This document shows positions 1 through 64,000 of a stretch of 64,000 bases of DNA, piece after piece; the stretch's first letter is position 1, and each line of letters starts with the position of its first letter. Below the pieces are notes generated by a model. That model saw only the letters and a program-made list of their open reading frames with translations, was not told where the DNA came from and ran no database searches. The stretch is from Pedococcus aerophilus (lineage in GTDB: Bacteria > Actinomycetota > Actinomycetes > Actinomycetales > Dermatophilaceae). The DNA lies in assembly GCF_039532215.1 (NCBI RefSeq), contig NZ_BAAARN010000003.1, positions 326,485-390,484 on the forward strand. The letters are read 5' to 3'. The translations under genes were made by a program, and so were the position numbers.

Positions 1-616
1 CGGCGATGACGGCACCGGCGGCCGTGAAGATGACGAGGTAGACGACCTTGTAGTCCATCGCCCAGTCAGTCCAGTAGACCTGCCACTCGTAGAGCGCCTC
101 GAGCGGGGCGCTGAGGGCACCGGCGAGCATGGCGGCGCCGAGGCCGAAGGCGCCGTAGCCGAGCAGGAGGAAGGCGATCTCGGCGCCGAGGCCCTGGAGG
201 ATGCCCGAGATCAGCACGGTCGCTCCCCACTGCGTGCCGGGGAGCATGGAGACGAGCGCCGCGATGACCTCGCAGAGCAGAGCTGCGCCGGGGCGCCGCA
301 CGACGAGGCCACCGACCACGCCGGCGATGAGCCAGGGGGCGGCGGTGATGCCCTGGAGCGGGGGGAACGCCTTGGTCAGGGCCTCGGCGGGCACGCCGTA
401 GGCGAGGCCCCAGCCCCAGTAGGCGATGCCGAACGCGGCGCCGAGGAAGGCGACGGTCAGCAGGTCGACCGTTCGCCACCCCATGAGGGAGCCGCTCGCG
501 CGGATGCTGCCTCCTCGACCGCGCGGGGACGGGCTGGAGCTGGTGGTGGTCTGCGTGGTGCTGTTCTTGGTGGTGCTGCTCTCGGCCGAGCCGGCCGGGG
601 TGTTGGTGGTGCTCAT
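1..616 (-). CDS. ykoE: YkoE-type ECF transporter S component (partial, 3' end off window)
   Basis: This is probably the substrate-binding membrane subunit of a thiamine or hydroxymethylpyrimidine ECF transporter. The reading frame is open from the ATG at 616 to the left edge, giving 205 codons without a stop. A Ser/Thr-rich cytoplasmic head of about 45 residues precedes MGWRTVDLLTVAFLGAAFG and several hydrophobic segments rich in Gly, Ala and aromatic residues. GGGAGG lies 7 bases before the ATG. The TPP riboswitch just upstream on the same strand is the strongest functional clue and indicates repression by thiamine pyrophosphate. In known YkoEDC operons the ATPase and T-component genes follow, and here they would lie beyond the left edge. 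The family assignment rests on recalled sequence resemblance plus the riboswitch. Confidence 0.88.
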   Translation of the reverse strand, partial: MSTTNTPAGSAESSTTKNSTTQTTTSSSPSPRGRGGSIRASGSLMGWRTVDLLTVAFLGAAFGIAYWGWGLAYGVPAEALTKAFPPLQGITAAPWLIAGVVGGLVVRRPGAALLCEVIAALVSMLPGTQWGATVLISGILQGLGAEIAFLLLGYGAFGLGAAMLAGALSAPLEALYEWQVYWTDWAMDYKVVYLVIFTAAGAVIA

Positions 617-732
617 GGTGGTGCCTCCCGAGGATCCGTTGGATTCCGAGGGGGTTGCCCCTGCCGACCGGACGCACCCACGGGCACGAGGCTCGACGGC
701 TGCGACGGTCGACAGGTGCGTGAGAACTCGAC

Positions 733-810
733 TCCCTACGCCGGTGCGAACCGGATCAGGTGTGAGGGTCTGCGGTGGGCCGCACTCTCAGCGCTTGCGC
801 GCTCCCCTGT
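733..810 (-). promoter_or_regulatory. TPP (THI-box) riboswitch
   Basis: Read on the minus strand, the segment has the conserved THI-box blocks in order: GGGGAGC, then GCTGAGAG, then ACCCTC, ACCTGATCCGG and finally CGCACCGGCGTAGGGA. These match the pyrimidine-sensing CUGAGA and pyrophosphate-sensing ACCUGAUC cores of the TPP aptamer. The aptamer ends about 117 bases before the ykoE start codon. With no obvious U-tract, control by occlusion of the ribosome site is more likely than termination. That mechanism is inferred, while the aptamer itself is plain in the sequence. Confidence 0.95.
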
Positions 811-900
811 CGTGACGTCTGCAGGCTACTCCACCCTGTGCAAGGCTGGACAGGACGATGGCGCAGAGATCTGCGACCTGCACGACGACTGGAGGACGAC

Positions 901-1179
901 ATGGGCCCGATGGTGTGGAGAATTCTGGGATCGGGATCTGCGGTCCTTGCCGGGGTCGTGGCGAACAAGCTCGTCACGACGATCTGGAAGAAGGCCGGCA
1001 AGGACTCGACGCTGGACCCGCGCGATCCGCGCACGCCGTGGAAGGACGCGGTGGCGTTCGCTGCGCTCACCGGCCTGGCTGCCGGCGCCGCGAAGGTCGC
1101 GATGACCCGCAAGGCCGCCCAGTACTACGAGAAGTCCTCCGGTCACCTGCCGCAGGCCATGCAGGAGGGCGACGCCTAG
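901..1179 (+). CDS. DUF4235 family small membrane protein
   Basis: This 92-residue protein begins at the ATG at 901, with GGAGG 5 bases upstream. It has the usual features of DUF4235 proteins of actinobacteria: a hydrophobic N-terminal segment (residues 4-22, ending VVANKLVTTIWKK) and a second hydrophobic segment near residues 50-66 (FAALTGLAAGAA). A short charged tail follows. The family has no established function. The gene stands alone and converges on the ankyrin gene. Its TAG stop lies within the CTAG tetranucleotide that also supplies the TAG stop of the opposite gene, so no space separates the two. Confidence 0.85.
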   Translation: MGPMVWRILGSGSAVLAGVVANKLVTTIWKKAGKDSTLDPRDPRTPWKDAVAFAALTGLAAGAAKVAMTRKAAQYYEKSSGHLPQAMQEGDA

Positions 1180-1571
1180 GGCTGCTCGGGCGGCAGCAGG
1201 TCGGTGCGGCCGAACATCTCGGCGGTCGCCCGCGCGCTGGGCGTTCCCAGCTCGGGGTCGGCGCCGTGCTGCAGCAGCGCCCTCACCACGTCGTCCTCGC
1301 CCTTGAAGACGGCCCCGGCCAGGGGCGTCTGACCGCGGTCGTTGGTGCGGTCGACCTCGGCGCCGGCAGCAGCCAGGCCGAGGACCGCGTCGGCGTGCCC
1401 GTGGTAGGCGGCGAGCATGAGGAGCGTGTTGCCACTGGCGTCCGTGAGGTCGACCGGCACCCCTGCCGCGACGTAGGCGAGCAACCTCGGCGTGTCACCG
1501 TGGCGCGCGAAGTCGAAGCAGGCGTGCGCCACCTCGACCAGCTCGGGGGCTGGGGTGGTCGGCTCGGTCAT
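1176..1571 (-). CDS. Ankyrin repeat protein at the end of the hut operon
   Basis: The 131-residue product carries about three ankyrin repeats. Diagnostic pieces are [20 protein letters not shown] and [19 protein letters not shown], followed by a short third repeat with [11 protein letters not shown]. It has no signal peptide and is probably a cytoplasmic protein-interaction module. Its ATG shares bases with the TGA stop of hutI (ATGA at 1571-1568), so it is almost certainly translated by coupling to hutI. Small ankyrin proteins are often found beside metabolic enzymes, but the partner here is not known. The frame is clear and the function unassigned. Confidence 0.88.
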
Positions 1572-2764
1572 GAGGGTCCTCCGGACGGTGCGGCGAGGTC
1601 GAGCGCCCGGGCGATGGGCACGCCTGCACGGTAGGACAGGTGGACGTGCGACGGCGCGTCGAGGACGGTGAGGTCCGCCCGGGACCCGACCCGGATCTGC
1701 CCGATGTCGCTGCGGCGCAACGACTTCGCGGAGCCGGCCGTCGCGGCATACACGGCCTCGCCGGGCGTGAGGCCCATCTCGCGGACGGCGAGCGCGACGA
1801 CGAACGGCATCGACGACGAGTAGCAGGTGCCGGGGTTGCAGTCGGTGGCCAGCGCGATGTCGACGCCGGCGCGCAGCAGCCCCGCGGCGTCGGGGTAGGG
1901 CGAGCGGGTCGAGAACTCCACCCCGGGCAGCAGGGTCGCCACCGTGGTGCCGGCGGCGTCGGCGAGGGCGGTGACGTCGTCGTCGGACAGGTAGGTGCAG
2001 TGGTCGACGCTCGCGGCGCCGAGCTCGACGGCGAGCTGGACCCCCGGGCCGTGGCCGAGCTGGTTGCCGTGGACGCGCAGGCCCAGACCTGCGTCGCGCC
2101 CGGCGACGAGGACGGCGCGCGCCTCGTCGGCAGTGAACGCGTGCGCCGAGTGGGGTTCGCAGAAGACGTCCACCCACCGCGCGTGCGGTGCCGCGGCAGC
2201 GAGCATCCGCCCGGTCACGAGATCCAGGTATGCAGCGCGGTCGGCTGCGTGCTCGGCCGGCACCACGTGCGCCCCGAGGAAGGTGGTCTCCGTGGTGAAT
2301 TCGGCAGCGATGCGCAGCGACCGCACCTCGTCCTCGACCGTCAGTCCGTAGCCGCTCTTGACCTCCACGGTCGTCGTGCCCTGGGCCCGCATCTCGGCGA
2401 ACCGGGCAGCCACCAGGGACCGCAGCTCGTCGTCGCTGGCGGCGCGGGTGGCCGCCACCGAGACACCGATGCCCCCACCGTCGTAGGGAGTGCCCGCCAT
2501 CCGCGCGGCGAACTCGTCACCGCGGTCGCCGGCGAAGACGAGGTGGGCGTGCGAGTCGACGAAGCCCGGCAGCACCGCCCGGCCCCCGACATCGACCCGA
2601 CGGTCAGCAGCCGGGGCGTCAGCCGAAGGCCCCACCCACGCGACCAGCCCGTCCTGCACGACCACGGCCGCGTCGTGACGAAGTCCGAGGCGGTCGCCGA
2701 CCGGCCCGTCGTTGCCGTCGCACGTGACGAGCTCGCCGATCCCGGTCACGACGGTGCTGCTCAC
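1568..2764 (-). CDS. hutI: Imidazolonepropionase
   Basis: HutI hydrolyses 4-imidazolone-5-propionate to N-formimino-L-glutamate, the third step of histidine breakdown. The 398-residue length is normal. The amidohydrolase metal ligands appear in [15 protein letters not shown] (His72, His74), in [13 protein letters not shown], and in ATDCNPG near the C-terminus. KSGYGL and the DHCTYLS segment also fit the family. The start is GTG at 2764, which overlaps the hutF stop as GTGA. At the other end its stop overlaps the ankyrin gene start. It thus sits third in a four-gene, translationally coupled unit. Confidence 0.96.
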
Positions 2765-4086
2765 CGGTGCTCCCTGACGTCGGCGAGCGAGGTCGTCAGC
2801 AGGTCGGCGACGTCGCCGAGCTCGTGCCGGCCGTCGCGCACGATGGTGCGACCACCGACGACCACGAGGTCGACGTCGGATCGCGTTGCGCTGTAGAGGA
2901 TCTGGCCTGCCTTGGACCCGACGGTGTTGACGGTGTCGGTGCGGACGAGGACGAAGTCGGCGACCTGCCCCTCGGCGATCTCGCCGATGTCGTGCCACCC
3001 GAGGCTGCGGTAGCCGTCGACGCTCGCCGCCCGCATCAGGTCGTCGCCGGTGAAACGACCCCGTTCGTTGCTCGTCAGGCGCTCGTGCATCTCGAGTCCC
3101 CGCACCTCCTCGAACGGGTCGATGACGGCGTGCTGGTCGGAGCCGAGGGACAGTCGGGCCCCGGCCTCGGCCAGCGCCCGCGCCGGACCGATGCCGTCGG
3201 CCAGGTCGCGCTCGGTGGTCGGGCAGAAGCAGGCGGTCGCGCGCTCGTGCCCCAACGAGGCGACGTCCTCGTCGGTGAGGTGGGTGGCGTGCACCGCGGT
3301 GAACCGCTCGTTGACCAGGCCCGCCTCGGCGAGCATCGCCGTCGGGGTGGCGCCGTAGAACATCTGGGTCGCGAGGTTCTCGGCCGGCTGCTCGCTCACG
3401 TGGGCGTGCACGATGCGGCCCCGGGTCACCTGGGCCATGGGTTCGAGCTGGTCACGGGGGATGGCCCGCACCGAGTGGACGGCCGCACCGATGCGCGTCG
3501 TCAGGCCCGGCTCGAGGGCGGCCACGCGGGCCGCCCAGGCGTCGACGTCACCGTCGGAGAACCGCACCTGCACGTCGTCCAGCGGGAGGTGGCCGTCGCC
3601 GGTCAGGCCGCCCGCGAGGTAGCAGGTGTCGAGCAGGGTCAACCGGATCCCGACCTCCTGCGCCGCGGCGATGAGCGACAGTCCCATCGCGTTCGGGTCG
3701 GCGTACCGCGTCCCGCCGGGGGCGTGGTGCAGGTAGTGGAACTCCCCCACCGCGGTGATGCCCGCGAGCGCCATCTCCGCGAACACCGCTCGCGCCAGGG
3801 CGAAGTAGGTGTCGGGCGTGAGGTGCCGTGTCACGGCATACATCTGGTCGCGCCAGGTCCAGAAGTTGCCGCCGTCGACGTGCGTGCGGCCGCGCAGCGC
3901 GCGGTGGAAGGCATGGCTGTGGGCGTTGGCGAGCCCGGGCAGGACGACGCCGTGGAGGCGTTCGTCGCCGGGAGCCGGGCGGGCCTTGCGGTGGACGGCG
4001 ACGAACCGCCCCTCCACCACCTCGAACCGCACGTCGGTCGCCAGTCCCGTGGGCAGCCAGGCGTGCTCGGCCCAGTACGTCGTCAT
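2761..4086 (-). CDS. hutF: Formimidoylglutamate deiminase
   Basis: HutF removes ammonia from N-formimino-glutamate to give N-formyl-glutamate, which defines the five-step form of the hut pathway. The 441-residue amidohydrolase has the metal motif [14 protein letters not shown] (His56, His58), a further HAHVSEQ segment typical of Hut[10 protein letters not shown], and the Asp of [14 protein letters not shown]. The ATG at 4086 overlaps the stop of the upstream M20 gene as ATGA. The next reaction needs a deformylase, and no HutG-family gene is visible. The upstream M20 hydrolase is the obvious candidate for that job. Confidence 0.95.
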
Positions 4087-5312
4087 GCCCCATCCCCTGC
4101 GTCTCCCGCAACGTCTCCCGCGAGGTCCTCCAGGACCGCCGTCAGGGCGGCGACGCCCTCGAGGCAGTCGGACAGCTCGGCGTGCTCCGCGGGCGAGTGC
4201 GAGACCCCGGTCGGGTTGCGCACGAACACCATCGCCGTGGGGACGCCGGCGTTCGCGAGGATGCCGGCATCGTGCCCCGCACCCGTGCCGAGGGCCGGTA
4301 TGCCGCCGAGCCGGGTCGCGATCCGCGCGGACAGTTCGCCGTCGAAGGGGGTGGAGGGCGTCCAGGACTCCTCGGTCACGTGCCCACCGGCCTGCTCGAC
4401 CATGCCGCTCACGTCGGCGACGGCACGACGCACCGCCCTGGGCTTCGCCCCACGCGCGTCCAGCCAGCCGGTGACCGCGCTCGGCACGGCGTTCACCCCG
4501 CCGGGGGTGACCGCCACCTTGCCGACGGTGGCGACGCAGCCGTGGGTGATGGCGGCCTCGCGGGCGGCCAGGACCGCACCGGCGAACCCCAGCATGGCGT
4601 CCTGCCGGTCCTCGAGGCGGGTGGTCCCGGCGTGGTTCGCCTCGCCGGGGAAGTCCAGGCGCCACCGGCCGTGCGGCCAGATGTCGGTGCCGACCGCGAC
4701 GGCGTGGCCGAGGTCGATGAGCCCGCGCCCCTGCTCGACGTGCAGCTCGACGAAGGCCCCGATCCGCCCGACGGTCTTGTCGTCGCGACCGATCTGGTGC
4801 GGGTCCCGCCCGGCTGCGAGGAGGGCGTCGGCCATCGTCGTGCCGTCGGCGTCCGTGAGGCTGCGTGCCCGGCGGGCCGTCATCGCCCCCGTGATGACGC
4901 GTGAGCCGGCGCAGGCCACCCCGAACCGCGCACCCTCCTCGTCCACGAAGTTGACGATGCCGATGGGTCGGCGGGGGCTGAAACCGTTGTCCCGCAACGC
5001 ATCGACCGCAGCGAACGCACTCACCACACCGAGGGGGCCGTCGAAGGCACCACCGTCCGGGACGCTGTCGAGGTGGGAGCCGGTGACCACACCCTTGTCG
5101 CCGTCACGGGTCGCCCGGTCGGGGTCACCCCACCACGCCCACTGGTTGCCCATCCGGTCCTCGGTGAGGTCGAGACCGCGACGGGCCGCCTCGCCGGCGA
5201 ACCACTCGCGCAGGTCGTGGTCCTCACGCGTCCACGCGAAGCGTCGGTATCCCCCCGAGGAGGCGCTGCGCCCGACGGGCTGCAGGTCCGCCCACATCGA
5301 CTCGAAGCTCAC
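4083..5312 (-). CDS. M20 amidohydrolase of the hut operon (allantoate amidohydrolase family)
   Basis: The 409-residue protein belongs to the Zn-dependent hydantoinase/carbamoylase group of peptidase family M20. Metal and catalytic residues are visible as TGSHLDSV (His80, Asp82), GGAFDGPLGV (Asp91), VDEEGARFG, ELHVEQG and the C-terminal GHDAG. GTG at 5312 is chosen because GAGAGGG lies just upstream and the conserved part begins soon after it; longer in-frame starts add sequence unlike the family. Such genes are usually labelled allantoate amidohydrolase, yet no other purine gene is present. Its place as first gene before hutF and hutI suggests it acts on N-formyl-glutamate or a related hut intermediate. 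That is inference. Confidence 0.88.
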   Translation of the reverse strand: MSFESMWADLQPVGRSASSGGYRRFAWTREDHDLREWFAGEAARRGLDLTEDRMGNQWAWWGDPDRATRDGDKGVVTGSHLDSVPDGGAFDGPLGVVSAFAAVDALRDNGFSPRRPIGIVNFVDEEGARFGVACAGSRVITGAMTARRARSLTDADGTTMADALLAAGRDPHQIGRDDKTVGRIGAFVELHVEQGRGLIDLGHAVAVGTDIWPHGRWRLDFPGEANHAGTTRLEDRQDAMLGFAGAVLAAREAAITHGCVATVGKVAVTPGGVNAVPSAVTGWLDARGAKPRAVRRAVADVSGMVEQAGGHVTEESWTPSTPFDGELSARIATRLGGIPALGTGAGHDAGILANAGVPTAMVFVRNPTGVSHSPAEHAELSDCLEGVAALTAVLEDLAGDVAGDAGDGA

Positions 5313-5468
5313 GCTGCCCTCTCGACTGGGGTGACCGGACGACTGGTCGGCGTCCGGGACGACCGAGGTGCCCGGGAGGGTCCCGGATCGACGACCTGAC
5401 CATTCCACACCCGGGCGGCGCACGGGGACCCTCCCCCACACGGCTTTGTGTCTCGCATGGGAGACGCC

Positions 5469-5861
5469 CTACGGGTCGAGCGAGCTCAGGTCCGACGGCA
5501 CGTCGACGGCGTGCTGCTGAAGGACCGTCAACGGCACCAGCGACAGGACCGAGTCGTGGGTGGAGGCGAGCACCACCGGCGCGGCGACCCCGTCACTGTA
5601 GGCACGGGCCCAGTTCAGCGCCGTGACGCACCACCGGTCCCCGGGCGCCAGGCCTGGGAAGCCGTACTCGGGCAGCGGGCTCGACAGGTCGTTGCCGATG
5701 CCGCGCTGGTGGTCGAGGAACTCTGCTGTCGCCACCGCGCAGATCGTGTGGCTGCCGAGGTCCTCGGGACCGGTGCGGCAGCAGCCGTCCCGGAAGAACC
5801 CGGTCATCGGCTCGGTCCCGCAGGGTTCGAGCTCGCCGCCGAGGACGTTGCGTTCGTTCAC
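5469..5861 (-). CDS. DUF2237 family protein
   Basis: This 130-residue soluble protein matches DUF2237. The N-terminal block NVLGGELEPCGTEPMTGFFR and the following DGCC are the family hallmark, and CAVATAEFLDHQRGIGNDLS with GDRWCVTALNW completes the conserved core. The several conserved cysteines could bind a metal or form disulfides, but no biochemical role is established. GTG at 5861 is preferred because the conserved core begins immediately after it. The upstream CATGCT followed by GGGGCC suggests a leaderless transcript. It is divergent from the YbaK gene and shares an 80-base promoter region with it. Confidence 0.86.
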   Translation of the reverse strand: MNERNVLGGELEPCGTEPMTGFFRDGCCRTGPEDLGSHTICAVATAEFLDHQRGIGNDLSSPLPEYGFPGLAPGDRWCVTALNWARAYSDGVAAPVVLASTHDSVLSLVPLTVLQQHAVDVPSDLSSLDP

Positions 5862-5941
5862 GGCCCCAGCATGCACCCCCTGCGGACGGACCGCTGGGCG
5901 CACCGCTGGGCCGTGGCCCGACCCACGCCTAGGCTGGCGCC

Positions 5942-6415
5942 ATGACTGACGACGGCGCCGAGCGGGCGGCTGCGGCCCTGGCCGCCAGCGGGATCGACCA
6001 CACGATCACCCGGCACGGACGGGTCGGTTCCCTCGAGGAGGCCGCAGCCGCCCGCGGTGTGCAGCCCGACGACATCATCAAGACGCTCGTGGTCCGTCGC
6101 GCCGAGGACGACTACCTGTTCGTCCTGGTCCCCGGCGGTCGCGAGATCTCCTGGCCCAAGCTGCGGGCGCTGCTCGGCGTCAACCGGATGTCGATGCCCG
6201 ACGCGGCCACGGCCAAGGACGTCACCGGCTACGAGCGCGGGACCATCACCCCGTTCGGCTCGACGACCCCGTGGCCCGTCGTGGCCGACGCCACGGTGGC
6301 GGGCCGCCTGGTGTCGATCGGCGCCGGCGCCCACGGCGTGGCCGCGACGGCGCAGGCCGACGACCTCGTCCGCGTGCTCGGCGCCCAGGTCGCCGACGTC
6401 ACCGAACCCGCCTGA
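5942..6415 (+). CDS. YbaK/EbsC-type aminoacyl-tRNA deacylase
   Basis: The 157-residue protein has the YbaK fold that hydrolyses mischarged tRNAs in trans, for example Cys- or Ala-tRNA-Pro. Visible family features include the EEAAAARGVQPDDIIKTLVV helix and strand with the conserved Lys, the segment FVLVPGGREISWPKLRALLG, and GYERGTITPFG ending in the catalytic-region Gly. The exact tRNA substrate cannot be read from sequence. A TAGGCT hexamer ends 6 bases before the ATG and no Shine-Dalgarno is present, so the mRNA is probably leaderless. Confidence 0.92.
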   Translation: MTDDGAERAAAALAASGIDHTITRHGRVGSLEEAAAARGVQPDDIIKTLVVRRAEDDYLFVLVPGGREISWPKLRALLGVNRMSMPDAATAKDVTGYERGTITPFGSTTPWPVVADATVAGRLVSIGAGAHGVAATAQADDLVRVLGAQVADVTEPA

Positions 6416-6464
6416 GCCGAGCCCGTCCCAGCCGTACCTGACGGACCGGCACCGGACCCGCGGC

Positions 6465-7502
6465 TCACGGCCGGACGAACCGCATACCGGTGATCGTCGC
6501 GGAGTAGGGCAGGACCTGCTCGACGTCGCGCCGGCCCTCGGGCCGGGACCGGTCGTAGCTCGAGCGCACCTGCGTCCGGAGGGTGCCCGTGGCGGTGTCG
6601 ACGGTGACGAGGCGGACCGGGTTGGTGTCGGGGGCGTGCATCGCCTGGAGGAACATCGCGACCGGGTGCCCGTCGGCCGCCGGCCTCGTCACGCTGACCG
6701 CCTGGCCGGTGTGGCCGCTCACCGTCATCACCACGTTGGGGAAGGTCCTGAGCGCCTCCCACAGCCGGGCCGGGTTGGTCGCGCCGTAGCCCCCGTTGGT
6801 CTGCGAGATCGAGCCGTCACCCTCGAGGAACATGTGCGTCAGCACGATGACGTTGTGCCGCGGGTGGGAGGCCACCACCCCCGTCGCCCACGTGACGACC
6901 TCGGTGCGGGGCCACAGCTCGAGGGCCAGGACGAGCCAGTCGACGCCCCCCGCGCGGAAGGTGCGGAAGCCGTTGTCGGACCTCCCCGGCTCGGCCAGGC
7001 CCTCGAAACCGAAGGAGGACGGCGGGTAGTAGGTGTTCCACAGGGTCGTGTCGCGGACGGTGACCGAGGTGTCGGCGCCGGGGCAGGCCGAGCCCCCTTC
7101 GCACACCGCGGCGGTGTCGTGGTTGCCCGGCGCCGCGACGAACGGCAGGCCGGCGGCCGCCAGTGCCCGGAACCGGGTGCTCATGGTGACCCACTGCTGG
7201 TGGTCGGGGGTGTCCCAGTCCTGGATGTCGCCGCTGTGCAGCACCCACTGGAGGTTGAGCTCCTCGCGGTGCGCGACCAGCCAGGCGTTGCGGGCGTCGG
7301 TGCGCGGGTCGTCGGCCCGGACCTCGGGCTGGGTGTCCGGCACGACCGCGAAGGTGAAGGTCGTCGCCGGCCCACTCGAGGGGGCCGGCTCCGTGGCGCC
7401 TCCCGTGCAGGCTCCCAGCGTGACGAGGGCGGCCGACACCACCGCGAGGACCGGCCGCATCCCGCGCCGCCCCGGCACCGCGCGCCCGTCCCGTCGCCCC
7501 AT
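6465..7502 (-). CDS. Metallophosphoesterase lipoprotein
   Basis: This 345-residue calcineurin-like phosphoesterase is predicted to be anchored outside the membrane. The N-terminus is Arg-rich, then hydrophobic, and ends in the lipobox LGAC (Cys32). Metal-binding blocks run in order: VVPDTQ, HSGDIQDWDTPDHQQW, APGNHDT, LTHMF and SGHTGQ. Its catalytic domain is closely related to that of the neighbouring gene at 7579-9066, but it lacks the N-terminal repeat region, so the pair arose by duplication. ATG at 7502 is favoured by the preceding GGGGGTGG; the ATG at 7460 is the alternative. The substrate is unknown. Confidence 0.9.
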   Translation of the reverse strand: MGRRDGRAVPGRRGMRPVLAVVSAALVTLGACTGGATEPAPSSGPATTFTFAVVPDTQPEVRADDPRTDARNAWLVAHREELNLQWVLHSGDIQDWDTPDHQQWVTMSTRFRALAAAGLPFVAAPGNHDTAAVCEGGSACPGADTSVTVRDTTLWNTYYPPSSFGFEGLAEPGRSDNGFRTFRAGGVDWLVLALELWPRTEVVTWATGVVASHPRHNVIVLTHMFLEGDGSISQTNGGYGATNPARLWEALRTFPNVVMTVSGHTGQAVSVTRPAADGHPVAMFLQAMHAPDTNPVRLVTVDTATGTLRTQVRSSYDRSRPEGRRDVEQVLPYSATITGMRFVRP

Positions 7503-7522
7503 CGCCACCCCCGTGCGGTGAG

Positions 7523-7553
7523 CGTATGCCGCGGGGTGACCCCGCGGCATACG
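7523..7553. terminator. Intergenic hairpin with GTATGCC stem, 14-bp arms
   Basis: CGTATGCCGCGGGG and CCCCGCGGCATACG form a perfect 14-bp stem around a TGA loop. There is no T-tract. The hairpin lies after the stop of the larger phosphoesterase gene and about 20 bases before the start of the smaller one. It probably terminates or attenuates readthrough between the two. Its stem shares the GTATGCC core with the hairpin at 15089-15125. Confidence 0.75.
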
Positions 7554-7578
7554 TCACCGGACGTAGGCCGTGCGGGCG

Positions 7579-9066
7579 TCAGCGGACCCAGCGCATCCCG
7601 GTGACGGTGGCGGTGTAGGGGTAGACGCGGATGACGTCCTGCTCACCCGCCGGCAGGGCACGGTCGAAGTTCGACCGCACCTCGGTCCGGATGCTGCCCG
7701 CCGCGGTGTCGACGGTGACGATGCGGACCGGGTTGGTCGTCGGCGCGTGCATGGCTTCGAGGAAGGTCGCGACCTTGTGCCCGTCCCTGGCCGTGAGCGA
7801 GGTGTTGGCGACCTGTCCGACGTGACCGGAGAAGGTCATCACCACGTTGGGGTAGTCGTCGAGGGCGGCCCAGAGCGTGGCGGGACTGTTGGCGCCGTAC
7901 CCGCCGTTGCTCGTCGACACCTCGCCCGAGCCCTCCAGGAAGGAGTGGGTGAGCACGATGACGTTGTGGTCGGGGTGGGTGGCCACGACGTTCTTGGCCC
8001 AGTTGATCACCGAGGTCCGGGGCCAGAGCTCGAGGTTGAGCACCAGCCAGTCGACGCCACCGGCGGCGAAGGTGCGCCAGCCGTTCTCGGAGTGCCCCGC
8101 CTCGAAGACGCCCTGCAGGCCCATCCGCGACGGCGGGTAGTAGGCGTTCCACGTGCTGGTGTCGCGCACGGTCACGCTGGTGTCCGCACCCGGGCAGGCC
8201 GACCCACCGGGGCAGACCGCACCGGTGTCGTGGTTGCCGGCAGCGGCGACGAAGGGCAGGCCTGCCGCGGTCAGGGGCTCGAGGCGTTGGCTCATGGCGG
8301 CGAACTGCGCGTGGTCCGGCGTGTCCCAGTTGTGGACGTCGCCGGAGTGCAGCACCCACCTCAGGTCGAGGGCCTTCTTGTTGTCCACCAGCCAGGAGAC
8401 CCGTGCGGGCATCCGCTGGTCGGTGGGGCCGACCTCGTTCTGGGTGTCGGGCATGACGGCGAAGGAGAAGGTCGTGTCGGTGCCCGCAGGCGGCGGCGGG
8501 GGCACCGGCGCCGGCTCGACCACCGGTGTCGAGGGCGCCGCGTGGAAGGTGGTGCCGGCCTGCGTCCAGCCCTGGGCCACGAGTGCCGCGACCTCGCCGG
8601 GGAGCGCGTACTGGTGGTGGCCACCCTTGGTGAGGGACGACACCGCGACGGTGCAGCCGGCGATGGCAGAACGCGAGGCGAAGAAGTTGACGCCCTGGTC
8701 GGCGTACCCGGCGGCCTCCGCCGACTCCTTGGCCGCGGACCCGGCGAACTGCCACTGGAAGTCACGGGTGTCGCGGTCGTACAGGCGGTGGACGGCGACG
8801 AGCTCGTCGGCCGGCCCGGTTGACGCCTTGAACGGCGTGCCCTCGATCTCCGTCCATCCGTAGCTCGCCGCGTTGTCGGCCTCCTGGGACCACGGCGTCA
8901 GCAGCGAGCTCCCGGTCGACGGGTTGACGACGTGCCACGTCGGGCGGTCGAGGTCGGCACAGGAGGCGGCTGCGTGGGCCGGGGCAGCAGACAGCCCGGC
9001 CCAGCAGATCGCAGCGACCACGCCGAGCGCGACCGTCCCGGACCTCGTCGTTCCAGGGTGTCTCAT
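7579..9066 (-). CDS. Secreted metallophosphoesterase with N-terminal repeat module
   Basis: The 495-residue protein has a Sec signal peptide (hydrophobic segment then APAHAA near residue 33). A repeat region follows to about residue 180, resembling DUF5648-type repeats: VHRLYDRDT, GYADQGVNFFA, GWTQAGTTFH. After a proline-rich linker (PVPPPPP) comes the calcineurin-like domain with VMPDTQ, HSGDVHNWDTPDHAQF, AAGNHDT, LTHSF and SGHVGQ. The same repeat module occurs in the beta-helix protein at 9316-11586. GGAGGAG precedes the ATG at 9066. The protein probably acts on phosphate esters outside the cell; direct repeats upstream that resemble a PHO box are consistent with phosphate control. Confidence 0.9.
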   Translation of the reverse strand: MRHPGTTRSGTVALGVVAAICWAGLSAAPAHAAASCADLDRPTWHVVNPSTGSSLLTPWSQEADNAASYGWTEIEGTPFKASTGPADELVAVHRLYDRDTRDFQWQFAGSAAKESAEAAGYADQGVNFFASRSAIAGCTVAVSSLTKGGHHQYALPGEVAALVAQGWTQAGTTFHAAPSTPVVEPAPVPPPPPAGTDTTFSFAVMPDTQNEVGPTDQRMPARVSWLVDNKKALDLRWVLHSGDVHNWDTPDHAQFAAMSQRLEPLTAAGLPFVAAAGNHDTGAVCPGGSACPGADTSVTVRDTSTWNAYYPPSRMGLQGVFEAGHSENGWRTFAAGGVDWLVLNLELWPRTSVINWAKNVVATHPDHNVIVLTHSFLEGSGEVSTSNGGYGANSPATLWAALDDYPNVVMTFSGHVGQVANTSLTARDGHKVATFLEAMHAPTTNPVRIVTVDTAAGSIRTEVRSNFDRALPAGEQDVIRVYPYTATVTGMRWVR

Positions 9067-9280
9067 GGGGGGCTCCTCCGGTCATGACCCAGGTGCCGTG
9101 CGGTCGACCACGGGGGTTGGTGGAGACGCTGTCGGGCTGGGCGCGCAGCCACCGTTTGGGGCGGTATGGCTGCTCTCGGGGCAAGGTACCCACGGCTGTG
9201 GGAAGGGACAACCCTCAGGAGACGGGTATCTCGGACGGTCTTTCGCCGCCTTCAGCCGCCCGACGAGAGACCCGCCAGGG

Positions 9281-9324
9281 CCTCACCAGCGCCTCACCAG
9301 GCCTTCACCAGCCCTTCACCAGAG
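9281..9324 (+). promoter_or_regulatory. Four 11-bp direct repeats, PHO-box-like
   Basis: Four consecutive 11-base units read CCTCACCAGCG, CCTCACCAGGC, CTTCACCAGCC and CTTCACCAGAG. The PhoP binding box described in Streptomyces consists of 11-base direct repeats with consensus close to GTTCACC in the first seven positions. The units here match five or six of those seven. The array lies about 215 to 258 bases upstream of the secreted phosphoesterase (start 9066), reads in the opposite orientation to it, and overlaps the end of the beta-helix gene. Binding by PhoP is inferred; a chance tandem repeat is the alternative. Confidence 0.5.
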
Positions 9325-11586
9325 CCCCAGGCGGACACTTCCTGCCGGACGGCCGATGAGCGAGGCGACGTCCGACGGCAGTGGTTCGGCGGTCGTCGGG
9401 GCCAGGGCTGCGACGGCAGCAGTGGGGACGCCGGTGGCGCTGAGCACGGCGGCGCCGACCAGCTCGCGACCCCGCCGCTCCTGTCCCGTGGTCGACGACA
9501 TCTGGGCGAGGCTCGTGAAGACGTACGGGTTCCCGGCGCCTCGCGACCACACCACGAGCCATGTGGGGGTGGCGGTGTCGCGGCGGTGGTAGACGTTGCC
9601 GTTGGCCGAGATCCCCATCTGCTCCGCAGAGCGCTGACCGCTGTAGTCCTCGACGCACAGGACGCAGTTGCTGCCGGTGGTGGGCTGCGACACGACGTTG
9701 TTGCGCACGACGACCGGGCCCAGGGTCCACGGCATGGCCGGGTCCGGGAAGGCCACTCGGGGGTCGACGGCCGGGTCGTTGGGGTTGGTGTTGCGGCGGC
9801 TGTCCTGGACGAGGTTCAACGGCCGACCGGCGCCGATGAACGAGTTGTTCCAGATCTTGACGTTGCTGGTGTTGTTGACCTTCATGCCCGCCAGGCCGTT
9901 GCGGGCGAACAGGCTGTCACCCACGACCACCTTCGCCGAGATCTCCAGGAACAGGCCGTCGCCGGTGTTGTCGGCGAAGTGCGACCCACGGACGACGGTG
10001 TCGTAGACCGACATGTCCTCCCAGAGGCCGGGGCCGTAGTTGCCCGAGAAGGTGCTGTCGCGCACGGTGACGCCGCGCGTCTGGCCGAGCTTGGCGCCGC
10101 CGGAGACCGGGGCGATGTTGAAGCGCTCGATGTTGTTGCGCACGGACTTGACCGCGGAGAACAGGATCCGGTCGGCGAAACGGGCGTGGATGCCCAGCAT
10201 CCCGCTGCGCTCGATCGTGACGCGGTCCAGCACGGCGTCCTCGCGCAGCACCGAGACACCGGTGGTCGCGCTGTCGTTGACGACCACGTTCTCCAGGCGC
10301 ACCTTGGGCGCCTCGACGGTGACGGCCCCCATGTGGAAGACCGACGGGGAGAACCGGCGGATGCCGATGCCGCGGACGACCGAGCCCGCACCGCGGATGC
10401 TCAGGGCCTTGATCTGGGTGCTGGCCTCGACCGTGTGGCCGGAGGGCTGGTTCCCGATGTACAGCCGCGAGGTCGCCTCGTCGAGGAAGAAGGTGCCGGC
10501 CGTGACCTGGCTGCGGTACTTCACCTGGCGCAGCGCCGTGCCGTCGACGAAGACCTGGTCGGGGTGGGCGGCCATCGGGTAGGTCTGCGGGTTGACGAAC
10601 TGCCAGTACGGGGTCGTCGAGTCCGGTGCACCCTGCGTGTAGGTGGGGCTGTGGTCGAAGCGGGTCGTCCAGCCGTCGCGACGCCAGGCGGTGCCGTCCT
10701 GCACCCAGCCGTCGACGCGCTGCGACCCGTCGAGCCACACCGCCTGCCCGGGCGCGTTCTGGATCGTGACCGTCTTGCCCGAGATCGTCAGGGACTCGCG
10801 GTACGTGCCCCCAGCGACGACGACGGTGCCGCCCGAGGGTGCCAGGGCGATGGCACGCGCGATGGTGCGGACGGGCGCCGTCGCGGTCCCGGCGGCAGCG
10901 TCGTTGCCCGAGGTCGTGACGTGCACCGCGCCGCTGGGGACGGCATACGAGGCGGAGCCGACGGCCACGGACCCTGCCGCAGCGGCGCCACCGGTCGCGG
11001 GCGTCGGGGTCGTGGGCGTGGGCGTCGTCGGGGTCGGGGCGGTCGCGGCCATGGTGGGCACGTAGAACGCGGTCCCCTTGAGCGACCATCCCTGCGTCAC
11101 GAGGGTGCTGCCGGCCGTGGCCAGCGCGAGGCGGGTGACGGCCCCCTTGCCGTAGACCTGCACGGGTTCGGTGCGGTCGGCCAGGTCGGTCGCCGAGGCG
11201 TAGAAGCTGGTGCCCTGGTCGGTGTAGCCGGCCGAGCGCAGGGTGGACAACTGCGTGGAGCCCTCCAGCGCCCAGGCGAAGTCCGAGGCCGAGGCCTTGA
11301 ACAGGCGGTGCACCGGCGCCAGCCCGGCCACGGCCGTGGTCGAGGCCCGGAACGGCTTGCCCAGGTCGGTGGTGTAGCCGTAGGACGTCGCGGCCGTGGC
11401 CGCCTCGTCCGCCCACGGCGTGACGAGGCTGGCCCCCGTCGCCGGGGCGACCCGCTGGTACAGCGCGTCGTCCATGGCGGCCACGGGATCGACCGCTGCA
11501 CCAGCCGGCGCGGTGGCCAGCGGGGCGGCGAGAAGGGCGAGGACCAGTGCGGGCAAGGTCGGGGTCAGCATGCGCCAAGAGGGCAT
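9316..11586 (-). CDS. Secreted parallel beta-helix repeat protein
   Basis: The 756-residue protein begins with a signal peptide (LVLALLAAPLATAPAGAA). The first 210 residues carry the same repeat module as the neighbouring phosphoesterase: LVTPWADEA, VHRLFKAS, GYTDQGTSFYAS and GWSLKGTAFY. A Thr/Pro linker (TPTPTTPTPTTPTPATGG) leads to a right-handed beta-helix domain that opens with SGNDAAAGTATAPVRTIARA and has many Asn/Val turns, as in pectate-lyase-like and carbohydrate-binding PbH1 proteins. It is probably a polysaccharide lyase or a surface glycan-binding protein; no catalytic residues can be fixed. GAGGAG precedes the ATG at 11586. Confidence 0.88.
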   Translation of the reverse strand: MPSWRMLTPTLPALVLALLAAPLATAPAGAAVDPVAAMDDALYQRVAPATGASLVTPWADEAATAATSYGYTTDLGKPFRASTTAVAGLAPVHRLFKASASDFAWALEGSTQLSTLRSAGYTDQGTSFYASATDLADRTEPVQVYGKGAVTRLALATAGSTLVTQGWSLKGTAFYVPTMAATAPTPTTPTPTTPTPATGGAAAAGSVAVGSASYAVPSGAVHVTTSGNDAAAGTATAPVRTIARAIALAPSGGTVVVAGGTYRESLTISGKTVTIQNAPGQAVWLDGSQRVDGWVQDGTAWRRDGWTTRFDHSPTYTQGAPDSTTPYWQFVNPQTYPMAAHPDQVFVDGTALRQVKYRSQVTAGTFFLDEATSRLYIGNQPSGHTVEASTQIKALSIRGAGSVVRGIGIRRFSPSVFHMGAVTVEAPKVRLENVVVNDSATTGVSVLREDAVLDRVTIERSGMLGIHARFADRILFSAVKSVRNNIERFNIAPVSGGAKLGQTRGVTVRDSTFSGNYGPGLWEDMSVYDTVVRGSHFADNTGDGLFLEISAKVVVGDSLFARNGLAGMKVNNTSNVKIWNNSFIGAGRPLNLVQDSRRNTNPNDPAVDPRVAFPDPAMPWTLGPVVVRNNVVSQPTTGSNCVLCVEDYSGQRSAEQMGISANGNVYHRRDTATPTWLVVWSRGAGNPYVFTSLAQMSSTTGQERRGRELVGAAVLSATGVPTAAVAALAPTTAEPLPSDVASLIGRPAGSVRLGLW

Positions 11587-11800
11587 GGGGCTCCTCGGTT
11601 CGAGACCGGAACGACTGATCGTGCGACACGAGCCCCTGCTGCGCGCGCACACCGAGCAGGGTCCCGACGGGGGGTCAGGGTGGTCGGTAGCTCCCCGCCC
11701 CGTGCCGAGTCCCCCGAGGGGGAACCACCACGCGACGAGGTCGCCGTACCCTAGCCCGCCCCGGTCCGGAGGCCAAACGGGAGAAATCGTGACGCGGGAC

Positions 11801-13459
<1,659 letters not shown>

Positions 13460-13487
13460 GTCGTTCTCCTTCTCGTATGCCGTGGGG

Positions 13488-15071
13488 TCAGGCGAGGGGG
13501 CCGGTGACGGCCTCGACCGCGGCCAGCGCCTCTCCGCTGGCGACGAGCTGGACCGCGGTCTCGATCTCGGGGGCGAGGAACCGGTCGGTCCCGGGCGCGG
13601 GAGCGCCCGCGGCGCGCAGGGCGGCGACGACAGCGGCGGTGGCCGGGGCCGGGGTCAGGGGCGCGCGCAGGTCGAGCGCCCGTGCCGCGGTGAGCAGCTC
13701 GACCGCGAGGACCCGGGTGAGGCCGTCGACCGAGCGACGAAGCTTGCGCGCCGCCGACCAGCCCATCGAGACGTGGTCCTCCTGCATGGCGCTGCTCGGG
13801 ATCGAGTCGACCGACGCGGGGGCGGCGAGACGCTTCATCTCTGAGACGATCGCGGCCTGGGTGTACTGCGCGATCATGTGGCCGCTGTCGACGCCGGGGT
13901 CGTCAGCGAGGAACGCGTGCAGCCCGTGGTTGCGCGAGACGTCGAGGAAGCGGTCGGTCCGACGCTCGGAGATCGAGGCGAGGTCCGCCGCCACGATGGC
14001 GAGGAAGTCGAGCACGTAGGCGACCGGCGCCCCGTGGAAGTTGCCGTTCGACTCGACGCGGCCGTCCGGCGTGACGACGGGGTTGTCTACGGCCGAGGCC
14101 AGCTCGAACCCGGCGACGGTGGCAGCGTGCTCCACCGTGTCGCGGACGCCACCGGCGACCTGGGGCGAGCAGCGCAGGGAGTAGGCGTCCTGAACGCGGG
14201 TGCAGGCATCGGGGTCGCGGTGGCTGTCGCGGATCCCGCTGTCCTGCATGACCTTGCGCAGGTTGGCGGCCGAGAGCGCCTGGCCGCGCTGAGGGCGCAG
14301 GGCGTGCAGGTCGGCGGCGAACACGTCGTCGGTGCCGAGCTGACCCTCGACGCTCATCGCCGCGGTGACGTCGGCGACCTTGAGCAGCATCCGCAGGTCG
14401 GTGATGGCGAGGACGAGCATCCCCAACATGCCGTCGGTGCCGTTGATGAGGGCCAGGCCCTCCTTCTCCCGCAGCTCGACCGGGGTGATCCCGGCAGCGG
14501 CGAACGCCTCGGCCGTGGCCATCTTCTCTCCCGCGCCATCGCGGACGACGCCCTCACCCATCAGCGCCAGCGCGCAATGCGACAGCGGCGCGAGGTCGCC
14601 GGAGCAGCCGAGCGAGCCGTACTCGTGGACGACCGGGGTGATGCCGGCATTGAGCATCGCGACGTAGGTCGACAGCGTCTCCTCGCGGATGCCGGTGCGG
14701 CCGGTGGCGAGCGTCGAGATGCGCAGCAGCATCAGCGCCCGCACGACTTCCCGCTCGACCTCGGCGCCCGAGCCGGCGGCGTGGGAGCGGACGAGCGAGC
14801 GCTGGAGCTGGGCCCGCAGCTCGACAGGGATGTGGCGGGTGGCCAGGGCACCGAACCCCGTGGAGACGCCGTAGTGCGGTTGGGCGTCGTCGGCGAGCGC
14901 CTCGATGACGGCGCGGGTGCGCCGCACCTCCTCCAGCGACTGCGGCGAGATCTCGACGCGGGCGTCGTGCCGGGCGACGGCGACGACGTCCTCGAAGGAC
15001 AGGGCGCCGATCCCGACGGTGACCGCGGCGACCGAGGTGTCGGCGCCGGAGGGAGGTGCGGTGGTGGTCAT
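13488..15071 (-). CDS. hutH: Histidine ammonia-lyase
   Basis: HutH removes ammonia from histidine to form urocanate. The 527-residue protein has the catalytic Tyr region [15 protein letters not shown] (Tyr67) and the cofactor loop [14 protein letters not shown]. The MIO-forming triad is Cys156-Ser157-Gly158 rather than the textbook Ala-Ser-Gly; I believe this is common among actinobacterial enzymes. GTDGMLG, the [14 protein letters not shown] region, and DRFLAPEIE are also typical. The ATG at 15071 has GGAG upstream. A strong hairpin lies only 17 bases before the start, leaving little room for a private promoter. Confidence 0.97.
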
Positions 15072-15088
15072 GGCTCCATCACAGCGGA

Positions 15089-15125
15089 GGTATGCCGCCC
15101 GCGGGACTCCCGCGGGCGGCATACC
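15089..15125. terminator. Perfect 17-bp hairpin between aldehyde dehydrogenase and hutH
   Basis: GGTATGCCGCCCGCGGG and CCCGCGGGCGGCATACC pair perfectly around a three-base ACT loop. No T-tract follows on either strand. It sits after the stop of the aldehyde dehydrogenase (15145) and 17 bases before the hutH start on the same strand. It may stop transcription of the upstream acid-catabolism operon, or act as an attenuator or stability element in front of hutH. Confidence 0.8.
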
Positions 15126-15144
15126 GTCTCGGATGCGAGACCAG

Positions 15145-16551
15145 TCAGGCGGAGGCGACCCAGTAGGTCCGCTGGTTGGTGAACTCCAGCACGCCGGCCT
15201 CAGCGAGCTCCCGCCCGTACCCGCTGCGACGGGTGCCACCGAACGGCACGCGGGGGTCCGAAGCCACGACGGCGTTGACGAACGCCGCGCCCGAGGTGAT
15301 CCGGCGAGCCACATCGATCGCCCGCTCGGTGTCGCGGCTCCAGACGCTGAGACCGAGCCCGTACTGCGTGGCGTCGGCGAGGGCGACCGCATGCTCCTCG
15401 TCGCGGGCCACCGCGACCGCCGCCACCGGCCCGAAGGTCTCCTCGTCGAACACGGCCATGCCCGGGTGGACGTCGAGCAGGACGGTCGGTTCGTAGAAGC
15501 AGCCCGGTCCGTCCACGCTGCGCCCACCGGCGGCGAGCGTCGCACCAGCGGCGACGGACTCGTCGACCTGGCGCTGGAGCGCGTCGCGCAGGTCGGCCCG
15601 GGCGAGGGGGCCGACCGTCGTCGCGGGATCGGTCGGGTCGCCGAGCACGAGTGCGGCCACGCCCTCGAGGAAGAGCCGGGTGAACTCCGCGGCGACCGGC
15701 TCCTCCACGACGAACCGCTTGGCGCAGACGCAGCTCTGCCCGGAGTTGGTGAAACGGGCCCGCACCGCCGCCGCGGCAGCAGCCGGGACGTCCGCGTCGG
15801 CCAGCACGACGAAGGCGTCCGACCCACCGAGCTCGAGCACCGACTTCTTCGACGCACGACCCGCGGCGGCACCCACCATCTCCCCGGCGCGGTTGCTCCC
15901 GGTCAGCGTCACAGCGGCGATCCGCGGGTCGGCGATCAGCCGGCCGACCGTCTCCGGCACCTCGGGCTCGGCGACGACGAGGGTCGTCACCAGGTGCTCG
16001 GGGAAGCCGGCGGCGACGAAGGCATCGGCCAGCGCGAGCGCAGACCCGGTGACGTTGGGCGAGTGCTTGAGCAGGACACCGTTCCCGGCAGCCAGCGTCG
16101 GGATGGCGAACCGCATGACCTGCCACACCGGGAAGTTCCACGGCATGACGGCCAGGACCAGACCCAGCGGCTCCGGCTGGACGAACGCGGAGACGTTTGC
16201 AGGAGAGTCGATCTCGACGGCCCGTCGCCGGAGGATGTGCTCCGCGTGACCCGCGTAGTAGTCGGCGGTGACTGCCGACTTCTCGACCTCACCGCGGGCT
16301 TCGGCCAGCGGCTTGCCCATCTCGGCGGTGACGAGCGCTGCATACCTCTCGGCGTCCGCACGCAGGTGGGCGGCGAGCCTCGTCAGGCCGGCCGCCCGAT
16401 CCGCCACGGGGACGAGCCCCCAGGCCGCGGCCGCTCGGTGCCCGGAGACCACGGCGGCCTCCACGTCGTTGGGTCCCATGGCGGGGTAGGTGGCGAGAGG
16501 GCTGCCGTCGACCGGGTTCGACGTGGTGACCGCGTCGGTGCCCGCACTCAT
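15145..16551 (-). CDS. NAD(P)-dependent aldehyde dehydrogenase (succinate-semialdehyde dehydrogenase-like)
   Basis: The 468-residue enzyme oxidises an aldehyde to an acid. Visible motifs are MPWNFPVWQ (cofactor site), LTGSNRAGEMVG in place of the usual FTGS, ELGGSDAFVV carrying the general-base Glu, FTNSGQSCVCAKR with the catalytic Cys, and EETFGPV near the C-terminus. The overall pattern resembles succinate-semialdehyde dehydrogenases of the SSADH/YneI type. It is the last gene of the five-gene operon facing GntR, and its ATG overlaps the cupin gene stop as ATGA. The likely substrate is a dicarboxylic semialdehyde made by its operon partners. That is inference. Confidence 0.9.
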   Translation of the reverse strand: MSAGTDAVTTSNPVDGSPLATYPAMGPNDVEAAVVSGHRAAAAWGLVPVADRAAGLTRLAAHLRADAERYAALVTAEMGKPLAEARGEVEKSAVTADYYAGHAEHILRRRAVEIDSPANVSAFVQPEPLGLVLAVMPWNFPVWQVMRFAIPTLAAGNGVLLKHSPNVTGSALALADAFVAAGFPEHLVTTLVVAEPEVPETVGRLIADPRIAAVTLTGSNRAGEMVGAAAGRASKKSVLELGGSDAFVVLADADVPAAAAAAVRARFTNSGQSCVCAKRFVVEEPVAAEFTRLFLEGVAALVLGDPTDPATTVGPLARADLRDALQRQVDESVAAGATLAAGGRSVDGPGCFYEPTVLLDVHPGMAVFDEETFGPVAAVAVARDEEHAVALADATQYGLGLSVWSRDTERAIDVARRITSGAAFVNAVVASDPRVPFGGTRRSGYGRELAEAGVLEFTNQRTYWVASA

Positions 16552-16982
16552 CGGGCGCCCAGCCCGCCACGGTCACTGTCGGACAGGTGCTCGAAGGTCT
16601 CGCCGGTCGCGGTGATCGTGCGCGTGACGTCGCGCCCCCCGTAGACCCAGTAGATGCGCATCGTCCCCGCGCCGCGGTTGAGGAAGCGGTGCGGGATCCC
16701 GGCCGGAACCCAGGTGGCCTCCCCGGCCACGAGGTCGAAGCGCTCCTCGCCGATCTCCGCCACCGCCTCACCCTCGAGGACCAGGACCGACTCCTCGACG
16801 TTGTGGCTGTGCAGCGGCAGCCCGGTGCCGGGGGCGAACTGCGTCTGGCCCGTGGTCACGGTGTTGGTCTCGCAGTTCCACCGCCCGACGTAGGGGATCG
16901 TGACGACGCCGTTGCCACGGTCGAACGGCTCGACGTCGTCGGGGCGGATGAGCAGGTTCGGCGCGAGCGGCTGGTCAGACAC
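16548..16982 (-). CDS. Cupin domain protein
   Basis: The 144-residue single-domain cupin shows the two cupin motifs: LPLHSHNVEESVLVLEGEA, with His, His and Glu metal ligands, and WVPAGIPHRFLN, with the distal His. EWVYGG-like sequence near the end (YWVYGGRDVTRT) is common in cupins encoded with hydroxy-acid operons. It may be an isomerase, a decarboxylase or a metal-dependent accessory enzyme for a labile intermediate. GTG at 16982 overlaps the preceding dehydrogenase by 8 bases, so the pair is translationally coupled. The reaction cannot be assigned from sequence. Confidence 0.87.
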   Translation of the reverse strand: MSDQPLAPNLLIRPDDVEPFDRGNGVVTIPYVGRWNCETNTVTTGQTQFAPGTGLPLHSHNVEESVLVLEGEAVAEIGEERFDLVAGEATWVPAGIPHRFLNRGAGTMRIYWVYGGRDVTRTITATGETFEHLSDSDRGGLGAR

Positions 16983-18051
16983 GGGCGAGCTCCTTGATGA
17001 GGGTTTCGATGAGGGCGCTCGTGAACGCGGCGGTGCCGAGGGTGCCGCCGAGGTCCCGCGTACGGGTGGTCGGGTCGCCGACGGTGGCGCCCACCGCGGT
17101 GTCGAGCAGCCGCCAGGCCTCGCGCAGCTCTGCGCGGCCGGACCGGGCGCCGTGCCAGTCGAGGAGCATGCCCGCCGACAGGATGAGCGACACGGGGTTG
17201 GCGACGCCGAGCCGGGCGATGTCGGGGGCGGAGCCGTGCTGGGCCTGGGCGACGCACAGGTCCTGCCCGGCATTCACCGCACCGCCGAGGCCGAGGCTCC
17301 CGCAGAGCTCCGACGCCTCGTCGCTGAGGATGTCGCCGAACATGTTCGTGGTGACGATGACGTCGAACGAGCCCGGGTCGCGGATCAGCCGGGCCGCGGC
17401 AGCATCGACGATCAGCTCGCGGAGCTCGACGTCGGGGTACTCGGCGGCGACCGACCGGACGGACTCGAGGAAGAGGCCGTCCGACAGCTTCAGGACGTTG
17501 GCCTTGTGGACCGCGGTGACGTGGCAGCGCCGGCTGCGAGCCAGGTCGAAGGCCGCGCGTGCGACGCGCTCGGAGCCCCGGCGGGTGATCTTGCGCAACG
17601 AGAAGGCGGAGTCCGCATCGGGCATGAACTCGCCGCTGCCCGCGTGCATCGACCGGTCGGAGTAGAACCCCTCCGTGTTCTCCCGCACGATGACGAGGTC
17701 CATCGGGGTCCGCAGGACGCTGAGGTCGTCCACCGAGCGGCAGGGGCGGATGTTGGCGAACAGCTCGAACTTCGTCCGCAGCTCGGCGGAGGGGTTGATG
17801 CCTCCCTCGGAGCGGGGCGGGTAGTCGTAGTGCGAGACCGGCCCCAGGATCGTCCCGTCGACCTGCGTCACCCTCGCCAGCACCGCGTCCGGCAGCGTCG
17901 AGCCGCTTGCCGCGAGCGACGCCAGGCCGATGTCGTGCTGCTCCAGCTCGAGACCCAGGCCGAGGCGGGCGTCGAGGGCCTCCAGCACTTCGAGCGTCGC
18001 GGCCGTGATCTCCGGCCCGATGCCGTCACCCGGGAGGACGAGGATCCTCAT
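16975..18051 (-). CDS. Isocitrate/isopropylmalate dehydrogenase family oxidoreductase
   Basis: The 358-residue protein belongs to the beta-decarboxylating dehydrogenase family. It begins with PGDGIGPEITAATLEVLEA, has the substrate-binding region VRENTEGFYSDR, the catalytic Lys in TAVHKANVLKLSDGLF, and the metal-binding VTTNMFGDILSDEAS. The Tyr in GFYSDR fits the tartrate, D-malate or isopropylmalate branch rather than isocitrate dehydrogenase. No leucine-biosynthesis gene is nearby, so a catabolic role on tartrate, malate or an alkylmalate is likelier. The ATG at 18051 overlaps the stop of the upstream monooxygenase gene. Confidence 0.9.
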   Translation of the reverse strand: MRILVLPGDGIGPEITAATLEVLEALDARLGLGLELEQHDIGLASLAASGSTLPDAVLARVTQVDGTILGPVSHYDYPPRSEGGINPSAELRTKFELFANIRPCRSVDDLSVLRTPMDLVIVRENTEGFYSDRSMHAGSGEFMPDADSAFSLRKITRRGSERVARAAFDLARSRRCHVTAVHKANVLKLSDGLFLESVRSVAAEYPDVELRELIVDAAAARLIRDPGSFDVIVTTNMFGDILSDEASELCGSLGLGGAVNAGQDLCVAQAQHGSAPDIARLGVANPVSLILSAGMLLDWHGARSGRAELREAWRLLDTAVGATVGDPTTRTRDLGGTLGTAAFTSALIETLIKELARV

Positions 18052-18371
18052 GATGCGCCGCCGGTGATCGAGGTGTGGTGGAACCGTTGCGTGGCAAGGG
18101 TGTTCACCTGGCTGCCGGGGACGACGCAGCGCTCCGCAGCGGCACGCCACACGGCGAAGTGCGGTGCCGCACGGTGGGCGGCGACCGCCTCCTCATCGGC
18201 GTAGAGCTCGTAGAACACGAAGTGGTGGTCGTCGGCGAGGTCCTCGGTGACGTCGAAGTGCAGGCACCCCGGCTCGTCGGTGAACGACCGCTCGGCGTTC
18301 TCCGCGATGGCGGCGAGGAACTCCTCCCGTCGTCCTGGCTGGACCTGCAGGGACACGAGGAGCGCGATCAC
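18048..18371 (-). CDS. Antibiotic biosynthesis monooxygenase (ABM) domain protein
   Basis: The 107-residue protein has the ferredoxin-like ABM fold of putative quinol monooxygenases such as YgiN. The pattern VSLQVQPGRREEFLAAIAEN, EPGCLHFDVTED, FVFYELYADEEAVAAHRAAP and the terminal HHTSITGG are typical. Members act as cofactor-free oxygenases or as isomerase-like accessory proteins in catabolic operons. GTG at 18371 overlaps the upstream stop as GTGA, placing it second in the operon. Its specific role in the pathway is not known. Confidence 0.88.
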   Translation of the reverse strand: MIALLVSLQVQPGRREEFLAAIAENAERSFTDEPGCLHFDVTEDLADDHHFVFYELYADEEAVAAHRAAPHFAVWRAAAERCVVPGSQVNTLATQRFHHTSITGGAS

Positions 18372-19504
18372 GGGTGGACCTCCGGTGTGGTGTCGGACGT
18401 GGTGGGCGTGGAACCCGCCCGGGCGGCGGTGACGGTGGGCGAGTGGTGTGGGGGCAGAGCGGTCCCGGACTCCTGCGCGAGGACCGCCAGGCTCGCCCAC
18501 GTGGTGTCCGCGAGAGGTATGCCGCCCGCCTCCAGCCGCTCGCGGGTGCGGTCCTCGAGCTGGCCGGGGACGAGGATCTCGTCGGCCCAGGAGGCCAGCG
18601 GCGCTCCCTGCGTCTGGTCGACCAGCTGCTCCATACGGGTGGCGAACTCCGACGGGTCGCCGAAGGCGCCGACGTCGAGGGTGATGAGGAGGTGGCCCGC
18701 CCCGCTGCGCCGGTCCGAGTCATAGGGACCGGCCACCGCATCACCGAATGCGCTCCCGGTGAGGACCCCTGCGAGGACGTCCATCATGAAGGAGATGACG
18801 TAGCCCTTCGGCCCGGCCATCGGCATGATCAGCCCGTCGATGGCGGCGGCAGGATCAGTCGTGGGCACCCCGTCGGCGTCGGCCGCCCACGTCGCCGGGA
18901 TCGGCTCGCCCCGCTCGGCCGCGAGGTAGACCTTGCCGCGGGCCACCGCGGTGTTGGCCAGGTCCATGACGACGACACCGTGCCGCCCGGCGGGGGCCGC
19001 CAGCGACCAGGGGTTGGTCCCGATGCTCTTGACCCGGCCACCCCACGGCGCCATCGCCGGGCTGGCGTTGGTCGAGAGCAGGGCCACGCAGCCGGCCTCG
19101 GCCGCTCGCCGGGTGAACCACGCGGCGGTCCCGAAGTGGCCGGAGCTGCGGACCGCGACGCCGCTGATGCCGTGGGTGCGGGCGCGTTCGACGCCCAGCT
19201 CGACGGCCCGGGCCGTCAGGACCTGGCCGATGCCGTGGCGACCGTCGAGGACGACGACGGCGCCACCGTCGTGGACCACCTCGGGGGCCGTGACCCGCTC
19301 CATGGCACCGGAGCGCAGGCGGGTGACGTACCAGGGCAGCCGCAGCATCCCGTGCGAGGCATGCCCCCACAGCTCGGCGGTGACGAGGGTGTCGGACAGC
19401 AGCTCGGCGTCGACGGCAGGCACTCCCTCCGCCTCGAGCACCCGGGCACCGAATCGGCGCAGGTCGACGGCCTGGACGAGCCGGTCGGGCGGGACGGTGA
19501 CCAT
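18368..19504 (-). CDS. Ldh2/malate-type NAD(P)-dependent hydroxy-acid dehydrogenase
   Basis: The 378-residue enzyme belongs to the malate/L-sulfolactate/ureidoglycolate dehydrogenase superfamily (Ldh2), which differs from classical malate dehydrogenase. Typical segments are ELWGHASHGMLRLPWYV, VRSSGHFGTAAWFTRRAAE with the conserved SxHFG, STNASPAMAPWGG, GTNPWSLAAPAG and MAGPKGYVISFMMDVLAGVL. GGAG precedes the ATG at 19504. It is the first gene after the GntR-type operator and so probably starts the pathway by oxidising a 2-hydroxy acid to a keto acid. The exact substrate is not determined. The C-terminal 40 residues are Thr/Ser/Pro-rich. Confidence 0.92.
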   Translation of the reverse strand: MVTVPPDRLVQAVDLRRFGARVLEAEGVPAVDAELLSDTLVTAELWGHASHGMLRLPWYVTRLRSGAMERVTAPEVVHDGGAVVVLDGRHGIGQVLTARAVELGVERARTHGISGVAVRSSGHFGTAAWFTRRAAEAGCVALLSTNASPAMAPWGGRVKSIGTNPWSLAAPAGRHGVVVMDLANTAVARGKVYLAAERGEPIPATWAADADGVPTTDPAAAIDGLIMPMAGPKGYVISFMMDVLAGVLTGSAFGDAVAGPYDSDRRSGAGHLLITLDVGAFGDPSEFATRMEQLVDQTQGAPLASWADEILVPGQLEDRTRERLEAGGIPLADTTWASLAVLAQESGTALPPHHSPTVTAARAGSTPTTSDTTPEVHP

Positions 19505-19567
19505 GGAGTGCTCCTCGGGAGGGACAGCCGGACTGGTGTGCCGGTGTGCGAGACTGGAGCCAGAGAA

Positions 19568-19589
19568 GCATACTTGTATACAAGTATGC
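19568..19589. promoter_or_regulatory. 22-bp palindromic GntR operator
   Basis: The region between the divergent dehydrogenase and GntR genes contains a perfect 22-base palindrome with core TTGTATACAA and arms GCATAC and GTATGC. The core resembles operators of FCD-type GntR regulators. It ends 16 bases before the GTG of the regulator and is 64 bases from the ATG of the operon, so it can repress both directions. AT-rich sequence stands out strongly against the high-GC surroundings. Confidence 0.88.
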
Positions 19590-19605
19590 AAGAAGGGAGC
19601 ACATC

Positions 19606-20265
19606 GTGGACCGCCCACGCCGCGCCTCGGGAGGCCAGCTCGTCTACACCGAGCTGCGCCGACGCATCCTCGACCTCGATCTCCAGCCCGGCCAGCGGCT
19701 CTACGAGCCCGAGCTCGCGGCCGAACTCCAGGTGAGCCGGACCCCCCTGCGCGAGGCACTGCGCCTGCTGCTCGCCGAGGACCTCCTGGACCAGCTGCCG
19801 ACCGGAGGCATGGTCGTCCGCCAGCTGTCCGCGGGGGAGATCGAGGAGCTGTACACGGTCCGCGCCGCCCTCGAGGGCCTGATGGCCGCCGAGGCGGCGC
19901 GCCGGATGGACCCGGTCACCCGGTCACGGCTGACCGCCCTCGTCGACCGCAACGCCAAGCTCGTCGAGCTCCCCGACGACGCGATGAACGCAGGCCACGA
20001 CTTCCACCTCGCGATCGCCGAGGTGGCCGGTCACGGCTGGGCCTCCCGGCTGCACGGACAGGTGGACGGCCAGATGGCGCGCTACCGCGCCTTCACCAAC
20101 CACTCGCAGGAGCGCCGCACCGCCGCCCTCGCCGAGCACCGAGGCATCCTCGAGGCGCTCATGGCGGGCGACGTGGACCGGTCCCGGTCCCTGGCCGAGG
20201 CGCACGTGCTCGCGGCCCGCGACGTGGCGCTGTCCGCCATCGGCGAGCGCCTCGACGCCCGATAG
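19606..20265 (+). CDS. GntR family (FCD domain) transcriptional regulator
   Basis: The 219-residue protein has an N-terminal winged helix (LVYTELRRRILDLDLQPGQR, then ELAAELQVSRTPLREALRLL) and a C-terminal FCD ligand domain. In the FCD part, HDFHLAIAEVAGH, EHRGILEAL and EAHVLAAR supply the Asp/His metal-ligand pattern that binds small organic acids in this group. AGAAGGGAG lies 6 bases before the GTG. It is divergent from the hydroxy-acid operon and separated by the palindrome, so it is very likely the operon's repressor, with an operon metabolite as inducer. Confidence 0.94.
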   Translation: MDRPRRASGGQLVYTELRRRILDLDLQPGQRLYEPELAAELQVSRTPLREALRLLLAEDLLDQLPTGGMVVRQLSAGEIEELYTVRAALEGLMAAEAARRMDPVTRSRLTALVDRNAKLVELPDDAMNAGHDFHLAIAEVAGHGWASRLHGQVDGQMARYRAFTNHSQERRTAALAEHRGILEALMAGDVDRSRSLAEAHVLAARDVALSAIGERLDAR

Positions 20266-20272
20266 GCGGCAC

Positions 20273-20947
20273 TCAGCGCAGCCGGTACCGGCGCTCGGGT
20301 CGTCCGGCGGCGCCGTACCGGGGTCGCATCTCGGCCGAACCCGTGCTCACGAGGTGTTCGAGGTAACGGCGCGTGCTGCTGCGGGACAGGCCGGTGATCT
20401 CACCGCACTCGGTGGCGGACAGTCCGTCCTCGTCGGCAGCCTGCAGGGCTGCGGTGACGAGCTCGGTCGTCTCCGCACTGATGCCCTTGGGGAGGCTGGC
20501 GCTGGCCCTGGCTGCCTGGGCCCGGAAGACCCTGTCGACGTCGTCCTGGCGGACGTCCGTGAGGTCGGCGAGGTCCGCGCGGTGGGCGGCGTACTCGGCG
20601 AGGCGGCTGCGCAGGGACTCGACCTCGAACGGCTTCACGAGGTACTGGAACGCGCCACCGTGCAGGGCCTGCCGCAAGGTGTCGAGGTCCTTGGCGGCGC
20701 TGATGATGATGACGTCGACGGCACTCCCCGAGGTCTCCCGCAGCTGGCGCAGCACCTCGGTGCCGTTGAGGTCGGGCAGGTAGACGTCGAGCAGGACGAG
20801 GTCCGGCTTCGTCACGGCGACCGCCTCGAGGGCGTCCTTGCCCGTGCTGGCCACCCCGACCATGACGAACCCGGGTTGGGCGGCGACGACGCTGGAGTGC
20901 AGTCGCGCCACCATGAAGTCGTCGTCCACGACGAGCGTCCGGATCAC
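20273..20947 (-). CDS. CitB/DcuR-type response regulator
   Basis: The 224-residue regulator has a receiver domain with VVDDDFMVARLH acidic pocket, phosphoacceptor Asp54 in LLDVYLPDLNG, and Lys in YLVKPFEVESL. The C-terminal part ends in a winged-helix with LSATECGEITGLSRSSTRRY, as in CitB and DctR regulators of di- and tricarboxylate uptake. GTG at 20947 overlaps the kinase stop as GTGA. It is divergent from tctCBA across the kinase gene and is the probable activator of that transporter. Confidence 0.93.
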   Translation of the reverse strand: MIRTLVVDDDFMVARLHSSVVAAQPGFVMVGVASTGKDALEAVAVTKPDLVLLDVYLPDLNGTEVLRQLRETSGSAVDVIIISAAKDLDTLRQALHGGAFQYLVKPFEVESLRSRLAEYAAHRADLADLTDVRQDDVDRVFRAQAARASASLPKGISAETTELVTAALQAADEDGLSATECGEITGLSRSSTRRYLEHLVSTGSAEMRPRYGAAGRPERRYRLR

Positions 20948-22593
20948 GGCGCGCCCACGCTGGTGCGGACCGGCAGGGTGGCCACGAACACCGCCCCTCC
21001 GTCGTTGCGCACGGTCACCTGTCCCCCGCGCTTGCGACACACGAGCCGGACCAGGGCCAGGCCGATGCCGCGCTCGTGGCCGGGGCCGGCCTTGGTCGAG
21101 AACCCCCGCGCGAAGACGCGCTCGCCGATGTCGGTGCCCACACCCTCGCCCGAGTCGCGCACGGTGATCGTCACGACCCCGTCGGCCTCGACCACCTCGA
21201 CGGCGACAAAGGGGTCGGCGGCACCGACGGCGGCGTCGAGCGCGTTGTCGACGAGGTTGCCGAGGACGGTGTTGACGTCGGCGGCGAGCCCCTCGTCGAG
21301 GCGCGCGAGGCGGGTCGAGCCCTCGATGATGAGGTCGACACCGCGCTCGGTGGCCTGGCTGGACTTGGCGATGAGCAGGGCAGCCACGGCCGGGTCGTCG
21401 ATGTGCGACGTGACGCTGCTCGACAGCTCGGTCTGGTCGGCGGCGATCTGCTGGACGTAGGCACGGACGTCGTCGTACTCGCCGAGCTCGATCAGCCCGC
21501 TGACGACGTGCATGCGATTGCTGAACTCGTGGGCCTGGGCCCGCAACGTGTCGGTGGTGCTGCGGGTCAGGTCGAGCTCGCGCTGGAGCTCGAGCATCTG
21601 GGTGCGGTCGCGCAGCGTCGCCACCCAGCCGATGTGGCGGCCGCGGCTGAAGACGGGCATCCGGTTGACCGTGACGAGCCTGCCGTGGAAGGGCACGACT
21701 CGGTCGGTGACCTCCTCGGTGCCCTCGAAGATGCCCTCGAGCCGGCCCGCCTCGTCGACGTCGGCGACCAGTCGTCCTGTAGAGGTCTGCGGTATGCCGA
21801 GCAGGTGCGCCGCCTCGTCGTTGACCATGGTGATCCTGCGGTCGAGGTCGATGGCGAGCAACCCCTCCTTGATGCCGTGCAGGAGGGCCTCGCGCTGCTC
21901 GACCAGGCCGGTGATCTCGCGAGGCTCGAGACCCAGGGTCTGGCGCTTGACGCGCCTCGCGAGCAGGAGGGATCCGACGACCCCGAGGAGGCTGGCGATG
22001 CCGAGGTAGGTCAGCAGGTTGGGCAGGGCGGCGTGCAGGTTGTCCAGGACGGTCGGGTAGTTGCGCACGACGGCGACCACCCCGTCGGTCTCCCGGGTGT
22101 CGACGTTGATGATCGGCGCCATCGCCAGGGCTGCGCCGGTGCCCTGCTCCTCCCCCACCCAGGAGCGCCCGCCGAACGCGTCGGTCTGCTGAAGGTAGAC
22201 CGCGCCGTCCCGGGGGAGGGGGTCGGTCGACGCGATGACCTTGCGGTCCTCGGTCGCGATGATGACCTTCGTCGAGCCCGAGAAGGTGCGGCCCGACTCG
22301 ACGACCGACTGCGCCTGGCTGAGGAACGCGAGCCCGCCGGACGACGCCGCGGCCTCACGGACACCGGCCGTCACGGCCAGGCGCTCGGCGACGGCGAGCG
22401 CCCGCCGGCCCTCCGTGTCGCGGAACCGCGCGTTGGACTGGGCGAGCGACACGGCGGCCACCCCGACGAGGACGACGAGCACGATCGCGAGCTGCAGGGC
22501 CAGCATCCGGCTGGCCAGCGTCCACCGTCGGCGGGGCCGCGCGCGGCCGACCAGGCCACGCGCCATACCGCGCATCGACTGGCGCCCTGGCAC
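20944..22593 (-). CDS. CitA/DcuS-type sensor histidine kinase
   Basis: The kinase has one membrane segment near residues 30-50, an extracytoplasmic PAS-like sensor (about 51-185), a second membrane segment near 190-212, a cytoplasmic PAS domain (about 230-330), and a kinase core. The phosphoacceptor is His355 in RAQAHEFSNRMHVVSGL, the signature of the citrate/fumarate sensors. The ATPase has NTVLGNLVDNALDA, VRDSGEGV and GIGLALVR. The start is uncertain: GTG at 22593 follows AGGGGG by 5 bases, while GTG 22599 and ATG 22575 are alternatives. It probably senses external tri- or dicarboxylate. Confidence 0.9.
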   Translation of the reverse strand: MPGRQSMRGMARGLVGRARPRRRWTLASRMLALQLAIVLVVLVGVAAVSLAQSNARFRDTEGRRALAVAERLAVTAGVREAAASSGGLAFLSQAQSVVESGRTFSGSTKVIIATEDRKVIASTDPLPRDGAVYLQQTDAFGGRSWVGEEQGTGAALAMAPIINVDTRETDGVVAVVRNYPTVLDNLHAALPNLLTYLGIASLLGVVGSLLLARRVKRQTLGLEPREITGLVEQREALLHGIKEGLLAIDLDRRITMVNDEAAHLLGIPQTSTGRLVADVDEAGRLEGIFEGTEEVTDRVVPFHGRLVTVNRMPVFSRGRHIGWVATLRDRTQMLELQRELDLTRSTTDTLRAQAHEFSNRMHVVSGLIELGEYDDVRAYVQQIAADQTELSSSVTSHIDDPAVAALLIAKSSQATERGVDLIIEGSTRLARLDEGLAADVNTVLGNLVDNALDAAVGAADPFVAVEVVEADGVVTITVRDSGEGVGTDIGERVFARGFSTKAGPGHERGIGLALVRLVCRKRGGQVTVRNDGGAVFVATLPVRTSVGAP

Positions 22594-22648
22594 GTCCACC
22601 CCCTGATTGTGTCGAGTGCGACGACGACGGGCCACCACCGCGTGAGCA

Positions 22649-22669
22649 CAAAGAACGAAACTCACTTTG
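22649..22669. promoter_or_regulatory. Candidate response-regulator site upstream of tctC
   Basis: Between the divergent kinase and tctC genes, CAAAG and CTTTG form an inverted repeat with an 11-base spacer, inside an AT-richer patch (GCACAAAG and CTTTGCGC). The distance between repeats suits a dimeric regulator. It lies about 76 bases before tctC. The assignment to the CitB-like regulator is only positional. Confidence 0.35.
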
Positions 22670-22744
22670 CGCGGCTAACGGTGACAGGCCTCCCGGGGCC
22701 GGGCACGGTGTGCGTGAAGCACCCCCCAGACAAAGGAGTCTCCC

Positions 22745-23749
22745 GTGCGAGTTCGCACTCCGCTCAAGGTCACCTCGGCCGTCCTCACCGCCGGGCTCGC
22801 CCTGTCGGCCTGTGGCGTCAGCTCCGACGACAGCACGGCCGGCGACGCCACCGCCTCCGGCCCCGTCAAGGGCCTGCGCATCCTCGTCCCCAACTCGCCC
22901 GGCAGCGGCTACGACGTCACCGCCCGCGCCGCCGCCAAGGCGATGCAGGACGCCAAGCTCACCGAGACCATCGAGGTCTTCAACTCGGCCGGTGCCGGTG
23001 GCACGGTCGGCCTGCAGCGCCTGGTCAACGAGAAGGGCCAGGACGACATCCTCATGCAGATGGGGCTCGGCGTCGTCGGGGCCGTCTACACGAACAAGTC
23101 GCAGGCCACCCTCAACGACACCGTCCCGATCGCCAAGCTCATCGAGGAGTCCGAGGCCATCGTCGTGCCGAAGGGCTCGCCATACGACACCCTCGACAAG
23201 CTCATCGCTGCCTGGAAGGCCGACCCGGGCAAGGTCCCCGTGGGTGGTGCGTCCAACGCCGGTGGCCCCGACCACCTCACGCCGATGTTGCTGGCCAAGG
23301 CCGTCGGCGTCACCCCGAAGGACGTCAACTACGTGGCGTACGACGGTGGCGGCGAGCTCCTCACGGGCATCCTCGGCAAGAAGGTCGCCTTCGCCGCGAC
23401 CGGCATCAGCGAGGTCGCCGAGCAGGCCAAGGACGGCGAGGTCAAGATCCTCGCCGTGACCAGCGCCGACCCGGTCGAGGGCGTCGACGCCCCCACGCTG
23501 AAGAGCCTCGGGGTGGACATGGAGTTCACCAACTGGCGCGGCATCGTCGGCCCGCCCGGACTCTCCGACGAGAAGAAGAAGCAGTACGTGGACCTGCTCA
23601 CGCAGATGCACGCCTCGGAGCAGTGGAAGCAGACCCTGAAGACCCAGGGCTGGACCGACTCCTTCCAGACCGGTGACGAGTTCAAGACCTTCCTCACCGA
23701 GCAGAACGACAGCGTGGCTGGGGTCCTCAAGGACCTCGGGCTGGCCTGA
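22745..23749 (+). CDS. tctC: Tripartite tricarboxylate transporter substrate-binding lipoprotein TctC
   Basis: The 334-residue Bug-family binding protein captures a carboxylate outside the membrane for the TctAB pump. A lipoprotein signal ends in LSAC (Cys23). The mature part shows the family pattern with PNSPGSGYDVTARAAAKAMQ near the ligand site, FNSAGAGGTVGLQRL, and WRGIVGPPGLSDEKKKQYVD. AAGGAG lies 6 bases before the GTG at 22745. It is the first gene of the tctCBA unit. Bug proteins bind citrate, tartrate, other dicarboxylates or aromatic acids, so the ligand is open. Confidence 0.95.
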   Translation: MRVRTPLKVTSAVLTAGLALSACGVSSDDSTAGDATASGPVKGLRILVPNSPGSGYDVTARAAAKAMQDAKLTETIEVFNSAGAGGTVGLQRLVNEKGQDDILMQMGLGVVGAVYTNKSQATLNDTVPIAKLIEESEAIVVPKGSPYDTLDKLIAAWKADPGKVPVGGASNAGGPDHLTPMLLAKAVGVTPKDVNYVAYDGGGELLTGILGKKVAFAATGISEVAEQAKDGEVKILAVTSADPVEGVDAPTLKSLGVDMEFTNWRGIVGPPGLSDEKKKQYVDLLTQMHASEQWKQTLKTQGWTDSFQTGDEFKTFLTEQNDSVAGVLKDLGLA

Positions 23750-24255
23750 TGTCCAGCAGCACCACCGCGGCAGAGAAGGGGGGCCGCTCCGAGTACGGGG
23801 TGGCCCTCCTCCTGCTGGGCCTCGGCGCCTGGGCGATCCAGGACGCGTTCGGCGTGACCGACGCGGCCTCTCGCGGCCCGGTCAACGCCCGCACCGTCCC
23901 GATCGCCGTCGGCCTGCTGCTCATCCTCGTGGCCGTGCTGCTCACCGTGGACGTCTTCCGCGGCGGACGCGGCGAGGCCGAGGGTGGTGAGGACGTCGAC
24001 CTCAGTCACGGGAGCGACTGGCGCACCATCGGACTGCTCGTCGCGTCCTTCGCGGCCAACGCCCTCCTCATCGAGCGGGTCGGCTGGCCGATCTCGGGAG
24101 CGATCCTGTTCTTCGGCACCACCTACGCCCTCGGCGCCCGGCACTACGTGCGGATGGCGATCATCTCGGTGGTCCTGGCGGTCGGCTCCTGGTACCTCTT
24201 CTTCCTCGGCCTGGGCATCAAGCTCCCGGTCGGCCTCCTCAAGGGAATCCTGTGA
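23749..24255 (+). CDS. tctB: Tripartite tricarboxylate transporter small membrane subunit TctB
   Basis: The 168-residue protein has four predicted membrane segments: near residues 17-36, 48-66, 93-112 and a C-terminal pair around 115-160. [20 protein letters not shown] and the conserved loop before it match the TctB family. Its ATG overlaps the tctC stop as TGATG. It is the small integral partner of TctA in the sodium- or proton-coupled carboxylate pump. Confidence 0.92.
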
Positions 24256-25820
24256 TGGACGGCATCAATGCCCTCATGGACGGCTTCGGCACCGCGCTGA
24301 CGCCGCAGAACCTCCTCTACGCCGTGATCGGTGTCGTGCTCGGCACGGCCATCGGTGTCCTGCCCGGCATCGGGCCGGCCATGACGATCGCGCTGCTGCT
24401 CCCGCTGACCTTCACGCTGGAGCCGACCCAGGCCTTCATCATGTTCGCCGGCATCTACTACGGCGGCATGTACGGCGGATCGACCACCTCGATCCTGCTC
24501 AACACACCAGGGGAGAGCGCGTCGGTCATCACCGCCATCGAGGGCAATCTCATGGCGAAGAAGGGCCGAGGCGCGGCAGCGCTCGCGACCGCGGCGATCG
24601 GCTCCTTCATCGCCGGCACCCTCGGCACCCTGGCCCTCGCGCTGGTCGCCCCCCAGGTCGTCCGCCTGGCCATCCAGCTCGGCTCCCCCGACTACTTCGC
24701 GATCATGATGCTCGCCTTCATCGCCGTCACCACGGTGCTGGGCGCCTCGAAGATCCGCGGACTCGCCTCCCTGGGCATCGGCCTCCTGATCGGCACCATC
24801 GGCATCGACCCGACCTCGGGTCAGCAGCGGTTGACGCTCGGACTCCCCGAGCTCGCCGACGGCATCGACGTCGTCGTGGTCGCGGTCGGGCTGTTCGCCG
24901 TGGGCGAGGCCCTCTGGGTGGCGGCCCACCTGCGCCGCAGCCCGGCGGAGATCGTCAAGGTCGACGGCGCCCACATGAACCGCGAGGACTGGCGCCGCTC
25001 GTGGAAGCCCTGGCTCCGCGGCACCCTCATCGGCTTCCCGTTCGGCGCGATCCCCGCCGGTGGTGCCGAGATCCCGACCTTCCTGTCGTACGCGACGGAG
25101 CGAAAGCTCAGCAAGCACCCGGAGGAGTTCGGCCACGGTGCCATCGAGGGTGTCGCCGGCCCGGAGGCGACGAACAACGCCTCGGCTGCCGGTGGCCTCG
25201 TCCCCCTCCTGACCCTCGGCATCCCGACGACCGCGACCGCCGCGGTCATGCTCGGCGCCTTCCAGAGCTACGGCATCCAGCCCGGACCGCGCCTGCTGCA
25301 GGACCAGGGCGACCTCGTCTGGGGCCTGATCGCGTCGCTCTTCATCGGCAACGTCATCCTGCTCGCCCTCAACCTGCCGCTCGCTACGGTCTGGGCCAAG
25401 CTGCTCAACATCCCGCGCCCGTACCTCTACGCCGGCATCCTGTTCTTCGCCAGCATCGGCGCCTACGCCGCGAACACCTCGACGTTCGACCTGTGGCTGC
25501 TGCTCATCATCGGTGGGCTCGGGTTCTTCATGCGCCGCTTCGGGCTGCCCGTGGTCCCGGCCATCATCGGGATCATCCTCGGGCCGGTGGCCGAGGAGCA
25601 GCTGCGCCGGGCCCTGCAGATCAGCGACGGCGAGCTCTCCGGGCTCATCAACACTCCGTTCTCCAAGGTCGTCTACGCCATCGTCGTCATCCTCCTGGTC
25701 GCCCCGGCGGTCATCGACCGAATCCGCTCCCGGCGGTCCGGTGACGGCGGGACCGGCACGGGCGAAGGACACGGCGTGCCTCCGCTCGCCCCCCAGCACG
25801 CCAACCAGGAAGGTCAGTGA
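24255..25820 (+). CDS. tctA: Tripartite tricarboxylate transporter large membrane subunit TctA
   Basis: The 521-residue protein has about 12 membrane segments and the family signature [20 protein letters not shown] near the N-terminus. [20 protein letters not shown] and a later [17 protein letters not shown]-like block (here [20 protein letters not shown]) are also hallmarks, the latter marking the second half of an internal duplication. ATG at 24255 is preferred because AAGGGA lies 8 bases upstream; GTG at 24252 would give one more residue. It carries the transport path of the system. Confidence 0.95.
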
Positions 25821-25822
25821 CC

Positions 25823-26230
25823 ATGGCGATCGTCGTGGGGTTCGTCCCCAGCCCCGAGGGCCGCGCGGCCCTCACCCGCGCCATCGAGGAGGCCCGGCTC
25901 CGGGGACGGCGGCTCATCGTCCTCAACGCCAGCCGCGGTGACGCGCTCGTGGACTCCCGCTACGCCTCGTCCTCGGACTGGGATGCGGTCAAGACCCAGC
26001 TCGAGGAGTCGGGCGTCGAGCACGAGGTCACCCAGCACGTCGAGGCCAAGGACCCTGCCGACCAGATCCTCAAGGTCGCGGCGCAGACCAACGCCGAGCT
26101 CATCGTCATCGGGCTGCGTCGGCGCACCCCGGTGGGCAAGCTCATCATGGGCAGCGCGGCCCAGACCATCCTGCTCGAGGCCGATGCACCGGTGCTCTCG
26201 GTCAAGGCAGCACGCGAGGACGAGAAGTGA
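25823..26230 (+). CDS. Universal stress protein (UspA domain)
   Basis: The 135-residue protein has the alpha/beta Usp fold, starting MAIVVGFVPSPEGRAALTRA. The ATP-binding C-terminal motif appears as IGLRRRTPVGKLIMGSAAQT followed by ILLEADAPVLSV, a match to the G-2X-G-9X-G-(S/T) pattern. ATG at 25823 is preferred over GTG at 25817 because GGAAGG lies 9 bases before it. Single Usp genes next to TctA are common, and the protein may modulate transporter activity; that is inference. Confidence 0.9.
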   Translation: MAIVVGFVPSPEGRAALTRAIEEARLRGRRLIVLNASRGDALVDSRYASSSDWDAVKTQLEESGVEHEVTQHVEAKDPADQILKVAAQTNAELIVIGLRRRTPVGKLIMGSAAQTILLEADAPVLSVKAAREDEK

Positions 26231-26706
26231 CCGTCACCCCGACCGCCGACCTCGTCGACGAGCACGGCGAGGACCTCCAGTCCTGCTCGCTCCAGCTGCG
26301 GCAGTACGGCGCCCGCACCGCCTTCGCGGGGACGGTCACCACCATCCGCTGCCACCGTGACAACGCCCTCGTCAAGGCGACCCTGGCCCAGCCGGGCGCG
26401 GGCAAGGTGCTCGTCGTCGACGGCGATGGATCGCTGGAGTCGGCGCTCATGGGCGACCTCATCGCTGCGAGCGCCGTCGCCAACGGCTGGGAGGGCGTGG
26501 TGATCCACGGCGCCATCCGCGACGTGGCGGCCATCGGCGCGCTCGACCTCGGGGTCAAGGCGCTCGGCTCCAACCCCCGCAAGAGCGCGAAGGACGGCGT
26601 CGGCGACACCGACGTGGTGGTGTCGTTCGGTGGGGTCGACTTCGCCCCCGGCCTGCTCCTCACCAGCGACGACGACGGCATCGTCGTCACGCGGCCGACC
26701 GACTGA
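26227..26706 (+). CDS. RraA-like protein (probable 4-hydroxy-4-methyl-2-oxoglutarate aldolase/oxaloacetate decarboxylase)
   Basis: The 159-residue protein belongs to the RraA/HMG-aldolase family. It has GKVLVVDGDGSLESALMGD, the substrate and metal loop LIAASAVANGWEGVVIHGAI followed by RDV (Arg-Asp), and VKALGSNPRKSAKDG. In gamma-proteobacteria RraA inhibits RNase E, but members next to carboxylate transporters are better explained as metal-dependent aldolases acting on hydroxy-keto dicarboxylates. GTG at 26227 overlaps the Usp stop as GTGA. It therefore closes the tct operon and links uptake to central metabolism. Enzyme activity is inferred. Confidence 0.88.
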   Translation: MTVTPTADLVDEHGEDLQSCSLQLRQYGARTAFAGTVTTIRCHRDNALVKATLAQPGAGKVLVVDGDGSLESALMGDLIAASAVANGWEGVVIHGAIRDVAAIGALDLGVKALGSNPRKSAKDGVGDTDVVVSFGGVDFAPGLLLTSDDDGIVVTRPTD

Positions 26707-26720
26707 ACCCGCCTCCCCGC

Positions 26721-26758
26721 CACGAGCCCGCCCGTCCGCGAGGACCGGCGGGCTCGTG
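26721..26758. terminator. Terminator hairpin after the tct operon
   Basis: CACGAGCCCGCC and GGCGGGCTCGTG form a perfect 12-bp stem, with a further CGTCC/GGAC pairing inside and a GCGA loop. It lies 15 bases after the RraA stop and before the IclR gene. Confidence 0.85.
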
Positions 26759-26805
26759 CGCGTCCACCCGCCTCGTGACGCCGTCGCGCCTGACACACTG
26801 ACGAC

Positions 26806-27567
26806 GTGGCCAACGCCCCTGCCGCCCGGCACACCCTGGAGCTCCTGACGCTCCTCGCGCGCCACACCGAACCGCTCCCGGCCGGCGCGATCGCGCGCGA
26901 GCTCGGCCTCCCCCGCTCGTCGACGTACCACCTGCTCGCCGTCCTGCGGGACCACGGCTTCGTCACGCACCTCGAGGAGGAGCGCCGGTACGGCCTGGGA
27001 GTCGCGGCCTTCGAGCTCGGGTCCGCCTACCAGCGCCAGGCACCGTTGCAGCGCATCGCGCGACCGCTGCTCGGACGGCTCGTCGACTCCACGACCCACA
27101 ACGCGCACCTCGCCGTGCTGCACGGCCGGGACGTCCTCTACGTCATCGAGGAGCGCGCGCCCGGGCGACCCCTGCTGGTGACCGACGTGGGCGTGCGCCT
27201 GCCCGCGTCCCTCACCGCGAGCGGGCTCGCGATGCTCGCCGAGCTCCCGGCCGCCCAGGTGCGCGCGCTGTTCCCGCACCGCGACTCGCTCGTCCAGCGC
27301 GACGGGCACGGGCCGACCACCGTGGGCGAGCTGCGGCGTGAGCTCACGGCGGTGCGCGCCCGCGGCTACGCCGTCGAGGACGGCTCGGTCAGCGCCGGAC
27401 TGTCCTCCGTCGCGCGGGCGGTCCTCGACCACACCGGTCACCCCGTGGCAGGCATCGCCCTCACCTTCCCGCGTGACGAGGTCGACGAGGCCGAGCGCGC
27501 CCGACTGGTCGCCGCGGTGGGTCGGGCCGCGGCGACGCTCACCGCCCGCATCGGCGGGGTCCGCTGA
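26806..27567 (+). CDS. IclR family transcriptional regulator
   Basis: The 253-residue regulator has an N-terminal winged helix (LPAGAIARELGLPRSSTYHL with the recognition helix) and the IclR ligand domain. The latter contains AHLAVLHGRDVLYVIEERAP, LTASGLAMLAELPAAQVRAL and GYAVEDGSVSAGLSSVARAV. A CACACT hexamer lies 6 bases before the GTG and no Shine-Dalgarno is seen, so the message may be leaderless. It is a possible regulator of the hut genes, because IclR-type HutR is known in corynebacteria and no other hut regulator is present here. It could equally control the adjacent tct unit. Confidence 0.92.
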   Translation: MANAPAARHTLELLTLLARHTEPLPAGAIARELGLPRSSTYHLLAVLRDHGFVTHLEEERRYGLGVAAFELGSAYQRQAPLQRIARPLLGRLVDSTTHNAHLAVLHGRDVLYVIEERAPGRPLLVTDVGVRLPASLTASGLAMLAELPAAQVRALFPHRDSLVQRDGHGPTTVGELRRELTAVRARGYAVEDGSVSAGLSSVARAVLDHTGHPVAGIALTFPRDEVDEAERARLVAAVGRAAATLTARIGGVR

Positions 27568-27657
27568 ATCCGGCTCTCCTGCTGGCACACTCACGTCGAG
27601 GGACCGCGACACGAGGTGACGGCGACCCGACCGGGGACTGACGAGGGGGTGGGCTCG

Positions 27658-28314
27658 GTGGCGACCAGGCGACCGATGTCGGAGCAGCGTCGCGAACGGC
27701 TGCGCCGGACCGTCGTCGTCCTCCTCACCCTCGTGGCCGTCTCCGGCGCGACGGCGTATGCCGCGACCCGGGGAGACGACCCGGCCCCCGTGCGGTCGGC
27801 GACGGCTGGGCAGGCCCCGAAGAAGGCCGACACACCCGCACCCGCCACGACGGCGGAGAACGCTGGGGCACAAGGGTTTGCGCCCGTGGTCACCGACCGG
27901 ATCCCGGCACCCACCAAGAGCATCTCTCTCGACGCGCCGGTCCCGGGCACCACCAACATGCAGCCCGGCGCGGCCGCTGCCTTCAAGGCCGCGTTCGCCG
28001 GGGCGAAAGCTGCCGGACTGTCGCCGCAGATCAAGTCGGCCTGGCGCAGCGAGCGCTACCAGCAGGTGCTCTTCGACCGCGCCGTGACGAAGTACGGCTC
28101 CCGTGCCGAGGCAGCGAAGTGGGTGCTGCCTCCGCTCTCCTCGGCCCACGTCAAGGGGTATGCCGTCGACGTCCGGCCCGAGAACGTCGCCGCTTGGCTC
28201 GAGGACAACGGGGCGCAGTACGGCGTGTGCCGCGCCTACGACAACGAGTGGTGGCACTTCGAGTACGTCGCGAGCAGCACCTGTCCGCCTCGCAAGCCCG
28301 ACGCCGCCGGCTGA
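27658..28314 (+). CDS. VanY-type D-alanyl-D-alanine carboxypeptidase (M15), membrane-anchored
   Basis: The 218-residue protein has a single N-terminal membrane segment (residues 18-35) and an outward M15 peptidase domain. Zinc ligands and the catalytic Glu are in AHVKGYAVDV (His164, Asp171) and NEWWHFEY (Glu197, His200). Cys191 and Cys209 may form a disulfide. It trims the terminal D-Ala from peptidoglycan stem peptides. GTG at 27658 is chosen because GAGGGGG lies 8 bases upstream; an ATG at 27616 lacks that support. Alanine- and proline-rich sequence links anchor and domain. Confidence 0.92.
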   Translation: MATRRPMSEQRRERLRRTVVVLLTLVAVSGATAYAATRGDDPAPVRSATAGQAPKKADTPAPATTAENAGAQGFAPVVTDRIPAPTKSISLDAPVPGTTNMQPGAAAAFKAAFAGAKAAGLSPQIKSAWRSERYQQVLFDRAVTKYGSRAEAAKWVLPPLSSAHVKGYAVDVRPENVAAWLEDNGAQYGVCRAYDNEWWHFEYVASSTCPPRKPDAAG

Positions 28315-28338
28315 CGGACGGCTGACAGCGCTGGCCGA

Positions 28339-28365
28339 CGCGGGGCCGGACGACCCGGCCCCGCG
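28339..28365. terminator. Bidirectional terminator hairpin
   Basis: CGCGGGGCCGG pairs perfectly with CCGGCCCCGCG (11 bp) around an ACGAC loop. It lies between the converging carboxypeptidase and PhoX-like genes and can serve both. Confidence 0.85.
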
Positions 28366-28385
28366 CCATACCGATCAGACGCGGG

Positions 28386-29963
28386 TCAGACGCCGATCGA
28401 CTTCCACGGACCCCAGATCGCGAAGCTCATCCCCGCACTCGCCTGGATGTTGACGAACAACGTCTGACCGTCCGGGCTGAACGTCGACCCGGCGAACTCG
28501 TCGTCGTAGCGCGGCAACCCGGTGCGCGAGCTCTCGACCCGGTTGAGGGCGATGTCCCACAGCTGACCGCGCGGGCTGAGACCCCGGACGTAGTTGTCCT
28601 CGTCGTCGTCCTCGCAGACGACGAGCGTGCCGCGGTTGCTCACGGTGATGTTGTCCGGGAAGTCGAAGGTCGCCTTGCCCGGGGACTGGTAGACGAGCCG
28701 CAGCCGCTCGGACCTCGTGTCGTAGGCCCAGACCTGGCCGAAGCCCCTGCCGTACCCGTCGACGTTGTCCGGTCCGGTCATGGCCTCGCCGCCACCCTGG
28801 GTGGAGGTGAAGTAGATGACGCCGTCGTCGTAGACCTGGCCCTCGAGCCGGGAGAACCCGGCGGCGCCCTGCGCCCGTCCCTGGTCACCGACGTGGACGA
28901 TCGCCTGGTCGTTGGTCGTCGGCGCGACCTGTCCCGGCGTGTAGGGGAAGGTCGGGTCCGGGTCGTCGATGTCGACCCACTGGACCTTGTAGCTCGCCCC
29001 GCGGCGCTGCTCCGCCTCGAGGTGGGCGTTCGGCATTCCCTTCACCGCGAGCATCTGCAGCTGGCCGTCGTTGTCGAGGTGGCCGCTCTTCATGGGGTGC
29101 CGCTTGGGCTTGTAGCGGTAGTAGCCCGAGGGGAACGCGAAGTTGTCCTCGGTCAGGTAGAGGTAGCCGTCCTTCGGGTCGAAGGCCACTGCCTCGTGGG
29201 CGAAGCGGCCGGCCCGCGTGATCGGTCGGCCGGAGGCGCGACCGGTGGTCGGCACCTCGAAGACGTAGCCGTGCGGCTTGGTCAGCGGGATGTTCGACGC
29301 ACCGGTGAAGTCCGGGCCGACGTCGGGGCCGTTGACCGTCTCCTCGCAGGTGACCCAGGCGCCCCACGGCATCTGGCCGCCGCTGCAGTTCATCATCGTG
29401 CCGTTGAGGCCGGTCCAGCTCCGTCGGACCTCGCCCCGGGTGCTGACCTCGATGACGGTGCAGCCTCCCTTGGCCATCGGGTCGTAGGTGTGGTCGCCGA
29501 CCGGGCCGAAGGCCGGACCGGGGTTGTTCACCTCGTGGTTGCGGACCAGCACGACCGTGTCGTCGTCGTGGTCCTTGCCGCCGCCGCGCCGGTCACCGGA
29601 GTCGGGGTCGTCACGGTGTCCGTCCTTGCGACGACGGGGACGGAACGCCCCCATGCCGTCGTGCCGCCCCGGCAGGGCGGTGCCGTCGTCGAGGGTCACC
29701 GGTGACTCGGTGTCGTGGAAGGACCGGTAGGAGAAACCTTCCGGCAGGTGCAGCCGCACCTTCCCGTCGCGCAGGTCCGGCGTGGGGCGCAGGCCACGGA
29801 AGGCCGCACCGCCCCGCCCCGTCGATCCCGCGGCGCCGGGTGCGGCGCCGGGCGTCGCTCCGGCCGCCGGTCCGGCCACGAGCCCGCTGAACGGTCCGGC
29901 CAGGGCCAGGCCGCCGGCGGTGGCGGCGCCCCCCTTGAGAAATGTGCGTCGTTCGACTGCCAT
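28386..29963 (-). CDS. PhoX-like DUF839 protein, Tat-exported
   Basis: The 525-residue protein begins with a twin-arginine signal, ERRTFLKGG (Arg5, Arg6), and a long Ala/Gly/Pro stretch. The body matches the PhoX/DUF839 beta-propeller family: RNHEVNNPGPAFGP, GGCTVIEVSTRGEV, NCSGGQMPWGAWVTCEE, THE-like acidic loops and NITVSNRGTLVVCEDDDEDN. PhoX phosphatases hold calcium and iron and need Tat export, which fits. Whether this member is a phosphatase cannot be settled: the residues for the iron site are not all certain. AAGGGAG precedes the ATG at 29963. An Arg/Asp-rich insert near residue 110 is unusual. Confidence 0.9.
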   Translation of the reverse strand: MAVERRTFLKGGAATAGGLALAGPFSGLVAGPAAGATPGAAPGAAGSTGRGGAAFRGLRPTPDLRDGKVRLHLPEGFSYRSFHDTESPVTLDDGTALPGRHDGMGAFRPRRRKDGHRDDPDSGDRRGGGKDHDDDTVVLVRNHEVNNPGPAFGPVGDHTYDPMAKGGCTVIEVSTRGEVRRSWTGLNGTMMNCSGGQMPWGAWVTCEETVNGPDVGPDFTGASNIPLTKPHGYVFEVPTTGRASGRPITRAGRFAHEAVAFDPKDGYLYLTEDNFAFPSGYYRYKPKRHPMKSGHLDNDGQLQMLAVKGMPNAHLEAEQRRGASYKVQWVDIDDPDPTFPYTPGQVAPTTNDQAIVHVGDQGRAQGAAGFSRLEGQVYDDGVIYFTSTQGGGEAMTGPDNVDGYGRGFGQVWAYDTRSERLRLVYQSPGKATFDFPDNITVSNRGTLVVCEDDDEDNYVRGLSPRGQLWDIALNRVESSRTGLPRYDDEFAGSTFSPDGQTLFVNIQASAGMSFAIWGPWKSIGV

Positions 29964-30055
29964 GGTCTCTCCCTTCAAAGAGTCCGCGAGTCTGCGAATC
30001 TCGCCAACCTAACGGGCTGGTCGCAGCGCGGGAACCCCCTCGGGAGAGCGCCGCC

Positions 30056-30280
30056 TCAGCTGTGACCAGCCGCGTCGTGGTCACCGGACGCCGGTGCCGA
30101 CGCCCCGACGAAACCGCGACCGAACGCCCACCAGAACCCGGTCACGACCGCCGGGATCGCGATCGTCCACGAGGGGATGTCGGTGTTGCCGGCCGTGATC
30201 GCCCACACCACGAGGACGAGGGTGAGCACCCACGCGATGTTGAGGTAGGTCTGCTGCGGGCTGCGTGTCGAGTTCGCCAT
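30056..30280 (-). CDS. Small two-helix membrane protein
   Basis: The 74-residue protein has two predicted membrane segments (TYLNIAWVLTLVLVVWAITA near residues 11-30, and SWTIAIPAVVTGFWWAFGRG near 37-56). A short His/Asp-containing tail follows. I do not recognise a named family. GGGGGC lies directly before the ATG. The gene is isolated, with PhoX-like to its left and mobA divergent to its right. Confidence 0.72.
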   Translation of the reverse strand: MANSTRSPQQTYLNIAWVLTLVLVVWAITAGNTDIPSWTIAIPAVVTGFWWAFGRGFVGASAPASGDHDAAGHS

Positions 30281-30388
30281 GCCCCCAGTCAACCCGGCGC
30301 GGCATCCCGTCCACCTCCACCACCCGGTTGACCCGGACGGAAGGCACCAGCGCCTGCACGAGAGGTCCGCGCCGACCACAATGACGGG

Positions 30389-30982
30389 GTGACCCAGTCC
30401 CCCGAACGACCCCTCGACCCCACGGCCGTCGTCCTGTGCGGCGGTGCCGGAGCCCGGTTCGGTGGCGACAAGACGCAGGCGCCGCTCGGCGACGGCACCG
30501 TCCTGGACCACCTCCTCGACGGACTCCCCGATGGCTGGACGATCATCTGCGTCGGGGCCCCGCGCCCCACCCACCGCACCGTCGCGTGGTGCCGCGAGGT
30601 CCCGCCCGGCGGGGGTCCCGTCGCGGGACTCGCCGCTGCCCTCCCCCACGTGCGGACCGACCTCGTCGTCGTCCTGGGCGGTGACATGCCGTATGCCGCC
30701 GCGCCCGCTCCCGGCCTCGCCGCCACCCTCGAGGCCGAGCCGGAGCTCGACGCGGTGGTCGGCCGTGACGGTGACGGTCGCCTGCAACCGCTGCTCGCGG
30801 CATACCGGACCGGGGCGTTGCGTGCCGCCCTCCCGGACCCGCCCGCGGGCACACCGCTGATGCGCCTGCTGGACGCGCTCCGTTCGGTCGTCGTGCCGCT
30901 GGACGACCCGAGCACCCTGGACGTCGACACCCCGGACGACCTGGCCCGGGCGGCCGCTGCCGGTGGCGGCGGTCCCGCCTAG
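30389..30982 (+). CDS. mobA: Molybdenum cofactor guanylyltransferase-like NTP transferase
   Basis: The 197-residue protein is a MobA-type nucleotidyltransferase. The GTP-binding start VVLCGGAGARFGGDKTQAPL (with the catalytic Lys region), then GGGPVAGLAAALPHV, and VVVLGGDMPYAAA with the metal-binding Asp are seen. It would attach GMP to molybdopterin to form the MGD cofactor. No other molybdenum cofactor gene is present. The CACAAT hexamer 6 bases before the GTG fits a leaderless message. Other small NTP-transferase roles cannot be excluded. Confidence 0.85.
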   Translation: MTQSPERPLDPTAVVLCGGAGARFGGDKTQAPLGDGTVLDHLLDGLPDGWTIICVGAPRPTHRTVAWCREVPPGGGPVAGLAAALPHVRTDLVVVLGGDMPYAAAPAPGLAATLEAEPELDAVVGRDGDGRLQPLLAAYRTGALRAALPDPPAGTPLMRLLDALRSVVVPLDDPSTLDVDTPDDLARAAAAGGGGPA

Positions 30983-30991
30983 GCTCGGACC

Positions 30992-31969
30992 ATGAAGGCC
31001 ATCACCCTCCCCACGCCCGGCGACGCCGACGCCCTCGTCCTCGCCGAGGTCCCCGACCCCGAGCCCGCCGCGGGCGAGGTGCGCGTCAAGGTCGCCGCCG
31101 CCGGTGTGAACCGCGCCGACGTCATGCAGCGGATGGGGCACTACGACCCGCCGCCCGGCGCCTCGGCGTACCCCGGCCTGGAGGTGAGCGGCACGATCGA
31201 CGCCGTCGGCGAGGGTGTGGACGGCTGGTCGGTGGGCGACCAGGTGTGCGCGCTGCTGTCCGGCGGCGGCTACGCCGAGCTGGTCTGCGTGCCCGCCGGC
31301 CAGCTGCTGCCCGTCCCGTCCGGCATCTCGCTGGCGGACGCCGCCGCGCTGCCCGAGGTGGTCAACACGGTGTGGAGCAACGTCTTCATGACCGCCAACC
31401 TCCTGCCGGGCCAGACCCTGCTCGTCCACGGCGGCTCGTCCGGCATCGGGACCATGGCCATCCAGCTCGCCCGCGAGGTCGGGGCCCGCGTCATCGTGAC
31501 GGCCGGGTCCGCCGCCAAGCTCGAGGCGTGCCGCGAGCTCGGCGCCGAGGTGCTCGTCAACTACCGCGAGCAGGACTTCGTCGAGGAGGTGAAGGCTGCC
31601 ACCGGTGGTGCTGGCGCCGACGTCATCCTCGACAACATGGGCGCGAAGTACCTCGCCCGCAACGTCGAGGCCCTCGCCACCAACGGTCGCCTCGTCGTCA
31701 TCGGGCTCCAGGGCGGCACCAAGGCCGAGCTCGACCTCGGGCTGATGCTGCGCAAGCGCGCCGCCGTCATCGCCACGTCGCTGCGCGCCCGCCCCGCCGA
31801 CGAGAAGGCCACCATCGTCGCCGCGGTCCGCGAGCACGTCTGGCCGCTGGTCGAGGCAGGCCGGGTCCGCCCCGTCATCCACTCCCGCCACGCGCTCGCC
31901 GACGCCCCCGCGGCGCACCGCGAGCTCGAGGAGTCCGGCCACATCGGGAAGATCCTGCTCACCCCCTGA
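30992..31969 (+). CDS. NAD(P)H-quinone oxidoreductase (PIG3-type, MDR family)
   Basis: The 325-residue zinc-free medium-chain reductase reduces quinones or unsaturated carbonyls with NADPH. It has GVNRADVMQRMGHYDPPPGA near residue 40, the PEVVNTVWSNVF helix typical of the PIG3 branch, and the nucleotide site LVHGGSSGIGTMAIQLAR. TAGGCT lies 6 bases before the ATG, so the mRNA is probably leaderless. The hexamer overlaps the mobA stop, so the genes need not share a transcript. Confidence 0.93.
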   Translation: MKAITLPTPGDADALVLAEVPDPEPAAGEVRVKVAAAGVNRADVMQRMGHYDPPPGASAYPGLEVSGTIDAVGEGVDGWSVGDQVCALLSGGGYAELVCVPAGQLLPVPSGISLADAAALPEVVNTVWSNVFMTANLLPGQTLLVHGGSSGIGTMAIQLAREVGARVIVTAGSAAKLEACRELGAEVLVNYREQDFVEEVKAATGGAGADVILDNMGAKYLARNVEALATNGRLVVIGLQGGTKAELDLGLMLRKRAAVIATSLRARPADEKATIVAAVREHVWPLVEAGRVRPVIHSRHALADAPAAHRELEESGHIGKILLTP

Positions 31970-32001
31970 CAGCCCAGCCCGCCACCTGCCACGCTGCGGG
32001 G

Positions 32002-32364
32002 GTGAGCACCGTCGCCGTCGTCCTCGTCGCCCTCGTGGCGACTGTCCACGTCTACATCGTCGTCCTCGAGATGGCGTTGTGGACGACCCCCCGAGGGCGT
32101 GCCGCGTTCGGGCTGACGCAGGAGTTCGCCGAGTCGACCAGGGCGCTGGCCGCGAACCAGGGGCTCTACAACGGGTTCCTGGCTGCCGGCCTGCTCTGGG
32201 GACTCGTCGGTCCGGCCGAGCACCGGTTCGCGTTCCGGGTGTTCTTCCTCGTCTGCGTCGTCGTCGCAGGGCTCTACGGCGCGGCCACCGCGAGCCGCCG
32301 GATCCTGCTCGTCCAGGCCCTGCCGGGTGCCGTCGCGCTGGTCGCGGTGCTGCTCGCGCGATGA
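32002..32364 (+). CDS. DUF1304 membrane protein
   Basis: The 120-residue protein has four predicted membrane segments and family DUF1304 features: VHVYIVVLEMALWTTPRGRA near the N-terminus, NQGLYNGFLAAGLLWGL and a GLYGAATASRRIL loop. The function of the family is unknown. CACGCT lies exactly 6 bases before the GTG at 32002, consistent with a leaderless transcript. Confidence 0.88.
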   Translation: MSTVAVVLVALVATVHVYIVVLEMALWTTPRGRAAFGLTQEFAESTRALAANQGLYNGFLAAGLLWGLVGPAEHRFAFRVFFLVCVVVAGLYGAATASRRILLVQALPGAVALVAVLLAR

Positions 32365-32391
32365 CGTCCCGGGACTGCGCCGCCCGCCGGT

Positions 32392-32546
32392 AGACTGGGC
32401 CCGTCCGGTTCGACCGACTCCAGCCCTGTGCTGTCGTCGTCGCCCGGAATGTTCAGGGTTCCTGTGCGCCTCGGAGGTGGGTTCGGCGCACGCCTGCTGT
32501 CGTCGTGCCCCGGCACCGGCGGCCCGAGAACCTGGACGAGGACCCC
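32392..32546 (+). promoter_or_regulatory. Candidate promoter and long leader of the MFS gene
   Basis: TAGACT at 32392 could be a -10 element, which would give the MFS mRNA a leader of about 150 bases. The leader contains two near-identical blocks, GCTGTCGTCGT followed by C/G-rich sequence, at 32429 and 32500. It also has GTGCGCC paired with GGCGCAC across 14 bases. No known riboswitch pattern was recognised. Confidence 0.35.
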
Positions 32547-33824
32547 GTGTCACCCATCGCCTCCTACCGCCACCTCCTGCGGCTCGCCGGACCCTTCTAC
32601 GTCGTCATCGCCTTCATCGGACGACTGCCCCTGGCCATGAGCCAGATGGGCGCCCTCCTGCTCGTGTCCGGCACGACCGGTTCGTATGCAGCCGGCGGCC
32701 TGGCGGCCGGCGCCCTCGCGGTCGCGAACGCCGTGTGCTCCCCCGTCGCCGCCGTCCTGTCCGACCGGGTCGGCCAGCGCCCGGTCGTGCTGGTGCAGTC
32801 GCTGCTCGGTGGACTGGGGCTGCTCACCCTCGTCCTGCTGGCGAACCGCGACTCCTCTGGAGCCGTCCTCGCCGCCACCGCCGGCGCGACAGGCGCCTTC
32901 CTGCCGCAGATCGGGCCGCTGGCCCGGGTGCGCTGGCGCCCGATCACGCGCCACAGCGGGTCCCGCCAACCTCGGCTGGTCGAGGCCGCGTTCTCCTACG
33001 AGGGCGCCGCCGACGAGGCCACCTTCGTCCTCGGACCGGCGCTGCTCGGCCTGCTCCTGCTCGTCGCCGACCCGGGTGCCGGGCTCGTCGTCGCGTCCGC
33101 GCTGCTCGTCGTGTTCGGGTGCGCGTTCGCCCTGCACCCGACCGCCGAGCTGGCCCGGGCACCGCGCCGCACCGACCAGCAGCGGGTCCGCGTCCTGTCG
33201 GCGACGCTGGTGCTGCTGATGGTGGCGCAGGGTCTCATCGGCGCGTTCTTCGGCTCTGTGCAGACCGGCACGAGCGTCCTCGCGACGTCGGTCGGCCAGG
33301 CCGGGATCGCCGGGCTGGTCCACGCGGTCCTCGGCGTCGGCAGCGTCGCCGCCGGCCTGGCCATCGCCGGGCTGCCCGAGCGGTTCACCTTCCCGCGCCG
33401 CATGCTGGCCGCCGCGGCAGGCCTCTTCGTCCTGTCGCTGCCGTTGCTGCTCGTCGACTCGCTGCCCGCACTGGTCCTCGTCGTCCTCGTCCTGGGCTTC
33501 GTCGTGGCTCCCTACATGATCAGCAACTTCACCATGGGTGAGCGCAGCGCCCCGGCCGCCAAGGTCGGCACGGCGATGACCCTGCTGGCTGCCGCGACCG
33601 GCCTCGGGTACGCCGTCGGCTCGGCGGTGGCCGGGCGCCTCGCCGACGACCACGGCCACACCGCCGCCTTCGCCGTGACGGTGTCCGCCGCTGCCGCAGC
33701 CCTCCTCCTCTCGGTCGCCAGCCAGCGGTTGCTCCGTCGACCGCAGCCCGCAGGGGCGGTGGACGCGCCCGTGCAGCCCTCTGCCGAGGTCACCGGCGCC
33801 ACGGCCGGCACCATCCACGCCTGA
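32547..33824 (+). CDS. MFS transporter (exporter-like)
   Basis: The 425-residue protein has 12 predicted membrane segments. The loop between segments 2 and 3 has the MFS motif in the form LSDRVGQRPVVL. The sequence begins VSPIASYRHLLRLAGPFYVV and resembles small-molecule efflux carriers of actinobacteria. GTG at 32547 has GAGG at optimal distance; an ATG at 32505 would add 14 hydrophilic residues and is less likely. The PadR-controlled ABC operon follows on the same strand but with its own promoter. Confidence 0.88.
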   Translation: MSPIASYRHLLRLAGPFYVVIAFIGRLPLAMSQMGALLLVSGTTGSYAAGGLAAGALAVANAVCSPVAAVLSDRVGQRPVVLVQSLLGGLGLLTLVLLANRDSSGAVLAATAGATGAFLPQIGPLARVRWRPITRHSGSRQPRLVEAAFSYEGAADEATFVLGPALLGLLLLVADPGAGLVVASALLVVFGCAFALHPTAELARAPRRTDQQRVRVLSATLVLLMVAQGLIGAFFGSVQTGTSVLATSVGQAGIAGLVHAVLGVGSVAAGLAIAGLPERFTFPRRMLAAAAGLFVLSLPLLLVDSLPALVLVVLVLGFVVAPYMISNFTMGERSAPAAKVGTAMTLLAAATGLGYAVGSAVAGRLADDHGHTAAFAVTVSAAAAALLLSVASQRLLRRPQPAGAVDAPVQPSAEVTGATAGTIHA

Positions 33825-33843
33825 TGCTTGACGCCACCGGCTG

Positions 33844-33885
33844 ATACTCGGTATACCTATCCTCACCAGTGGCAATACTGGGTAT
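33844..33885. promoter_or_regulatory. Two tandem ATAC-N3-GTAT operators before padR
   Basis: Two short palindromes, ATACTCGGTAT (33844-33854) and ATACTGGGTAT (33875-33885), lie 31 bases apart, about three helical turns, so they face the same side of the helix. They are in the only AT-rich part of the intergenic region and precede padR by about 55 bases. PadR regulators bind short ATAC/GTAT-type palindromes over their own promoters. Autoregulation is therefore likely, although binding is inferred. Confidence 0.7.
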
Positions 33886-33938
33886 GTAGGGGACAAGGAC
33901 CGGGGCGACCCGGACGGGGATCACGGGGAGGGGCGCCG

Positions 33939-34598
33939 ATGTCGGTCCGCCAGGGGCTGCTGGCCCTGCTCGCACAGGAGCCGATGTACGGCGCCCAGCT
34001 CCGCACGGAGTTCGAGGCCAGGACCGGGGGGACCTGGCCGCTCAACGTCGGGCAGGTCTACACGACCCTGGCCCGGCTCGAGCGTGACGGCCTCGTCGAG
34101 GCGGCCGGCGCCGACGACGAGGGACGGATCAACTACCGCCTGACTCGGACCGGCCGCGCCGAGGTCGCCCAGTGGTGGATCTCGCCCGTCGACCGGGAGA
34201 CCACCCCCCGCGACGAGCTCGTCATCAAGCTGGCGCTCGCGGTCACCGTCGACGGGGTGGACGTCCACCGCGTCGTCCAGACCCAGCGCACCGCGACGCT
34301 GCGCCACCTGCAGGACCTCACCCGCCTCAAGCAGCGGGCCACCACCAGCCTCGAGTCCGACGAGGCGAGCGGCAGCGTCGACCTCGCCTGGCTCCTCGTC
34401 CTCGAGAACCTCATCTACGCGGGCGAGGCCGAGGTCCGCTGGCTCGACCACGTCGAGGCACGCCTCATCCGCGAGGCGAGCCGGCCGCGCAGGCAGCCGC
34501 GCGCCATACCCACGACCGACAGTGAGGGGTCCGGCGCCGCCGGGACGCCCTCGGACCGGCACGACACCATCTCCACCACGCTCAGGGGGGCACCGTGA
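33939..34598 (+). CDS. PadR family transcriptional regulator
   Basis: The 219-residue protein has the PadR winged helix: LLALLAQEPMYGAQLRTEFE, WPLNVGQVYTTLARLERDGL and INYRLTRTGRAEVAQWW. The C-terminal Vir-like half (about residues 90-180) mediates dimerisation. A disordered Arg/Pro/Ser tail of about 40 residues follows. GGGGAGGG precedes the ATG at 33939. Its stop overlaps the ABC ATPase start (GTGA), so it is the first gene of the exporter operon and probably its repressor. Confidence 0.93.
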   Translation: MSVRQGLLALLAQEPMYGAQLRTEFEARTGGTWPLNVGQVYTTLARLERDGLVEAAGADDEGRINYRLTRTGRAEVAQWWISPVDRETTPRDELVIKLALAVTVDGVDVHRVVQTQRTATLRHLQDLTRLKQRATTSLESDEASGSVDLAWLLVLENLIYAGEAEVRWLDHVEARLIREASRPRRQPRAIPTTDSEGSGAAGTPSDRHDTISTTLRGAP

Positions 34599-35335
34599 AC
34601 ACCATCGACCGAAGCACCGACCCGATCCTTCGTCTGGACAACGTCACCCGCGTCCACGGCACCGACGCCGCGGCCGTTCGGGCCCTGGCCGGGGTGAGCC
34701 TCGACGTCCACGCCGGCGAGCTCGTCGCCGTCATGGGACCCAGCGGCTCGGGCAAGTCGACGCTGCTCAACCTCGCGGGCGGTCTCGACGCCGCGACGAG
34801 CGGGCAGGTGCTCATCGAGGGCCACAGCGTCGGCACCCTCAAGGGCGACGCGCTCGCCAAGCTGCGTCGACGGCGCGTCGGGTTCGTCTTCCAGGACTTC
34901 AACCTCATCCCGTCACTGACCGCGATCGAGAACGTCGCACTGCCGCTGGAGCTCGACGGCCTCCGCGTCGGCAAGGCGCGTCGGCTCGCCAAGCACGCCC
35001 TCGAGCTGGTCGGCGTCGCCGAGCTGGCCGACCGCTACCCCGACAAGATGTCCGGCGGCCAGCAGCAGCGCGTGGCCATCTCGCGAGCGCTGGTCGGCGA
35101 CCGTCGTCTCGTCCTCGCCGACGAGCCCACCGGCGCCCTCGACTCCCACACCGGCGAGGGGGTGCTGCGCGTCCTGCGCGAGCGCTGCGACGCCGGCGCC
35201 GCCGGGCTGCTGGTGACCCACGAGGCGCGGCACGCCGCCTGGGCCGACCGGGTGGTGTTCCTGCGCGACGGGGTCGTGGTGGACAGCACCGGCTCGGCGC
35301 AGACGGCCGAGGCCCTGCTCGACCCCGCGGTCTGA
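34595..35335 (+). CDS. ABC transporter ATP-binding protein (MacB/LolD type)
   Basis: The 246-residue ATPase has Walker [10 protein letters not shown] (from residue 48), the Q-loop [18 protein letters not shown] typical of MacB/LolD proteins, the signature [16 protein letters not shown], Walker [13 protein letters not shown] and the switch His in [14 protein letters not shown]. It pairs with the large permease that begins 10 bases after its stop. The system is probably an exporter or membrane-stress transporter. Confidence 0.95.
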
Positions 35336-35344
35336 GGCCCGGCG

Positions 35345-38197
35345 ATGACCACCCTCACCGAACCCACCACGCAGACGCCCGCCCCCTCACCGCACCACGA
35401 GCCGGAGCCGTCCGGCTCACGCCTCTCCCGCTGGAAGGCCTCGTGGCGCGTCGCCCTGCGCATGGCGCGTCGCGATGCCCGCCGCTACAAGGGACGCAGC
35501 ATCCTCGTCCTCGTCATGGTGGCCCTGCCGGTCGGCGTCCTCGTGGGGACGCTCGTCTTCGCGACCTCGTCGTCGGTCACGAGCATCGAGCGTCTCCCGA
35601 CCGCGCTCGGGAGCGCCCAGGCCATGATCCAGGGGCCCAATGACCGCGTCGTGCTGCAGACCGCAGACCCCGACGAGGGCTGGGCCTCGGACTCCGCCAG
35701 CGAACCGCCCGCCTCGACCCCCATCCCCGGGTACGACCTCGACGTGAGCCCCGGCGCGCCGTCCAACGTCGCGGCGCTGCAGAAGATCACGGGGGGTCGG
35801 GTGGTCCCCGTCGGCGACACGACCGTGCGCCGGGTCATCGACGACCGGCGCTCCCGAGGCATGCAGGTCGCAGTCGTGGATGCTGCGTCGGTCGACCTCG
35901 GGTCCAAGGCCCGTCTGGTCTCCGGCCGCTGGGCCACCACCGCGGGAGAGGTCGTCGCGACGCCGTACGGCCTCGACCGCGGCATGCCCCGCAGCGGTCC
36001 GGTGGAGCTGCGCTCGTCCGGGAAGACGATCACGGCCACGGTCGTCGGGGTCGCCAACTACTTCAACAGCTGGGGCGGTCAGCCCGACGCGGTCGCGGCC
36101 CGCCCGCTCGACCAGGACGCCCTGCTCGACTGGCGGTACCTCCTGGTGCGTGACACGGGCGTGCCGTACTCCGAGGTGAAGGAGCTCAACGCGTACGGCC
36201 TCCAGGTGACCAGCGCCGAGGCCCTGCGCAACCCTCCGAGCTCGGCCGAGCTCCCGCCGCTGATGCAGCGGATGGAGAGCTACGCCAACCGGGACGTGCA
36301 GACGATGGTGGTCGTCGGCGGGGTCATGCTCCTCGTCGTGACCACACTCCTCGTCGCGCCTGCCTTCGCGGTGAGCGCGTCACGTCAGCGCCGGACCCTG
36401 GCCCTCGCCGCGAGCAACGGCGCCGAGACCCGGCAGCTGCGCCGCAAGGTGCTCGCCCAGGCACTCCTGCTGGGTGCCCTCTCGGCCACCGTCGCCGCGG
36501 GACTGGCCGTCCTCGCCGTCCGCGTGGTCATGTGGGTGGTGGTGGCGCGGCGACCCTGGACGACGTTCCGGTTCTTCGAGGTGCCGTGGTGGGCGGTCGT
36601 CGCGGTCATCGTCATGGCCGTCGTCAGTGCACTGGTGGCCGCGCTCATCCCCGCCCTGCGTCTTCGTCGCCTGGACATCGTGGGCGTGATGAAGGGCCAG
36701 AACGTGTCGCCCCGGCTCAACCGCGTCGTGCCCGTCATCGGCGTGCTGTTCGCCGTCGCCGGGGGCGTCGGGCTCGTGGCAGCCGTGGCCGCGAAGCAGA
36801 GCGACTACACGGTCGCGGGTCTGGCCATCGTGCTCACCGTCGGCGCCCTCATGCTCGTGCCGCTCGTCCTCGTGGCAGCGGGGCACCTCGCCGCCCGGCT
36901 GCCGGTCGCCGCCCGCATGGCGACCCGCGACGCCGCACGGCACCGCGCCCGCTCAGTGCCGACCGTGGCCGCCATCATGGCCGGGGCCATCGCCCTGACG
37001 GCGTTCAGCATCGGCTTGGCCAGCGACACCGAGCAGTCGCTGCGCGAGTACGTCCCGCAGCAGCGTGCGGGCGAGGGCTCGATCTACGTCGTCAGCGACA
37101 TGGCAGCGGTCGGCACCGGGAAGGTGGACCCCGCCCTGGAGGCTGCAGAGGACCTCGTCCGTGGACTCACGCCAGACCTCGTGACCACGCGGATCGCGAC
37201 CGTCACCACCCCGTACGACCCGGCCAAGCCCGACGCCCCGAGCTGGTTCATGGCCGTGGTGAAGCCCGGGTGCACGGTCCAGCGCGCCATCTTCGACGTC
37301 GAGGCCGGCCCGACCAACGGACCGCCTCCTTGCCAGTCGATCAGCACGCAGACCGGCCTCTCCCTCGCGGTGCTCCCGGCCGCGGACATCTCCAGGCTCG
37401 CCGACCTCTCGCCGGCCGCCTCCGCCGTCATCGCCGGTGGCGGCGTCATGGTCGCGGACCCCCGGCTCCTGGACGCCGGCACCGTGACGGTGGCGAGCGG
37501 CCCGCTGTCCGTGGACCCGAACACCGGAGCCGCCTCGCCGCTCGGGACGGCGCGCACCGACCGTGTCCCCGCCACCGTCGGCAGTCTTCCGCTGACGCCC
37601 GGGCAGTACGGCGGCGCCATCACCCCGCAGACTGCGCAGCGGCTGGGGCTGGTCGTCGGCAACGAGAGCCTCCTGCTGCGCAACCCCGACGGGCCCATCA
37701 GCAAGGCCGACGAGCAGGCCCTGTCCGAGCAGCTCGGCGAGGAGGGCGGCGTCTACGTCGAGCGAGGCTTCGTCCGCGACGACATCGTCGTCATGCGCAT
37801 CCTGTTCGCGGCGTTCAGCCTCCTCCTGCTGATCGTCACCCTCATCTCGACCGCGCTGGCGCTGGCCGAGCAGCAGGGCGACATGGGCACCCTCGCTGCG
37901 GTCGGCGCCACGAAGGGCACCCGGCGCAAGCTCGCGGCGGCCCAGGCGGCGACCGTGGCGTTCATCGGCGCCCTTGTCGGCATCGCCGTCGGGCTCGCGC
38001 CGGGGATCGCGGTGACGTATCCCCTGACCGGGTCCTCCTACGACCCGGTGAACGGACAGCAGCTCCCGTCGGACCCGATCACCATCATCCCGTGGCTGCC
38101 CCTTGCCCTGGTGCTCGTCGGCGTACCGCTCGTGGCCGGCCTCCTGTCCGCGGCAGGCATCCGCCGGGCGCCGGTGATGAGTCGTCGGGCCGACTGA
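35345..38197 (+). CDS. Large FtsX-like ABC permease
   Basis: The 950-residue protein has the layout of a duplicated FtsX/MacB permease. One membrane helix lies near residues 55-80 ([20 protein letters not shown]), then a large external domain (about 80-320), three helices around 320-450, a fourth and fifth near 460-520, a helix near 550, a second external domain, and final helices near 820-940. Such proteins export lipids, peptides or antibiotics, or act in resistance to cell-wall antibiotics, often under PadR. The cargo is unknown. Confidence 0.92.
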
Positions 38198-38201
38198 GAC
38201 C

Positions 38202-38250
38202 GGTCCACCGTGGGTGTCCGGTCGGGGGACGCCCGCACCCACGGTGGACC
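38202..38250 (+). terminator. Terminator hairpin after the PadR-ABC operon
   Basis: GGTCCACCGTGGGTG and CACCCACGGTGGACC form a perfect 15-bp stem with a 19-base loop. It begins 4 bases after the permease stop. Confidence 0.85.
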
Positions 38251-38293
38251 ACCAGCCGGGCCAGCCCCACGGCGCTGGGGCAGGATGGGAGCC

Positions 38294-38893
38294 ATGAGCC
38301 CCCTGACCCCGAACACCCCCGACGACACGGCGACCGGCTCCGGCGACCAGGCCTCCCCCGGAGGCGAGCAGCAGCGCGTGGTCGTCGTGACGCAGGACGG
38401 CATGGGCGTCCACCCGCACGACGGTGACGAGGACGGTCCGACCAACCCGGCCGACCTCGTCGAGCAGCCGGCCAAGGTCATGCGGATCGGCTCGATGATC
38501 AAGCAGCTGCTCGAGGAGGTGCGCAACGCGCCGCTCGACGAGGCCGGCCGCGTCCGCCTCGCCGAGATCCACCGTCGCTCCATCAAGGAGCTCGAGGACG
38601 GCCTGGCCCCGGAGCTCATCGAGGAGCTTGAGCGGATCGCGCTGCCGTTCGAGGAGGGCCACGCCCCCACCGACGCGGAGCTGCGGATCGCGCAGGCCCA
38701 GCTCGTCGGCTGGCTCGAGGGCCTGTTCCACGGGATCCAGACGGCGTTGTTCGCCCAGCAGATGGCGGCCCAGCAGCAACTCGCCCAGATGCGTCGCGCC
38801 CTGCCGCCGGGGTCGCAGGGCCACCCCGACGAGGCCCACCCCGGGATGCCCGGCGGCGACGCCCCCGGCGGCCCGACCGGCCAGTACCTCTAG
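38294..38893 (+). CDS. bpa: Bacterial proteasome activator Bpa (PafE)
   Basis: The 199-residue protein matches the Bpa/PafE ring-forming activator (DUF2587) that opens the 20S proteasome without ATP. The conserved helical core runs from PAKVMRIGSMIKQLLEEVRN to GWLEGLFHGIQTALFAQQMA. The last residues, GQYL, form the HbYX-type motif that docks into the proteasome alpha ring. The N-terminal 40 residues are acidic and probably disordered. ATG at 38294 follows GGGAG by 4 bases. Proteasome subunit genes are not in the window, which is normal for this gene. Confidence 0.94.
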   Translation: MSPLTPNTPDDTATGSGDQASPGGEQQRVVVVTQDGMGVHPHDGDEDGPTNPADLVEQPAKVMRIGSMIKQLLEEVRNAPLDEAGRVRLAEIHRRSIKELEDGLAPELIEELERIALPFEEGHAPTDAELRIAQAQLVGWLEGLFHGIQTALFAQQMAAQQQLAQMRRALPPGSQGHPDEAHPGMPGGDAPGGPTGQYL

Positions 38894-38913
38894 CTCTGTC
38901 CCCACCCGGCAAG

Positions 38914-38977
38914 ACGCTGGTTGCGCGGCATACCTCGGGTTGACAACCCGACTATCGCCGCGCAACCAGCGTTTTTC
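38914..38977 (+). terminator. Long two-part palindrome and T-tract after bpa
   Basis: A 59-base element has 16-bp perfect outer arms, ACGCTGGTTGCGCGGC and GCCGCGCAACCAGCGT, and an inner stem CGGGTT with AACCCG around GAC. The 6-base stretches between the two stems do not pair. TTTTT follows directly, so on the plus strand it reads as a strong intrinsic terminator for bpa. The length and two-part layout are unusual for a simple terminator. Confidence 0.8.
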
Positions 38978-39028
38978 GTCGCTGCGGTGAGGTGAGGGTC
39001 TTGCGCCCAGCAGCGTCGCGGCATACCG

Positions 39029-39047
39029 TGGATAGCGTCACTATCCA
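39029..39047. promoter_or_regulatory. 19-bp operator-like palindrome before the DUF2306 gene
   Basis: TGGATAG and CTATCCA are perfect 7-base arms with a CGTCA spacer. The site ends 16 bases before the ATG at 39064, where it could overlap the promoter or the transcription start. The cognate regulator is not obvious in the window. Confidence 0.55.
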
Positions 39048-39063
39048 ACAAGGGGAGCCCGCC

Positions 39064-39579
39064 ATGTCGACCGACCACTCGTGGAACGCACTCATCGTCG
39101 TCCACGCCCTCGCGGCGTCCTTCGCGATGGTGTTCGGGGCGGTGCAGATCATCCGGCGGCGCAAGGGCGACCGCCCGCACCGCGTCCTCGGGTGGACCTG
39201 GCTGGCCTGCATGTACTTCACGGCCTTCAGCTCGTTCTGGATCCAGCAGCTGCGACCCGGCAACTTCTCGTGGATCCACGGGCTGAGCGCCTTCACCATC
39301 GTGACGCTCTCGCTCGGCCTGTGGAACGCCCGTCGGGGCAACATCCGCGCGCACGCCGGCAACATGATCGGCACCTACGCCGGGCTGTGGGGCGCCTTCA
39401 TCGGGGTGGTCGCCGTGCCGAGCCGCCTGGTGCCGCAGGCGTTCCAGTCCAACTGGCTCGCGATGTCGGCCCTGACCCTGGGCATCGTCGCCGTCGGCCT
39501 CGCAGCGGTGGCCGTCGTGACGCGGCTGCTGGGTCAGGCCGGGATGCCCTCGACGACCCGCGAGCCCGCGGCGATCTGA
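39064..39579 (+). CDS. DUF2306 membrane protein
   Basis: The 171-residue protein has four or five predicted membrane segments and matches the DUF2306 group. Its N-terminal part has conserved His in IVVHALAASFAMVFGAVQII and HRVLGWTWLACMYFTAFSS, and a second His in WIHGLSAFTIVTLSLGLWNA; these could bind haem or metal. AAGGGGAG lies 7 bases before the ATG. Its last 46 bases overlap the 3' end of the convergent MFS gene, so the two transcripts can interfere. Confidence 0.86.
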   Translation: MSTDHSWNALIVVHALAASFAMVFGAVQIIRRRKGDRPHRVLGWTWLACMYFTAFSSFWIQQLRPGNFSWIHGLSAFTIVTLSLGLWNARRGNIRAHAGNMIGTYAGLWGAFIGVVAVPSRLVPQAFQSNWLAMSALTLGIVAVGLAAVAVVTRLLGQAGMPSTTREPAAI

Positions 39580-40820
39580 CGCAGCGGCGACGCCCACGCG
39601 AAGACCGCGGCCAGCACGCCCACGCAGACCAGGGTCACCATCGCCGGCTGCACCGAGGTCGCCGCCGCGAGGGTGCCGCCGGCGACCGAGCCGATCGTCC
39701 AGCCCAGTCCCCAGGAGAGCATCCGGCCGGCGGTGTTGACCCGGCCGAGGAGCCGCTCGGGCGTGACCTGCATGCGGTAGGTCATCGAGGTGATGAGGAC
39801 GAGCTGGTAGGCGATCCCCCAGATCACCATCCCCACGCAGGCCAGCACCCAGTCGGTGACCAGCGCGGTGCCGATGCCCGCCACCGCCGAGACCGGTATG
39901 GCGCTGAGCGTCACCCTCGCCACGGGGTAGCGCCTCAGGAGCGGCGGCACCAGGGCCGAGGCGAGGATGCCGCCGAGGCCCCAGACGGCGAACAACAGTC
40001 CGAACCGCCACCCGGAGGTGCCGATGTGCAGGACCTGGTCGGCCCACGGCACGAACAGGGCGACGAAACCGGCCCCGGCGATCGACTGGAGCGTGCCGAT
40101 GGCGGTGTTGGACCGCACCCCGTCGTGGCGCCAGAGGAACCGCACCCCCTCCTTGACGTCACGCAGGACGACGGCCGGGCGCAGCGGCTCGAGGTCGTCG
40201 CGCACCGAGGACAGGGCACGCCGGATCGAGCGCACGAGCAGGGCGGAGACGAGGAAGGTGAGGGCGTCGACGACGAGCAGCGTCGAGGGGTGCACGACCG
40301 CGAGGGCCACCCCGACACCGGCGGGGACGGCGAGGTCGAGCACCCCGCCGACACCCCAGATCGCGGCGTTCGCGTCACCCACCCGCTCGCGACCGACGAG
40401 GACCGGCAGCGCCCCGAAGTTGGCTCCGTCGAAGAAGGTGAACAGGCACTGGGCGACGAACCCGACGACGAGCACGTGCGGGACGGTCAGCACGTCGAGG
40501 AAGTGCGCCACCGGCACCGAGCCGATGACGACGACGTTCGCCAGGTCTGCGGCGACCATGACGCGCTTGCGGTTCCACCGGTCGCTGAGGGCCCCGGCGA
40601 ACAAGCCGATCAGCAGGTAGGGCAACGCCTCCAGCGTCGCGGTGAGGGCGGTCAGCGCAGCCGAGCCGGTCAGGCGGTAGACCAGCACCGGCATGACAAC
40701 GACGGTGATCAGCGACCCGCTCAGCGAGATGATCCGGGCCAGCCAGTAGAGCCGGAAGTCGCGGTCGTCGAGGAGCCGTGGGCGCGTGGGGCCCTCGGCT
40801 CCCGCCACGTCGTCCGTCAT
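39534..40820 (-). CDS. MFS transporter (EntS/MFS_3-type exporter)
   Basis: The 428-residue protein has 12 predicted membrane segments. LLDDRDFRLYWLARIISLSG at the start, and LIGLFAGALSDRWNRKRVMV, the MFS motif A between segments 2 and 3, are typical of the siderophore/enterobactin-exporter-like MFS_3 family, and YRMQVTPERLLGRVNTAGRM is also characteristic. Its ATG overlaps the DUF6498 stop as ATGA, so the two are coupled. No siderophore genes are nearby and the cargo is unknown. Confidence 0.9.
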   Translation of the reverse strand: MTDDVAGAEGPTRPRLLDDRDFRLYWLARIISLSGSLITVVVMPVLVYRLTGSAALTALTATLEALPYLLIGLFAGALSDRWNRKRVMVAADLANVVVIGSVPVAHFLDVLTVPHVLVVGFVAQCLFTFFDGANFGALPVLVGRERVGDANAAIWGVGGVLDLAVPAGVGVALAVVHPSTLLVVDALTFLVSALLVRSIRRALSSVRDDLEPLRPAVVLRDVKEGVRFLWRHDGVRSNTAIGTLQSIAGAGFVALFVPWADQVLHIGTSGWRFGLLFAVWGLGGILASALVPPLLRRYPVARVTLSAIPVSAVAGIGTALVTDWVLACVGMVIWGIAYQLVLITSMTYRMQVTPERLLGRVNTAGRMLSWGLGWTIGSVAGGTLAAATSVQPAMVTLVCVGVLAAVFAWASPLRQIAAGSRVVEGIPA

Positions 40821-41713
40821 GGGGTGGAGTCTGCACCACGTCCCGCAGGTCGCTCCGCCGGGGCGACGTCCGGGGCGACGTCCGGGGCGACCTCCGGCGC
40901 GAGGTCAGGGGTGGCCGGCACCTGACCGGTCCGGGACGTCCGGTGGGCCCGCAGGTGCAGGACGGCGTCGAGCACAGTCTTCAGCGCGATGAGCAGGACG
41001 CCCGGCAGCACCGACGGCGACGCGGGTGCGGTGTCGAGCGGACCACCGGGGAGCAGGGACGCCGAGCCGCCGGTGGCGAGGGGGCCCAGGACGAGGAAGA
41101 AGCTGCCGATGACGGCGACGTGCAGGACGAGGATGCGGCCGTAGGGCTGCTTCATCGTCGACATCAGGCCGTTCTCGCGCCGCTCGCCCCGGGCGAACCA
41201 GTGGATCGCGGTCGACAGGCCGTGGCTGAGGAGCAGGACGAGGAAGACGAGCGCGAAGCTGCGGATGCTGCCGCTCGTGCCGCTCTGCCGGGCCAGGATG
41301 AACGTGAAGACCCCGTGCACGAGGGTGAAGATGCCGTAGTGCACGGCGAAGAACCCGGTCACGAAGATGCGGGCCAGCGGGCCGGCGAACTGGACGGGTT
41401 GTCCGTTGACGTCGGCGGTGATCGGCCCCGTCTCGAGCGCCCCTCGCCGGCTGCCGGCCCGACCGGTCACGGGGTCGCAACCCTGCGCGGTGAGCAGCTT
41501 GACCACCTGCCAGGTGCCGACCGCGACGTTCTCCAGCCAGTAGGTCACCAGGACGTCACCGGCCTGCCAGGCCCCGGTCAGCAGCGCCACCAGCGGGAAC
41601 AGGTTGGCCCCCACGAGCATGACCAGGGTCAGCGCACGCGCGGTCCGCGCGGGCATCGTCCCCACCAGCACGGCCAGGGCCTGCAGCCCCAGCACCCTCA
41701 GCAACACACCCAT
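40817..41713 (-). CDS. DUF6498-type membrane protein
   Basis: The 298-residue protein has about six predicted membrane segments. The family-like core is VLVTYWLENVAVGTWQVVKL, followed by FFAVHYGIFTLVHGVFTFIL and HGLSTAIHWFARGERR, with several intramembrane His and Tyr. The C-terminus contains a short tandem repeat encoded by 13- or 12-base units (EVAPDVAPDVAPAERP). It starts at the ATG at 41713 and is coupled to the MFS gene. Its role is unknown. Confidence 0.78.
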   Translation of the reverse strand: MGVLLRVLGLQALAVLVGTMPARTARALTLVMLVGANLFPLVALLTGAWQAGDVLVTYWLENVAVGTWQVVKLLTAQGCDPVTGRAGSRRGALETGPITADVNGQPVQFAGPLARIFVTGFFAVHYGIFTLVHGVFTFILARQSGTSGSIRSFALVFLVLLLSHGLSTAIHWFARGERRENGLMSTMKQPYGRILVLHVAVIGSFFLVLGPLATGGSASLLPGGPLDTAPASPSVLPGVLLIALKTVLDAVLHLRAHRTSRTGQVPATPDLAPEVAPDVAPDVAPAERPAGRGADSTP

Positions 41714-41786
41714 CGCCGTCCCCCTCCGGTATGCAGCCGCGAGGCTAGCGCGCGCAGGCCACCGTGCGTCGCCGGTTCCGGACGAC

Positions 41787-41804
41787 CCCGGCCCTTCGGC
41801 CGGG
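41787..41804 (-). terminator. Hairpin after the FAD dehydrogenase gene
   Basis: CCCGGCC and GGCCGGG pair around a CTTC loop, in the 138 bases between the FAD dehydrogenase stop and the DUF6498 start. Confidence 0.6.
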
Positions 41805-41851
41805 CACTGCCGCGTCGACGGGGCGGCGAGGGGAGAGGTCGGGCGACGGCG

Positions 41852-43507
41852 TCAGGCGACGGCGGCTGCTGCGGCCCGACCGGCCACGCGTCCGGAGAAG
41901 ATGCAGCCACCGAGGAAGGTTCCCTCGAGGGCGCGGTAGCCGTGCACACCACCGCCGCCGAACCCGGCGACCTCGCCGGCGGCATACAGGCCGGGCACCG
42001 GCTCACCCGACGCGGACAGGACTCGGGCGGAGAGGTCCGTCTCGAGCCCACCCAGGGTCTTGCGGGTGAGGATGTTGAGGCGGACCGCGATGAGCGGGCC
42101 GGCCTTCGGGTCGAGGATCTTGTGGGGCGTGGCGGTGCGGATCAGCTTGTCACCGCGGTAGTTCCGCGCACCATGGATGGCGCTGAGCTGCGCGTCCTTG
42201 CCGAAGTCGTTGTCGACCTGGCGGTCGCGCGCCACGACCTGGCGCTCGATGTGGGCGGGGTCGAGAGGGGCGTGCGGGGTGAGGGCGTTCATCTTGGCGA
42301 CGAGCTCACCGAGGGTGTCGGCGCTGACGAAGTCGGCACCCCGGTCGAGGAACGCGCGCACCGGCGCGGGCATGTCGGCGCGGGCACGGCCGAGGACGTC
42401 CTTGACCGACTTCCCGGTGAGGTCGGGGTTCTGCTCCGAGCCCGACAGCGCGAACTCCTTGCCGATGATCTTCGACGTGAGGACGAACCAGCTGTGGTCG
42501 TGCCCGGTCTGCCGGAGGTGGGCCAGCGTCCCGAGGGTGTCGAAGCCGGGGAACAGCGGCGCCGGGAGCCGGTCGCCGTTGCCGTCGAACCACAACGAGC
42601 TCGGCCCGGGCAGGATGCGGATCGCGTGGTCGGGCCAGATCGGGTCGAAGTTCTCGATGCCCTCGACGTAGTGCCACATGCGGTCGCGGTTGACCAGACG
42701 ACCGCCGGCGGCCTCGGTGATGGCGAGCATGCGCCCGTCGACGTGGGCCGGGACGCCGGTGAGCATGTGGGCGGGTGGCTGCCCCAGGCGCGAGGGCCAG
42801 TTGGCACGGACGAGGTCGTGGTTGGCGCCGATGCCTCCGCTGGTGACGACGACGGCCTGGGCCGACAGGTCGAACTCCCCCACCTCGTCACGGGAGGTGG
42901 GGCGACCACGCGACGCACCGTCGTCGGCGAGCACGGCGCCCCGGATGCCGGTGACGGCACCGTCGTGCGTGACGAGCTCGTCGACGCGGTGGCGGTGCCG
43001 CAGCTCGACCCGGCCGGCGGCAACGTGCTCTCGCACCCGGCGCAGGAAGGGCTCGACGACACCGGGGCCGGTGCCCCAGACGATGTGGAAGCGCGGCACC
43101 GAGTTGCCGTGCCCGGTCGCCGAGCCGTCGCCGCGCTCGGCCCAGCCCACCACGGGGAAGAACCGCATCCCCTGGTCGTGCAGCCAGGAGCGCTTCTCCC
43201 CCGCCGCGAAGTCGACGTAGGCCTCCGCCCACCGGGCCGGCCACCGGTCCTGGTCCTCGAGCCGGTCGAATCCGGCCGAGCCCAGCCAGTCGGCCATCGC
43301 GAGCTCGCGCGAGTCCTTGATCCCCATCCGGCGCTGCTCGGGGCTGTCGACGAGGAACAACCCTCCGAACGACCAGAACGCCTGGCCCCCGATGTTCACC
43401 GGGCTCTCCTGGTCGACCACGAGGACACGCCGGCCCGCGTCTGCGAGCTCTGCGGTGGCGACCAGCCCCGCCAGTCCTGCCCCGACCACGATGACGTCAG
43501 CGTCCAT
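41852..43507 (-). CDS. FAD-dependent dehydrogenase (ketosteroid dehydrogenase/fumarate reductase family)
   Basis: The 551-residue flavoprotein begins DADVIVVGAGLAGLVATAEL (Rossmann FAD site) and continues with ESPVNIGGQAFWSFGGLFLV. The C-terminal FAD-binding part has LYAAGEVAGFGGGGVHGYRA and LEGTFLGGCIFSGRVAGR. The whole pattern matches actinobacterial FAD-binding dehydrogenases annotated near 3-ketosteroid delta-1-dehydrogenase. No steroid genes are present, so the substrate is open. ATG at 43507 is preferred over TTG at 43516 because TAGTTT lies 7 bases upstream, a leaderless arrangement. Confidence 0.92.
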   Translation of the reverse strand: MDADVIVVGAGLAGLVATAELADAGRRVLVVDQESPVNIGGQAFWSFGGLFLVDSPEQRRMGIKDSRELAMADWLGSAGFDRLEDQDRWPARWAEAYVDFAAGEKRSWLHDQGMRFFPVVGWAERGDGSATGHGNSVPRFHIVWGTGPGVVEPFLRRVREHVAAGRVELRHRHRVDELVTHDGAVTGIRGAVLADDGASRGRPTSRDEVGEFDLSAQAVVVTSGGIGANHDLVRANWPSRLGQPPAHMLTGVPAHVDGRMLAITEAAGGRLVNRDRMWHYVEGIENFDPIWPDHAIRILPGPSSLWFDGNGDRLPAPLFPGFDTLGTLAHLRQTGHDHSWFVLTSKIIGKEFALSGSEQNPDLTGKSVKDVLGRARADMPAPVRAFLDRGADFVSADTLGELVAKMNALTPHAPLDPAHIERQVVARDRQVDNDFGKDAQLSAIHGARNYRGDKLIRTATPHKILDPKAGPLIAVRLNILTRKTLGGLETDLSARVLSASGEPVPGLYAAGEVAGFGGGGVHGYRALEGTFLGGCIFSGRVAGRAAAAAVA

Positions 43508-43517
43508 GCCGGCCAAA

Positions 43518-44210
43518 CTACGCGTCGGCGTCGACGCCCGTCACGCGAACCCGTCCACCGACCACGGAGAAGCGCACGTCGCCCAGCGTGCCGACCACCG
43601 CGTCGGCGATGAGGTCGGCCGGTGCCGTCGTCGTGGTGACGGCGAGGGTGGAGCAGCCCGCGGCTCGCGCGGCCTCCAGCCCACCGGGGGCGTCCTCGAC
43701 GACGAGGCACTCCCGCGGATCGACGCCGAGCAGCTCCGCGGCGAGCAGGAACGGGTCGGGGTGCGGCTTGCCCTGCGCGACGTCGCTGGCCGTGACGACC
43801 ACGCGTGGCGCCGGCAGCCCGGTCGCCTCGATCCTGGCGGTCGCCAACGGACGGGTGCAGGACGTCGCGATGGCGCACAGGTCGCGACGCTCGGCGCCCG
43901 CCGCGGTGAGGGTCGCGAGTGCCTGGACCGTCCCCGGCAGGATGGTGATGCCGTCGGTGTCCGCGGTCTCGATGGCCTCGATCCGGTCGACGGCGGCGTC
44001 CACCCGCTCGGGCGGCAGCAGCGTCGCCGCGATCCCCCGGGCCGGGACGCCGTGGAAGCCGACGAGCCGTTCGGGGTCCACGCCCTCCTCCTGCGCCCAC
44101 CGGAGCCAGCTGCGGACCACAACGGGGATCGAGTCGATCAGCGTCCCGTCCATGTCGAACAGCACGGCGGCGAAGTCTCGCCCGTCCAGCGTTCCAAGGG
44201 TGCGCGGCAT
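43518..44210 (-). CDS. HAD family phosphatase (beta-phosphoglucomutase/sugar-phosphatase type)
   Basis: The 230-residue protein has the four HAD motifs: FDMDGTLIDSIP (nucleophile Asp), ATSCTRPLA, the Lys in DVAQGKPHPDPFLLAAELLG, and VVEDAPGGLEAARAAG with the acidic pair. The cap domain between motifs I and II is of the C1 type with LVGFHGVPARGIAATLLPPE. Proteins like this remove phosphate from sugar phosphates such as 2-deoxyglucose-6-phosphate or glycerol phosphates. TACGCT lies 7 bases before the ATG. The gene ends 10 bases before the next start. Confidence 0.92.
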   Translation of the reverse strand: MPRTLGTLDGRDFAAVLFDMDGTLIDSIPVVVRSWLRWAQEEGVDPERLVGFHGVPARGIAATLLPPERVDAAVDRIEAIETADTDGITILPGTVQALATLTAAGAERRDLCAIATSCTRPLATARIEATGLPAPRVVVTASDVAQGKPHPDPFLLAAELLGVDPRECLVVEDAPGGLEAARAAGCSTLAVTTTTAPADLIADAVVGTLGDVRFSVVGGRVRVTGVDADA

Positions 44211-44278
44211 ACCGACCAGCGTAGGCAGCGCGCCCCCGCCTGCCACGCCCGGTGTGCCGACCCCGTTACGGTGAGGTG

Positions 44279-45901
44279 GTGAGTCCGTCCGCCGAACGCC
44301 CACCACGTCGGCGGCGGCGTGTGCCCCTCCGCCTGCTGCGCCTCGGTGGGGTGCTGGCGCTGGTGGCGGCCTCCATCGTCGGCGGGGTCGCGGCGACGAC
44401 GTTGTTCCCGACGTCCGTGGACACGCTCAACTACGGCGCGAAGCTGCGCCTGTCGATCAACCCCACCGACCTCGGCACCATCCAGAGCCCGACGATCTTC
44501 GGGGAGATCCACCTCGACTTCGCCGGCCCCGTCCCGGCCCCCGGCGTGATCGCGAACGTCCAGGTCAAGGAACGCATCACCGACCTGCTCTCCCGCCCGA
44601 ACATCTCGATCAGCTCCCTGCAGCCCGGTCCGCTCGAGCTCGAGCGCGCCGCCCGCGACGCCGGCATCGGCCTGGCCCTGCGCTTCGCCGCCGGTGCCCT
44701 CGTCGTGACCCTCCTCGCGCTCGGCTCGTATGCCGCGTGGGCACGACGGCGTCCCCGGGCCAGTCGGCTCGGGGTCGCCGCCGCCTGCTGGGTCATCGCG
44801 TGCGCCGTGACGTTCGCCAGCATCGGGTTCGGCTACCGGCCCGAGCGGCTGGACCGCTTCACCACCACCGGGATCCTCGGCGCGGTGCAGCGCAACGCCG
44901 ACCTCCTGGCCGGGGTGGAGACGCGCGCCGAGCAGACGACGCCGTACCTGAAGAACCTGCTCGCCCTCTCGTCCGCCTTGCAGGACAAGTACTCCCCGCA
45001 GTCGCTCGGCGAGCCGGTGGCGGCCCGGGTGCTGCTGGTCTCCGACATCCACGGGGCGAACCAGTACCCGCTGATGAAGACGATCGTGGCGCAGGAGCAG
45101 ATCGACGCGGTGATCGACGCAGGCGACCTCGTCAACTTCGGCACCCTCGCGGAGGCCCAGGCGTCGGGCGTCCTGGACGGCATCCGGTCGCTCGACGTGC
45201 CCTACGTCTTCGTCAAGGGCAACCACGACGCCCGGTCCGCCAGCGACACCGAGCTGTTGCGGGCGCTCGCGAAGATCCCCAACGTCGTCCTGCTCCAGCC
45301 GGACGACGACACCTACACGGTGCAGAGCATCGGTGGAATCCGCATCGCCGGGTTCAACGACCCCCGCTGGTTCGGCGACGACAACCGCGACAACGCCGCG
45401 AAGCAGAAGGCGCCGGCGGCACGGTTCGCGTCCGCGATGGCGGACCTCGCCCCGCCCGACGTCCTCGTGGCCCACGAGCCGGGTGCGGTGGACGCGGTCG
45501 AACAGCGGTCGGGCATCAAGGTCCACGGCCACCTGCACTCCGACCGCCTTGACGGCAACACCATCGGGGTCGGGACCTTCACCGGCGGTGGAGCGTTCAG
45601 CCACTTCCTCCAGGCGGGCGAGGGCGAGGAGCTCACGGGTCAGCCGTCGTCCTTCGACGTCGCGGTGTTCGGTGAGGACTGCGCCCTCACGTCCCTCACG
45701 CGGTACCAGTTCCGCAACGTCATCGAGGGCCGACCGGCGTACGACGACGTGACCCTGATCAACGGCTCGCGGATCGAGTCGCAGCTGCCGCCGGTGCCTG
45801 CACCGGCGAGCACCGGCGCCACGGCCGAGCCCAGCGCCCCCCGCACCTGCTCCGCGGACGCCGAGCCCACGACGGAACGCGTGGCGGCTCCCCCGCGTTG
45901 A
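44279..45901 (+). CDS. Membrane-anchored metallophosphoesterase
   Basis: The 540-residue protein has an Arg-rich N-terminus, a membrane segment near residues 19-40, an external stretch, two further membrane segments around 130-185, and a C-terminal calcineurin-like domain. Metal motifs are LLVSDIHGANQYPL, IDAGDLVNFG, VKGNHDARS, LVAHEP and HGHLH. A low-complexity Ala/Pro/Glu tail follows. It is unrelated in layout to the two exported phosphoesterases near the left end. TACGGT exactly 6 bases before GTG 44279 supports this start and a leaderless transcript. Confidence 0.92.
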   Translation: MSPSAERPPRRRRRVPLRLLRLGGVLALVAASIVGGVAATTLFPTSVDTLNYGAKLRLSINPTDLGTIQSPTIFGEIHLDFAGPVPAPGVIANVQVKERITDLLSRPNISISSLQPGPLELERAARDAGIGLALRFAAGALVVTLLALGSYAAWARRRPRASRLGVAAACWVIACAVTFASIGFGYRPERLDRFTTTGILGAVQRNADLLAGVETRAEQTTPYLKNLLALSSALQDKYSPQSLGEPVAARVLLVSDIHGANQYPLMKTIVAQEQIDAVIDAGDLVNFGTLAEAQASGVLDGIRSLDVPYVFVKGNHDARSASDTELLRALAKIPNVVLLQPDDDTYTVQSIGGIRIAGFNDPRWFGDDNRDNAAKQKAPAARFASAMADLAPPDVLVAHEPGAVDAVEQRSGIKVHGHLHSDRLDGNTIGVGTFTGGGAFSHFLQAGEGEELTGQPSSFDVAVFGEDCALTSLTRYQFRNVIEGRPAYDDVTLINGSRIESQLPPVPAPASTGATAEPSAPRTCSADAEPTTERVAAPPR

Positions 45902-45936
45902 GATGTGGCCACTGCGCCACCGTCGCGAGGAGAAGC

Positions 45937-46584
45937 ATGACCACGACCGAGTTCGACCGCCAGCTCCGGACCTACCTGGACACCGGGTGGCCCGACCTCT
46001 CCGGCTTGTCCGTCGAGGACTTCGCCGCGATGGTGGAACCGTTGCGGGACAAGGCAGCTCAGCTCGAGGCGACGGTCTCGGACGAAGGCTCCAGCGTCGG
46101 CACCGGCCCGGTCGACCCGCCGATCCCGTTCGCCCTCGTCGTCACGTCGCAGGTCGTGACCGCCGACCGTGCCCTGCCGTCCATCCACTGGCGCACGACG
46201 ACCGGGTGGACGGAGTACTCCGCGGACGAGCTCGCCGCCTACGCACCCGTCGACGGCGTCGAGCTCCCGCACCCGACGGCATACCTCGTCACCGGGGTGG
46301 ACACCGGGAAAGGGACCCTCGACGTGCGCGCGAAGGACGCCGTGCCGATCATCGAGGCACAGGGCCGCAGCCCGCTGACCGTCGACGAAGGGGTCTGCCT
46401 GCTGGCGCTCTTCCCCGGGATCCTCAAGGACCGCAACGCCTTCTTCCTGCCCGGGTCCCGCGACACGACCAAGCGGGTGGCCGCTCTGTGGGTGAGCAAG
46501 GGGCACCCCCGGCTGGGCTGGTGCTGGGAGGGCAACCCCCACACCTGGCTGGGCTCGGCGTCCTGCGTCGGACGGGTGGCCTGA
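45937..46584 (+). CDS. DUF5701 family protein
   Basis: The 215-residue soluble protein fits DUF5701: HPTAYLVTGVDTGKGTLDVR and PLTVDEGVCLLALFPGILKD are the conserved regions, ending RLGWCWEGNPHTWLGSASC. The function is unknown. GAGGAG lies 6 bases before the ATG. It follows the phosphoesterase by 35 bases on the same strand and may be co-transcribed with it. Confidence 0.82.
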   Translation: MTTTEFDRQLRTYLDTGWPDLSGLSVEDFAAMVEPLRDKAAQLEATVSDEGSSVGTGPVDPPIPFALVVTSQVVTADRALPSIHWRTTTGWTEYSADELAAYAPVDGVELPHPTAYLVTGVDTGKGTLDVRAKDAVPIIEAQGRSPLTVDEGVCLLALFPGILKDRNAFFLPGSRDTTKRVAALWVSKGHPRLGWCWEGNPHTWLGSASCVGRVA

Positions 46585-46630
46585 GGCCGCCGTCGCGGCC
46601 GCCGCTGCCGACTCAGATCCAGGACCGGGG

Positions 46631-47548
46631 TCAGGGGGCGTGCTCGACGCCGGGGATGCGCAGAGCCCCGACCGACCAGCTCCAGGCGCTGGACCCCGAC
46701 TCGGCCCGGCAGGTCAGCCGCGCCGGCGGGGCCACGGTGCGGGTCACGTCTGCCTGCACGAGCACCGGGAGCCGCCCGGTGCCCAGGACCGTGACGCGGA
46801 AGGAGTCCTTGCCGGTGCTGTCGCACAGGGCGTCGCGGACGTCGTCCAGGCCGGCTGGTCCGTAGCTCGACAGCACGGCGGACAGCGCGGCCTGCACGGC
46901 CGGCGGGCGGGTAGAGACCCCGCGGAAGTAGCGGGCCGTGACGGTGCCGCGCAGGTGCGCCTCGACCACGTCGAGGGCCGAGCTCACGTCGAGGTTGCCG
47001 TAGTAGGCGCCGTCGGGCAGCAGCAGGACGTTGGGCGCGAACCGGTCGCCGCCGATGTGCGAGCACTCCCACGTGCGGTCGGCCCACCGGGCTGACAACG
47101 CCGCCACGACCGGGCGACCGCGCACCGCGCAGCAGACGTCGTGGCGGCCGTGGGCGCACACGAGCACGAGCGGCGGGGTGGAGCGGGCCCGGGCGGTCGC
47201 GGGGGGCTGCGGCCCGGCACGCATGACGTCGGCCGCGACGAGCAGGTCCTCGGCGTGCCGCCAGGTGCCCCACTCCTGGGTCCCCGTGTGGTCGACGACG
47301 GCCCAGGACCGGACCACCCGGTGAGGTCGTCGGCCGGGGCGGCGGATGAGGAGCGCGCGACCCTGCACCGCCATGGCCGCCTCGTGCAGGGCGCGACCGA
47401 CCGGCCCCACGAGGCCTGGGCTGTCCAACGCGGTGGGCAGCCACGGACCGTCGTGCTCGACCAGCAGCCAACGCTTCGCGGGCGCCGCCGAGGCGGTGAG
47501 GGAGTCCCCCCGGACGCGCGCCTCGGTCGCGCAGTGCGGCGTGGTCAC
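46631..47548 (-). CDS. Sucrase/ferredoxin-like (thioredoxin-fold [2Fe-2S]) protein
   Basis: The 305-residue protein belongs to the sucrase/ferredoxin-like family. The thioredoxin-fold core shows VCAHGRHDVCCAVRGRPVVA, ECSHIGGDRFAPNVLLLPDG and the following Tyr-rich YYGNLDVSSALDVVEAHLRG. The Cys residues before and within the CCAVRG block suit a [2Fe-2S] cluster as in thioredoxin-like ferredoxins. GTG at 47548 overlaps the JmjC gene stop as GTGA, so it is translationally coupled to it. It could deliver electrons or keep iron reduced for the oxygenase; that is inference. Standalone members are otherwise of unknown role. Confidence 0.9.
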   Translation of the reverse strand: MTTPHCATEARVRGDSLTASAAPAKRWLLVEHDGPWLPTALDSPGLVGPVGRALHEAAMAVQGRALLIRRPGRRPHRVVRSWAVVDHTGTQEWGTWRHAEDLLVAADVMRAGPQPPATARARSTPPLVLVCAHGRHDVCCAVRGRPVVAALSARWADRTWECSHIGGDRFAPNVLLLPDGAYYGNLDVSSALDVVEAHLRGTVTARYFRGVSTRPPAVQAALSAVLSSYGPAGLDDVRDALCDSTGKDSFRVTVLGTGRLPVLVQADVTRTVAPPARLTCRAESGSSAWSWSVGALRIPGVEHAP

Positions 47549-48783
47549 GCCGCGACGGCGATGCCGGCCAGGACCAGCCGCCGCGCGAGGTCGGTACCGA
47601 GCTCGCCCGCCGTCGCCCCGCCCTCGTCGAGGAACGCCTTGACGGTGGTGAGCTCATCGCTTTCTAGGCGCAGGGTGCCGGCCCGAGTCGTCAGGACGGC
47701 GTACCCGTCGTGGTCGGCCAGCTCGGGCGTCAGGTGCGCTCGAACGACCAGCGCGGTGTCGTCCTCCAGTGCGTGGGCGAGCGCGTGCTGGGCCAGCGGC
47801 GCCACCGGCGCGGCGCGCTGGGCTCCGCGAGCGGAGGACGACAGGGCGGTGACGAGGTCGGAGGCGTCCAGCTCGGAGACCGCGCGCACGAGGGCGGCTC
47901 GGACGAGCTCGACGTCGGCTGCGCGGGCAGCGGGGTCCGCGAGGGAGGTACCCAGCGGGAGCGAGGCCCGCACGGAGGGGTCCTTCGCCGCGGAGGACAA
48001 CGCGACCTTGAGCATCTCGTCGGCGAGGTGGTGGCGGGTCCAGGAGTGCACCCCGATGGTGAGGTGGGTGCTCACGCCGCCCTGGGCGGTCGCGGAGTGC
48101 AGGTAGCCGCGCGGCAGGTAGAGGCAGTCGCCCGGCTCGAGGGTGGTCTCGAGCATCGGCACCTCCTGCGCCGCGGCCTCGACGGCTGCACGCCGGTCGG
48201 TCCAGGGCTCGGTGCGCAGCGGGCTCTCGTGGACGGGGCGGCGGATCCGCCACCGCTTGGCGCCGGAGATCTGCAGCACGAACACGTCGTGCACGTCGTA
48301 GTGGTCGCTGAAGCCGGTGTTCTGCGGCGGGGTGACGTAGGCGTTGACCTGGGTCGGGTGCCCGAGGTCGGCGGCCAGCTGCTGGGCGAACTCGACCACC
48401 GGCGCCCACGTCCGGTGCAGACCCTGGAGCACGAGCGTCGCGCCCTCGGCGAACTGGCGCAGGACGAGGTCGTCACTGGCCTGGTCGGCGATGGCCGCAC
48501 CGGTGCCGCCCCCGCGGGTGAATGCGCGGTCGGGCAGCGTCGAGCCCTCCTTGGCCATGCGCAGGAAGGGGGTCCGCAGGCCACGCGTGGAGATCAGCTC
48601 GTCCACCGCGGACTCGGAGAACAGGTCGTCGAAGGGCAGCGGCAGGTCACGGGCCCGGGTGAGCAGCGGCTCGCTCCCCCAGTGCTCCCCCGCGAACGTC
48701 TCTGCGTCGACGGCGATGAGCCGACGCAGCGCAGGATGACCGCTCGGCGGAGCGGTCATCCTGCGGCTGGTCGTTGCTGTCAT
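47545..48783 (-). CDS. JmjC/cupin (ROXA-like) Fe(II)/2-oxoglutarate oxygenase
   Basis: The 412-residue protein matches the ribosomal-oxygenase-like JmjC family (cupin_4: YcfD, MINA53, NO66). Fe(II) ligands are His161 and Asp163 in TGFSDHYDVHDVF and His229 in LYLPRGYLHSA. Lys176 in GAKRWRIRRP is placed to bind 2-oxoglutarate. A C-terminal winged-helix-like part covers about residues 300-412. Such enzymes hydroxylate Arg, His, Asn or Asp in proteins. It lies 36 bases after a short peptide gene rich in Asp, His, Asn and Gly, and is overlapped by the ferredoxin-like gene, so it may modify that peptide. The substrate is inferred. Confidence 0.91.
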   Translation of the reverse strand: MTATTSRRMTAPPSGHPALRRLIAVDAETFAGEHWGSEPLLTRARDLPLPFDDLFSESAVDELISTRGLRTPFLRMAKEGSTLPDRAFTRGGGTGAAIADQASDDLVLRQFAEGATLVLQGLHRTWAPVVEFAQQLAADLGHPTQVNAYVTPPQNTGFSDHYDVHDVFVLQISGAKRWRIRRPVHESPLRTEPWTDRRAAVEAAAQEVPMLETTLEPGDCLYLPRGYLHSATAQGGVSTHLTIGVHSWTRHHLADEMLKVALSSAAKDPSVRASLPLGTSLADPAARAADVELVRAALVRAVSELDASDLVTALSSSARGAQRAAPVAPLAQHALAHALEDDTALVVRAHLTPELADHDGYAVLTTRAGTLRLESDELTTVKAFLDEGGATAGELGTDLARRLVLAGIAVAA

Positions 48784-48819
48784 CCTCGGGAGGGACTCGG
48801 GTCCGGAAGGACCGTGGTC

Positions 48820-49125
48820 CTAGCTGGCTCCGCCGTCGGCGCCACCGTCGTGTCCGCCCGGGTTGGCACCACCGTCAGCCGGGCCCTCGCCCGCGCCGCC
48901 GTCGGCTCCACCGTCAGCGCCGCCGTCAGCTCCGCCGTCGGCACCGCCGTCCGCGCCACCGTCGTGTCCGCCGGGGTTGGCACCACCGTCAGCCGGGCCC
49001 TCGCCCGCGCCGCCGTCGGCTCCACCGTCAGCGCCGCCGTCGTGTCCGCCCGGGTTGGCGCCGCCGTCGGCCGGGCCTTCGCCGGTGGCCTCGGGGTCCA
49101 CGGGGGTGAGAGGGGTCTCGCTCAT
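48820..49125 (-). CDS. Gly/Asp-rich tandem repeat peptide
   Basis: The 101-residue product has a short leader (MSETPLTPVDPEATG) and three copies of EGPADGGANPGGHDGG. Each copy is extended by ADGG units (two, five and one). It has no signal peptide and no cysteine. Gene status is supported by AAGGGAG 7 bases before the ATG, the clear in-frame repeats and the tight link to the JmjC gene. The repeated Asp, Asn and His residues are possible hydroxylation targets. I know similar low-complexity proteins occur in actinobacteria but cannot name a function. It might be a precursor peptide, metal buffer or spacer protein. Confidence 0.8.
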   Translation of the reverse strand: MSETPLTPVDPEATGEGPADGGANPGGHDGGADGGADGGAGEGPADGGANPGGHDGGADGGADGGADGGADGGADGGAGEGPADGGANPGGHDGGADGGAS

Positions 49126-49239
49126 GGCTGTGCTCCCTTGTCAGTCGTCGTGCCTGCTGGGCGACAGCACACCTGCCGCCTCGTCCTTCCTATTGCACTT
49201 CACCGCACGGCGCCACCCCTGCAGCCACATCCGTGCAGG

Positions 49240-49647
49240 TCAGGGCCGCGGCACCAGGCCCGCGACACGGCACAGGGCAGCGAAACCGTCGTCGCTCCCC
49301 CGCCAGTGCCGCCGCAGCTCGTCGAGGCCGACGGACCGCGCCACCGAGCGCAGGGTCCACACGACGACGACCACGTCGTCGGCATACCCGATGACGGGGA
49401 GGAAGTCGGGCACGAGGTCGAAGGGCATCGCGAGGTACCCGAGCAGCAGCCCGAGCCGCACCCGCACGCCACGGGGTTGGGACGAGTCCGCCGCCACGTC
49501 GCGCAGGAGCCGCAGGAGGTCCGGCAGCAGGCGCAGCGACTCGGTGAGCAGCGACCCCTTGGGCCGGACCAGGAGCAGCGCCACCAGCAGGGCGAGCCAC
49601 GTGACGGCGAGACCCGCGGCCAACCCCAGGAGCAGTTCACGCCACAT
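49240..49647 (-). CDS. DUF1232 (YkvA-type) membrane protein
   Basis: The 135-residue protein has a hydrophobic N-terminal segment (LLLGLAAGLAVTWLALLVAL). After an amphipathic region comes the DUF1232 core LLLGYLAMPFDLVPDFLPVI followed by GYADDVVVVVWTL. Family members are small membrane-associated proteins of unknown function. ATG at 49647 is chosen because the first hydrophobic segment starts just after it; an ATG at 49686 would add 13 residues. Confidence 0.85.
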   Translation of the reverse strand: MWRELLLGLAAGLAVTWLALLVALLLVRPKGSLLTESLRLLPDLLRLLRDVAADSSQPRGVRVRLGLLLGYLAMPFDLVPDFLPVIGYADDVVVVVWTLRSVARSVGLDELRRHWRGSDDGFAALCRVAGLVPRP

Positions 49648-49767
49648 GGATCGCGAGTCTGTCAGGGCGCGGTAAGAAGTTGGCAAGGGTTCGGTGCCGA
49701 ACCGTCACGAAGCACCCGCCCGCCCTACTGTGCGAGGCACCGATCAGTGGACCTCAGGGAGTAGTCA

Positions 49768-50850
49768 ATGGCGATGACCCGGACGTTCGGCGCGATCACG
49801 GCCCTGATGGCCGGCACCGCGCTCACGTTGTCAGCAGCACCCGCTCAGGCAGCGGGTTCCTATGTCGCACTAGGCGACTCGTACTCGTCAGGCACGGGCA
49901 CCCGCAGCTACATCAACGACGGGACGGCCTGCCAGCGGTCGGTGTACGCCTACCCCTCCCTCGTCTCCGCGAGCAAGGGCCTGACGCTGAACTTCCGGGC
50001 CTGCTCCGGCGCGACCGTCGCCGACGTCACCAACACCCAGCTCAGCGCGCTCTCCTCGTCGACGACCCAGGTGAGCATCTCGGTGGGCGGCAACGACGCC
50101 GGGTTCGCCGACGTCCTCACCGAGTGCGCCCAGCCGGGATGGGCCAGCGACTGCGACGGCGCCATCGACGACGCCCAGGCGATCGTCAACACCACGCTCC
50201 CCGGCCGGCTGTCGACGCTCTACTCCTCGATAAGGTCCAAGGCCCCGAACGCCAAGGTCGTCGTCGTCGGTTACCCCCGCATCTTCATGGGCGAGGACTG
50301 CAACGCGTTGACGTGGTTCTCCCCCGCGGAGGAGGCCCGGCTCAACGCGACCGCCGACCTGCTCAACAGCAGGACCGCCTCGGCTGCCGCAGCGAAGGGG
50401 TTCACCTTCGCCAACCCCACCAGCCGGTTCACCGGGCACGCGGTCTGCGACTCCGTCGAGTGGCTCAACGGCCTGTCGAACCCGATCAGCGACAGCTACC
50501 ACCCCAACGTCGCCGGGCACCGCGACGGGTACGCCCCGCTCGTCAGCACGCCGCTGACGGGCAGCACCCTCAAGATCTCCTCCACCACCCTGCGCACCGC
50601 CGAGGCCAGCAGCACCCGACTCGCCGACCAGCAGAAGCGTTACGCGGCAGCGGATTCCACGATCGAGCCGAAGGTCTTCCGCGCCCCCGACCTGAGCTCG
50701 CCAGAGATCAGGGCAGCAGCGAAGCGCGCCGGTGTCGACCTGTCCAGCCGGGCCAGCATCGACGCGGCCGACCGCGAGTGGTCGCAGCGCCAGGCCCAGC
50801 AGCAGGCGCAGGAGCAGGGCGCCACCGAGCAGGAGTCGGCCACCCGCTGA
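49768..50850 (+). CDS. Secreted SGNH/GDSL hydrolase
   Basis: The 360-residue protein has a Sec signal peptide cleaved near AQA-28. The SGNH blocks are YVALGDSYSSG (nucleophile Ser38), the oxyanion Gly region LNFRACSGATV, VGGNDAGF with Asn, and SDSYHPNVAGH with the catalytic Asp/His. Paired cysteines are as in the Streptomyces scabies esterase and Streptomyces lipases. A Gln/Ala-rich C-terminal extension of about 90 residues is unusual. CAGGGAG precedes the ATG. It is probably a lipase or esterase acting outside the cell. Confidence 0.94.
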   Translation: MAMTRTFGAITALMAGTALTLSAAPAQAAGSYVALGDSYSSGTGTRSYINDGTACQRSVYAYPSLVSASKGLTLNFRACSGATVADVTNTQLSALSSSTTQVSISVGGNDAGFADVLTECAQPGWASDCDGAIDDAQAIVNTTLPGRLSTLYSSIRSKAPNAKVVVVGYPRIFMGEDCNALTWFSPAEEARLNATADLLNSRTASAAAAKGFTFANPTSRFTGHAVCDSVEWLNGLSNPISDSYHPNVAGHRDGYAPLVSTPLTGSTLKISSTTLRTAEASSTRLADQQKRYAAADSTIEPKVFRAPDLSSPEIRAAAKRAGVDLSSRASIDAADREWSQRQAQQQAQEQGATEQESATR

Positions 50851-50871
50851 CGACGGGACCCCGCACGCACG

Positions 50872-50908
50872 GACGCGGCGCCATACCTGTGAGGTATGGC
50901 GCCGCGTC
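50872..50908. terminator. Perfect 17-bp bidirectional hairpin
   Basis: GACGCGGCGCCATACCT and AGGTATGGCGCCGCGTC pair perfectly around GTG. It lies between the convergent esterase and sugar permease genes and has the same size and loop length as the hairpin at 15089-15125. Confidence 0.85.
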
Positions 50909-50919
50909 GGCGTTCGGGA

Positions 50920-52197
50920 TCAGGCGCGACCGTGGGCGGCGCGGCTGCGACGGCTCAGGGAGTCGACGATGACCGCGAGCAGCAGGACGCCACCGGTGAT
51001 CATGTAGCGCTCCGGGGAGCCGAGGTTGACCAGGCTGAGGCCGTTCGAGATCGACTGGATCACGAGGATGCCGAGCAGGGCCGAGTAGGCCGTGCCGCGG
51101 CCACCGAAGAGGCTGGTGCCACCGATGACGGCCGCGGCGATGGCGTTGAGGTTGGTGTCGACGCCGCCGCTGCCCTGGTTGGCCGACGCGAGTCGACCGG
51201 CCGCGAGCAGGCCACCGAGGGCCGCCAGCGTGGAGCAGAACACGAAGACCGTGACGTAGACGCGGCGCACGTTGATGCCCGCGCGGCGGGCTGCCTCGAC
51301 GTTGCCACCGATGGCGAGCACCGAACGGCCCCAACGGGTCCGGCGGATCACGAAGTCGAAGACGACGACCAGCGCGACGAACAGCAGGAACATGTAGGAG
51401 ACGCCGCGGTCACGGTTGAGGACGTACACCGGGATGCCGAGGAGGACGAGCAGGGCCACCGCACGCAGCGCCAGGGTGACCACGGGGGTCGTGGACAGGC
51501 CGGCAGCGGTGCGGCGCTGGTTGGCGCGCAGCCGCGTCGCGACATACACACCGACCACGACGAGCACGAGGACGTAGGCGACGGCGTCCGAGAGGAAGCT
51601 CGCCTGGGCGAACTTCACCAGGCCGGAGTCGAACGGGATGTTGATCGACCCCTCCTTGCCCAGCACCTTGAGCTGTAGTCCGAGGAAGGCGAGCAACCCG
51701 GCCAACGTGATGACGAAGCTCGGCACACCGAACCGGGTGTAGAGCAGTCCGTAGATCGCTCCGATGACCGCGCCGGAGGCCAGGGCGGCGAGGATGGCCA
51801 CCCACAGAGACCAGCCGTGGCCGACGAACCCGACGGCGAGGATGGCCGCGGCCAGTCCGCTCATCGAGCCGACCGACAGGTCGATCTCACCGAGCAGCAG
51901 CACCAGGACGATGCCGAGGGCGATCGTGCCGGTGGCTGCACTCTGCTGGGTGAGGTTGACGAGGTTGCGGCTGGAGAGGAACGCGTCGTTCGCGATCTGG
52001 AAGACGCCCCAGATGACGATGAGGCCGACGACGACGGGCAGCGACCCGAGGTCACCACTGCGCAGCCGGGACAGGAACGCGCGCAGGAAGCCGCCGACGC
52101 CCTGGGACGCGATGAGCCGCTCGTCCTGCAGGTCCGCGGGCAGGGCGGCCGTCGCGTCGGCGGACTGCACCTCCGGGGTGGGGGTGGACGCGCTCAT
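50920..52197 (-). CDS. Sugar ABC transporter permease (XylH/RbsC type)
   Basis: The 425-residue permease has about 11 predicted membrane segments. GTIALGIVLVLLLGEIDLSV and TRWGRSVLAIGGNVEAARRA are the standard family motifs, the latter being the EAA-like loop contacting the ATPase. The length, with a long central region, is closer to XylH than to RbsC. The ATG at 52197 overlaps the ATPase gene stop as ATGA. It is the last gene of the three-gene importer. Confidence 0.93.
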   Translation of the reverse strand: MSASTPTPEVQSADATAALPADLQDERLIASQGVGGFLRAFLSRLRSGDLGSLPVVVGLIVIWGVFQIANDAFLSSRNLVNLTQQSAATGTIALGIVLVLLLGEIDLSVGSMSGLAAAILAVGFVGHGWSLWVAILAALASGAVIGAIYGLLYTRFGVPSFVITLAGLLAFLGLQLKVLGKEGSINIPFDSGLVKFAQASFLSDAVAYVLVLVVVGVYVATRLRANQRRTAAGLSTTPVVTLALRAVALLVLLGIPVYVLNRDRGVSYMFLLFVALVVVFDFVIRRTRWGRSVLAIGGNVEAARRAGINVRRVYVTVFVFCSTLAALGGLLAAGRLASANQGSGGVDTNLNAIAAAVIGGTSLFGGRGTAYSALLGILVIQSISNGLSLVNLGSPERYMITGGVLLLAVIVDSLSRRSRAAHGRA

Positions 52198-53063
52198 GAC
52201 TGCTCCTCCTGCGTGGACGCGCTGGCGTCCGATCGGGTGTCCGGGGCCTGCGCGGCCGGGGCGGTGTCGCCGTCCGTGGACTCGCGGCGGGCCGCCCGCT
52301 TCGACACGGCGTTGGTCGTCGCGCCCGTGATGGCGGCGATGATCTCCTGGCTGGTGGTCTGGCTGACGGCGAACGTGCCGTTGTTGCGCCCGAGGCGCAG
52401 CACGCTGACACGGTCGGCCACGGCCATGACGTCGGACATGTTGTGGCTGATGAGGATGACGCCGAGGCCGTTCTCGCGCAGGCGCTCGACGAGGTTGAGC
52501 ACCTCGGCGGTCTGGGCGACACCGAGCGCCGCGGTCGGCTCGTCGAGCATGACGACCTTGGGTGCCCCGAGCAGCGACCGGGCGATGGCCACGGTCTGGC
52601 GCTGGCCGCCGGAGAGGCTCGCGACGGGGATGCGCACGGACGGGATCTTGGCGCTGAGCTGGCGCAGCAGCCGCCAGGACTCCTGCTCCATGGTCACCTC
52701 GTCGAGCGCGCGACCGGTGTAGAGCTCGCGGCCGAGGAAGAGGTTGGCGACGACGTCGAGGTTGTCGCACAGGGCGAGGTCCTGGAAGACCGTCGCGATG
52801 CCGAGGTGCTGCGCCTCGGCGGGGCTGGAGACGCTGGCCTCCTTGCCGTCGAACAGCATCGTGCCGCCGTCGGGGGTGTAGACCCCGGCGATGGTCTTGA
52901 CGAGCGTGGACTTGCCCGCGCCGTTGTCACCGACGAGGGCGACCACCTCCCCGGCGTGGACGTCGAAGTCGATGTCCTTGAGTGCCTGCACGGCACCGAA
53001 GCGCTTGCTGACTCCGGTCAGCGACAGCACAGCCGTCGTGGCCGGCGAGAGGGTGGCGGTCAT
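52194..53063 (-). CDS. Sugar ABC transporter ATP-binding protein, single-domain
   Basis: The 289-residue ATPase has Walker A GDNGAGKSTLVKTIAGVY, the Q-loop FQDLALCDNLDVVANLFLGR, signature SLSGGQRQTVAIARSLLG and Walker B VVMLDEPTAALG. Most xylose/ribose importers use a fused double ATPase (RbsA/XylG, about 500 residues). This one has a single domain and must act as a homodimer, as in FrcA-like systems. A polar, likely disordered C-terminal tail of about 40 residues follows. The hairpin upstream at 53104-53139 separates it from the binding protein. Confidence 0.93.
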   Translation of the reverse strand: MTATLSPATTAVLSLTGVSKRFGAVQALKDIDFDVHAGEVVALVGDNGAGKSTLVKTIAGVYTPDGGTMLFDGKEASVSSPAEAQHLGIATVFQDLALCDNLDVVANLFLGRELYTGRALDEVTMEQESWRLLRQLSAKIPSVRIPVASLSGGQRQTVAIARSLLGAPKVVMLDEPTAALGVAQTAEVLNLVERLRENGLGVILISHNMSDVMAVADRVSVLRLGRNNGTFAVSQTTSQEIIAAITGATTNAVSKRAARRESTDGDTAPAAQAPDTRSDASASTQEEQS

Positions 53064-53103
53064 GTCCGTCCTTCGGTGGTTCTGGTGGGGCCGGTTGTGC
53101 CTG

Positions 53104-53139
53104 CGGGTGGGAACGCGCCGGTCGGCGCGTTCCCACCCG
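53104..53139 (-). terminator. Intra-operon 16-bp hairpin after the sugar-binding protein gene
   Basis: CGGGTGGGAACGCGCC and GGCGCGTTCCCACCCG pair perfectly around GGTC. It lies between the binding-protein stop and the ATPase start. Such hairpins let the binding protein be made in excess by partial termination or 3' end protection. Confidence 0.85.
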
Positions 53140-53163
53140 TGAGGGCGATCGGTGCTCGCTGGG

Positions 53164-54249
53164 TCAGCTGATGCCGGCAGCGGTGCACGCCGCGGCGAAC
53201 GAACCGGTGCAGATGTCGGCGACCTTGTAGACGTTGTCCTTGATGATCGTGTCCTTGATCGTGTCCTTGGTGACGGCGATCGGGTCCAGGATCGTCGAGG
53301 GGACGCCCTCGGTGTCGGCCGTCGAGGCCGGCTTCTGCTTGTTGGCCAGGGCGATCGCGGCCTTGGCAGCAGCCTCGGCCTCCGGCGGGATCGGCTTGTA
53401 GATGGTCATGGCCTGGTCGCCCGAGAGGATCCGCTGGATGGCGGCGAGCTCGGAGTCCTGACCGGTGACCGGCGGGAGGGGGTTGACGCCGCCTCCCTTG
53501 AGGGCAGCGATCGCGCCGCCGCCGGTGCCGTCGTTGGCGGCGTAGACGCCGACGAGGTTGCCCTTGACCGCGGAGATCTGCCCCTCCATCCACGCCTGGG
53601 CCTTGTCGGGGCTCCAGTCCGGGGTGTCGTACTCCGCCGCGACCTTGAAGCCGCTCGTGTCGATGACGCTGTGCGCGCCCTTCTTGAAGCTGGCGGCGTT
53701 GGGGTCGGTCGGCGAACCGTTGATCATGACGATGTCGCCGGAGGTCTTGCCGTCCTTCTTGAGGATGTCGACCAGGGTCTGGGCCTGGAGCTTGCCGACG
53801 CTCTCGTTGTCGAAGGAGACGTAGTAGTCGACACCGGCGATGAAGCGGTCGTAGGCCACGACCGGGACACCCTGGCCCTTGGCGCTGGCGGCGATCGCGG
53901 CGGCAGCCTTGCCGTCGACCGGGTCGAGGACGAGGACGTTGGCGCCCTGCGTCAGCGCGGCCTCGGCCTGCTGCTGCTGCTTGCTCGCGTCCTGGTCGGC
54001 GTTGCTGTAGATGATCTCGCAGGCGGCGCAGTCCTTCTTGACCGCGGCCTCGAACAGCGGGCGGTCGAAGGTCTCGTAGCGCGTGGTCTTGGACTCCGGC
54101 AGCAGGAAGGCGATCTTCTTGGCCGAGTCGCCACCGCCCGAGGACGAGGAGCCGGACGAGTCGTCACCGCTCCCACAGGCGGCGATCGTTGCGAGGCCGA
54201 GGCCAGCCACCAGAGCGGCCCCGGCGAGACGAACGGAACGGGTGGGCAT
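53164..54249 (-). CDS. Sugar ABC transporter substrate-binding lipoprotein (XylF/RbsB type)
   Basis: The 361-residue protein has a lipoprotein signal ending in IAAC (Cys25) and then a Ser/Gly/Asp linker. The periplasmic-binding-protein type I core includes KKIAFLLPESKTTRYETFDR, PVVAYDRFIAGVDYYVSFDN and VTGQDSELAAIQRILSGDQA, all close to XylF xylose-binding proteins. AAGGGAG precedes the ATG at 54249. The gene is first in the importer and follows candidate ROK operators. Xylose is the likely ligand, by resemblance. Confidence 0.92.
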   Translation of the reverse strand: MPTRSVRLAGAALVAGLGLATIAACGSGDDSSGSSSSGGGDSAKKIAFLLPESKTTRYETFDRPLFEAAVKKDCAACEIIYSNADQDASKQQQQAEAALTQGANVLVLDPVDGKAAAAIAASAKGQGVPVVAYDRFIAGVDYYVSFDNESVGKLQAQTLVDILKKDGKTSGDIVMINGSPTDPNAASFKKGAHSVIDTSGFKVAAEYDTPDWSPDKAQAWMEGQISAVKGNLVGVYAANDGTGGGAIAALKGGGVNPLPPVTGQDSELAAIQRILSGDQAMTIYKPIPPEAEAAAKAAIALANKQKPASTADTEGVPSTILDPIAVTKDTIKDTIIKDNVYKVADICTGSFAAACTAAGIS

Positions 54250-54301
54250 AGCTGAACTCCCTTGGTCAGACACCCTCATCCACGGTGGTGCGGGCTATGG
54301 G

Positions 54302-54347
54302 TTGAGTTAAGCGCCGCACACCCATTGGCGTCAAGAGTTGAATTCAA
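54302..54347. promoter_or_regulatory. Two candidate ROK operators upstream of the sugar importer
   Basis: TTGAATTCAA (54338-54347) is a perfect palindrome, and TTGAGTTAA (54302-54310) is an imperfect relative 36 bases away. Both lie in an AT-rich patch between the importer start (54249) and the end of the ROK gene; the first overlaps the ROK stop codon. A TTTATGTTTAA sequence near the ROK start (55544-55554) is a weaker relative. Binding is inferred. Confidence 0.5.
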
Positions 54348-55540
54348 GAAATAGACGCGGCACCCACGAGGACACCCTCGTTGGCCGGCAACAGAGCCGC
54401 CGCGGAGACCAGCGCACCCACCACGTCGGCATCGGTGTCGAGCTCCCCGAGGACCACCTCGACCGAGGCGGCGGCACTGGGTATGGCGCAGCGCTCCAGG
54501 GAGGCGCGCAGGGGCCCGGTGATGATCGTCCCCACCTTGGCGAGCTGTCCCCCGAGCACGACGACCTCGGGGTTGACGAGGTTGACCACGCCGGCCACGG
54601 CCACTCCGAGGTGGCGCCCGGCGTCCTCCAGGACGCGTCGACACCCCGGGTCGCCGTCGAGCGCCCGGTGGATGACGTCGCGCAGGCTGAGGGGGCCGTG
54701 CGAGGCGGACAGCACCTCGAGCAGGCCACGCGACCCGATGTAGGTCTCGAGGCAGCCGCGGTTCCCGCAGCGGCAGACCGGGCCGTTCTCGTCGATCGTC
54801 ATGTGGCCGATCTCGCCCGCCGTCCCGGCCGCGCCGCGGAAGATCTCGCCGTCGAGGATGAGTCCGGCGCCCACACCGTGCGAGAGCTTGATGTAGACCG
54901 CGTGCTGGATGCCCTGCAGCACACCGCACCTCAGCTCACCGAGTGCCGCGAGGTTGGAGGTGTTGTCGACGATGACCGGCGCCTGGAGACGGCCGGCCAT
55001 CTCGTCGGCGACCGCGACCCCGCGCCAGCCGGGCAGGATGCTCTGGCTGCCGACCTGGCCCGAGATGCGGTCGACCGGGGCCGGGATGCCGACACCGACG
55101 GCGCGCACGTCGTCCATCGTCTTGCCGGCCTTCTCGACGAGGTCGAGGAGCAGGCGGGACGCGCGCTCCATACCCTCGTCGGCGGCGTGGTCGGCGGGCA
55201 GCGGCATGCGCTGGCGCCCCACGATGTCGCGCGGTCCGGTGCCGATGGCGACGCGCACGTCACGGTCGCCGAAGGCGATCGCCGCGAGCAGCGTGTTGCC
55301 GGTCGCGAGCGAGACCAGGACCGCCCGTCGCCCGTTCCGGATGCTCGGCTCGAGCTCGACCGCACCGGCGGTGTCGAGGTCGCGCACGAGGTTGGAGACG
55401 GTGGCCGGGCTGAGGCCGGTGAAGCCCGCGATCTCGACCTGCGTCATCGCCCCCTGGTCCCGCAGGGCCTCGAGGACGCGAAGGCGGTTGGCTTCACGCA
55501 GGGACGCCTGCGAGCCGGGTGCCGCCTGGGATGGGTTCAC
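54344..55540 (-). CDS. ROK family transcriptional repressor (XylR-like)
   Basis: The 398-residue protein has an N-terminal winged helix (LRVLEALRDQGAMTQVEIAG then FTGLSPATVSNLV) and a ROK kinase-like domain with GVGIPAPVDR, GAAGTAGEIGHMTIDENG and the zinc site CRCGNRGCLE. It is adjacent to and on the same strand as the importer, and is the probable sugar-responsive repressor. GTG at 55540 is preceded by TATGTT and a 6-base spacer, so the mRNA should be leaderless. Confidence 0.94.
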   Translation of the reverse strand: MNPSQAAPGSQASLREANRLRVLEALRDQGAMTQVEIAGFTGLSPATVSNLVRDLDTAGAVELEPSIRNGRRAVLVSLATGNTLLAAIAFGDRDVRVAIGTGPRDIVGRQRMPLPADHAADEGMERASRLLLDLVEKAGKTMDDVRAVGVGIPAPVDRISGQVGSQSILPGWRGVAVADEMAGRLQAPVIVDNTSNLAALGELRCGVLQGIQHAVYIKLSHGVGAGLILDGEIFRGAAGTAGEIGHMTIDENGPVCRCGNRGCLETYIGSRGLLEVLSASHGPLSLRDVIHRALDGDPGCRRVLEDAGRHLGVAVAGVVNLVNPEVVVLGGQLAKVGTIITGPLRASLERCAIPSAAASVEVVLGELDTDADVVGALVSAAALLPANEGVLVGAASIS

Positions 55541-55608
55541 GGCTTAAACATAAAGGGACGAGTGCTCGAATGGGTAGACCCGAAGGGTCCGAGCCGGTCA
55601 GGTGCCGG

Positions 55609-57468
55609 TCAGGCCGGTCCGGCGCCCGAGTCGAGGGGCAGGCCGTGGCCGAACGCGAACAGCGGGTCCTCGAACCCCGGCACGTCCTCGCCGTGACGAC
55701 GCACGTCCTCCATCGAGCGCGGCAGGTCGAAAGGCAACCGGCCCTGCGGCGCGACGGCACCGGTGAGCGCGTCGAGCAGCGCCGTGTCGCTCGAGCCGTA
55801 GCTGCCCACCACGGCCGAGGCGAACGGCAGCAACGGCGTGAGGATGGCGGGCCGGTCGAGGACGACGTCGATGACCAACGGGCACTGCGCGGCGATGCGG
55901 GCCAGGCGCGCGACCAGGCCGGGCGGGAAGTCCAGGGAGCCTTGGTGGAACCAGGACTCGAGGAAGAGGTCGCTGCGCGCCTCGAACGGCGCGAGCAGCC
56001 GCACGACCGCGACATCGGCGTCAGCCGGGCTGGCGACGGGCACGCCGACCGCCTTGACCGCCGACGTCGACACGTTCTCGGCGTAGATGCGCGCGCCGGG
56101 GGCGAAGGGCAGCGCCGGCGCCCGCGATCCCGTGCCGTTCTGGAGGACGGTGACGGAACGGGCCTGGGCGGCGTGGCCCGCGGCGCGGAAGTCGGCCCGG
56201 CCCACGGTCTGCCCCGCCGCCTCCTCGTCGACGTAGGGGTCGTCGAACAGGCCGAGGCGGAACTTCACCGCGAGCAGGCGGCGGGCGGACTCGTCGATGC
56301 GCTCCTCGGTGACACGACCGTCGGCAACCAGCTCGAGGAGGATGTCGACGCACTCCTCGCCACCGAACTGGTCGGCCCCGGCGTGCAGGATGAGCTCCAT
56401 CCGGCCGTGCGGGTCGAGGTGCTCGACGCCCCAGGCGCGGGCGGGCAGCACCTGGTCACCGACGTGGTTGTCGTTGACGAGCTCCCAGTCGGTGACGACG
56501 ACTCCGTCGTAGCCGAGCTTCTCGCGCAGCAGGCCGGTGACGATCTGGCGGTTGTAGCCGAAGCCGACCTCCTCGATCTTCTCGCCGTCGATCTCGAGGG
56601 CGATCGGCATGCCGTAGTAGGGCATGATCCCGGCCGTCCCGGCCTCGATCATCGGGGGGAACGGCTTGAGGTGGTCGGCGAAGCGCCCGCCGGGGTAGAC
56701 CTGCTCACGGCCGTACGGGAAGTGGGCGTCCTCGCCGTCCTTCTGCGGTCCGCCTCCGGGGAAGTGCTTGCTCGTGCAGGCGATGCTGTCCGGGCCGAGC
56801 GAGTCGCCCTGGAACCCCTTGAGGTAGGCGACGCCCAGCTCGGTGACGAGGTCGGGGTCCTGCCCGAAGGTCCCGGCCTGGCGGGCCCACCGCGGCTCGG
56901 TGGCGAGGTCCAGCGTGGGGTGCAGCGCCGCGCGGATCCCGACGGCGCGGTACTCCTGGCGGGCGATGTCACCGAACTCCCGGACGGCGTCGACGTCGCG
57001 CAGGGCGGCGAGGCCGAGGGGCTCGGGCCACTGCGAGAACGCCTTGGCGGAGAAGGAGACCCCGGCGTTCTCGATGAACGCGTGGCGGGGGTCGGTCGAG
57101 ACGGTGACCGGAATGCCGTGCGGCGTCTGCTCGGCCAGCGCCTGGAGGGCGTTGTGCCACCGCGCCGCCATCGTCGCGTCCTCGAGGGCGTGCACGTTGA
57201 AGTGCGTGAGGTGCTTGGCCAGCACGACCTCGCTGGTCGCCGACTTGCTGATCGCCCCCGGCTGCTCCAGGACGGTGCCGTCGGCCCCTGCCTCGATGAC
57301 CGTCTGGAACATCAGACCGGCCTTCTCCTGCAACGACATCCGTCCGAGGAGGTCCTCGACGCGCTGCTCGACGGACAGGCGCGGGTCCTCGAACGGGTCC
57401 ATCCGGCCGTTGCCGTTGAGGTCGCGGTACTCGACACCATCGGGTGAGGTCTTGCGGGCCGGCTGCAT
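55609..57468 (-). CDS. GH3 family beta-glycosidase
   Basis: The 619-residue enzyme has no signal peptide and is presumably cytoplasmic. The GH3 N-terminal TIM-barrel shows RVEDLLGRMSLQEKAGLMFQ, CTSKHFPGGG and the nucleophile Asp327 in VVTDWELVND. A C-terminal sandwich domain contains SFQ-poor but typical RLPFDLPRSMEDV. An Asp-rich loop, DLNGNGRMDPFEDP, near the start is EF-hand-like and frequent in this GH3 branch. It is downstream of the glycoamylase-family gene on the same strand. It probably splits oligosaccharides brought in by the adjacent importer. Linkage specificity is unknown. Confidence 0.92.
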   Translation of the reverse strand: MQPARKTSPDGVEYRDLNGNGRMDPFEDPRLSVEQRVEDLLGRMSLQEKAGLMFQTVIEAGADGTVLEQPGAISKSATSEVVLAKHLTHFNVHALEDATMAARWHNALQALAEQTPHGIPVTVSTDPRHAFIENAGVSFSAKAFSQWPEPLGLAALRDVDAVREFGDIARQEYRAVGIRAALHPTLDLATEPRWARQAGTFGQDPDLVTELGVAYLKGFQGDSLGPDSIACTSKHFPGGGPQKDGEDAHFPYGREQVYPGGRFADHLKPFPPMIEAGTAGIMPYYGMPIALEIDGEKIEEVGFGYNRQIVTGLLREKLGYDGVVVTDWELVNDNHVGDQVLPARAWGVEHLDPHGRMELILHAGADQFGGEECVDILLELVADGRVTEERIDESARRLLAVKFRLGLFDDPYVDEEAAGQTVGRADFRAAGHAAQARSVTVLQNGTGSRAPALPFAPGARIYAENVSTSAVKAVGVPVASPADADVAVVRLLAPFEARSDLFLESWFHQGSLDFPPGLVARLARIAAQCPLVIDVVLDRPAILTPLLPFASAVVGSYGSSDTALLDALTGAVAPQGRLPFDLPRSMEDVRRHGEDVPGFEDPLFAFGHGLPLDSGAGPA

Positions 57469-57547
57469 GGAGGGTTCCTCTCGGGGGTTCAACGTGGTGA
57501 CGGGGTGGGACCACGCTCTCAGGCGCGGTCGCCACCCCGGGTCAGGG

Positions 57548-57586
57548 GGTGCGCGGCCGAGGTGGGGGGAACCCCGGCCGCGCACC
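57548..57586 (-). terminator. Hairpin after the glycoamylase-family gene
   Basis: GGTGCGCGGCCG and CGGCCGCGCACC form a perfect 12-bp stem with a 15-base loop. It lies between the stop at 57640 and the GH3 start at 57468. Confidence 0.8.
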
Positions 57587-57635
57587 GGTCACTGGGTCGT
57601 GCCGGTCACTGAGTCGTGCCGGTCACGCGGTCGCA
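57585..57635. repeat. Three 17-bp tandem repeats
   Basis: Units CCGGTCACTGGGTCGTG, CCGGTCACTGAGTCGTG and CCGGTCACGCGGTCGCA follow one another directly, the third being diverged. They lie between the glycoamylase-family stop and the hairpin. I see no function beyond a possible role in mRNA 3' structure. Confidence 0.8.
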
Positions 57636-57639
57636 CTGC

Positions 57640-59310
57640 TCAGGCGATGCCGGCGCCGAACTCCTCGGCACCGATGACCGGACGCAGGCGGCGCTCGACG
57701 TCGCGGGTGCTGAAGGCACGACGGATCACGTTGTCCGCCAACACGTTGCCGATGGCACCCATGACCATCGCCTGGTCGAGGGACAGATAGCGCCGGGCGA
57801 TCGTGCCGGAGTGCACGGCGACGGCGTCGAAGAAGCCACCCTTGCCGTAGGCCTTGAGCTCGTCCTCGATCTTGGCGAGGTTGGTGAAGGCGTGCCCGGG
57901 CTCGTGCATCATCGCGAGGAACGACGCGTGCGGGGTGACGACGCCGTCGCCGAACTTCGGGTCGGGGTTGGTGCCCTCACGGCACTCGCCGAAGCCCACG
58001 TCGACGTTGGTCTTCTCCTTGTCGGAGAAGTAGCCCTCCGGGTTCATCCCGAGGCGGTCGACGCCGTACTCGCGGTAGCCGGCGAACGGGTCGCTGGACG
58101 GGGAGAAGCCCCAGTAGCCGTACCCGGCCTCGTCGAGGCCGTGCTCGCGCTGGGCCCGGACGTGCAGGGGGTGGTTGAGGCCCCAGCTGCGGGGTGCCCA
58201 GCTGGCCTCGGGGACGAAGACGTCGGGCATGAGCTCCTCGAACATCGAGCCGCCCCAGCCGGGGACGATGTGCATGCCGCGGTAGGTGTAGGCGCCCTCG
58301 AAGACGTCGAGGCCCTGGTAGGTGCGAGTCTCGCCGACGGGCTGCGACTCGGGCCAGGCCCAGTCGCAGGACGCCGGGAAGGTGCGCCAGGACGCGAAGT
58401 AGTGCTTCGCCGGGACCTGGCCCGTCGCGATGCCGAGGTAGCTCGTGATGCGGGTCTCCGACACGGTGGTGTCGTAGTGGTGCTTGGAGAGCCAGACGTC
58501 CGGCCCGACACCGATGTGGTTGCCGAGGAACGCGCCGTCGGGGTTCTGCGGCGGCTCGGGGTTGAACCCACCGTGCATGAGCCCGCCGGGACGGTTGCCC
58601 GGGTTGGTGGGATCGGGGTCGTAGAAGGCGTCCCAGCGCATCCGCGCGAACAGCTTCTTGGCCAGCGGCGCTGCACCGGGGTCGGCGGTGATGACGACCT
58701 TCAGGGCCGCACCGAGCCAGCCGTTGTCGACGCTCGACAGGAACGGGTACACCCGGTCGCCGCTGCCCGGCCAGGACGTGAGCTTCTCGCCCGTGGCCTC
58801 GTCGTACCAGTTGTAGTACATGCCGCTGGGCTCGTGGTGCTCCATGCGCAGCAAGGTGCTCAGCGTCTGGCGGAGGCGGCGCGTGCACTCCCCGCGCGTG
58901 ATCAGGCCGAGGTCCCGCGCCACGATGGCCGACCAGAGGTATCCACCGATGTTGGTCGGCGAGGTGTAGCCGGAGCGGTCACCGGCGGTGAGGCCCTCGT
59001 TGATGTTGTCGGCCACGAGCCCGGTCTTCGGGTCGGTCATCGCGACCATGCTGTGCCAGGTGTCCTTGGCCCAGCGGCGGACCCGTTCCCGCTGCACACC
59101 GGCTCCGGCACCCGCACCGAGCAGGACCGGGGCTGACGCCGCGGGGACGGCCGAGGCGCGCTGGGCGGTGAGGCCGACGGCGGCTGCCGCAGTCGCGCCG
59201 ACGAGCAGCTGGCGGCGGCTCGGGGAGACACGGCCCGCGGCCGCGAGGGCCGAGGACGCCGTCGGGGGCGTGGCGAGGGGGGACGAGGTGGGGAGGTGAA
59301 GCTTGGCCAT
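57640..59310 (-). CDS. Exported glycoamylase-family protein (GH144-like)
   Basis: The 556-residue protein has a Tat-type signal with SRRQLLVGATAAAAVG (Arg32, Arg33). The mature part fits the glycoamylase domain (PF10091) that includes GH144 endo-beta-1,2-glucanases: SPTNIGGYLWSAIVARDLGL, SVDNGWLGAALKVV, GWGGSMFEELMPDVFVPE, and the long aromatic-rich barrel. AAGGAG precedes the ATG at 59310. With the GH3 enzyme and importer it forms a glycan-degradation set. The older label glucoamylase is misleading for this family. The exact glycan is inferred at best. Confidence 0.85.
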   Translation of the reverse strand: MAKLHLPTSSPLATPPTASSALAAAGRVSPSRRQLLVGATAAAAVGLTAQRASAVPAASAPVLLGAGAGAGVQRERVRRWAKDTWHSMVAMTDPKTGLVADNINEGLTAGDRSGYTSPTNIGGYLWSAIVARDLGLITRGECTRRLRQTLSTLLRMEHHEPSGMYYNWYDEATGEKLTSWPGSGDRVYPFLSSVDNGWLGAALKVVITADPGAAPLAKKLFARMRWDAFYDPDPTNPGNRPGGLMHGGFNPEPPQNPDGAFLGNHIGVGPDVWLSKHHYDTTVSETRITSYLGIATGQVPAKHYFASWRTFPASCDWAWPESQPVGETRTYQGLDVFEGAYTYRGMHIVPGWGGSMFEELMPDVFVPEASWAPRSWGLNHPLHVRAQREHGLDEAGYGYWGFSPSSDPFAGYREYGVDRLGMNPEGYFSDKEKTNVDVGFGECREGTNPDPKFGDGVVTPHASFLAMMHEPGHAFTNLAKIEDELKAYGKGGFFDAVAVHSGTIARRYLSLDQAMVMGAIGNVLADNVIRRAFSTRDVERRLRPVIGAEEFGAGIA

Positions 59311-59365
59311 GGGTGATGCTCCTTGGTTGGGATTGGTCACTTCGTGCCGTACAGGTGGTCGGGGC

Positions 59366-59389
59366 CCGGGCGACCGACGGGTCGCCCGG
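59366..59389 (-). terminator. Hairpin after the sugar permease operon
   Basis: CCGGGCGACC and GGTCGCCCGG form a perfect 10-bp stem around GACG, between the MalG-type permease stop (59407) and the glycoamylase-family start (59310). Confidence 0.75.
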
Positions 59390-59406
59390 TAGGTCGCAGG
59401 GGCTGC

Positions 59407-60345
59407 CTACTTGATGCCGGTGGTGGCGATGCCCTCGATGAACTTGCGCTGGAAGGCGAGGAAGACGGCGAGGACGGGCAGCACGACCACCGTGGCGCCC
59501 GCGAGGAGCAGGCCGTAGTTCGTGCTGTTCTGCCCCTTGGAGTAGAGCGCCAGGGCCACCGGGAGGGTGTAGCTGTCCTCGGACTGCGCCACCACGAGCG
59601 GCCACAGGAAGTTGTTCCAGCTGCCGAGGAAGGTGAGGATGCCGAGGGTCGCCAGGGCCGGGCCGCACAGCGGCAGGATGATCCGCGCGAAGATGCGCAG
59701 CTCGCCCGCGCCGTCGACGCGACCGGCGTCGAGCAGGTCCCGGGGGAGCCCGGAGATGAACTGCCGCATCAGGAACACGCCGAACGGGCTCACGAGGAAC
59801 GGCAGGATCAGGCCGGGCAGGCTGTCGATGAGCCCGGCGTTCGCCACGAGGACGAACAGCGGCACGAAGGTCACCACGCCGGGGATCATCAACGTCGCCA
59901 TGACGATGGTGAACAACGCCTTCTTGCCCTTGAAGTCCAGCATCGCCAGGGCGTACCCGAGCATCGAGCAGAAGAGCAGGTTGCCCGCGGTCACGAAGAC
60001 GGCGACGACGATCGAGTTGGTGAAGTACGTGCCGAAGTCGAGGCGTGAGAACAGCTGCGTGTAGTTGTCGAGCGACGCGGTCTCGGGCCACCAGGTCGGG
60101 GGCGTCTTGCGGAGCTCGCCCTCGCTCTTGAAGCTGCCGAGCACCATCCAGACGAACGGTGCGACGACACCGACGAGGGCGGCGACGAGCAGGCCGTAGA
60201 GCCACCAGCGGCTCGACTGCTTGCTGCCGGCCATCGTGGCGTTGGTGCCGGCGGGGGCGGCGCTCCCGCCCGACCGGCCGAAGCGCCCCTTGGGGGCCTT
60301 GGGCGCGGGTGCGAGCGTCGAGGTCTTGTCTGCAGTCGTGGTCAT
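59407..60345 (-). CDS. Carbohydrate ABC transporter permease (MalG type)
   Basis: The 312-residue permease has six predicted membrane segments after a polar 45-residue head. The EAA motif is PRDLLDAGRVDGAGELRIFA, with the conserved GxxxxxxxxxP region ending ILPLCGPALATLG. It starts 5 bases after the partner permease stop and is followed by a hairpin. It imports sugars together with the MalF-type and binding proteins. The ATPase is not in this operon and is probably a shared MsiK-like protein elsewhere, as is usual in actinobacteria. Confidence 0.94.
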   Translation of the reverse strand: MTTTADKTSTLAPAPKAPKGRFGRSGGSAAPAGTNATMAGSKQSSRWWLYGLLVAALVGVVAPFVWMVLGSFKSEGELRKTPPTWWPETASLDNYTQLFSRLDFGTYFTNSIVVAVFVTAGNLLFCSMLGYALAMLDFKGKKALFTIVMATLMIPGVVTFVPLFVLVANAGLIDSLPGLILPFLVSPFGVFLMRQFISGLPRDLLDAGRVDGAGELRIFARIILPLCGPALATLGILTFLGSWNNFLWPLVVAQSEDSYTLPVALALYSKGQNSTNYGLLLAGATVVVLPVLAVFLAFQRKFIEGIATTGIK

Positions 60346-60350
60346 GGCGA

Positions 60351-61313
60351 TCAGTCCTTCTCGCGCAGCAGTCGGAACTGGATGGCGGTGACGACCGCGA
60401 TGACGATGAAGATGATGTAGCTGAGCGACGCGGCATACCCGTAGTTGCCGAAGCCGAACTGCTTGTAGGTGTACATCGACATGGAGATCGTGCTGTTCAG
60501 CGGACCACCGTTGGTCATCACGAAGGGCTCCTCGAAGAACTGGAGGTAGCCGATGCCGGTGGTGACAGAGACGAAGAGGATGGTCGGTCGCAGCATCGGC
60601 AGGGTGATGTGGCGGAACCGCTGCCACACGCTGGCGCCGTCGATGGCGGCAGCCTCGTGGAGCATCCACGGCACGGCCTGGAGGCCGGCGAGGAAGATGA
60701 TCATCGCGGTGCCGAAGTTGCGCCACGACGCCATCATGATCAGCGCCGGCATCGACCAGTTCGGGTCGCCGAGCCAGTTGGGCCCGTCGATGCCGATCCA
60801 GCCGAGCGCGGTGTTGATGAGGCCGTACTCGTCCTGGAGCAGGAACCGCCAGACGACGGCGACCGCGACGATCGAGGTGATGACCGGGAGGTAGAACCCG
60901 AGGCGGAACACCGAGCGGAACTTGGTGATCCCGCGGTCGAGGACGACGGCGGCGGCCAGCGCCATGGTCAGGGTGAGCGGCACCCCGATGAGGACGAAGT
61001 AGGCGGTGTTGCGGGCGGACTGCAGGAACTGCTCGTCCGAGAGCGCCTTGGTGAAGTTGTCCAGCCCCACGATGTCGACGGCGAACGGGGTCTTGAGGTC
61101 CCGCGACCGCGTGTCCGTGAAGCTCATGAACAGGGACTGGATGACCGGCCACACCGTGAAGGTGAGGAACAGGAGGCAGAACGGCAGGGCGAGGAGCCAG
61201 GCGGCCCGGCCCTCACCGAAGGCGCCTCCGCGCGTCTTCGCGGCCCCCCCGCGGGGCGACGGACCGGTCTGGTCGGCCTCCCCGCGAGTGGTGACCTCTG
61301 ATGTGGCGGCCAT
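60351..61313 (-). CDS. Carbohydrate ABC transporter permease (MalF type)
   Basis: The 320-residue permease has six predicted membrane segments. The EAA loop reads PWMLHEAAAIDGASVWQRFR followed by HITLPMLRPT. The first helix is ALPFCLLFLTFTVWPVIQSL. It starts 2 bases after the binding-protein stop. It forms the membrane dimer with the MalG-type protein. Confidence 0.94.
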   Translation of the reverse strand: MAATSEVTTRGEADQTGPSPRGGAAKTRGGAFGEGRAAWLLALPFCLLFLTFTVWPVIQSLFMSFTDTRSRDLKTPFAVDIVGLDNFTKALSDEQFLQSARNTAYFVLIGVPLTLTMALAAAVVLDRGITKFRSVFRLGFYLPVITSIVAVAVVWRFLLQDEYGLINTALGWIGIDGPNWLGDPNWSMPALIMMASWRNFGTAMIIFLAGLQAVPWMLHEAAAIDGASVWQRFRHITLPMLRPTILFVSVTTGIGYLQFFEEPFVMTNGGPLNSTISMSMYTYKQFGFGNYGYAASLSYIIFIVIAVVTAIQFRLLREKD

Positions 61314-61315
61314 GA

Positions 61316-62596
61316 CTACTGGCCGGTCCCGATGGACTCCGCCTGCGACTGCACGGCCTTGAGCGCAGCGCCGGGGTCGGAACCCTGCTTGGTGACCTTC
61401 TCGAGCTCGGTGTCGAACTGCGCGACGACCTGCTCCCACGTCGCGAACGACGGCGGGGCCTGGGCGGTCTTGAGCTGCTCACCGAAGACGGCGAGCTTCT
61501 TGTCGGCGCTGATCGACGGGTCCTGCCACGCGGTCTGCACGGACGGCAGGTCGGTGGACTGGGTGTACCACTTGGCCTGGGTCTTGGGGTCGGCCAGGAA
61601 CTGCACGAACTTCCACGCGGTGTCGCGCTGCTTGGAGTTCTTGAAGACGACGAAGTCGGAGCCACCGACGAAGGACGAGGACGTCTTCTTCGTGGGCATC
61701 GGCGCGACGGCGTACTTGTCCTTGAAGCCCTCGCCACCGACCTTCTCGACCGCGGACATCATCCACGGGCCGGAGATGAACATCGGGACCTTGCCGCTGG
61801 CGAAGTCCGGCTCGGTGGTCGGGGTCGCGGGGGCGGCCTTGTCGGCGATGCCCTCGTCGAAGTAGCTCTTGTAGTACTCGACGGCTTCCTTGATCTCGGG
61901 GCTGTCGAAGTTGTAGCCCTTGCCGTCGTCCGTGGTGAGCTTCGCACCGTTGGACCAGGCGAACGGCATCACGGTCTGCCAGGAGCCGGTGCCACCGGCC
62001 TGCAGCCCGATGCCGTACTTGGCGCCGGCCTTGTCCTGCATGCCCTTGGCCATCGCCTTGAGCTCCTCCCAGGTCTTGGGGGCCTCGGTGAAGCCGGCCT
62101 TCTCGGCCAGGTCGGTGCGGTAGTAGACGAGGCGGGTCTCGACGTACCACGGGATGCCGTAGGAGGTGTCGCCCACCTTGGTGGTGTTCTGGGCGCCCTC
62201 GAAGAACTGCGTGGTGTCGATCGACTTCGGCGTCGGGTCGAGCGCGTCGAGCCCGGCGAACTCACCCATCCACGTGGTGCCGACCATGGCCGCGTCCGGC
62301 GTCTTGCCGGCCGTGATCGCGGTGGTGAACTTGTCGTGCGCGGCGTCCCACGGGATCGCGGTGACGTTGACCTTGGCGCCCGGGTTGGCGGCCTCGAAGT
62401 CCTTGGCGAGGGCGGGGAGCTTCTCGCCCTCGGCGCCCATCGCCCAGACCGTGATCGTGCCCGTGGCCTTGCCGGCGCTGATCTCCTTGCCGGTCTCGGC
62501 GGCGGCGTCACCGCCACCGCTGTCACGTCCGCACGCGGTGAGCGTGAGGGCGGCGGCGGTCATGGTGGCGACCGCGATCGCAGAGGTGCGTCTCAT
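61316..62596 (-). CDS. Sugar ABC transporter substrate-binding lipoprotein (family 1)
   Basis: The 426-residue protein has a lipoprotein signal ending in LTAC (Cys22). The mature part is an extracellular solute-binding protein family 1 fold: GTITVWAMGAEGEKLPALAK, PDAAMVGTTWMGEFAGLDAL and MFISGPWMMSAVEKVGGEGF are characteristic of oligosaccharide binders. GAGAG lies before the ATG. It is first in the importer operon and is preceded by a strong hairpin after lacI. The ligand is unknown, but an oligoglucoside would fit the GH genes alongside. Confidence 0.93.
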   Translation of the reverse strand: MRRTSAIAVATMTAAALTLTACGRDSGGGDAAAETGKEISAGKATGTITVWAMGAEGEKLPALAKDFEAANPGAKVNVTAIPWDAAHDKFTTAITAGKTPDAAMVGTTWMGEFAGLDALDPTPKSIDTTQFFEGAQNTTKVGDTSYGIPWYVETRLVYYRTDLAEKAGFTEAPKTWEELKAMAKGMQDKAGAKYGIGLQAGGTGSWQTVMPFAWSNGAKLTTDDGKGYNFDSPEIKEAVEYYKSYFDEGIADKAAPATPTTEPDFASGKVPMFISGPWMMSAVEKVGGEGFKDKYAVAPMPTKKTSSSFVGGSDFVVFKNSKQRDTAWKFVQFLADPKTQAKWYTQSTDLPSVQTAWQDPSISADKKLAVFGEQLKTAQAPPSFATWEQVVAQFDTELEKVTKQGSDPGAALKAVQSQAESIGTGQ

Positions 62597-62651
62597 CGGG
62601 GTGTCTCTCTTTCATCGGGGTGAGGGGAACGGACGGGTATGCAGTGGGGGT

Positions 62652-62694
62652 GCGCCCTGCTCGGGCGGCACCGGGTGCCGCTAGGGCAGGGCGC
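62652..62694 (-). terminator. Branched hairpin after lacI
   Basis: Outer arms GCGCCCTGC and GCAGGGCGC enclose an inner hairpin, CGGCAC and GTGCCG around CGG. The element overlaps the end of the LacI gene and lies 56 bases upstream of the binding-protein gene. Confidence 0.75.
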
Positions 62695-63733
62695 GCACGG
62701 CCACCGGCGGCGGCGGGCACCCGCAGGAGGAGCGGATGACGAGGTGCGTCGGGATCACCTGCGCGCCACGCGGGGCGGCCGAACCGGTGATGCGCTCGTG
62801 CAGCAGGTCCGACGCCCGCGCCCCGAGCTCGCGGACGGGCTGACGGACCGTGGTGAGCCCTGGCTCGACGTAGCGGGCGGTCATGACGTCGTCCCAGCCG
62901 ACGACGGCGACGTCCTCGGGGACGCGCAGGCCGCTGCCGCGCAGCCGCACCATGACGGCGAGGGCGAGCTCGTCGTTGGCGCAGACGAGGGCGTCGGCCT
63001 CGAGGTCGCCTCGCAGCAGCCGGTCGGCCAGCGCCGTGCCGTCGGCCTCGCGCAGCGACACCGTGACCGCCTCGGCGGCGACGATCCCGGCGGAGGCGTG
63101 GGCGGCCACGAAGCCGGCGTAGCGGTCGCGGATGTCTGGGCTGACCGTGGGGTCGCCGACGAACAGCAGGCGGGTCCGGCCGTGGCCCAGCACGTGCGCG
63201 GTGATCTCGCGGGCGCTCGAGGTGTTCTCCGAGCTCACGGTGTCGACGGTGGCCTTCTCGTCGCCGGCGATGAGGACGACGGGCTTGCTCCCCCCGAGGG
63301 CGGAGACCGTCTCGTCCGGGATGGCCGAGGAGCCGAGCATGGCCAGTCCGTCGACGCGGGTGGCGAGCTTGCGCACGGCCCGGGGCAGGTCGGCCTTGCC
63401 CTCGGCGAGCATGAGCACCACGCTCTGCCCCAGCTCGGCGGCGCGGTACTCGAAACCCATGAGGAGCTCGGAGTAGTAGGGACCCGAGAGCTCGGGGAGG
63501 ACGAGGCCGTGGGCCTCGTGGTGGCGGACGGCGAGGCTGCGGGCGGCGGCCAGGGGCACGTAGTGCAGCTCGTCGGCGGCCTCGAGAACGCGCTTGCGGG
63601 TCTTCTCGGAGACGGCCTGACTCCCCTGGAGGACGCGGGACACCGAGGCGATCGAGACGCCGGCACGCTCGGCGACGGAGTAGATCGTCGCCCCAGCGGG
63701 GTGTCTCGTCGGGTGTCCCGAACCGGTGGCCAT
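62681..63733 (-). CDS. LacI family transcriptional repressor
   Basis: The 350-residue protein has the LacI helix-turn-helix and hinge: TIYSVAERAGVSIASVSRVL, then LQGSQAVSEKTRKRVLEAAD and YVPLAAARSL. The ligand domain (about residues 70-340) contains GHGRTRLLFVGDPTVSPDIR, ADALVCANDELALAVMVRL and VVGWDDVMTARYVEPGLTTV. An unusual C-terminus has Cys-Gly-Cys followed by four prolines. GGAAGG precedes the ATG. A LacI-type operator lies just upstream, so it is autoregulated and probably controls the sugar locus. Confidence 0.95.
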   Translation of the reverse strand: MATGSGHPTRHPAGATIYSVAERAGVSIASVSRVLQGSQAVSEKTRKRVLEAADELHYVPLAAARSLAVRHHEAHGLVLPELSGPYYSELLMGFEYRAAELGQSVVLMLAEGKADLPRAVRKLATRVDGLAMLGSSAIPDETVSALGGSKPVVLIAGDEKATVDTVSSENTSSAREITAHVLGHGRTRLLFVGDPTVSPDIRDRYAGFVAAHASAGIVAAEAVTVSLREADGTALADRLLRGDLEADALVCANDELALAVMVRLRGSGLRVPEDVAVVGWDDVMTARYVEPGLTTVRQPVRELGARASDLLHERITGSAAPRGAQVIPTHLVIRSSCGCPPPPVAVRALP

Positions 63734-63749
63734 CAGGTGCCTTCCTCGT

Positions 63750-63763
63750 TGAAAGCGCTTACA
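63750..63763. promoter_or_regulatory. LacI-type operator upstream of lacI
   Basis: The sequence TGAAAGCGCTTACA contains the central AAGCGCTT palindrome that is standard for LacI-family operators. It lies 17 bases upstream of the lacI start codon. I found no second copy near the binding-protein gene. Confidence 0.75.
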
Positions 63764-63843
63764 AAGCTGGTTCGACCATGCCAGAGGACCCCGGACCTGC
63801 GCAAGGGCCCGGGCGTGTCGCGCCGGCCGGGGAGAGGGTCGGC

Positions 63844-64000
63844 TCAGTCGGCGAGGAGCGCCTCGGCCAGCTCGTGGTCGACGACGAGACCCTGCACCAG
63901 ACGGCCCTCGAGAGCGGCCCGCACGGCCGACCCCTTCGCTGCGCCGGAGGCCACCGCGATGACCTCCGGTATGGCGTCGAGCGTGTCTGCGTCGATGGTG
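63844..64000 (-). CDS. SorC-type sugar-binding transcriptional regulator (partial, C-terminus only)
   Basis: The right edge cuts this leftward gene, leaving 52 codons before the TGA at 63846-63844. The visible sequence, with IDADTLDAIPEVIAVASGAA then AKGSAVRAALEGRLVQGLVV and DHELAEALL, is the typical end of the sugar-phosphate-binding domain of SorC/DeoR-type regulators. The rest lies outside the window. It may control a sugar locus to the right. Confidence 0.85.
   Translation of the reverse strand, partial: TIDADTLDAIPEVIAVASGAAKGSAVRAALEGRLVQGLVVDHELAEALLAD

Follow-up and report, generated by a model that had tools for sequence, protein, structure and literature searches.

Three genes lie on the minus strand of the window, i.e. 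the complete 64,000-nt stretch of Pedococcus aerophilus DNA that was analysed, and form one apparent operon: The gene for a repeat peptide is followed by a JmjC oxygenase gene and by a gene for a Suc_Fer-like protein (Table 1). This layout recurs in at least 26 genera. The three exact repeats and the unequal ADGG runs noticed in the sequence-only reading were located in the 101 aa peptide, with the repeats at aa 16-31, 42-57 and 80-95. The 36-nt gap to jmjC holds if the first ATG is taken as the jmjC start, which yields a product of 412 aa. The ATG located eight codons further downstream (48759) is an alternative start. The overlap between jmjC and suc_fer was also seen and comprises 4 nt (GTGA). 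The span originally assigned to the unit, 47545-48820, is too short: It comprises the oxygenase gene and just the final base of the peptide gene. A DUF1232 and a DUF5701 gene flank the unit (49240-49686 and 45898-46584 of the window). A DUF1232 relative 5' of the unit is restricted to close relatives of the genus to which the window belongs.

Table 1. Features of the repeat peptide/JmjC/Suc_Fer unit (positions refer to the window)
Feature	Position	Strand	Basis or remark
Repeat (precursor-like) peptide gene, ADGG type, 101 aa	48820..49125	-	Open frame, purifying selection, conserved 5' of jmjC
Leader-like N-terminus of the peptide, MSETPLTPVDPEATG	49081..49125	-	(P)L..DDD[IM].TT-like motifs shared by some family members; putative function
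Repeat copy 1, EGPADGGANPGGHDGG	49033..49080	-	Translated sequence
Repeat copy 2, EGPADGGANPGGHDGG	48955..49002	-	Translated sequence
Repeat copy 3, EGPADGGANPGGHDGG	48841..48888	-	Translated sequence
JmjC (PF08007) Fe(II)/2OG oxygenase, ROX type	47545..48783	-	C-terminal winged-helix/RRE-like domain about residues 340-412
Suc_Fer-like protein, predicted thioredoxin-like [2Fe-2S] ferredoxin fold	46631..47548	-	C131-X8-C140 ... H164-X3-D168; 305 aa
Putative -10 promoter element, CAATAGGA	49188..49195	-	By eye; same place 5' of L001, L031, L032, L035, L036

In Arthrobacter and Streptomyces loci, e.g. L084, L097, L079 and L093, the region 5' of the peptide gene also contains promoter-like blocks conserved within a genus (CTGTTCC..GATAGGGT; CTCCGGTTGC..GTGAG). 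In Arthrobacter, a GC-rich inverted repeat comes after the block, close to where the transcript presumably starts. Rfam gave no match in the region 46500-49800.

The oxygenase belongs to Pfam family PF08007 (JmjC_2, E=3e-27). Neither this protein nor the Suc_Fer-like protein of the window has an NCBIfam match. The window genome holds one such JmjC only, whose best named match is found in Phycicoccus sp. Root101 (83% identical). As proposed from the sequence, the ligands for Fe(II) and 2-oxoglutarate are intact: The Fe(II) triad H161, D163, H229 is kept in 99-100% of 177 relatives, and the 2OG-binding K176, aligned with the Lys of NO66, is near-invariant among them. An AF2 model (pLDDT 95) displays a double-stranded beta-helix together with helical and winged-helix C-terminal domains. 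In the predicted structure, strands 344-374 and helices 375-405 form a winged-helix-like C-terminal part. It might be a leader-binding RRE domain, but ROX enzymes have a winged helix at this place, too. A Foldseek search with this model returned NO66 as best hit (E=6.5e-26, TM 0.66), followed by MINA53, YcfD and YxbC. With the ROX family (NO66, MINA53, YcfD; PF08007) the enzyme shares the JmjC domain, the HxD...H triad, the 2OG lysine and the C-terminal winged helix. In contrast to this family, the clade of the window enzyme is linked genetically to a small peptide with Asp repeats and has an HxDxHD signature.

The Suc_Fer-like gene product matches PF06999 (E=2e-19). Its structural model retrieved the Aquifex thioredoxin-like ferredoxin TLF (1f37 and 1m2a) and A. 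vinelandii FeSI (5abr), so that by modelling it is a thioredoxin-like [2Fe-2S] ferredoxin. Fold and CX8C pair are those of the Apd1/Aim32 ferredoxins of PF06999. In the Suc_Fer family, Cys 6, 131, 139, 140 and 280 are invariant. The complete ligand set of the bis-His subtype, CX8C ... HX3H, was not found there: C131 and C140 are present, but HxGGD (H164-X3-D168) stands where HX3H is expected. The ligand pair of Aim32 is HX3H (PMC8482512), compared to HX3D in the Suc_Fer protein of the window. Because HxGGD replaces the HX3H pair, cluster ligation in the Suc_Fer family may differ from that in Apd1/Aim32. The early assignment as a [2Fe-2S] ferredoxin-like protein has to be refined to a thioredoxin-like ferredoxin with a variant ligand set.

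Among 128 ADGG-type units with readable downstream sequence (non-redundant set), suc_fer adjoins jmjC in 93 and is absent in 35. In 297 genomes, each of the 35 best Suc_Fer matches lies next to such a JmjC. The Terrabacter/Humibacillus group has kept only a generic paralogue and no operon-type suc_fer, and three Knoellia/Janibacter-like genomes have the copy at another site, which in two cases is some 20-25 kb distant. The gene is linked to the unit but dispensable, since over a quarter of the units do without it and some lineages lack it or have it at another place. JmjC turnover draws its electrons from 2-oxoglutarate, which agrees with a dispensable Suc_Fer partner. From the layout of precursor, enzyme and helper suggested initially, the pairing of precursor and enzyme stands, whereas the ferredoxin as a required part had to be abandoned.

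The pairing was surveyed in 297 Actinomycetes genomes, in which the JmjC relatives were split by score into a close group and a remoter set. The close group comprises 50 full-length relatives and one fragment at a contig end. Its distribution is patchy (51/297 genomes, about one in six). Directly 5' of the 50 complete genes, an ADGG-type peptide is encoded in 46 cases, a DGD/DTT-type variant Asp-repeat peptide in two, and a diverged acidic peptide in two, both from Arsenicicoccus-like genomes. Of 80 named JmjC loci, 76 have the ADGG-type peptide, three are cut at a contig end and one is from Arsenicicoccus. For the reverse search, the same 297 genomes were scanned independently of JmjC with a DNA pattern for DGGADGGA, as an earlier, looser pattern for GPADGGA had been uninformative. 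All 30 genomes with at least three matches have a close JmjC, compared to 51/297 overall (Fisher 9e-28), and among the genomes whose matches are listed, the arrays are located immediately 5' of jmjC. Elsewhere, matches that occur once or twice resemble background. A peptide found mostly without the oxygenase would have spoken against the link drawn in the sequence-only reading. The opposite was observed: An Asp-repeat peptide precedes 48 of 50 JmjC genes, and every array-bearing genome carries the enzyme. In both directions, a precursor gene is found beside a dedicated enzyme, as is typical of RiPP pathways. The ADGG type spans at least 26 named genera, 12 families and six orders.

In remoter JmjC clades, the partner is another kind of short Asp-rich peptide that has a leader-like N-terminus. 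Besides 130 peptides of the ADGG type (type A), 16 of type B were counted, which have DGTDGD-like repeats and are usually accompanied by Suc_Fer. Type C (MDP.EVEVEDL.EVTSRD.TAGGDSDGTDSSSDFI; SDGTDSSSDFI) was found with JmjC in L187-L191, L194-L197, L201 and L202, and type D is characterized by ...SRGEQPSDGGGTGRSD.ND (SDGGGTGRSD). The peptide type follows the JmjC tree with five changes by parsimony (all labels: 13 vs. 38.7 in shuffles). In this tree, some deep branches are long and uncertain in position, and the label A includes three DGTD-type rows. A leader-like N-terminus, e.g. MALDDDDITTS, is common to type B and part of type A. The corresponding DD..T-type motif is not universal: It occurs in 13/16 type B and 42/130 ADGG-type peptides vs. 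about 8% in shuffles. None of the peptides scanned has a match in Pfam or NCBIfam.

Several observations concern the surroundings of these remoter genes. For type C, an intact S9 prolyl oligopeptidase gene is located just 5' in L202 and a fragment of one in L201. Short RiPP-like peptides of type D that end in SDGGGTGRSDxND-type cores are encoded 5' of remoter jmjC genes in L171, L172, L174, L176, L177, L186 and L192, and an aminoglycoside-phosphotransferase-like gene (by eye) is found nearby in L199 and L203. On a Streptomyces clavuligerus plasmid, a JmjC gene is directly preceded by the coding sequence of a 48 aa Asp/Pro-rich hypothetical peptide (L205:4787-4933), with S9 peptidase and ABC transporter genes in the vicinity. 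This looks like another RiPP-type locus. The remote jmjC genes of L170, L185 and L175 stand beside TfuA-like and nitroreductase-like genes (by eye) or after an ORF ending in WDWDGTDGYFVTDPDPTDAAWHPA.

Which residue might be modified? Known target residues of FIH and ROX enzymes are Asn, Asp, His and Arg, and Asp beta-hydroxylation fits JmjC chemistry. Asp, Asn and His had all been named as targets. Asp is present in each of the 130 ADGG-type peptides, whereas His is absent from 17 and Asn after residue 20 from 90. In 111 canonical repeat units, anchored without fixing Asp positions, D5, D16 and D20 are invariant. Position 15 is occupied by H (65), Q (41) or S (5), and the position holding Asn in the window peptide is A, E, S, D or F in relatives. 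Because Asp is always present and Asn and His are often missing, Asp is the likely target, as far as can be judged from the sequences. Invariance or near-invariance also extends to Gly, Ala and one Pro of the unit, and conservation does not single out Asp chemically. We consider an oxidation of the peptide at Asp somewhat more likely than not. In the same system, the His in PG.HDGG might be hydroxylated instead, with the ADGG runs as spacer or solubility segments. NO66 and MINA53, the nearest characterized enzymes and closest solved relatives, are His hydroxylases, and 113/130 ADGG-type peptides contain His. These two points count against Asp. A His target is nevertheless rather unlikely, as 17 ADGG-type peptides lack His, Gln replaces it in 41/111 canonical units, and variant peptides beside related JmjC enzymes are mostly devoid of it (8/10 type B, 8/9 type C and 5/7 type D as first classified).

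The ROX fold and domain order could also indicate a bacterial ribosomal oxygenase. Ribosomal proteins (His or Arg) are the substrates of the known ROX members. The 5' ORF would then be a regulatory or coupling uORF instead of a substrate, and short or overlapping gene junctions do suit translational coupling. We regard this as improbable: A regulatory uORF does not need amino acid conservation of Asp repeats over six orders, the peptide type changes with the JmjC clade, the enzyme is present in just 51/297 genomes, and related JmjC proteins stand in RiPP-like settings.

Equally improbable in our estimation is an unmodified acidic, disordered protein that binds cations or acts under stress, with oxygenase and ferredoxin co-regulated in the same stress response and not acting on the peptide. 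With about 40% Gly, 15% Asp, few aromatics and no Cys, the peptide has a composition compatible with a disordered hydrophilic or cation-binding protein, and it travels without an exporter gene. However, co-regulation alone does not explain the near-obligatory pairing with JmjC, and from genus to genus these genes are the sole constant of the neighbourhood. In the named loci, a range of 4 kb to each side contains no further gene family that recurs broadly across genera, and the remaining neighbours are lineage-specific. Neither an exporter nor a protease is conserved with the ADGG-type unit in this range. Such genes are usual in most RiPP clusters but not strictly defining. As none travels along, the product would stay inside the cell or use general machinery. 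A defence system was also considered and ruled out, as no PADLOC defence model matched.

Compared with its nearest relative (L031), the peptide gene has 58 identical codons, 33 synonymous and six non-synonymous differences, and third codon positions account for 38 of the 45 base differences. With 33 synonymous vs. six non-synonymous changes, the peptide evolves as a protein under protein-level selection. An ORF arising as a by-product of the low-complexity, repeat-rich DNA of GC-rich genomes is thereby ruled out, since drift of such DNA would not generate this third-position bias, nor does it account for the strict frame, the ribosome-binding site and the conservation over 12 families.

Near-exclusive co-occurrence, protein-level selection, intact catalytic residues and a peptide type that follows the JmjC tree argue for a dedicated JmjC-peptide pair. 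The peptide is very probably the substrate of the enzyme, as judged from genomic data. The unit as a whole is probably a minimal RiPP-like peptide-modification operon composed of a precursor peptide and a dedicated JmjC hydroxylase. In such an operon, the small gene would provide an Asp/Gly/Ala repeat precursor. JmjC would probably bind it via the short N-terminal leader and/or via its own C-terminal winged-helix (RRE-like) domain, perhaps also recognizing the repeats, and would hydroxylate Asp in the repeated (A/S)-D-G-(G/S/T) units. This would result in several beta-hydroxyaspartates per chain. The thioredoxin-like ferredoxin could be an accessory protein that keeps iron reduced or acts on the modified product.

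The function of such a chain can be addressed tentatively. Beta-hydroxyaspartate is described as an iron ligand in siderophores such as cupriachelin (PMC10484230), and a chain rich in this residue should for this reason be a good hard-metal ligand. Metal binding or buffering is the most natural guess, albeit a doubtful one. Upstream of the unit, a DtxR/DmdR1-type iron box was searched for and the best match in all upstream regions had at least seven mismatches of 19. This speaks against control by such a box and weakens a role in iron metabolism. The desferrioxamine genes desJGH were considered as well and proved to be unrelated. In the most far-reaching version, which we consider more doubtful still, ribosomal peptides widespread in actinobacteria would remain intracellular and be turned by one JmjC into poly-hydroxyaspartyl chains that serve as genetically encoded, repeat-tunable ligand or buffer for a metal (iron/calcium), with a dedicated thioredoxin-like ferredoxin setting the metal redox state. 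A larger family of Asp-rich peptides tailored by JmjC enzymes (types A to D) would then have the ADGG type as its main branch.

RiPP pathways that employ JmjC enzymes are already known: BipG is a JmjC ornithine hydroxylase in the biphenomycin pathway (PMC12707348). As presumed here for the window enzyme, BipG acts on a ribosomal precursor encoded beside it. It works together with MNIO, radical SAM, metallopeptidase and transporter genes (PMC12707348), whereas the window system combines a single oxygenase with many repeats and lacks protease and transporter genes. RRE-JmjC fusions have bacterial PF08007 homologues that stand in RiPP-like contexts, and the accessible text of that report names no ADGG-type precursor, Suc_Fer partner or distribution (PMC12710340). 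Bufferins are MNIO-modified ribosomal metallophores (PMC12452194) and comparable by analogy only, as ribosomal peptides made metal-binding by an iron oxygenase. They differ in enzyme superfamily and peptides, and metal binding in the ADGG system is a guess. Pfam, NCBIfam and the literature searched, which covers only a minority of subscription journals, contained neither the family of ADGG-repeat precursors nor its near-obligatory pairing nor the three-gene form. The ADGG-repeat system looks widespread but undescribed.

A compact two- or three-gene system that has no family model occurs in roughly one of every six Actinomycetes genomes sampled. It provides a ribosomal-oxygenase-like JmjC enzyme with a probable non-ribosomal peptide substrate in bacteria and makes multi-site aspartate hydroxylation testable by simple co-expression. 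If the proposed reading is true, a repeat-based, possibly intracellular branch would be added to RiPP biology.
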